Source: a virus
Reading direction: 5' to 3' (one strand)
Virus record (IMG/VR): IMGVR_UViG_3300009506_000738
Span: 1 to 25,739 of that record
DNA length: 25,739 nt
Position 1 is the first letter of the stretch. Each line of letters begins with the position of its first letter. Both the position numbers and the translations under genes were made by a program. Shown here piece by piece: positions 1-25,739 of this stretch. Under the pieces are notes generated by a model. It had not been told where the DNA came from. It saw only the letters and a list, made by a program, of their open reading frames with translations, and did not search any database.

Positions 1-710
1 TCCACCAGATCCTGGGATTCCACCAGCATCCCCAGCGAGTCTATCCCATATCTGGATTTGTAGATTATGTCTCCAAGCTCCACCCGGAGGGATAGTTGAT
101 CCTGTGATTTGGAATCTCCATCTATTTGGATCTACGTTCTGGCCTCCACTTAGGTCAATAGTGCCTCTAGACAGAATGACTTGAGTCCCTGCATCTGGAT
201 GATCGGCATCAGCAACTAATGTCATGTTCTGTGCATCTAGATTATCGAACCTAACCCACATAGCAACAGTCCATTGATTTCCAATCAATGAGTAATTGTT
301 CTCGATATTGGCGCACCACGATCGTTTATCATATGGAAAGATCTCTTGAAATACTCCATTAGGGGCGCCTTGCATGTGAAAAGAGTTGAAGTGCGGCCAG
401 ATGTACGGAGGGTCTGGCGTGAAGATGTCTCCCGGAATAACTGTTCCGACTCCGTCACATCCTGACCACATCACCAGAGATAGGCACACCTCGTCCGCCT
501 CTGTCTCCCGATTGACAGCCTGGAGGAAATACGTGACTGTCTTGTCAACGTCGGCTTCATCAACTGCCTGTGGGGAGAACATAACGGATTGCGTCGTCTC
601 AAAGCTCCCTGACCGTGCAGCCACCGGACGGGTGATAAGCCCTGCTCTAGCCGTTGAGTCTAGGTTCGCCCCGCCCGGACTCGGTGGCAGGGTACAGTAT
701 GATTGTTTCT
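1..710 (-). CDS. LamG/ConA-like tail appendage domain (3' end beyond left edge; probable continuation of the upstream FN3 gene)
   Basis: An open frame runs from just after two adjacent TAG codons (714-709) to the left edge with no stop. The C-terminal half looks like a concanavalin/LamG-type jelly roll, with motifs such as SLIGNQWTVAMWVRFD and many alternating hydrophobic residues. The stretch before it (GGANLDSTARAGLITRPV, about 675-622) reads as ordinary protein and continues the beta-sandwich that begins in the upstream gene, but in the +1 frame. No convincing start exists. The first ATG (582-580) and a GTG (624-622) both lack a Shine-Dalgarno sequence at normal spacing. I therefore infer this is the second half of one tail protein whose first half is 647-1348. 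The join would be a programmed +1 frameshift or a one-base assembly error near 670-676. The alternative is a separate, poorly initiated gene. Confidence 0.7.
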
Positions 711-1348
711 ACTAGAGAAGCCTCGGGGAACGTGGCGTCGGCTCTCTCAGCCCTCCATAGTTTGAACACGATCTTGTTGTTGGTGTCTAGAGCGTATTTA
801 TCCAGCACCACAGATCCCCAGCAGTAAATGCTGTAGTTCTCTAGTAGTTTAATATTGTCCTGAACTATCGTTCCAAGTTCTGTAGGGCCGTTCTTAGCAC
901 CCTCGATCAGCATCACGTCGGCCCCAATGGCGAACTCTATTTGCTTGATGTCAGAACTGGAACCGTCACGTCCTACGGCCTTCACTCTGGCTATATAGGT
1001 ACCATCTGCTCCCTTGTACGTAATCTCGCTGGTGAACGACCGCTTTACCTCAGTAGTTCCGGTGGTCAGGTTGGTAAAGCTGACTTCGTAATGCAGCAGT
1101 TCATCACTGTTGGTTGGATCCCAGATGATCTTTACGGAGGACACACTGGTCTTTACCAATAAGTTCGTGGGAGGATAGACCAACCTATTGGAGCGGTTCT
1201 GGCTCCCTTCGAATGGGTTTGATGCTTGCCGGTTATTCAGGGCAGCATCCATTAGATTACCGATTCGCTGCATCAACGACTTCTCCTCGGGGGAGAGCCC
1301 CTTCATGCGGGCGAACCTATGCGCGATTGAGTTTCTTCGTCTAGCCAT
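647..1348 (-). CDS. FN3-domain tail protein, third tandem paralogue (probably truncated by a frameshift)
   Basis: This 233-aa product has a basic N-terminus (MARRRNSIAHRF), a short helical region, an FN3-like domain at about residues 60-140 (KIIWDPTNSDELLHYEVSF, then YIARVKAVGRDG) and the start of a beta-sandwich (SIYCWGSVVLDKY). The order helix, FN3, beta-sandwich matches the two genes upstream (1348-2229 and 2219-3265), but here the sandwich stops half-way. Its last dozen residues (GRGEPRLNG) look out of frame, while the +1 frame continues the domain. Its ATG overlaps the TAA of the preceding gene (TAATG), with GGGAG just upstream, so translation is probably coupled. The likely role is a tail or neck appendage subunit; FN3 domains in phage virions are usually surface-exposed binding modules. 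No enzymatic motif is visible. Confidence 0.8.
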   Translation of the reverse strand: MARRRNSIAHRFARMKGLSPEEKSLMQRIGNLMDAALNNRQASNPFEGSQNRSNRLVYPPTNLLVKTSVSSVKIIWDPTNSDELLHYEVSFTNLTTGTTEVKRSFTSEITYKGADGTYIARVKAVGRDGSSSDIKQIEFAIGADVMLIEGAKNGPTELGTIVQDNIKLLENYSIYCWGSVVLDKYALDTNNKIVFKLWRAERADATFPEASLVETIILYPATESGRGEPRLNG

Positions 1349-2229
1349 TATGCACCGCTCCCTACTTCTAGTACATTAAGGTGGCACCACATTACTTCTG
1401 TTGAGTCCTGTTTGCGAGGGTCTCCATTCTCCTTTACGGATGTATCTGACATTTGGATCCGGATAGCAAGAGATCCACCGAGATCAGGATGTGGGACGAC
1501 GAATGGGCCGATGTTCTGCGAGTTAAATGCCTCTCCGAATGAGAGTCGAACGTATTCCTCGTCGGTGGAAGAACCATCGGCTAGCGTGGTCTTTACCATC
1601 ACTGATGCGGTTACAGGGGAGTCTCCAAACATAGCTACAACCGGATCAGCGTATGCAGAAATGAACCCCCACACCATACTGTTCCCATCAGGATTGATTG
1701 GTGTGTACGCAAGGTCGGTTCCGGACCCACCCAGGATGACGTTTGCGCTGGTGCCTGTAATCGGGATGTAGAATGCCTCAGCCGAGTGTGATTGGATGCT
1801 GAATAGTGTGGGGGTAATGACGGCGGTCTCTGAATAAGGCGTAGTAGTTCCATCACGACGGACTCCGCGGACCCTGACATACTTCGTGCCGGACAGCCCG
1901 TCGATTACAACTTGGATACCATAGGTTGGGATGGTAGTAAACGAGGCGAAGTTACTGAAGTCAGACACATCAGCCTCGTAGAAATTAACTCGCTGATCGA
2001 TCAAAGGCTCCCACTCTACGCTAGCTCCCCTAATCGCAGTGGTTACTGTCAGTTGTGGGATAGGCAATCGTTGGTTAACATGCCGCTTTAGAAGGCGGAT
2101 GGACGTATCTAGGCTGGTTATCTCCTTAGAGTTCTGGAGATCTGCCAGTGCCCGATCGATCTCTTGTCGTTGGGCCTTGGTCAAGTTCGTGAAGAACTTA
2201 GAGAAACCTTTTAGGGACTCACCCGCCAT
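1348..2229 (-). CDS. FN3-domain tail protein, second tandem paralogue
   Basis: This 293-aa protein has an N-terminal helical segment (about residues 10-55), an FN3-like domain (about 58-140, with GLSGTKYVRVRGVRRDGTTT as the typical E-F strand region) and a C-terminal beta-sandwich of about 150 residues ending HLNVLEVGSGA. The layout is shared with both neighbours, although identity is low. The gene starts inside the end of the previous one (11-bp overlap) and its TAA overlaps the next ATG. The three genes therefore form a translationally coupled block directly after the nozzle gene. That position in podoviruses is where tail fibres and fibre-attachment proteins are encoded. I infer a structural appendage role. 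The receptor or partner cannot be read from the sequence. Confidence 0.8.
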   Translation of the reverse strand: MAGESLKGFSKFFTNLTKAQRQEIDRALADLQNSKEITSLDTSIRLLKRHVNQRLPIPQLTVTTAIRGASVEWEPLIDQRVNFYEADVSDFSNFASFTTIPTYGIQVVIDGLSGTKYVRVRGVRRDGTTTPYSETAVITPTLFSIQSHSAEAFYIPITGTSANVILGGSGTDLAYTPINPDGNSMVWGFISAYADPVVAMFGDSPVTASVMVKTTLADGSSTDEEYVRLSFGEAFNSQNIGPFVVPHPDLGGSLAIRIQMSDTSVKENGDPRKQDSTEVMWCHLNVLEVGSGA

Positions 2230-3265
2230 CGTTTATCAGTGCCTCAAAGATATTGAAGTTCTTGACCTTGACCAGGGCGTCTGACCCATAAATGAAGTTG
2301 GCTTTTCCTTGCGAAGGATAGAAGTCATTCTTGAATACGGATCCATTGTGAGTAGGCGTGATCGAAGCTTCCAGTTTGAAGGTATGAGGTCCACTAGAAA
2401 TGGTATTGAATTTCTGCACGAATGTCCCTCTCCTAGTGTTCCTCCACGTTCCCGGTATTTCCAACGGAGTAGTAAACCCATCAGTAACTACGGAGAATAA
2501 ATAGAACGGAGCCGGGCTCAGCTCTTGGTTTGTGGCATAGGTAGACACGTGGAACTCAGACCCTACTTGCACAAAGTCTGTCGTGGTCGGGTAGAATGTT
2601 GGTGCATCCATCCAACGGAATGTCACATCCGTCCACTCTACATTTCCATTGATCCTCCACTTTCGGATTGCATTGACTTCATAATCAATCGCGTAATACG
2701 TCTTGCCACCAATAGCATTGTATTGGCGCTGGTACACGGAATCCCAGAGATTCCCTCGTGTACTCACTCTAGTTGTTCTCTCAATACCGTCGTAGATCCC
2801 AAACGCTTGAGCGAACGGAGTCGTAGCACTCTCAACGTCAGACCAAGGCCCTACCTCACCATCCTTGGTGACCACTCGGACCCGCATGTAGTATGTCACT
2901 CCATCCGATAGATTGGGGAATACATAGCTGGTCTCTGGGGATACAAACCGATCTAGATTGTAGAACCCTGACGTGGCGCTGATGTCGTACTCATAGAACA
3001 AGAGGTTCTTCAGTCCTCGCGGGGTCTTGAAGAAGAACCTGATCTCACGAAACTCTACGTCCACTGTCACGTCCTGAGGGACGATCTTAGGGACAAACTC
3101 TGAGAACTTCCGTTTGGGAGACTGCTCCACCTGAGCGGCTAATGAGATCCCGATAGCCTGCTCCAAATGACCAAGGAACAGTTTTAGTTGAGCGACGCGC
3201 CCAGCGGGCCACTTTCGTAGCCTAACTTCAGACTGAAGTGCTCTCGGCCTTGAGACCTTCGCCAT
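2219..3265 (-). CDS. FN3-domain tail protein, first tandem paralogue
   Basis: This 348-aa protein begins with a basic stretch (MAKVSRPRALQSEVRLRKW) and an amphipathic helix. An FN3-like domain follows at about residues 75-155 (LFYEYDISATSGFYNLDRF; DGVTYYMRVRVVTKDGEVG). The C-terminal part is a beta-sandwich of about 190 residues with aromatic-rich strands, ending NIFEALINDGG. FN3 modules are common in phage tail and neck proteins, where they mediate surface contacts. The start codon overlaps the TAA of the nozzle gene, and no strong Shine-Dalgarno is present, which fits coupling. It is the founder position of a three-gene paralogous array. A tail fibre or fibre-connector role is inferred from fold and position. 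Confidence 0.8.
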   Translation of the reverse strand: MAKVSRPRALQSEVRLRKWPAGRVAQLKLFLGHLEQAIGISLAAQVEQSPKRKFSEFVPKIVPQDVTVDVEFREIRFFFKTPRGLKNLLFYEYDISATSGFYNLDRFVSPETSYVFPNLSDGVTYYMRVRVVTKDGEVGPWSDVESATTPFAQAFGIYDGIERTTRVSTRGNLWDSVYQRQYNAIGGKTYYAIDYEVNAIRKWRINGNVEWTDVTFRWMDAPTFYPTTTDFVQVGSEFHVSTYATNQELSPAPFYLFSVVTDGFTTPLEIPGTWRNTRRGTFVQKFNTISSGPHTFKLEASITPTHNGSVFKNDFYPSQGKANFIYGSDALVKVKNFNIFEALINDGG

Positions 3266-5802
3266 TACGACACCGTATCATCGACATCTAGTACATCGAA
3301 CATACCGGTGGTGACGTGGAAGTAAAGCCTCGCCGACATGATTCTAGCGTGAACATCCGCCTCTGCGTTCTCGAAGGTCAATCTAACGAACTCCCCACCA
3401 GTAGTGCTTTGTGATGGAATGCTCTGGCGTATGAGAGAGTTATTTGCTCCAAACTGCATTGAGACTGAGGCACTGGATCTCGCCAGCTCCTGATCGATTC
3501 CATCAGCAGTCTCGACAGTGCAGGTCCACGTGCAGGCGTCGTCGGTGCCGGTATTCAACTCCACCTTTCTAGGGGAGATCCTACCAGTAGCGAACTCCAC
3601 CTCTGCCCCTAGGATACCGGCGCGGATGTACGGAGTAGTGATGATGGAGTCGATCGGGTACGTGGTACCACTGGCATCCACCCAATTCTTGGACGAATCA
3701 TTGAACAGCCGATAGATCATTCCGTCAGCCCCGGAGGCCCAGATCTGGAAGTCTCCATTGGAGTCTTCGATCTCTACCGCATCGAGAAAGTTCAAGTTAG
3801 CCGCTGAAGGTGTGCTAATGGTGGTCCAGTACCCGGTCTCGACTTGATCCATCGGGTATTGATATGCAAAGATTGAAGTGTAGTCTCCGGACGCATCCGG
3901 ATTGAACTGCAAGATAAGGTTCTTGGACTTACTGTGCACTGTGTGGATCAGTTCAACGTTCACCTTGCTGATATCTGAGTCATACTTATCTCGGATGGGC
4001 TCACTGATCTTCTTGGTATCAGATAGGTCGAACAGCCGCATTCCGTCACGGTCAACTGCGTAACCAATCAAGCGTGCGGTTCCAGCGGCTCTCCGGCCCA
4101 CGCAACCCATTCCATCTACGATCTTGTCAAGGGAGAAGTCGGGGTTGTCACCGATCACCTGCCACTTCCCAGTCTCAGTTTCAACCACGAGCCCTGCGTA
4201 AGACTCGTACATGGCCGTGATCTTTCCGTCCATCTCGAATGCATTGATGAGCGGGAAGCTCTCGGGCTCGTTGTCTTCCGAGTAGTACAGGGTGTACGGA
4301 TTCTGAGGGTCGCCCGCCATGAATACGGTCTTCTTCCAGACCTTTACGATCCCTGCCTGGGGCGGGGGTGAGTTGTCATCGGAGAAGTCACCAGCCTGGG
4401 GAGGAGTCTCTTGCCCGAGGCTCCCGTCTGCGGTGGTATCAACGTATGTAGTTGAGTTGTTGTCAAGTATCTCGTCAAGGAACAGGTAAACAGAGCCGTT
4501 GCCTACGGTTCGATAGAGCCTCCGCGCAGTAACTTGCGGATCTGAAGACACAGGAATTCTAGTGAGCGCGATTTGAGAATTAGAGCTTGCAGTAACACCC
4601 ACAGAAGAAGGCCCAGCATTGCTAAGCTGGCCATACTTGCTGACATAAACCACCCGATATTTGTACACACCGGTAATGTCGCCTGTACCAGAGGCGACTG
4701 CAACAGGCGCTCCTTCATCGTACTTGTGGTATTTGTCGAGCCGGATTCCGCTGACAACTGTTTGTCTGGTTGCGAGGTAGAATTCAAAACGGGTACTCCT
4801 TACGGTCTGGTTTTCCGGGTAGAAAAACCCCGTCTGCACACCGGCTGGAGAACCGGTCTGACCAGCGCCGGGGGCACCGGAAGCGAAGTCTAGATTGAGC
4901 TTGTTCCACCCCTCGAACACAGACCCATTGGGGAAGTCGAACTGCCAGTTGTTAGTGTTCGGGGTACTGTCAGGGCTAACGTAGACAGAGATAGCCGGGC
5001 CCTTGGTCGCGAGCCCGGTGTCTGTGGGGTTGGTGAGGGACGCTGTGAGGGCACCCCTGGGGATATAGGCATAGACAGCGACACGGTTATTGATGGCTGT
5101 TTCATTTTGTCGGCTGTCACCCTGGACATAGAAACCATCGCCACTATGGGCCTTGTAAACGTCGTATCGATTAAAGCCGTAGAACCGGGAGTCAATGCGC
5201 ATCGCGTCCCCGTCCCAGGTGATGTGGCCTGTGGTGGCATTCGTCTGATTAGAAAGGTTGCAGTTGGAGGCAGTCCACTCCGTGTAGTCATCGAAGTCCT
5301 CGATGATGGTTTCTTCGGACCCGGGGGCCTTGACGCCCCAGTTGGTGATGACGGCCCCATCATACTTGATGAGAGGGTCTCCTTCACCTACTCTGTCGGG
5401 ATTCTGGTTTGTGATGAAGTACAGGCGGTCTAGTCTATCCGCACTGTGGTAGAGATTCTTAGTGCGTCCGCTAAGGAGGGTGGTTATCTTGCTGTTTTCT
5501 ACCCTTCCGATCGTGGTCCCGGCGGCGCACAGGGTGTGTCGGAGGATGGTCCCATCCAGGGCCGGGGCCTTGTAGAAACCCAGCCACGTGATCTTCTGGG
5601 CTGTCGCGCTTTCGGTATAGGCGGTTGATAGGACGCGGGTGCTGCCCCGGATCTTGGCGATAGAGCCATACTCATCGAAGAAGTCGATGTTTTGGCAGAC
5701 CCGTAGCTGCTCTGGGCTGAGCGACTCTTGGCTCGCCTTGGTATAGAGACCTTGAAATGACTTGATCTCAAGGTACGGTAGTCGTCCTTCTCGACCAGCC
5801 AT
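3265..5802 (-). CDS. Tail nozzle / stopper-like protein with inserted beta-sandwich domain
   Basis: This 845-aa protein starts with a region typical of podovirus nozzle or tail tubular B-type proteins (SFQGLYTKASQESLSPEQ, then an NIDFFDEYGSIAKIRGST motif). Two blocks of beta-propeller-like repeats (about 65-160 and 470-700) frame an insert. The insert (about 163-360) looks like a carbohydrate-binding-type jelly roll, beginning IEDFDDYTEWTASN. An FN3-like stretch follows (about 370-455). Propeller strands include FMAGDPQNPYTLYYSEDNEP and GYAVDRDGMRLFDLSD. In podoviruses this protein sits below the adaptor and closes the DNA channel until ejection. The gene lies directly after the adaptor, overlapping it by TAATG. 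The length is in the range of large nozzle proteins. The insert could add saccharide or fibre binding. Confidence 0.82.
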   Translation of the reverse strand: MAGREGRLPYLEIKSFQGLYTKASQESLSPEQLRVCQNIDFFDEYGSIAKIRGSTRVLSTAYTESATAQKITWLGFYKAPALDGTILRHTLCAAGTTIGRVENSKITTLLSGRTKNLYHSADRLDRLYFITNQNPDRVGEGDPLIKYDGAVITNWGVKAPGSEETIIEDFDDYTEWTASNCNLSNQTNATTGHITWDGDAMRIDSRFYGFNRYDVYKAHSGDGFYVQGDSRQNETAINNRVAVYAYIPRGALTASLTNPTDTGLATKGPAISVYVSPDSTPNTNNWQFDFPNGSVFEGWNKLNLDFASGAPGAGQTGSPAGVQTGFFYPENQTVRSTRFEFYLATRQTVVSGIRLDKYHKYDEGAPVAVASGTGDITGVYKYRVVYVSKYGQLSNAGPSSVGVTASSNSQIALTRIPVSSDPQVTARRLYRTVGNGSVYLFLDEILDNNSTTYVDTTADGSLGQETPPQAGDFSDDNSPPPQAGIVKVWKKTVFMAGDPQNPYTLYYSEDNEPESFPLINAFEMDGKITAMYESYAGLVVETETGKWQVIGDNPDFSLDKIVDGMGCVGRRAAGTARLIGYAVDRDGMRLFDLSDTKKISEPIRDKYDSDISKVNVELIHTVHSKSKNLILQFNPDASGDYTSIFAYQYPMDQVETGYWTTISTPSAANLNFLDAVEIEDSNGDFQIWASGADGMIYRLFNDSSKNWVDASGTTYPIDSIITTPYIRAGILGAEVEFATGRISPRKVELNTGTDDACTWTCTVETADGIDQELARSSASVSMQFGANNSLIRQSIPSQSTTGGEFVRLTFENAEADVHARIMSARLYFHVTTGMFDVLDVDDTVS

Positions 5803-6491
5803 TAGGCATCCGTATAATGCGGAATGAAGGGAGTAACCTTGTTAGAAGAGATCATCCTGTTATCAATGAATCTCTCAAACTGAAGCTCCCATTCCACACG
5901 CTGTCTTAGCAAGCTCCTCATTCGCCCCTCCTCCTGCGCCTGCTCCTGATCGTACAGCGCACATGCCGTGTCGAGCACCAGTAGTTCATCGAACATGGAG
6001 GGGAAGTCAGAGTGGAGTTGATCGCCGTCCGCTGTCAGCTCTGCTGGAGTTCCGATGTACTCCATACGGATCTGTCCCGCCGTCCCAGTAGTCGGGGCAG
6101 GTTCAAGGACGAAACCACTACCGATAGATCTGTACTTGGGAAGGTAAGAGTCACCACTACTGGTGGGCTTGGGCTTGGTGGCGTAATGACGCTCTTGACG
6201 TTGAATGGGGACGGTGCTGCCATCTGAGCGCACCAACTCTAGTTTCAACAATCGCTCAAAGCCTGTTGGCCAAGCGTATCGCTCTTGATTCGCCACGGAG
6301 TCTCGTGTGGCCACGACGGTGAAGTACCCTTCATAGGCCATGACCAGCTCAGCGCATCTCTTTCGGTACTGGGCGTTGAAGATTTGCTTAATCATATCGT
6401 CGTCCCAGAAACTCTTAGCCGCAGTTTCTTCGCCGACGTATCGCCGCACCCTGGTGATGAAGTTACTGAGGGTTCCGGTTAATTGAGCCAT
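5802..6491 (-). CDS. Head-tail adaptor protein (SU10/gp6-type)
   Basis: This 229-aa protein resembles the adaptor family that binds beneath the portal in podoviruses such as SU10. It has an N-terminal helical pair (LSNFITRVRRYVGE; IKQIFNAQYRKRCAELVMAY). The family's central beta region follows, with YAWPTGFERLLKLELV, then a Pro-rich P-K-Y segment, FVLEPAPTTGTAGQIRMEYI and TPAELTADGDQL. A C-terminal helix (FDELLVLDTACALYDQEQ) comes last. An adaptor ring extends the portal channel and provides the platform for the nozzle and fibres. The ATG follows AAGGAGA at good spacing. The TAA overlaps the nozzle ATG, and this adaptor-nozzle order is typical. I am confident of the family and less so of the closest relative. 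Confidence 0.82.
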   Translation of the reverse strand: MAQLTGTLSNFITRVRRYVGEETAAKSFWDDDMIKQIFNAQYRKRCAELVMAYEGYFTVVATRDSVANQERYAWPTGFERLLKLELVRSDGSTVPIQRQERHYATKPKPTSSGDSYLPKYRSIGSGFVLEPAPTTGTAGQIRMEYIGTPAELTADGDQLHSDFPSMFDELLVLDTACALYDQEQAQEEGRMRSLLRQRVEWELQFERFIDNRMISSNKVTPFIPHYTDA

Positions 6492-6509
6492 GTTCTCTCC
6501 TTATCGGAG

Positions 6510-7187
6510 CTAAAGATCGTCTATACCCTTCAACCCAACGTCCTCGTCATCAAGTGGGCGGGACGTTGCAGTGTGGTTCTTCTGGCCGGAGTAGCTGATG
6601 ATCTTCTCCATCTTGGGATTAGATGGTGCTACCTTACCGCGCTGGAAGTTGTCCATAGCGTTACGTGTCAGCCAGGAGTTTTCATCTTGTACTGCTCGGA
6701 ACAGTTCATCACGTTCATCTAGCTTCTTCTGCTGAAAGGTGGCCTGCTCCTCTCTCATATTCCTATTCCAGGCCATATCTCCGTACTTATCACGGAAACG
6801 AGCCTGGAGGTGAAGTCTATGAAGCAACAGCTTGAGGTATTGGTTAGACTTGTTCTCAATGCGAACCACGTGCGCCCACCCGTGAGGCTCACAGAGCCTC
6901 CAGACATGCCACGCACGTTCGACGATAGGGGATCCGTCACCGTGTGTAGTAACGAATCCCCATACCTCTTCGCCGTGCTCTCGGTGGATAGTGAAACGCG
7001 GGTCTTCTAGTTCACCTTCATACTGGTTCATCATGTTATCCCAGATTGTTGCATAGGGATGCCACACGATGTACAACTTCTCATCGATAGCTTTGAGGTC
7101 ATCGAAGAACCATGAAGGTAAATCAACGCCTCGTTGGCATGCTCTGTAGGTTGACCCAGAAGGCCGTAGTGTAGCCGGTAGTTTCAT
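6510..7187 (-). CDS. Unrecognised phage structural-module protein
   Basis: This 225-aa protein has a globular, aromatic-rich N-terminal half (YIVWHPYATIWDNMMNQY; EEVWGFVTTHGDGSPIVERA; WHVWRLCEPHGWAHVVRI). Its C-terminal half is charged and helical, running from about residue 120 to 190 (HRLHLQARFRDKYG; MREEQATFQQKKLDERDE), and the tail is disordered and acidic. It lies directly upstream of the adaptor and downstream of the capsid-associated beta proteins, with GGGGAGA before the ATG. The position suggests a head-completion or neck role, but I do not recognise the family and see no catalytic motif. The TAG stop is followed within nine bases by a TAA in the same frame. Confidence 0.7.
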   Translation of the reverse strand: MKLPATLRPSGSTYRACQRGVDLPSWFFDDLKAIDEKLYIVWHPYATIWDNMMNQYEGELEDPRFTIHREHGEEVWGFVTTHGDGSPIVERAWHVWRLCEPHGWAHVVRIENKSNQYLKLLLHRLHLQARFRDKYGDMAWNRNMREEQATFQQKKLDERDELFRAVQDENSWLTRNAMDNFQRGKVAPSNPKMEKIISYSGQKNHTATSRPLDDEDVGLKGIDDL

Positions 7188-7213
7188 CTTCTCCCCCGAG
7201 ATTATGTTGTTAC

Positions 7214-7507
7214 TTAGTGTCCGATTACGATAACAGTGATCTCAACAGCAGATGCACCGGTATTTGTCAACGTGACTCTCTTGCCTGAAATCGAATATTC
7301 CCACGCTGTATCGCTGGCATCGTCCTTAGACGTGATGATACAGAACTTGGGAGTCACCATCTTTGAGTCAAAAGTATCACCAGTGTCAACACCAGCCTGG
7401 GTGCTTCCGGTCGAGTCCGTAATCGTGCCAGTGAACTCAAGATACTCCACCTTAACCGGACCCTGGACTGTCAAAAAGCTCTGCGTCGGCAGTAGATTAG
7501 CCATCAT
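7214..7507 (-). CDS. Small beta-rich capsid-associated protein
   Basis: This 97-aa protein, or 96 aa from the second ATG (7504-7502), is nearly all beta strand and turn (VKVEYLEFTGTITDS; AWEYSISGKRVTLTNTGASA). It opens with a MANLLPTQ-like motif shared in pattern with the proteins at 9475 and 9796 (MA-x-L-x-P-S/T). The Shine-Dalgarno AGGAG lies three bases before the first ATG and six before the second, which favours the second. The first ATG overlaps the TGA of the zinc-ribbon gene. Size, fold and location between capsid and adaptor genes suggest decoration, head-fibre or tail-needle-type structural use. No family assignment is possible by eye. Confidence 0.72.
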   Translation of the reverse strand: MMANLLPTQSFLTVQGPVKVEYLEFTGTITDSTGSTQAGVDTGDTFDSKMVTPKFCIITSKDDASDTAWEYSISGKRVTLTNTGASAVEITVIVIGH

Positions 7508-7629
7508 TTACTCCTTTTCTTATACTCTTCTTGTCGTTTCCTGCGGCAGTCCGAACAGTACTTGGGGGTTCGCCCCCCAAGCCTGTTCTTCACGATCCTT
7601 ACGCCGCAATCATCACAGCGAAGAGCCAT
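7504..7629 (-). CDS. 41-aa zinc-ribbon-like microprotein
   Basis: The product has two CxxC pairs, C5-D-D-C8 and C25-S-D-C28, separated by a basic Gly-rich linker. It ends in a highly basic helix (RRKRQEEYKKRSK). This is the layout of a minimal treble-clef or zinc-ribbon knuckle, so it probably binds one zinc ion. The basic tail could contact nucleic acid, but the function is unknown. The ATG lies seven bases after the preceding stop and has no clear Shine-Dalgarno. The TGA overlaps the next gene's ATG (ATGA). The gene contains an 8-bp GC-rich inverted repeat at 7561-7581. It is easily missed because of its length, but the paired cysteines and tight coupling at both ends support it. Confidence 0.72.
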   Translation of the reverse strand: MALRCDDCGVRIVKNRLGGRTPKYCSDCRRKRQEEYKKRSK

Positions 7630-7636
7630 TAGTGGT

Positions 7637-8023
7637 TTACGTCAGTACCGGCTCAGGGCCGTCACCGAATGCCGCAAAGCGAACTCGGCCAAGCGAGGTC
7701 AACGCGGTGTCTCCATTAGTACCATCCCAAAGGAACAATGCCTCACTTGAGTAGTTGTAGGCCCATGTGAGAGTTTGAGTAGTAGAAGGAAGTCCTGTCG
7801 TCAAGTTATCACCAGCCACTGGTGAAATCAAAACGCAATCAAGCGTTTCAAGACCAAGATCCTTTGCAGTAATAGTCTCACTGGTAGAGTAAGTTGTGAT
7901 ATTGATGTCACCAACACACACAAGTTTGTTGTTCTTTGAACTACCACTGGAATCTACACCACCGGCCGCAAACCCCTGTCCAGCAAGGGTACCACGATAG
8001 AGAATTCTAACATCATTAGCCAT
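7637..8023 (-). CDS. Tandem capsid-decoration-like protein, copy 3
   Basis: This 128-aa protein is the third of three adjacent paralogues. Shared landmarks are the N-terminal MAxDVR, a central VGDI(N/D)ITTY motif, a DLGL strand before the variable middle, and a C-terminal (R/Q)(V/L)RF-A-(F/I)GD ending in P-x-LT. The copies are similar in length (120-128 aa) but have diverged strongly outside these motifs. The gene has its own strong ribosome binding site (AAGGAGATAACC then ATG). Small all-beta proteins encoded in multiple copies near the major capsid gene are often capsid decoration or head-fibre subunits. That role is inferred from position and composition. Confidence 0.8.
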   Translation of the reverse strand: MANDVRILYRGTLAGQGFAAGGVDSSGSSKNNKLVCVGDINITTYSTSETITAKDLGLETLDCVLISPVAGDNLTTGLPSTTQTLTWAYNYSSEALFLWDGTNGDTALTSLGRVRFAAFGDGPEPVLT

Positions 8024-8034
8024 TGGTTATCTCC

Positions 8035-8397
8035 TTATGTCAGTTCCGGAAGGGCCGAATCACCAATCGCCACGAATCGAAGCTGTGCCGACGCATTTGG
8101 ATCATCAGATCCCGTTCCATCACAACAAACCAACAGATTCGTTGTGTGAACGTAGTTTGCTTCGGGAAGCTGCGCCGCAGCCGGAAGAGTATCATCGACA
8201 TCGCGCATAGAGACAAACAGGCCATCAATTGTGCTCAACCCGAGGTCAGCCGGTTTGATAGGTTCACCGCCGCTCGTATAGGTAGTGATATCGATATCAC
8301 CAACAACCAAGACCTTGTTGCTCTTTGCGACACCGTTAATGTCTTTACCACCAGTAGGAAGCGCGGTAATAGATCTAGTTCTAACGTCAATCGCCAT
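8035..8397 (-). CDS. Tandem capsid-decoration-like protein, copy 2
   Basis: This 120-aa protein is closest in pattern to copy 1 (8410-8781). Both begin MAIDVRT, carry VVGD(V/I)DIT followed by SGGEP or SASGEP and a DLGL strand, and end (R/Q)-L/F-RF-x-A-x-GDS with a PELT terminus. Copies 1 and 2 are separated by only 12 bases, with AAGGAG before this ATG. The variable block between DLGL and the C-terminal motif differs greatly, as expected if the copies face different surfaces or partners. Virion surface location is inferred. No enzymatic motif is visible. Confidence 0.8.
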   Translation of the reverse strand: MAIDVRTRSITALPTGGKDINGVAKSNKVLVVGDIDITTYTSGGEPIKPADLGLSTIDGLFVSMRDVDDTLPAAAQLPEANYVHTTNLLVCCDGTGSDDPNASAQLRFVAIGDSALPELT

Positions 8398-8409
8398 TAT
8401 AATGTCTCC

Positions 8410-8781
8410 TTACGTCAATTCTGGCGCAGCAATACTGTCACCAAAAGCGATGAATCGAAACTGGCCAGTCGTGTTTGCCTCAGTGGCGCCTTCTGTGCCA
8501 TCAAAGAGCAATACCTGATTAGCTGTGTAATCGTAATTCGCTCGCATATGTTGCGTTGCAGAGGCCACGGTTCCATCAACATCAAGGATATCAAAACCGA
8601 TGAAGTCGATGTTTTCAAGACCAAGATCCGTCGGTGTCAACGGCTCACCACTGGCCGAGTAGCTACCAGTAATATCAACGTCACCAACAACCATGGTCTT
8701 TCTGTTAGATACCTGGCCGGTAAGGGTAAAACCAGAACCGGTCAAAGGCAGTCGCACTAGCGTTCTAACATCAATTGCCAT
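8410..8781 (-). CDS. Tandem capsid-decoration-like protein, copy 1
   Basis: This 123-aa all-beta protein is the first member of the three-gene array. Its motifs are MAIDVRT at the N-terminus, VVGDVDITGSYSASGEP in the middle, a TDLGLENIDF strand and a C-terminal FRFIAFGDS motif ending in PELT. A good Shine-Dalgarno (AAGGAG) precedes the ATG by eight bases, although the start also overlaps the end of the upstream DUF1353-like gene. The array probably arose by tandem duplication. Its closeness to the major capsid gene points to decoration proteins. An alternative is a family of short head-fibre subunits. Confidence 0.8.
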   Translation of the reverse strand: MAIDVRTLVRLPLTGSGFTLTGQVSNRKTMVVGDVDITGSYSASGEPLTPTDLGLENIDFIGFDILDVDGTVASATQHMRANYDYTANQVLLFDGTEGATEANTTGQFRFIAFGDSIAAPELT

Positions 8782-9187
8782 ATTGTTTCTCCTTTGCTAA
8801 TTCAACCATCCAATCTGGTTGCGTTATATTGTGACGACACCGTTCACCAACCTCAGCGTCGCAGCTATCCCAGGAACCGAAACCACCACCTATTCTCACC
8901 CCCAAATAGAGGATGATCGGTGCTAGATTAAGATACCAGGGGAGTAGTTCTCGTGCGTGCGTCCGTAGGGCCTTGTCAGCGAAGCTCTTGGCTTCATCTG
9001 TCATGGACCCTGCCCTATGGCAGCGCGTACAGTAGTGCCAGTCGTGGACCCGTCCTGCGTCACGCAACCGCCACTTTTGGTAGATCCAGTCTGGAAACCC
9101 TCCAGAGAGCCCATCGTCTTTGAAATCAGGGTAATCTCTATTGATGATGAAGAGGTACCAGTTAACGTGTTCGATTACCTTTCTCAC
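8771..9187 (-). CDS. DUF1353-like protein with PLA2-like HDxxY motif
   Basis: This 138-aa protein shows the hallmark pattern of the phage DUF1353 family. There is an HDW-x-Y segment at residues 48-52 (RVHDWHYC), an Asp-rich helix (SFADKAL, residues 68-74) and a C-terminal YLGVRIGGG segment (94-102). The HDxxY followed by a helical Asp resembles the catalytic region of prokaryotic phospholipase A2-type folds, but I infer no activity from this alone. Two cysteines flank the motif (CTRC, 53-56) and two more lie near the C-terminus. The start is GTG and overlaps the previous gene's TGA, with no clear Shine-Dalgarno, so expression is probably coupled. It follows a lipoprotein-like gene, which hints at an envelope-related pair inside the capsid block. 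Confidence 0.68.
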   Translation of the reverse strand: MRKVIEHVNWYLFIINRDYPDFKDDGLSGGFPDWIYQKWRLRDAGRVHDWHYCTRCHRAGSMTDEAKSFADKALRTHARELLPWYLNLAPIILYLGVRIGGGFGSWDSCDAEVGERCRHNITQPDWMVELAKEKQYGN

Positions 9188-9471
9188 GGGATTGGATTGA
9201 CGCCCTTCACAGCGCCTTTAGCGAGGCCTTCTGCTACTTTACCGCCGAGTTCGGTGGCGTTATCACTAAGCCCCGTATCTTTCGTGTCATAGCTGAGTGA
9301 GACATCACAGTGCTCATCAATGACATACAGTTCAGTTTCACCGGTGCCAAGAACAGTAGACCTTACTTCAGCACAGAGCGACCCATCAGGAAGATAAAAC
9401 TTGCTGTGGACGTGGGCGCACCCAAAGGTGAGCCCACAGACCACAAACAAGGTTATGAGTAAACGTCTCAC
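9184..9471 (-). CDS. Small lipoprotein-like exported protein
   Basis: This 95-aa protein has a positively charged start (MRRLL), a hydrophobic stretch (residues 4-16) and a TFGC sequence with Cys18. Together these look like a lipoprotein signal peptide with an imperfect lipobox. The mature part is polar with three strands, two further cysteines (33 and 55) and a Gly/Ala-rich C-terminal helix. The start is GTG, three bases after the upstream stop, and the TGA overlaps the GTG of the DUF1353-like gene. Phage lipoproteins may act in lysis (Rz1-like), superinfection exclusion or envelope modification. None can be chosen here, and the proline-rich composition of Rz1 is lacking. Confidence 0.65.
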   Translation of the reverse strand: MRRLLITLFVVCGLTFGCAHVHSKFYLPDGSLCAEVRSTVLGTGETELYVIDEHCDVSLSYDTKDTGLSDNATELGGKVAEGLAKGAVKGVNPIP

Positions 9472-9474
9472 GAC

Positions 9475-9783
9475 TTAGTTGACGTTGTCGTTACCACGAC
9501 TATTACCGCCGCGTTCGAAGTTCAACGTACCTTCGTGCCTAGACACGATCAGATACTCGGTGCCAACCGTACCGCTATCGATGGCGATCGAAGCACCGCC
9601 ACCGGTAAGGTAGAACGTCGGATCAGAAGTAGCCGTAGTAGTATGCAGAAACGCAGCATCGGCCGCGTTCGGCAGTTCGAGATGGTCAGAAGTCGTGGTC
9701 AAGACCTTCACCGTAGAGATGATGACCTTGGTACCATTGACGTGATCGACAACCGTTTGCTTGGAGGGGAACAATTTAGCCAT
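9475..9783 (-). CDS. Small beta-rich capsid-associated protein
   Basis: This 102-aa protein has the MAKLFPSKQ start that recalls the neighbours at 9796 (MATLKPSN) and 7214 (MANLLPTQ). The rest is strand-rich with Gly/Thr turns (FYLTGGGASIAIDSG) and a polar Asn/Gly tail. A strong ribosome binding site (AAGGAGG) lies eight bases before the ATG. It sits second after the major capsid gene, a place where decoration and head-stabilising proteins are common. Function is inferred from position, and I do not recognise the family. Confidence 0.75.
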   Translation of the reverse strand: MAKLFPSKQTVVDHVNGTKVIISTVKVLTTTSDHLELPNAADAAFLHTTTATSDPTFYLTGGGASIAIDSGTVGTEYLIVSRHEGTLNFERGGNSRGNDNVN

Positions 9784-9795
9784 TATTCATCCTCC

Positions 9796-10113
9796 TTAAG
9801 CGTCAATCTTCGAAGACGACGGTCCAGCCGCGCTGCCCATGAATCTGGCAACGATGGTCTTAGTCCCATTGGCTTCCGAGGACGCAATAGTGACTTCCTT
9901 CACGTAGTCATTAGTGCTGTCTGCGTCAGCAACGGTGACGTTGCCTCCACGAGTGCCGTCCGCCTTGAGTTCAGACGCGCCGTAACAACTGTTATCGACC
10001 TCAACCGTAGTGTTCGCACTACCGCTCGTCCCGTGATAAACCGTAAAGATCCAGTAATGATTACCGGCGCGGTCATCAACTTGGACAACATTTGAAGGTT
10101 TCAGAGTAGCCAT
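9796..10113 (-). CDS. Small beta-rich capsid-associated protein, first after the capsid gene
   Basis: This 105-aa protein is mostly beta (HYWIFTVYHGTSGSANTTVE; VKEVTIASSEANGTKTIVAR) with a polar Ser/Gly tail. The ATG is preceded by AGGAG at eight bases. It is the first gene after the major capsid protein but is separated from it by 137 bp containing a hairpin and a 22-bp near-palindrome, so its expression may be set differently from that of the capsid gene. It shares a loose MA-x-L-x-P-S start with the next gene, which may indicate an old duplication. A decoration or head-stabilising role is inferred. Confidence 0.75.
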   Translation of the reverse strand: MATLKPSNVVQVDDRAGNHYWIFTVYHGTSGSANTTVEVDNSCYGASELKADGTRGGNVTVADADSTNDYVKEVTIASSEANGTKTIVARFMGSAAGPSSSKIDA

Positions 10114-10139
10114 GTATTTCTCCTACTTGGAATGTTAGG

Positions 10140-10161
10140 ATGTATCATTCGAATGTTACAT
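10140..10161. promoter_or_regulatory. 22-bp near-perfect palindrome, possible operator
   Basis: The inverted repeat is centred on TTCGAA with outer arms ATGTA and TACAT. Only one symmetric base pair mismatches. It lies 27 bp before the first decoration gene and 12 bp from the hairpin behind the capsid gene. It could be a protein-binding site or form a short RNA hairpin. No promoter hexamers of good quality are obvious beside it. Confidence 0.45.
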
Positions 10162-10173
10162 GCTGCTTACAAG

Positions 10174-10220
10174 AGTGGGGAGCCCTTCGGGACCGTTAGC
10201 CTTCCCACGGGCTCCCCACT
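10174..10220 (-). terminator. 12-bp stem hairpin after the major capsid gene
   Basis: AGTGGGGAGCCC at 10174-10185 pairs perfectly with GGGCTCCCCACT at 10209-10220 around a 23-base loop. It starts about 30 bases after the capsid stop. The transcript lacks a U-run after the stem, so it is not a textbook intrinsic terminator. It may act as an attenuator that sets capsid protein in excess over downstream proteins, or as a processing or stability hairpin. Confidence 0.55.
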
Positions 10221-10250
10221 TCAAGTTGTTTGACTAGCTAAACCGAAGGC

Positions 10251-11459
10251 TTAGTAAGTCGGAGTGGTCAGACCAGTCAGCTTCGCCGTCTGGTTAATCA
10301 TCCGCGCCACGTTCTCACCATAGTACTTCATGAGAACCGTGAAAGCGTCCTGACCGGGCACCCACGCCATATTGACGCGCTCGTCAATCGACAAGGGACG
10401 CACGACTCCGCGCACGATCGCACCCAGGTTCAGTTGGAAAACCTGATCCGGGAGCGCCTGATGCGAGATCAGCCAGGGTCGACCCTCGAAAGTGGTCAGC
10501 TCCTGCACTGCGCCAAGCTCCAGTCGCATGTCGTTGAACCGACGGAAGGGCAGCGAGATCTCAGTGTAGCGATCGTACTGCTCCCAGTTGGAGATCATGG
10601 CGAATCCGTCAAGACTTCCAACATCCGTTTCCACCAAGAGCTGGCGTCGCAGGCGGCGAAGCAGAGCCTCGTCGAGCGCCACCGAGCCCGCAGCGATAAC
10701 CTTCGACTGAAGGATCGGATACGTGGTTCGAGAAAGGTTGTAAATACTTCCGGTCGCCGAGACGATGGCCGGGAGACCAAGCGCCGTGACTTCAGCCGGG
10801 GCCGCAGCCTCCGACTGCTCACCGGAAATATAGATACCGTCATCGGTGCTCCAAGTCACGGAGCTAGAAACCGTGATCTGGGCGTTGGCGATATCCTTAG
10901 ATGTAACCGTCACGGGACCAAACTGTCGAAGACCCGTCACGTTGTTGAGGCCCACAATGACCTGACCGGCGCGGAACGGTCGCGCATCATCCACAGAGAT
11001 CGTGGTCGAAGTGCTGCCGGTGCCGCAGTTGGTCAGACGACCCGTACCGTCACCCCGAAGGAAATCGGTCTCGAATCGCGCGCCCGCGCGCTTCACCGCA
11101 GTACTGATCGCGTCAGTAATGCCGCTCGCGAAGGCATCCTCTCCACCTCGCGCCGAGACTGCCTCAGCGAGACCGGAGAAGGTCACAGTGTGGTAATACT
11201 TCTTGGGTCGGACACGAGCCTGCTTAACCTGCTCGTTAGACGCGGTCGGAAGAACGTTGTCGTCCGTCGCCCGCCATCCGCCGCCAGCTTCGTTACCCTG
11301 AATACGAACGCCGAAGTACGCGCCGTCGCCCGAGGGCGTGAACTGCGTATCTTCTCGGAGCTGCGTATAAATCGGTGCAGAAAGGTTCTGCATCTGGGCA
11401 ATGAAGTCGACAATGTACCGACGCAGAAGCATATCGCCCAACGTATTAAATGTAATCAT
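10251..11459 (-). CDS. Major capsid protein (HK97-fold)
   Basis: This 402-aa protein follows directly after the scaffold gene. Features fitting an HK97-fold capsid are an N-terminal helical arm, an extended loop region (about 40-85), a long spine-type helix (GEDAFASGITDAISTAVKR) and a RFETDFLRGDG motif. The C-terminal P-domain-like part is strand-rich. Residues 142-214 look like an inserted beta domain (TISVDDARPFRAGQVIVG; ITVSSSVTWSTDDGIYISG). Several hundred copies would form the shell. The ATG has AGGAG upstream, and the gene ends at TAA ahead of a strong hairpin. The call rests on size, the preceding scaffold-like gene and composition. I cannot identify the nearest named phage. Confidence 0.85.
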   Translation of the reverse strand: MITFNTLGDMLLRRYIVDFIAQMQNLSAPIYTQLREDTQFTPSGDGAYFGVRIQGNEAGGGWRATDDNVLPTASNEQVKQARVRPKKYYHTVTFSGLAEAVSARGGEDAFASGITDAISTAVKRAGARFETDFLRGDGTGRLTNCGTGSTSTTISVDDARPFRAGQVIVGLNNVTGLRQFGPVTVTSKDIANAQITVSSSVTWSTDDGIYISGEQSEAAAPAEVTALGLPAIVSATGSIYNLSRTTYPILQSKVIAAGSVALDEALLRRLRRQLLVETDVGSLDGFAMISNWEQYDRYTEISLPFRRFNDMRLELGAVQELTTFEGRPWLISHQALPDQVFQLNLGAIVRGVVRPLSIDERVNMAWVPGQDAFTVLMKYYGENVARMINQTAKLTGLTTPTY

Positions 11460-11481
11460 TGGTAGCTCCTATGTCTAGCGG

Positions 11482-12399
11482 CTACCGTCCATTTGCTTTC
11501 CTGATGATCCCTGCCAGAGCTGCATTGAACTCGTCTTCGGACTTCTCGGCAATGACCTTAGTCTTGCCACCTTCCTCAACCGTTTTCAACGCACCCCAAG
11601 GCTGGTCCATCACTTCCGCCAACTCCTCCTCAGGAGTCTTTACGGTAGCCGGTTCTGGTGTCAACTCTTGTACTTCATCAGCAGTGAACAGGGCACCACG
11701 TGGCGTTCCGTACTGGTCAAGGGCCTCTTGGAAGCCCCGGGTCAGTTGCTGGGCAAGATTATCTGGATCGGCCACAGCCTCAGTCCAGTTCATCTTGTTG
11801 TTCCAGAGTGTCTGAACGATGACTCGATCATTCTCGTCATACGTTTCAGGCAGTTGTGCCAGGAGTTTCTCGGCGATCAGATCGGCTCTCGCGACCAGGG
11901 CTTCGGCTTGTGCCGTGGCCTGGACATCCGCAATCTCTTCCCGAGTCTTCTCAAGAAGGGCCTGCGTCTTCGCTTGTGCCTCTTCGGGGGTGGTCTCTCC
12001 CCGCTCCACTTCCTCTTCGATGCCCCGGAGCTTCTTGTCGATAGCGATGACATGGTCTGCCATCTTGGGGTCATTCACGAAACTCTTGATTTCGTTGAGG
12101 GTTTGGACTGCCTCGTCTTTCTCCTCCAGAAGCTCAGCCATCTTGACGAGTCTCTGATTGGACTCGGAGAGCTGCTGTTCAAGCAGATCCTTGGAGGCCG
12201 CAACCTCCTTGAGTCGTTCATTGATCTCGTTGAACCGCGATTGAGGGATTCGATTCTCCGGTTTGTCTTCCGGCTCCTCTACCGCAGCGGCGTGGCTCTG
12301 TGTGCCTTTCTCTACTGGTTGCGTGGTGGATGTTTCCACAGCGGCCTTCAGTTTGTCCTCGACTGTAGGCTCTTTTACATCCGGGTTTTCTGTACTCAT
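11482..12399 (-). CDS. Scaffolding protein
   Basis: This 305-aa protein is acidic and almost entirely helical, with a long coiled coil (about 55-190: RFNEINERLKEVAASKDLLE; EEVERGETTPEEAQAKTQAL). The disordered N-terminus is rich in Glu, Thr and Pro, and the C-terminal helix is basic (GIIRKANGR), as in many scaffolds that dock to the shell through their C-terminus. It immediately precedes the major capsid gene, separated by 22 bp. The start has AAAGGAG at ten bases. It is the first gene behind a promoter, so scaffold and capsid form the head of a transcription unit. No protease domain is visible. Confidence 0.85.
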   Translation of the reverse strand: MSTENPDVKEPTVEDKLKAAVETSTTQPVEKGTQSHAAAVEEPEDKPENRIPQSRFNEINERLKEVAASKDLLEQQLSESNQRLVKMAELLEEKDEAVQTLNEIKSFVNDPKMADHVIAIDKKLRGIEEEVERGETTPEEAQAKTQALLEKTREEIADVQATAQAEALVARADLIAEKLLAQLPETYDENDRVIVQTLWNNKMNWTEAVADPDNLAQQLTRGFQEALDQYGTPRGALFTADEVQELTPEPATVKTPEEELAEVMDQPWGALKTVEEGGKTKVIAEKSEDEFNAALAGIIRKANGR

Positions 12400-12511
12400 T
12401 TGTACGCATCTCCTTTTACGCCTGGGGAATGGCGACTAGAAGAACTCTTTACGCGGGAGAGCGGGCCGCAACTCGGTGACCGAGGAAGATTTCTTCGCAC
12501 TCTCTCTCTTA

Positions 12512-12540
12512 ATTATAGGAACTTATTCACGAATGTGCAA
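12512..12540 (-). promoter_or_regulatory. Sigma70-like promoter for the scaffold/capsid unit
   Basis: Read on the minus strand, a TTGCAC -35 box (12540-12535) and a perfect TATAAT -10 box (12517-12512) are separated by 17 bp. The 112 bp to the scaffold ATG would be a leader. The spacer and -10 closely match a second site at 22528-22556, with TTCCTATAATTA identical in both. Confidence 0.75.
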
Positions 12541-12558
12541 CTTGTCCCCATAAATAAC

Positions 12559-12627
12559 CGGCCACAGGGGGTTAGGAGGGAGAACAGAACCCCTCTGTGG
12601 CCGTTCCCGTAGACCGTAACCTACGGG
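12559..12627 (-). terminator. Two consecutive hairpins, probable terminator
   Basis: A 7-bp stem (CCCGTAG 12606-12612 with CTACGGG 12621-12627) is followed by a stem of about 15 bp. That stem pairs 12559-12573 with 12588-12603 and has one bulged base. The hairpins come just after the last small gene of the upstream unit and just before the scaffold promoter. The U-run is weak (GTTATTTATG), so efficiency is uncertain. Confidence 0.65.
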
Positions 12628-12633
12628 CAAAAG

Positions 12634-12786
12634 CTATCTGGTAGTACCTGCCTTACCTACAGACGATGGGCTGTAGATAGTGCTGAACGTTCTCTTCCGG
12701 GGTGGCCTCTGAAGGATCTCTTGTCGGAGCTTCTTCTTGAACTCCGTGGTCAAGAGCTTCTTGGTCTCCTGAGTAAGCCCCAGCAT
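12634..12786 (-). CDS. 50-aa basic microprotein
   Basis: The reading frame begins at an ATG that overlaps the TGA of the previous gene (TGATG) and ends at TAG seven bases before the tandem hairpins. The product is a Lys/Arg-rich helix (ETKKLLTTEFKKKLRQEI) followed by a basic Pro/Ser tail. Start/stop overlap, sensible composition and position as the last gene before a terminator support it. A longer frame on the same strand (12653-12835) is out of phase and less convincing. The function is unknown. Similar small basic proteins come from 13902-14746, so it may belong to the same internal-protein set. Confidence 0.65.
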   Translation of the reverse strand: MLGLTQETKKLLTTEFKKKLRQEILQRPPRKRTFSTIYSPSSVGKAGTTR

Positions 12787-12992
12787 CAGTTGCCCTCTCC
12801 CTCAAGGATTCGGAGCTGGCGGGCCGCACCCGCATTCAACCCACCTACACCGGCCTTTGCCCCTTCCTTGAGCGCGTCCTTGACTTCTTGGACCTTCTTG
12901 TCTTTCTTCTCTTGGGCTTTCTTAGCTTCTTCCTCTGCCACCAGCTTGTCGAGAAGGTCACCAGCCTGATCTAATGAAATTGTGTCTGCCAT
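12786..12992 (-). CDS. 68-aa charged helical protein
   Basis: The product is an amphipathic, strongly charged helix of about 45 residues (LLDKLVAEEEAKKAQEKKDK) followed by a Gly/Ala-rich linker and a short C-terminal helix. It could be a coiled-coil partner of a virion protein. AAAGGAACCC precedes the ATG, and the TGA overlaps the next ATG. No family is recognised. Confidence 0.7.
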   Translation of the reverse strand: MADTISLDQAGDLLDKLVAEEEAKKAQEKKDKKVQEVKDALKEGAKAGVGGLNAGAARQLRILEGEGN

Positions 12993-13022
12993 GGGTTCCT
13001 TTTAATGCCTCCTGAAAAACGA

Positions 13023-13892
13023 TTATTTATTGGGGTTTCCACGAACCAGGGCGGAAGCCGCTGCCTGGGCCATCTCTCCGGGCGACGCTTTGCCTGTCGC
13101 GGACTGCGCGTTGGCCATCTCGGCCCAGTCCATAGCCTGGATGTACGGGGCCATTCCATGAGACCGCTGGGCATCCAAAGCAGCAGGGTCACCGCGGCTC
13201 TCCATTTCCTGCCAGTCACTCAGGAAAGTACTACCCTTACCAGCGCCGGGCCCAATTCTGCTATTTGCTTCGGATACCCTATTACGTGGTGTATTTCCAA
13301 ACAGTCCGGACTTCTGTGCCCTTCTCTGTTGGTTTTGTTGGCGATTCTGGAGCAAGGTAGTATTGGCCCTACCACCAGTGAGATTAGTCACCTTGCCGGT
13401 GTTTGAGGTCATCTCACCGCCCTGCCCTCTAGCTCCCTTCAGCATATCTTTGGCGGCTGCGGCTTGTGATCTAAACTTCCCTGCTTCAGCGTACATCGGG
13501 TCTAAGATGTTTCTCTTGTATGCGTCCGCCTCTCGGGTATCAATTACTTTCTGAGCCCTCGCTTCTGCGGCTGCCGCTACTCCGGGACTCTGAGCCAATG
13601 AACCCATGTTCTCATGTGTCGTAGCCACTCCCCGGGATTCTTTGAGCGAAGTTCTCTCAGCTTCAGTCATGGGCTCCGGAGCTAGTTTGGGTCCGGTAGG
13701 AGGAGCCAGTAGTGTGCGTCCAATAGCCTTTGAGCTACCAAACCCGATGCCCATATCAGCAGGATTCCCGGTGATGATGACAGACGTATCCTTTGGTTGG
13801 GAGGCGCTGATGGATCCACCAGTGGGCAACTTCTTGGCACGCGGGTCAGTGGGTAGGAACCCCATGCCTAAGTTGTTGAAATTTATTGCCAT
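13023..13892 (-). CDS. Low-complexity virion-module protein
   Basis: This 289-aa protein is rich in Ala, Gly, Ser, Asn and Gln. It has a short hydrophobic N-terminus (MAINFNNLGMGFLP), a disordered middle, an Ala-rich helical part (about 100-155) and an Asn/Gln/Arg block (LLQNRQQNQQRRAQKSG). The C-terminus is more ordered and amphipathic (MAPYIQAMDWAEMANAQ; EMAQAAASALVRG). There is a good Shine-Dalgarno (TAGGA). It lies between small basic proteins and the scaffold-proximal genes. An internal-virion role is plausible, but no motif proves it. Confidence 0.7.
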   Translation of the reverse strand: MAINFNNLGMGFLPTDPRAKKLPTGGSISASQPKDTSVIITGNPADMGIGFGSSKAIGRTLLAPPTGPKLAPEPMTEAERTSLKESRGVATTHENMGSLAQSPGVAAAAEARAQKVIDTREADAYKRNILDPMYAEAGKFRSQAAAAKDMLKGARGQGGEMTSNTGKVTNLTGGRANTTLLQNRQQNQQRRAQKSGLFGNTPRNRVSEANSRIGPGAGKGSTFLSDWQEMESRGDPAALDAQRSHGMAPYIQAMDWAEMANAQSATGKASPGEMAQAAASALVRGNPNK

Positions 13893-13901
13893 GAACTATT
13901 C

Positions 13902-14150
13902 CTAGAGTAGCTTCCGCTTCTTCCGAGCCATCTTCTTCTCGGCCATTGCGGCCTTCTTCTCAGCCTTGGCCTTTGCCTTTGTTGCCTTGCGGAGTTCCTT
14001 AGCCCGCTTATCGGAAGGCTCCTTCTTAGTATGGACACTACGCTCGCTCCCACCTGCTGAGATCCTGCGACCTGTGGAGGCGGTGGGAACCTCTTTTCCA
14101 AGAACGGAAGACTTCTTAGCGGGGGCTGTCTTAGTGAGGGGTGTAATCAT
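13902..14150 (-). CDS. 82-aa very basic protein
   Basis: More than a third of the residues are Lys or Arg. The C-terminal half is a continuous basic, Ala-rich helix ending KKMARKKRKLL. It could bind nucleic acid or a negatively charged protein surface. TAGGAG, formed by the previous gene's stop, sits six bases before the ATG, and the stop is followed in frame by a second TAG. No family is recognised. It is one of three consecutive small basic genes. Confidence 0.7.
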   Translation of the reverse strand: MITPLTKTAPAKKSSVLGKEVPTASTGRRISAGGSERSVHTKKEPSDKRAKELRKATKAKAKAEKKAAMAEKKMARKKRKLL

Positions 14151-14159
14151 TGTATGCTC

Positions 14160-14519
14160 CTATCTCTTGGCTATTGCCTTGATAAATCCTGTAAGTGTCT
14201 GAGCCTTACGGATTGTTGGAATTAGTTGTGCGGGGTGCTCAATCTTGCCAAGAGGCCCGGTGGTCTCTTCCAGTTGGTCAGTCTCACCGAGGATACCACG
14301 AGCCCGCTTCTTTAGTGCTTTACGAGCAGCTTCTTGGATCTTGCCACGGAAAGCCTTTTTGTAGGTAGTCGGCGTCTCGGGAGCGTACCTACCCTCCATT
14401 GTACGATCACCATACCCAAGACTTCTTCCACCGGACTCATCTCGCTTCGCAGCGTACTCTAGCTTATCTCGTAGCCCCGCCTTGTACACGGGTTTGTTCG
14501 TTTTGTTTGATCTGGGCAT
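14160..14519 (-). CDS. 119-aa basic protein
   Basis: The N-terminal half is polar, with a Tyr/Gly/Arg-rich segment (SGGRSLGYGDRTMEGRYAPE) and a basic helix (FRGKIQEAARKALKKRARG). The C-terminal part is a milder amphipathic helix (IRKAQTLTGFIKAIAKR). An AAGGA site precedes the ATG by six bases. Position within the basic cluster suggests a virion-internal or packaging-related role, but nothing in the sequence proves it. Confidence 0.68.
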   Translation of the reverse strand: MPRSNKTNKPVYKAGLRDKLEYAAKRDESGGRSLGYGDRTMEGRYAPETPTTYKKAFRGKIQEAARKALKKRARGILGETDQLEETTGPLGKIEHPAQLIPTIRKAQTLTGFIKAIAKR

Positions 14520-14521
14520 CG

Positions 14522-14746
14522 TTAGTCCTTCTTCTTAAAACGTTCTTTGAACTTCTCGAACACAGCTTTCCTGGCCTCTTCTCGGCTCTCCTTGCGGGCC
14601 TCTCGGTTCTTCACCCCCTTGGAGTACTTCTGGAACCCTTCCCAGCCACCTCGTTTGGTGGCGCGCTCGGCACCCTTCTTGAATCTGGACTCACGGCGCG
14701 CCTTTTGCTTATCTTTGATTTCCTGTAGCCGAGATCTAAATGTCAT
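14522..14746 (-). CDS. 74-aa basic helical protein
   Basis: Lys, Arg and Glu dominate. Two amphipathic helices (RLQEIKDKQKARRESRFK and EARKAVFEKFKERFKKKD) flank a Gly/Trp turn (RGGWEGFQKYSKG). The ATG overlaps the TGA of the 1189-aa gene (ATGA), so translation is probably coupled to it. The helix-turn-helix-like layout may simply be a coiled coil. No DNA-binding family is recognised. Confidence 0.68.
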   Translation of the reverse strand: MTFRSRLQEIKDKQKARRESRFKKGAERATKRGGWEGFQKYSKGVKNREARKESREEARKAVFEKFKERFKKKD

Positions 14747-17700
14747 GCCTTCCTCTTCTTAGCCTCAAGGGCCTGCCTCCGCTTGTAAGCCTCCTTGGCC
14801 TTGCGGGTTCGGGTTGCAGCCTCGACCGTGCCATACTTTTCCTGCGCGGTCTTGGCTTCTCGCTTGGCCTCACCAGTGGCGTAATACCCTTCGCCGATCT
14901 GTGTGGCCAGCTCCTTAGCATTTCTCACTGCCATTGGGATAGCATACTTTCCGATGTACCCGGCGATTCCTAGCCTACCGAGAGCTGCGGTAGCACCTCT
15001 AGCAAACGCTGCACGGGCCGCGTTGGCCCCCAGTGAAGTCACCACCTTTTGGGCAACAGCAGGAATCACCTTCGTGATACCGTAGTCAGCCACCGTGAAC
15101 TTGGCGATGCCTTCAACTGTTGCCGGAAAGCTAGTCACCAGTGTCTTAGCCGCAGTACCGAGTCTCTTCTCGGGGACGGGCTCCTCTGCACCGGCCTGTG
15201 TAGCCTCTAGTGCGGAGAATCCTAACGCTGCGAGACCGAGACCCTTCGCCGCTTTGATGCGTGCCTCTGTGGAGAACGTACTCTTGGCCTTCTCACCAGC
15301 CACTTCGATAGCCGGAGAGGTCAGTTTCTTGATCGATGCCTCATATGCCTTTCGGCCCCAGTCAGCGATTCGGTTCTCCCAGATCTCAGCGTAGGACTTG
15401 GGCACCTCGGCCTTGGACTCGCGATACCGGGCGGGTTCAGTGGGGGCTGGGGCTCGGTTGTATGTCTGAGATCCAGTACGGAGTACGTCAGGTGCTTGTC
15501 GTCTGGGCTCTGTGGCTCGCGTTTGCATCATCTCTTCCGCGCTCGGAGTCCCCGTCGGGCTCGCGCGGCGCTCTGGTTGCTTCGGAACGTCACGCCGCCC
15601 CTCAGGGCCTCTCACTCTCGCTCGGCGCTCTACGTTCGGGATAGTCACTTCGGTCGCAGGAGCTGGAGTGTTGATAACCTCCGCAACTGGCGGTAACGCC
15701 CTGGTGCTTCTCGGCGCCGGAAGCTCTGGCTGCTGCCCGGCCTTGATGGCCTCCAACTGCTTCAACGCCTCCTCGCCTCGGTAGATCCCAGCACCACCCG
15801 GAGCCATTCGCTTCCGGATTTCAGCGATCCTCTCATCAATCGTCTTCTTGTCGGAAGGTGCGGCTGGGAGAGCGGACCCACGTGCCCTAGCCAGCTCTGT
15901 CTCAGCATCCATCGTTCGATCCAAGAACATGGTACGGGCGTCGGCCTTGCCAGTCTGTTGACGGGAGGGCTCTCGGCGCATCTCGTCGTAGTACTCATCG
16001 AAATACTCGTCCATCGTCCGGTCGTATTCCTTGTCGATCGCCTGCTCCAAGCGATCCATCTGCTCCGGAGTGGCGTTTCGGCTAGCTGCGATGTTGCGGG
16101 CCTTGTTGGCTGCGGTACGGATGTTTTCCGCACGCTGCCCGCGCACCGTCTGGTCGAGCTTGATGAGATCCTCTGGTGATCCACGGAACTCCTTGGTTCC
16201 GTGGTCGGTCTCTAGGTCGGGTGGCACCATCGGGATCTTACGCACCTTAGCCTCGACAGCTTCCTTACCGAACATCTGCTCAGAAGTACGCCGGTCACTT
16301 TCAGCACCATGAACAGCCTGTGTCGGCCCTGGACCTTCGTATTTCTTACCGGCATTTCTAGCTGCTGCCCGCGCTCCTTCCTCAGAAACCTTGGCTGTGA
16401 CATCGAGTAGGTTCCGCTCGGCCTTCTTCTGCAACGCCACGGCTTCCTCTACCGCTCCCTCTGCCGGGTCGGTGGGGATGGTAGCGATACCCTTCTCCTC
16501 AATCGACTGCTGCTTTCGCTGTCTACCAGCCTTACGGCCCGCGCGCCGCTCTCTCGCCTTCTGAGCGACTCGCTGCTCGGTGGGGGTCAGTGTCACTTCC
16601 GGGGCCGGGGGCGCGTCAACGCCCTTGAGGTCACCAGCCGCAGCGCGGGTGGTCTCCGGGGTGGTGTCCGGGATCGGCGCCGCAGAGGTGGGAGCCTCAA
16701 CTTTGGGGATACCAGCCTGTTCTTTCGGCGTCGCATTCTCAGCCCGAGCCTCGGCTAGGAGGTCAGCCGTAGTTTTACCAGCGGGCGCAGGAGCCTGTGC
16801 GGGGACAACAGGGGCAGGAGCACGAGCGGGAGTTTCACCAGCTCTCCTTCCGGTTCCTGCCCTTTCCTGGCCGCGTCTGGGAAATACTCGGACTCGGCGC
16901 TCGGTAGGCGCTGCCGGTGTGGTACTGGGGGCTGTTGCTTCCGGGATACCGTCCAATCTCCCAACCTTGGGAGCCTCAGTAGAGGCACCAGCCGGGCGGG
17001 GCGGGGTCACATCCGCGGGCGTGGAAGCCGGAGTCTTGGGAGCCGGGGGCTTGGGAGCCGCAGGGGTCTCTGGGGCCTTGTTAGCCTCCGGGAGCATACC
17101 GACATTAGGAGTCGTTACCTTGGGCACGCCAGCTCGACGTACGGGTTTCGTTTCTTGTCGCTGTTCGGCGATCCGCTGGAGCTGCTCATTCGTGTAGTAC
17201 CCAACGCCCGTGGCCTGTACGGGACGGGAGGCTGCTTCAGTCGCTCGGCGATTGGAGCCCTGCTTTCGTCGGCTTCCACCCTTGGGCGCGATACCACGCT
17301 CTAGATCACCACTAGCAGCTTCGGCCTTGGTCATGCGGGTGGCCGTGTTGCGGCGCTGTTCCTGACGGCGCTCACCTTCGCGCTTATTCAACTCTTCGAC
17401 CGTGTAGTATCCGGTGCCGGTAGCCGTCACTGGCCGACGGGCAGCTTCAGTAGCGACGGGTGTTCTTGCCTCGATCGCCGCCGGGGTCGGGACAGTGACC
17501 TTCGCCACTGTCGGAGGCTTCACCATAGTTCCTGCTCTTCCTCTAACTGGAGTGGGCTTCGGCGCTGCTACTGCTTTCAGAGGAGTGGGTTCCGGCCCCT
17601 TAGGAACCTTCACCTCAACCTTCTCCGGACCGGGGAGCCCTAGGGGAGGCTTGGGCAAGCCCTTCGGGGGCGCGGGGAGCTTGAGCTGTTCCGCCGGGGG

Positions 17701-18312
17701 CTCGTATTTGACTTCCTTCGGGAACCTTAGCTCATTCACAGACATCTTCGACTGCTTGAGGGGCTCAATCTCACCGACCGGCTTGGCCAGTTCGATTTCA
17801 GCAGGCTTCTGTTTCTTGAGGAGTAATGCTGTTCCTGCTACGGTCCCAATAGCGGTACCTACGGCTGCCAACGGTCCAAAGATGTTGGTAGTGCTAGTGC
17901 CTGTAGTAGAAACGGATTTATTCCTCTGCGGAGTGGTGGTAGGAGCACCTTCCTGAGGAACTGTTACCTTGGGAACAGAAGAGGCAGTATGCGGCTTAGG
18001 CTTGGGGGTAGTGGCCTTCTTGGCCTTACGGAGCTGAGTGGTCGCTTTCGAGATAGCATCCTTGGTCGGGTTGTGCCCAAGGTCTACGACTGTGGATCGT
18101 CCGCCAGCATACGTCTTGGTCTTCCCGGCGGTGGAGGGAATGGACGGTGCCTTGGGCTGGCGCCCGGGGAGAGTCTTCTTCTGCGTGCCTCTGGTAATGC
18201 TCCACCCAGACGGCGCCGTGGTGGTCGTCGTCTTAGTATCACCGGTAGTCACGCTCTTCCCGGTCTTCTTAGCCAGCGCCTTCGCTCTATCAAATCGTTC
18301 CTTAGTGGTCAT
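14743..18312 (-). CDS. Giant Pro/Ala/Thr/Lys-rich protein with terminal hydrophobic segments (candidate ejection protein)
   Basis: This 1189-aa protein is mostly low-complexity and rich in P, A, T, K, R and E. It contains many short (V/I)PKV-x-(T/A/V)P spacers, for example at residues 113-119. A hydrophobic Gly/Ala segment at 143-165 could span a membrane. Two imperfect repeats (about 287-322 and 357-390) share ATEA, RPV, ATG-x-GYYT and a following charged helix. Residues about 640-790 are highly charged helix. From about 1015 to 1150 the chain becomes hydrophobic and Gly/Ala-rich (LGLAALGFSALEATQAG; LGRLGIAGYIGKYAIPM), with a basic C-terminal tail. The location between portal and scaffold genes and the membrane-compatible ends suggest an internal virion protein delivered into the envelope during DNA ejection. 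It is also the right size for a tape measure, but order and composition argue against that. There is a strong RBS (TAGGAG). Confidence 0.78.
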   Translation of the reverse strand: MTTKERFDRAKALAKKTGKSVTTGDTKTTTTTAPSGWSITRGTQKKTLPGRQPKAPSIPSTAGKTKTYAGGRSTVVDLGHNPTKDAISKATTQLRKAKKATTPKPKPHTASSVPKVTVPQEGAPTTTPQRNKSVSTTGTSTTNIFGPLAAVGTAIGTVAGTALLLKKQKPAEIELAKPVGEIEPLKQSKMSVNELRFPKEVKYEPPAEQLKLPAPPKGLPKPPLGLPGPEKVEVKVPKGPEPTPLKAVAAPKPTPVRGRAGTMVKPPTVAKVTVPTPAAIEARTPVATEAARRPVTATGTGYYTVEELNKREGERRQEQRRNTATRMTKAEAASGDLERGIAPKGGSRRKQGSNRRATEAASRPVQATGVGYYTNEQLQRIAEQRQETKPVRRAGVPKVTTPNVGMLPEANKAPETPAAPKPPAPKTPASTPADVTPPRPAGASTEAPKVGRLDGIPEATAPSTTPAAPTERRVRVFPRRGQERAGTGRRAGETPARAPAPVVPAQAPAPAGKTTADLLAEARAENATPKEQAGIPKVEAPTSAAPIPDTTPETTRAAAGDLKGVDAPPAPEVTLTPTEQRVAQKARERRAGRKAGRQRKQQSIEEKGIATIPTDPAEGAVEEAVALQKKAERNLLDVTAKVSEEGARAAARNAGKKYEGPGPTQAVHGAESDRRTSEQMFGKEAVEAKVRKIPMVPPDLETDHGTKEFRGSPEDLIKLDQTVRGQRAENIRTAANKARNIAASRNATPEQMDRLEQAIDKEYDRTMDEYFDEYYDEMRREPSRQQTGKADARTMFLDRTMDAETELARARGSALPAAPSDKKTIDERIAEIRKRMAPGGAGIYRGEEALKQLEAIKAGQQPELPAPRSTRALPPVAEVINTPAPATEVTIPNVERRARVRGPEGRRDVPKQPERRASPTGTPSAEEMMQTRATEPRRQAPDVLRTGSQTYNRAPAPTEPARYRESKAEVPKSYAEIWENRIADWGRKAYEASIKKLTSPAIEVAGEKAKSTFSTEARIKAAKGLGLAALGFSALEATQAGAEEPVPEKRLGTAAKTLVTSFPATVEGIAKFTVADYGITKVIPAVAQKVVTSLGANAARAAFARGATAALGRLGIAGYIGKYAIPMAVRNAKELATQIGEGYYATGEAKREAKTAQEKYGTVEAATRTRKAKEAYKRRQALEAKKRKA

Positions 18313-18320
18313 TATGGCTC

Positions 18321-18701
18321 CTACATGCCAAATGGTTTGTATTCAACGTCCAGCCCAAGTCTTTGTAGTCTCTCTACCATGATGGGACCGGCGTGTTCGT
18401 TCCATGTATGAATGATGAACTTGGCTTTTATCTCACTGAACTCAGGCCAATAGTTCTTGTGTATGTTCTCCAAGAACCTCACCAACTCCATCCCACTCTC
18501 TTCGCTTGCCGTATTTTGATACGGGTGATCGCCAAGATCGTGTTCAAGATGAACTCGCGTAAGCTCCCTCCGGTAGTTCCACAAGGTCGTCTGAGCCTCA
18601 AGGAACGTCTTACACCAAATCGTATTTTCCTTGTCCTCCTTGCTCATCCTATTGTATGCCAGGACAGCTCGTTCAGGACTAGGATCCAGAAACAGAATCA
18701 T
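18321..18701 (-). CDS. cREC-like protein (cyclic-phosphate processing receiver domain)
   Basis: This 126-aa protein matches the pattern of the cREC family. It has a first strand ILFLDPSPE at the N-terminus where the family usually has LDD-x-R-x-P, an HLEHDLG motif (residues 51-57), SGMELVRFLE (69-78) and a final FIIHTWNEHAGPIMVERL block (95-112). cREC proteins are predicted to act on cyclic or terminal phosphates in RNA repair or nucleotide signalling, but no activity is proven by this. Here the early acidic pair is reduced to one Asp. The gene stands alone among structural genes, with a GGGGAGAG site and a TAG stop that feeds the next gene's RBS. The family call rests on motif order and spacing and could be wrong at the functional level. 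Confidence 0.65.
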   Translation of the reverse strand: MILFLDPSPERAVLAYNRMSKEDKENTIWCKTFLEAQTTLWNYRRELTRVHLEHDLGDHPYQNTASEESGMELVRFLENIHKNYWPEFSEIKAKFIIHTWNEHAGPIMVERLQRLGLDVEYKPFGM

Positions 18702-18709
18702 CTCTCCCC

Positions 18710-19477
18710 CTAGAGACCGCTTCTAGTAACTCTCCTCGCAAAGCCAGTGTTAGTGTTCTCCGTCTGAAACATCTGGCCAAGTCTAGAATTGAAGTGTGGA
18801 TTCATTCTGTAGCTTGACAGCGGTCTCCACCCTTCCCAAGTTCGTCTATCTGCAAATGTAGCGCGCGTGCCTAGTCGTGTCTCCTGCGTGCTGTACCGCG
18901 CTATCGTCGTATCTAGGCTGCTCGCGCCGGTGCCCTTGTTAGAGCCAATGGACTGAGACAGCGTAGTCTCCCAGCCTCTTTCCCGGTTCCTGGCGTTCCT
19001 GGCGTCCCTGCGGTATCTAGTCCCCGTCTGGCCAGCCAAGATTCCTTGGTGCTTTGCATTTAGCCACGTTGCTAGCTGGTTAGCCATGAAGAGGCCAGAG
19101 TTCGAACCATACCGTTGGGTTGGTGCGAACGCCTGCCCCGGAAACTGATATCCTCCCATCAGTACCAATCCAAGGTTGATGTCTCCCCGCTGCTTCTTCA
19201 CGTTTCCGAATTGGTCATACGGTACGTTCATGTTGTTCCGCGGGTTAGCCATCGTCCACGCGTTTGCTTCAATACCACGGTCCTGCGGAGAAACATTCGT
19301 ATAACCAGCTACATGGACGATACCAGACCTCGCTGCCGCTTGGGTCCGTGTAGTGTCTAATGTATTAAACGCCCAATTTACATGCGAGGCGTAGTATGGG
19401 TTGTTCGCCGCCCACGACTGCATGTAGTTCTTGGAACGGAATTGTTTAGCCGATGATCTATCGGGCGGTCTAGCCAC
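18710..19477 (-). CDS. Unrecognised Asn/Arg/Gly-rich virion-module protein
   Basis: This 255-aa protein is rich in Asn, Arg, Gly, Ser and Thr and poor in long hydrophobic runs. It has a Trp/Tyr-rich region (MQSWAANNPYYASHVNWAFN), a Gly/Phe/Gln stretch (LMGGYQFPGQAFAPTQRYG) and an Arg-rich helix (RRDARNARNRERGWE). The start is GTG with GAGAGG at seven bases, and the first codons overlap the previous gene. It follows the portal and a 62-aa gene, so an internal or head-associated role is plausible. No domain is recognised. Confidence 0.7.
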   Translation of the reverse strand: MARPPDRSSAKQFRSKNYMQSWAANNPYYASHVNWAFNTLDTTRTQAAARSGIVHVAGYTNVSPQDRGIEANAWTMANPRNNMNVPYDQFGNVKKQRGDINLGLVLMGGYQFPGQAFAPTQRYGSNSGLFMANQLATWLNAKHQGILAGQTGTRYRRDARNARNRERGWETTLSQSIGSNKGTGASSLDTTIARYSTQETRLGTRATFADRRTWEGWRPLSSYRMNPHFNSRLGQMFQTENTNTGFARRVTRSGL

Positions 19478-19658
19478 GTCTCAACCTCTCACCAAGGCGG
19501 TATGCCTTCTTCTTCTTTACGATCCTATTCCTGGCGTCCTGTCGGTTCCGTTCGGCAACCGCCTCAGGACTAAGATTGTCGAGCAGCCCCTGCGCCTCCT
19601 CCGTATCACCTTGTCGGCGCCCTCTAAGGATGGCATATGCCTGGGCTACGCTAATCAC
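19470..19658 (-). CDS. 62-aa basic helical protein
   Basis: The product begins with a hydrophobic helix (MISVAQAYAILRG), has an acidic middle (NLSPEAVAERNRQDARNR) and ends very basic (KKKKAYRLGERLRRG). The GTG start overlaps the portal TGA, so translation is probably coupled to the portal. The short helical form and location right after the portal suggest a portal-associated accessory protein, but no family is recognised. Confidence 0.65.
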   Translation of the reverse strand: MISVAQAYAILRGRRQGDTEEAQGLLDNLSPEAVAERNRQDARNRIVKKKKAYRLGERLRRG

Positions 19659-21856
19659 TGCTGTGCCTCCGGTGGCGCGCCGCCACCCTGCATCATTATC
19701 TGCTGCTGCATCATCTGCATCTGGATCCGTTCAACCTGCTTCTTGTACAGGTCAACCAGCGAGAGCAAGATGAGCTGCTGCTGCTCGTTCAGGTTCTGGA
19801 AGCCGTCCGACTTCATCTCTTCCGTAAACATCTGGTAGAAGATGAACGGGTCATCCTCCGGCATGGGTACGATCCGATCGTACGCCTCCTGGCGGATCCA
19901 GGCCATGATCCTCCGGACCCGGTTCACATCCGGACCCGACGGGATCAGGGTATCGTGATACCCGATCTCCTCCAGCACCTTCGCCTTGAGCAACGGTTCC
20001 ATGTTTGCCAACCCCGCAGCGTATTGCGCCAGCTCGATAGCCTTGGCCTGTCTGGCCTCCTTGGAGGACAGCGCCATTGAGGCCGTATCGATCTTCACAA
20101 TCACGTTGTCACTGAGGTCCGAACCGCTGAAGCTCTGGATCGACAGTGCGCTTACCTTGTCCCTTGCTAGCACCCGCAGCCGCTCAGCATACCGCTGGTC
20201 GTCCCGGATGTGTTTGATAACCTCCTGAAGGATGATCGAGCCCTCCTTCTGCAAGGATTCATCCCACTCCTGCAAGATGGCGCTGCGCGCTGCCAAGGCT
20301 TGCTTTCGTAGGATGTCGATCATAGCCGCTGAGTTGACTCCAGTGGGCCTCTGGCCGCGGAGGATCTCCTCTGTTCCTGCGATCGCTTCCATCTCGGCGA
20401 TCTGTTGCTGCCTTTCCTCAGCCGCAGCAGCAGGATACGGAGGAGCATAAACAGGTTCGGGCTTTGCTCCAACAGTCCTTCTTGGATCCCACTCCCATAT
20501 CTGCCCGGGGCGTCCTAGCCACTGATCCTCTACCGGCTGGGCTCCCTTGGGGATAATCCAGGCCGACATCGGGACCGTCCGACGCCACATAATCATCGTC
20601 GTATCAATAGCGTTCACTCTCTTCAGCTTCGGCAAGAGCTTACTCACTAGCGATCTACCGAACATGCTCCCTGTGATACCTTCCCAGCGGAACCGGATAT
20701 AAGGATGCCACCGCTCCGGCCACCGTGGGTCATACGCTCTGGCGCCCCGCTTCTTCGGGGAGTCGTACAGGACTTTGTCACCAATGGCGATAATCGTCCG
20801 GCCTCTGGGCCACTTCGCGTTGGGCTTGCGGTCGAATACCCTTACCGTCACATACCCCTCCCAGGTGTCCGGAGTGCCTACATACAGCGAAGGCCCCGGG
20901 CCCTCAACGATCTCCGAAAGCCGCTCCCACCACCAAATGGGGAGGTTCTGGACATTGGTGGTACCGGCCTGATCTAACGCATCAAGATTCCAACCATCCT
21001 TCTTCATTAACCTAAAGTTCGGTCGCGCTCCATACTTGTCCTTGAGTGCGTCCACAGTCGTGTAGTACTCCCGCATGACCCAGCCCATGTCCTCTTCGTC
21101 CCAGTAGTGCGTGGTCGGGAGGTGCATCTCAAATGGGCTGACGATCTTGGCACTGATGTCCCCATATTCCACCTTGTCCGTGTAGATGGGGCGCCCTTGC
21201 TCATCGTGGATCGGGACTTCCCTGGGCACCGGTATGTTGACTTCTCCAGCCCCTACCCCAGGGGCTAGGAAGCTTTCAGCCTTCTCAGTCTCAGGGACCG
21301 TCATCCTCCGGGGCAGGGTCTCATCGTAGATGATTTCAATCCATGCCACGCCGCAGTGGAGAATGAGCCTTGCTACTTCTCGGTGTTTCTGTGGGAGGTC
21401 AAGGGCCTCCCACATGTACTCCATGGTCAATTCGGATAGCTTTGCTGCGTCCTCATCTTCCGCCCGTCCGGACTTCGGCTCGATCCTAGGGATCGGCTTG
21501 TTCTCGGTGAGCAGGGCGATGTTCGTCTCGATGTAGCGACCGAGCAAGTCGTTGACAGGCCGGGGGATGTTGTTGGATGCTTCCTTGATGATTGAGGAAG
21601 TCCCATCCGAATCCTGGGTGATCCTAGAAATCATCAAATCATCAACGTACTGGCGCCCCAGCGAGAACAGGAAGTTCTCCACCCACTGCACAACCCGCAC
21701 CCATTTCCTACTATTCCGATTGCTGTTCATCTCATTGGAATAGAGTTGGATGGCCTTGGCTAGATCGTCGCTTCCCGGGGGGATGGCATCGATCGTGTGA
21801 AGGTGCCCCTTCTTCCAATTGGTTTGTGCTGCGCCTGTCGCTCTGGCTTCACTCAT
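19655..21856 (-). CDS. Portal protein (P22-like size)
   Basis: This 733-aa protein has the features of a large podovirus-type portal. The N-terminal region contains conserved-looking wing elements (FLFSLGRQYVDDLMISRI; NDLLGRYIETNIALLTENKP; LILHCGVAWIEIIYDE). The middle is beta-rich (YVTVRVFDRKPNAKWPRGRT). The stem/clip region follows (GITGSMFGRSLVSKLLPKLK), then a long helical crown part (RPTGVNSAAMIDILRKQALA; SIILQEVIKHIRDDQRYAER). The C-terminus is Gln/Met-rich and probably flexible. Twelve copies would form the DNA entry and exit channel. The length is close to the P22 portal (about 725 aa). The ATG overlaps the previous gene's TAA. It is the best anchor for the head-assembly module. Confidence 0.9.
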   Translation of the reverse strand: MSEARATGAAQTNWKKGHLHTIDAIPPGSDDLAKAIQLYSNEMNSNRNSRKWVRVVQWVENFLFSLGRQYVDDLMISRITQDSDGTSSIIKEASNNIPRPVNDLLGRYIETNIALLTENKPIPRIEPKSGRAEDEDAAKLSELTMEYMWEALDLPQKHREVARLILHCGVAWIEIIYDETLPRRMTVPETEKAESFLAPGVGAGEVNIPVPREVPIHDEQGRPIYTDKVEYGDISAKIVSPFEMHLPTTHYWDEEDMGWVMREYYTTVDALKDKYGARPNFRLMKKDGWNLDALDQAGTTNVQNLPIWWWERLSEIVEGPGPSLYVGTPDTWEGYVTVRVFDRKPNAKWPRGRTIIAIGDKVLYDSPKKRGARAYDPRWPERWHPYIRFRWEGITGSMFGRSLVSKLLPKLKRVNAIDTTMIMWRRTVPMSAWIIPKGAQPVEDQWLGRPGQIWEWDPRRTVGAKPEPVYAPPYPAAAAEERQQQIAEMEAIAGTEEILRGQRPTGVNSAAMIDILRKQALAARSAILQEWDESLQKEGSIILQEVIKHIRDDQRYAERLRVLARDKVSALSIQSFSGSDLSDNVIVKIDTASMALSSKEARQAKAIELAQYAAGLANMEPLLKAKVLEEIGYHDTLIPSGPDVNRVRRIMAWIRQEAYDRIVPMPEDDPFIFYQMFTEEMKSDGFQNLNEQQQLILLSLVDLYKKQVERIQMQMMQQQIMMQGGGAPPEAQQ

Positions 21857-22242
21857 TAGCTCTCATCGTTCCCATGTAGGCTAGCTGGAACAGGATCCTT
21901 GTCTCGGATAATGCCCGTCCGGATCAAATCATCCAAATGGTCGGGTGTCGGGAACAAAGGCCCTTCCAGCCCGGCCATGTACTTCTCCATGAACTCCTTG
22001 GTGATCCGGTTGCGTTCCTGTGCCTCAGCCGACATCGGGGGCCGGGGCGGCTCCTTGGCTATCTGCTGGTCACGGTACGCGTCGGGGGCTTGAATCGAGA
22101 TCAGAGCCTCCTGTAGCTTGTCAATCTGCCTAAACAGCTCTTCCTTTTCAGCACGGGCTCCCTTGAGCTGCTCCTCTAGTGACTCGATTCGCGCCTTGCA
22201 GAAGATAAGCTCCCTCTCTAGCTCTGCTTTTGCGCTCATCAT
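21856..22242 (-). CDS. 128-aa coiled-coil protein upstream of the portal
   Basis: Residues 3-50 form a clear coiled coil (ELIFCKARIESLEEQLKG; EKEELFRQIDKLQEALIS). A Pro-rich linker and a helical C-terminal part follow (EFMEKYMAGLEGPLFPTPDH). The start is one of two consecutive ATGs overlapping the TGA of the gene before, with AAAGGGA nearby. It sits immediately ahead of the portal, where small accessory proteins for portal or terminase assembly are often found. No family is recognised. Confidence 0.75.
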   Translation of the reverse strand: MMSAKAELERELIFCKARIESLEEQLKGARAEKEELFRQIDKLQEALISIQAPDAYRDQQIAKEPPRPPMSAEAQERNRITKEFMEKYMAGLEGPLFPTPDHLDDLIRTGIIRDKDPVPASLHGNDES

Positions 22243-22499
22243 CAGTCCCTTTCCCAGGGCCTGTCCTCATAGAACCCGGTGAACTCCTCACCATCATCAC
22301 CCCAGCAGGAGCGATTCTTGAGAGGCTCGCCTCCCTGGCGGGCTCTGAGAAGCTCCCTGGCGATGTTACTGTGAGTCTCGGAGTCCTGCATAGCGCCCTT
22401 GATGGCATCCTTCATGCCCTTCACGGCCCGCTTGTCGTTCTCCTCGGCCCTCTCCTGCTTTCGAGCCCACTTGGCAATCGTCGTATTTCCTTCAGACAT
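22242..22499 (-). CDS. 85-aa charged protein, first gene after the promoter
   Basis: The N-terminal 50 residues are charged and helical (WARKQERAEENDKRAVKG). The C-terminal part is acidic and aromatic (SCWGDDGEEFTGFYEDRPWE). A strong Shine-Dalgarno (AAGGAG) precedes the ATG. It opens the portal transcription unit, 28 bases after the -10 box. No family is recognised. Confidence 0.72.
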   Translation of the reverse strand: MSEGNTTIAKWARKQERAEENDKRAVKGMKDAIKGAMQDSETHSNIARELLRARQGGEPLKNRSCWGDDGEEFTGFYEDRPWERD

Positions 22500-22527
22500 A
22501 GGTATCTCCTTTGCGCAGTCCTACATA

Positions 22528-22556
22528 ATTATAGGAATTATTTCAACAATTTGCAC
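22528..22556 (-). promoter_or_regulatory. Sigma70-like promoter for the portal unit
   Basis: On the minus strand a GTGCAA -35-like box (22556-22551) and a perfect TATAAT -10 box (22533-22528) are 17 bp apart. The -10 region and spacer match the scaffold promoter at 12512-12540 closely. The -35 agrees with the consensus at only three positions, so this site may be weaker or activator-dependent. Confidence 0.65.
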
Positions 22557-22565
22557 GGGGAGTTG

Positions 22566-22706
22566 CTACTCCTTTTCTTCGACCATCTTCTGGACAAACG
22601 CCTGGATCTTGATGAGGAGCTGGGCGTGGGCCAAGCTCTCATTTCCGCTCAAGGTGCATTTGTTAAGAAAGTACGCAAGCTGCCTAAGTTCCTGTTCTGT
22701 AAACAT
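22566..22706 (-). CDS. 46-aa helical microprotein
   Basis: The ATG overlaps the TAA of the preceding gene (TAATG) and the frame ends at TAG 10 bases before the promoter's -35 box. The product is a single amphipathic helical pair (ELRQLAYFLNKCTLSGNE; LLIKIQAFVQKMVEEKE). Coupled start and coding-like composition support it despite its size. The function is unknown. Confidence 0.62.
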   Translation of the reverse strand: MFTEQELRQLAYFLNKCTLSGNESLAHAQLLIKIQAFVQKMVEEKE

Positions 22707-22942
22707 TAGTTTCCCTCCAATCGTTCTAGTTCTGCGGTAAGGACTTTGATCCTCCGCTCCTTTTCCTTTTCAATGGCTTCCGCCTGTTCCGACAAGAGCT
22801 GCTTCCTAGTCGGAAGTGGGTTGAGGATCATCCACTTGATGACCGCTCCCACATTGCCGATCGGCACACCATCGTCCCGTAGCCTACGGGCCACGTACTG
22901 AAAGATGATCTCAAGCTCCTCTGGTGTTAGATCAATTGCCAT
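22706..22942 (-). CDS. 78-aa helical protein
   Basis: The N-terminal half is globular and helical (TPEELEIIFQYVARRLRDDG) and the C-terminal half is a coiled coil (QLLSEQAEAIEKEKERRIKV). GGAGGGA precedes the ATG. It follows the 97-aa coiled-coil gene. The two may be partners, for instance as fibre-associated chaperones or trimerisation helpers, but that is conjecture. Confidence 0.72.
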   Translation of the reverse strand: MAIDLTPEELEIIFQYVARRLRDDGVPIGNVGAVIKWMILNPLPTRKQLLSEQAEAIEKEKERRIKVLTAELERLEGN

Positions 22943-22950
22943 GTTCCCTC

Positions 22951-23244
22951 CTATTGTTGAGTCACGAGTCTGGTTCTGTCCACACTCAGTTCTTTCGTTA
23001 CTTCATCCCTCACATACTGAGACGCGTTTCTGTCCTTACTGATAATGGTCAGATCAGTGTCTGATTGCTCTAGCTTTGCTTGTCTATCTGCCTCTGCGGT
23101 TGCTGCCTCAATCAGGCGCTTCTCCTCCAAGAGATTGACGTAGATTGGCTTTATTCTGTCTAGAGTGATTTCTCTATCACGGTAAAGGGTTAGCTGCTCC
23201 CGCATATACTGAAGGTCAGTTTCTACTTCTTGTAAGGTTCTCAT
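22951..23244 (-). CDS. 97-aa coiled-coil protein downstream of the fibre gene
   Basis: The start chosen is the ATG at 23244-23242, because AAAGGA lies seven bases upstream. A longer frame would begin inside the fibre gene. The product is a nearly continuous charged helix (LQEVETDLQYMREQLTLYRD; RLIEAATAEADRQAKLEQ) with a polar C-terminus. It begins 11 bases after the fibre stop, so it may be a fibre assembly chaperone, as small helical genes after fibre genes often are. No family is recognised. Confidence 0.72.
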   Translation of the reverse strand: MRTLQEVETDLQYMREQLTLYRDREITLDRIKPIYVNLLEEKRLIEAATAEADRQAKLEQSDTDLTIISKDRNASQYVRDEVTKELSVDRTRLVTQQ

Positions 23245-23255
23245 ATCTCCATCCT

Positions 23256-25739
23256 TTAAGTGATTGTACCACCATTGTTGGCAACCACACACCATCCCTC
23301 ATTATCTGCATAGGCAAGAGTACAGCCTTCCCCTGGTGACCCTGAGAACGTAATCTGCGTTCCTCCAACCATATTGGCAGGGGTAATCTTCCAAGTATCA
23401 CCGGGGTTCCCTTGTACCACACAATAAATGTTCTTTAGTTGTCCGGAAGTTCCGTTTGCCAAAGTAACGTTGTCAAGGTCAGCATCCCCATTAGTAGTGA
23501 CCTCAGTATTTAGCTCAGTTACAGAAGCCGCAACTCCTGTATCGGCGGCAGTAATCTCCTCTGGGGTGCTGATGATAGTAGTGTTGATGTGAAGGTTGTT
23601 GTCACTGCCCCATCGTCCAACTTCAACATCGTTTATCTGCCAGCCCCAGCAGTTAGTTGCAGCTCCTTCTGGCTGATACACCCCTGTATTGAGAGCATCT
23701 GTCCATGTAAGAGCAGGAGCCACTGCTGGTGAGGTACGTCCGGTATCAAGAAGAAGAGATTTATAGTTTGTTATTCCGGTCCCATTCTGTGCGAATGTAT
23801 TTGCATTACCGTATCTAAACATCATAGCGGTGGGAGTAAACCCACATCCAGAATCAAGGTCATTCTTATCAGCGATAGCTGGGGCCGTAGTACTGCGTTC
23901 TAGTAGTATCTGGCGGTATCCGGTAGCGTCGTTTGGCTCTCCTACCATAGTAAGGTTACCTTGGATGGTCACACCGGCATAGAAGTTTGCAGGGCCTGCT
24001 TCGATTCTACCCGCCTTGATGTCTCTGAGAATATGAAGGTTAAGGTCGGTATTGTCCCAGTACCCCATCTCCAGACTGTTACTAGACCAACCCCAACCAT
24101 AGTTGCCATTATCTAGTTTCTCATATACTCCGGTATCATTTGCACCTTGGTTGAACCACAGCGCCAAGTTGGTTTTAAGAGATGTAGACTCATCTAGAAG
24201 CTGCTGTCGGACGTAATTGATAATGCCAGTATCAATATGTGCTTGGGTCACAGTGCTATCGTGGTAGATTTCTACACCGCCAGAACCAGTAGAGTACAAG
24301 CCAATACCAGTTCCTAGGTTCTCAGCAATCGTAAGCAATGGATCAGAGGCGCTGGTGTGCCCAATGAACCTGCCGTTGTTGCCAGTACCAGATCCAGGTG
24401 CGCCTATTAGTCTGAGGCTGCTCTGGATTCCTACGTAGAAATCTCCGTACCCGGCCTCTACACGACCGGCCTTAAGATCGTTCGTTACATCCACCTGTTG
24501 GTCAGAACCGATGGACATTGCCAGCAGCCCATTGAGGTTACCAACGTTGGGTGGCTGGGTGCGGAAATTGATCTTCATGGGCATGTTGTCATCGCCGACA
24601 GCCGCCCCATTGGAGTCTACTACGAAGTCTATACGTCCACCTACCTCGTAGGTACTGGCTCCCCACCCAGTAGCCATAATAGACAGGGCTCTATCCCCAT
24701 CTTGTAGTGCTGAGTGGGCTGAGGTTACACCGCGGGCACGCGATCCGATGATGGCAGAGGGTAGGGTATTAGAGTGTCTGTGCAGGTGGATTTGAGCTTC
24801 GCCAGTATCATGTGTACCAATATCATTAACCTGCAACACTGAGTGATATGCCGTGCCACCAACGCTAATGGCGTTCTTCTCAAGTCCTGGGAATCCAATG
24901 ACTGCATGGGTGTAGAATTCACCACGCCCAGCAATCATCACAGGCGCATTGATTTGGTGTTTTACGAAGAAGTCTTGGTTGGAATCAAAGTGACCCGCGT
25001 ACACCCCGCCGGTTGCGAAAGCGACCGTATCATCATTGCCTAGTTCATTATATTGATACATGCCGCTATTAGTATCTGGGAAGAACGAATATGCTGGGGC
25101 TGAAGCTAGTCCACCATTACTGGCCCAGTCGTTTTGGTTTCCAGTGTAAGTAAACCGGAAAGGTAGAGCACTAACGAGGGCGTTGTTGTTCCAAGTAGTG
25201 TGGTTGAGTGTATTAAGCGCCATTACAACGGAATTTATACCCGATGAGTACAATCCATCATCCGTCCGTCCAACAAATGTGAACGAAGGAGCAGCGCTAG
25301 TTCCTAGTCCGGCGATCACAGCCGTAGTTACGTTTAAGTTCTTACTAGAGTCAAAGTATCCTGCTTGTGCTCCGGCAATCGAGAAACCTAGCTGGTTTGC
25401 GCCCGGTCTGTACATACCCGTTTTATTCTCAGAATCAAAAGAAAAGCTTGGTCCACCAACAGCGCCATCACCGGCTTTGATCTCATTAGTGACAAATAGG
25501 TCTTGATTCGTGTCGAAGTACCCGGCCTGAATGCCGTTCGTAGCAAACGCCACTGTGTTGTTACCGACACCCGTCTGGTAGATGCCGGAGTTTGAATCCT
25601 CATTGAACGTAAACGGGGGCTCGGTTACATCGTTAGCGCGCCCCGATCTGATGATGAATCGGTCAGACCGACAGGTGGTGTAGAACAACGCCGTTCCGGA
25701 CTCGACGTGGCTGGCCTTGACCTTGTTCTGGACCCATAG
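23256..25739 (-). CDS. Repeat-rich tail fibre/receptor-binding-type protein (5' end beyond right edge)
   Basis: The frame is open to the right edge (827 codons seen), so the true start is outside. The N-terminal two thirds consist of degenerate repeats of about 40 residues. Each has a PSFxF strand, a TG-x-Y turn, an AGYFD-S/T-N segment and VT-x-x-IKAG. Examples lie at about 25640-25450 and 25450-25330, with a variant at 25110-24960. A second type (DLKAGRVEAGYGDFYVGI; DIKAGRIEAGPANFYAGV) follows at about 24480 and 24010. The C-terminus (KITPANMVGGTQITFSGSPG) resembles beta-rich end domains of phage fibres. This pattern is typical of trimeric appendages. The position ahead of the portal, away from the FN3 tail proteins, suggests two separate appendage modules. 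Confidence 0.85.
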   Translation of the reverse strand, partial: LWVQNKVKASHVESGTALFYTTCRSDRFIIRSGRANDVTEPPFTFNEDSNSGIYQTGVGNNTVAFATNGIQAGYFDTNQDLFVTNEIKAGDGAVGGPSFSFDSENKTGMYRPGANQLGFSIAGAQAGYFDSSKNLNVTTAVIAGLGTSAAPSFTFVGRTDDGLYSSGINSVVMALNTLNHTTWNNNALVSALPFRFTYTGNQNDWASNGGLASAPAYSFFPDTNSGMYQYNELGNDDTVAFATGGVYAGHFDSNQDFFVKHQINAPVMIAGRGEFYTHAVIGFPGLEKNAISVGGTAYHSVLQVNDIGTHDTGEAQIHLHRHSNTLPSAIIGSRARGVTSAHSALQDGDRALSIMATGWGASTYEVGGRIDFVVDSNGAAVGDDNMPMKINFRTQPPNVGNLNGLLAMSIGSDQQVDVTNDLKAGRVEAGYGDFYVGIQSSLRLIGAPGSGTGNNGRFIGHTSASDPLLTIAENLGTGIGLYSTGSGGVEIYHDSTVTQAHIDTGIINYVRQQLLDESTSLKTNLALWFNQGANDTGVYEKLDNGNYGWGWSSNSLEMGYWDNTDLNLHILRDIKAGRIEAGPANFYAGVTIQGNLTMVGEPNDATGYRQILLERSTTAPAIADKNDLDSGCGFTPTAMMFRYGNANTFAQNGTGITNYKSLLLDTGRTSPAVAPALTWTDALNTGVYQPEGAATNCWGWQINDVEVGRWGSDNNLHINTTIISTPEEITAADTGVAASVTELNTEVTTNGDADLDNVTLANGTSGQLKNIYCVVQGNPGDTWKITPANMVGGTQITFSGSPGEGCTLAYADNEGWCVVANNGGTIT

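Follow-up and report, generated by a model that had tools for sequence, protein, structure and literature searches.

To our knowledge, the loading of proteins beside phage DNA is well known only for T4, in which it relies on an N-terminal tag, and for the portal-bound cores of T7 and P22. The internal proteins of T4 are basic, occur in about 300 copies each, bind DNA and co-purify with the scaffold protein gp22; they differ from phage to phage, bear a short sequence that targets them to the capsid, and are ejected (PMC9026906). The internal proteins of T7 (gp14, gp15, and gp16) and P22 (gp7, gp20, and gp16) include one very long polypeptide in each set and some members with hydrophobic segments. 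Another long capsid cargo protein, gp45 of crAss001, has one predicted transmembrane helix and comes from a phage whose genome measures about 100 kb and whose portal resembles that of P22 (PMC10172136).

The protein described here, likened to all of the above in one respect or another, is encoded in a 25,739-nucleotide stretch of viral DNA (IMG/VR record IMGVR_UViG_3300009506_000738; hereafter the window). With a probability of roughly 50%, this giant polypeptide serves as an internal head (prohead-core) protein. It is the largest of the basic, mostly disordered proteins encoded between the portal and the scaffold. That operon-like location with its overlapping start and stop codons, together with the basic charge of the surrounding gene island and the acidity of the scaffold, points to this reading. 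We infer that such a protein would be present in the virion, bind scaffold and DNA, be targeted to the capsid and be ejected. Points against it are the weak or absent basic charge of some related islands and the N-terminal hydrophobic segment, which a pure DNA-binding role leaves unexplained.

Among the known systems the T4 internal proteins IPI, IPII, and IPIII offer the best fit. Like these, the island proteins are basic, variable among related phages and accompanied by an acidic scaffold (net charge −28 for T4 gp22 and −29 for the scaffold of the window); a common short targeting segment is found on otherwise different proteins in T4, and common C-terminal segments, a putative tag, occur in the islands of four relatives. 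On the other hand, the T4 proteins have only 8–20 kDa whereas the giant family reaches 1189–1484 aa, the T4 tag is N-terminal and cleaved while the common segment of the island is C-terminal, and the genes of the giant family lie between portal and scaffold, unlike those of the T4 proteins. No homology of the giant protein to IPI-III, Alt, gp67, or gp68 was found in PHROGs, in Pfam (above threshold) or in phage records. By analogy the protein would work as the T4 internal proteins do, yet it is not filed as a member of that group on account of its size, gene position, tag end and lack of sequence relation.

The locus and its lineage

The ORF, which the earlier note had located correctly, begins with ATG and comprises 1189 uninterrupted codons on the minus strand (ORF list); the plus strand contains stop codons in the same frame. 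An AGGAG box is placed 5 nt upstream of the start codon, and the stop codon overlaps the start of the following 74-aa gene (ATGA). A comparison of the L041 and L026 homologs over 1209 codons gives a dN/dS of 0.20 (0.08 for the major capsid protein, MCP, and 0.34 for the scaffold in the same comparison). With a ribosome-binding site and purifying selection in relatives, the ORF is a real coding sequence. Antisense ORFs within the gene (99–205 aa) were rejected, as selection and conservation track the minus-strand frame, and a search for RNA genes or tRNAs found none.

On the minus strand the gene order is portal (733 aa), a 62-aa protein, a 255-aa protein, cREC (126 aa) and the giant protein, then proteins of 74, 119, 82, and 289 aa, two small ORFs and the probable scaffold, followed by the MCP (402 aa), small proteins, an SU10-type adaptor, a nozzle (845 aa) and fn3/tail-fibre-like proteins (Table 1). 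These genes make up the structural block of a short-tailed phage, and the neighborhood of the giant gene makes a head-associated product likely. The probable scaffold had no family match in PHROGs or Pfam. A tape-measure role for the giant protein was rejected, both because the SU10-type adaptor and the nozzle denote a short tail and because the gene lies on the wrong side relative to those of the capsid.

Table 1. Features of the window (coordinates are positions in the window; residues refer to the giant protein)
Feature	Residues	Coordinates	Strand	Remarks
Portal protein		19655..21856	minus	P22_portal (Pfam)
Basic island protein, 255 aa		18710..19477	minus	net +19
cREC domain protein, 126 aa		18321..18701	minus	acidic member of the island
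Giant basic protein, predicted disordered, 1189 aa		14743..18312	minus	pI 10.1, net +69
Basic island protein, 74 aa		14522..14746	minus	net +16
Basic island protein, 119 aa		14160..14519	minus	net +14
Basic island protein, 82 aa		13902..14150	minus	net +19
Basic island protein, 289 aa		13023..13892	minus	net +10
Probable scaffold, 305 aa		11482..12399	minus	net −29; position, acidity, coiled-coil-like sequence
Major capsid protein		10251..11459	minus	
Conserved N-terminal module GWxI...QKKT...TVVDLGxNPT	36-106	17995..18207	minus	alignment of 8 homologs
[VI]PKVxxP spacer, copy 1	113-119	17956..17976	minus	
N-terminal hydrophobic segment	144-166	17815..17883	minus	same relative place in homologs
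GYYT unit, copy 1	293-308	17389..17436	minus	RPVTATGTGYYTVEEL
Conserved Arg-rich box ERRxxxRR...SRRxxGSxRR, ~50 aa	307-360	17233..17394	minus	HMM search
GYYT unit, copy 2	363-378	17179..17226	minus	RPVQATGVGYYTNEQL
[VI]PKVxxP spacer, copy 2	396-402	17107..17127	minus	
[VI]PKVxxP spacer, copy 3	535-541	16690..16710	minus	
Predicted helical segment	577-653	16354..16584	minus	AlphaFold
Predicted helical region	713-857	15742..16176	minus	part common to L041/L026 homologs
C-terminal predicted helical region	974-1188	14749..15393	minus	
C-terminal KYGT module	1104-1188	14749..15003	minus	KYGTVEAATRTRK at 14800-14838

The phage belongs to an uncultured short-tailed lineage that is known from environmental DNA only and is related to contigs of ~119 kb. 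Scans of viral contigs for portal and MCP gave about 50 loci, in which homologs of the giant protein were recognized by their synteny with these two genes, complemented by a scan with the KYGT profile. The corresponding slot in relatives is taken by full-length or partial homologs: 1195 aa in L018/L022 (contig G004, 41 kb), 1430 aa in L023, 1484 aa in L041 (contig G001, 119,470 bp), >1232 aa in L026 (contig G002, 119,599 bp) and >1316 aa in L045. L002, L007, L008, and L010 yielded N-terminal parts, L024/L064 and L063 C-terminal parts, while shorter proteins of the same kind fill the slot in L033 (635 aa), L038 (>695 aa) and L070 (696 aa; contig of 119,592 bp). The giant protein and its L018 homolog are 45% identical over aligned residues and best conserved near the N-terminus and at residues 600–860 and 970–1189.

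Scans of viral contigs with the whole giant protein or a close homolog as query added no contigs to this set, probably owing to the high variability of the chain. Neither a tblastn search of 50,697 phage records nor a PHROGs search gave a match, and no isolated phage with such a protein was found; a Pfam match to PGA_cap (E 0.003) fails the Pfam cutoff and was rejected as chance. With regard to the host, a portal scan of bacterial genomes had no match, and a single MCP match in a contig binned as Deltaproteobacteria is a weak hint.

Parts of the giant protein

The giant protein consists mainly of A (16%), T (10%), P (10%), R (9%), E (9%), and K (8%). In the AlphaFold model 736 of its 1189 residues (62%) have a pLDDT below 50, and 64% of its sequence segments are classed as unfolded by the charge-hydropathy rule; it is thus predicted to be largely disordered, in agreement with its earlier description as a disordered Pro/Ala/Thr/Lys/Arg-rich chain. 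The C-terminal part modeled alone is poor (mean pLDDT 52), the full-length model had no significant fold match among PDB or viral structures, and a PDB profile search gave chance matches only.

A hydrophobic segment near the N-terminus, which the earlier note had also recognized, attains over residues 147–165 a Kyte-Doolittle (KD) value of 1.69, reached by 4% of shuffles. The C-terminal end had been called membrane-like; a helical region is indeed predicted there, but its three hydrophobic peaks (KD 0.97–1.06) do not exceed those of shuffles of this Ala-rich protein, so that the term finds weak support. In the L023 and L041 homologs the C-terminal hydrophobic helices are stronger (KD 1.42–1.66). 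These features bear on an unlikely alternative, namely that the giant protein is ejected and helps the genome across the envelope, with the hydrophobic segment and C-terminal helices in membranes and the P-rich chain spanning the periplasm. The conserved place of the N-terminal segment and the stronger helices of the two homologs would agree with it, as would the basic C-terminal tail, of a kind that T7 gp16 also requires (PMC8954989), and the single predicted transmembrane helix of crAss001 gp45 (PMC10172136); the C-terminal peaks of the giant protein itself and the poor conservation of its spacer motifs argue against it.

The repeats are real, with three [VI]PKVxxP spacers observed and 0.001 expected from shuffles, and two GYYT copies observed and 0.005 expected. 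In the homologs the repeats differ (VAKVxxP in L018; TPVD in L023, L026, and L010; KGGK in L070), and a GWYT copy occurs in L045 alone; the PKV spacers and GYYT units are lineage-specific rather than generally conserved. The helix proposed for the GYYT unit is not supported by AlphaFold, which places no helix at copy 1 and one short low-confidence helix (residues 375–383) at copy 2. Nor is there support for the idea that the spacers act as extended, rigid rods, because their sequence and number change between lineages while the charge is kept.

The conserved element near GYYT is instead the Arg-rich box that directly follows copy 1 and occurs in one or two copies in every long homolog (HMM search); the second copies in L023, L045, and L041 were detected outside the seed (E about 1e-4 to 1e-3). 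Small conserved boxes on a disordered chain could also be imagined as effectors on a head-carried vehicle, that is, as an injected host-takeover or anti-defense protein. The fast evolution and lineage-specific repeats agree with this, as does the neighboring cREC, a domain for which cyclic-nucleotide processing in conflict systems has been proposed (PMC7824862), and T4 IPI is itself an anti-restriction protein (PMC9026906). Such a role is improbable, since no enzyme domain was found in PHROGs, Pfam, PDB profile or fold searches and the boxes are short, Arg-rich and not enzyme-like.

Candidate ejection genes in relatives

In G001 the nozzle and fibre-like genes are directly followed by genes of 398, 509, and 1198 aa. 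All three have homologs in the same order in G004, which also carries the closest homolog of the giant protein, and two have homologs in G007. The position of this cassette, directly after the tail genes, is that of gp14-15-16 in T7 and gp7-20-16 in P22. Its products resemble the ejection proteins of these phages in charge and in the share of order-promoting residues, although they have no sequence match to them; from position, order and composition they are candidate T7/P22-like ejection proteins. The window ends before this position, and any copy in the window phage itself would lie outside it.

The giant protein does not share these properties. Its net charge per 100 aa is +5.8 vs. −1.1 to +3.1 for the P22 and T7 ejection proteins, order-promoting residues account for 18.8% vs. 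23.5–30.6%, and phmmer gave no match to any of the six (P22 gp7, gp20, gp16; T7 gp14, gp15, gp16). It thus differs from them in gene position, charge and disorder, and the lineage has its own candidates for their role. The existence of a separate cassette at the ejection position in relatives, including the closest one, and the different composition of the giant protein leave a trans-envelope role unsupported. The earlier note was mostly right in its observations: the disorder, the novelty (no PHROG match and no likeness to known ejection proteins) and a virion-related role stand, while its suggestion of a new ejection or trans-envelope protein is unlikely. As for crAss001 gp45, it differs in that its gene comes after the tail genes, its net charge is +1.9 per 100 aa and it has a folded portal-bound domain.

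The basic island, the acidic scaffold and the C-terminal modules

The charge pattern of the island was drawn from the family genomes that include both portal and MCP. Across the family most proteins encoded between portal and scaffold carry a strong positive charge, cREC being the exception; the scaffold is highly acidic (net −18 to −61) and genes outside the island are neutral or acidic. The island of the window, of which the giant protein is the largest member, sums to +161 with a scaffold of −29, and its median net charge per 100 aa is +11.3 inside vs. −3.8 outside. Corresponding values for island and scaffold are +205 and −39 in L018, +348 and −61 in L023, and +232 and −43 in L041; the island of a further relative has +296. 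More positive islands tend to accompany more acidic scaffolds (rho −0.52, p 0.04, n = 16, kinship ignored). The portal-scaffold interval is empty in P22 and T7, and in T4 (gp67 net −25, gp68 +9, gp21 −10) it is overall not basic.

The position next to the scaffold, the opposite charge and this co-variation would also agree with a purely assembly-related function, in which the giant protein is a basic co-scaffold or chaperone that neutralizes the acidic scaffold or portal during procapsid formation and is not part of mature virions. This is rather improbable, as a second transient scaffold longer than 1000 residues would come at a high cost, neither a protease nor an exit route was identified, and there is no direct precedent among the controls P22, T7, T4, and crAss001.

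The C-terminal module of the giant protein (about 75 aa) ends in the pattern KYGTvExATxTRK. Its profile matches island proteins only, always at their C-terminus, and the module is also part of a separate small basic island protein in L047 (240 aa) and L070 (180 aa; E = 9e-7, outside the seed). Within four genomes, moreover, island proteins of different length have a common C-terminal segment: the 696/108-aa pair of L070 (z 11.7), the 635/112-aa pair of L033 (z 14.4; both ending in SPEERGT), the 188/178-aa pair of L045 (z 18.3) and the 156/128-aa pair of L037 (z 37.2). In L070 and L033 the pair consists of the long protein and a small neighbor, and the segment is one other than KYGT. In the window, no such segment is common to the giant protein and its own island neighbors. 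A capsid-targeting tag would be expected to look like this at the sequence level, as a common end on otherwise different proteins; alternatively, the common C-termini may be what is left of tandem duplications after the rest of the sequence decayed rapidly.

As an internal head protein, the giant polypeptide would dock on the acidic scaffold or the portal by means of its C-terminal helical module, probably with help from the conserved module at the N-terminus, and in this way be loaded during procapsid assembly. When the scaffold leaves and DNA enters, the K/R/P/A/T-rich chain and the Arg-rich box would bind the packaged DNA, and the protein may exit together with the DNA at infection.

The combination of a basic island with movable C-terminal modules is more interesting than the giant protein alone. 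Tentatively, the ~119-kb short-tailed phages might have an internal-head system of their own, a fast-changing island of polycationic disordered proteins of up to 1484 aa, each loaded into the procapsid through a C-terminal tag that the acidic scaffold or the portal recognizes and serving as a histone-like genome filler. If true, this would add a second loading system, of independent origin and found in short-tailed phages; a giant disordered polycation in a pressurized capsid bears on DNA packing and release, and a C-terminal tag, if it works, would be a handle for putting proteins into such capsids. The make-up of the island varies within the family: L035 and L046 encode many basic proteins of 50–100 aa instead of a giant one, and the islands of L015, L016, L042 (net −11), and L044 are weakly basic or non-basic.

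Head-gene neighborhood

The island of mostly basic proteins encoded between the portal and scaffold/major capsid protein genes includes a cyclic-phosphate receiver-like (cREC) protein, whose gene occupies this slot in all relatives whose sequence covers both the portal and capsid genes. Although a role in nucleotide-based conflict or RNA repair has been proposed for cREC (PMC7824862), the gene is conserved beside head genes; a head-linked function or a packaged enzyme is possible. The tandem small acidic proteins of the window, each starting with MA.DVR, are possibly decoration proteins, and a comparable gene trio occurs in locus L041 of G001 (a relative's contig of 119,470 bp).

Features and their coordinates
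Feature	Location	Context	Size or sequence
cREC protein	window 18321-18701	inside basic island, adjoining head genes	
Three related small acidic genes	window 7637-8781	in tandem after capsid gene	128, 120, 123 aa
Zinc-ribbon/HNH-like ORF	G001 9520-10080	immediately after capsid gene	VKRCYRCDTEKDESEF...
Interrupted major capsid gene	L070 9050-10020	JAJFLM010000335.1, contig end	
LAGLIDADG-like ORF	L070 9257-9934	in capsid-gene insertion	
Candidate ejection cassette	G001 22094-28429 (= L057 3094-9429)	directly after tail genes	398, 509, 1198 aa
Candidate ejection cassette	G004, L065 7422-13819	directly after tail genes	
ORF near window start	window 647-1348		233 aa

Putative homing elements

Since a zinc-ribbon/HNH-like ORF adjoins the G001 capsid gene and similar ORFs are found elsewhere in this genome, homing elements near the head genes are suggested. 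In L070, a locus of another relative, the major capsid gene is broken up: MITFQTLGDMLLRRYVVDFIG is followed by an insertion of ~860 nt and then by QMQQLSAPIYTQL. The insertion contains stops and a LAGLIDADG-like ORF and looks like an intron carrying a homing endonuclease; no Rfam family matched it at or above its own threshold.

Genes after the tail and at the window start

The candidate ejection cassette, found in G001 and in G004 (the 41-kb contig with the closest homolog of the 1189-aa giant), occupies the position of T7 gp14-15-16 and P22 gp7-20-16. Similarity of the cassette proteins to the T7/P22 proteins was not detectable and no lysozyme domain was recognisable in them. The ORF near the window start resembles the N-terminal portion of an 895-aa G001 protein and stops early, so the window may have a shortened form or a frameshift.
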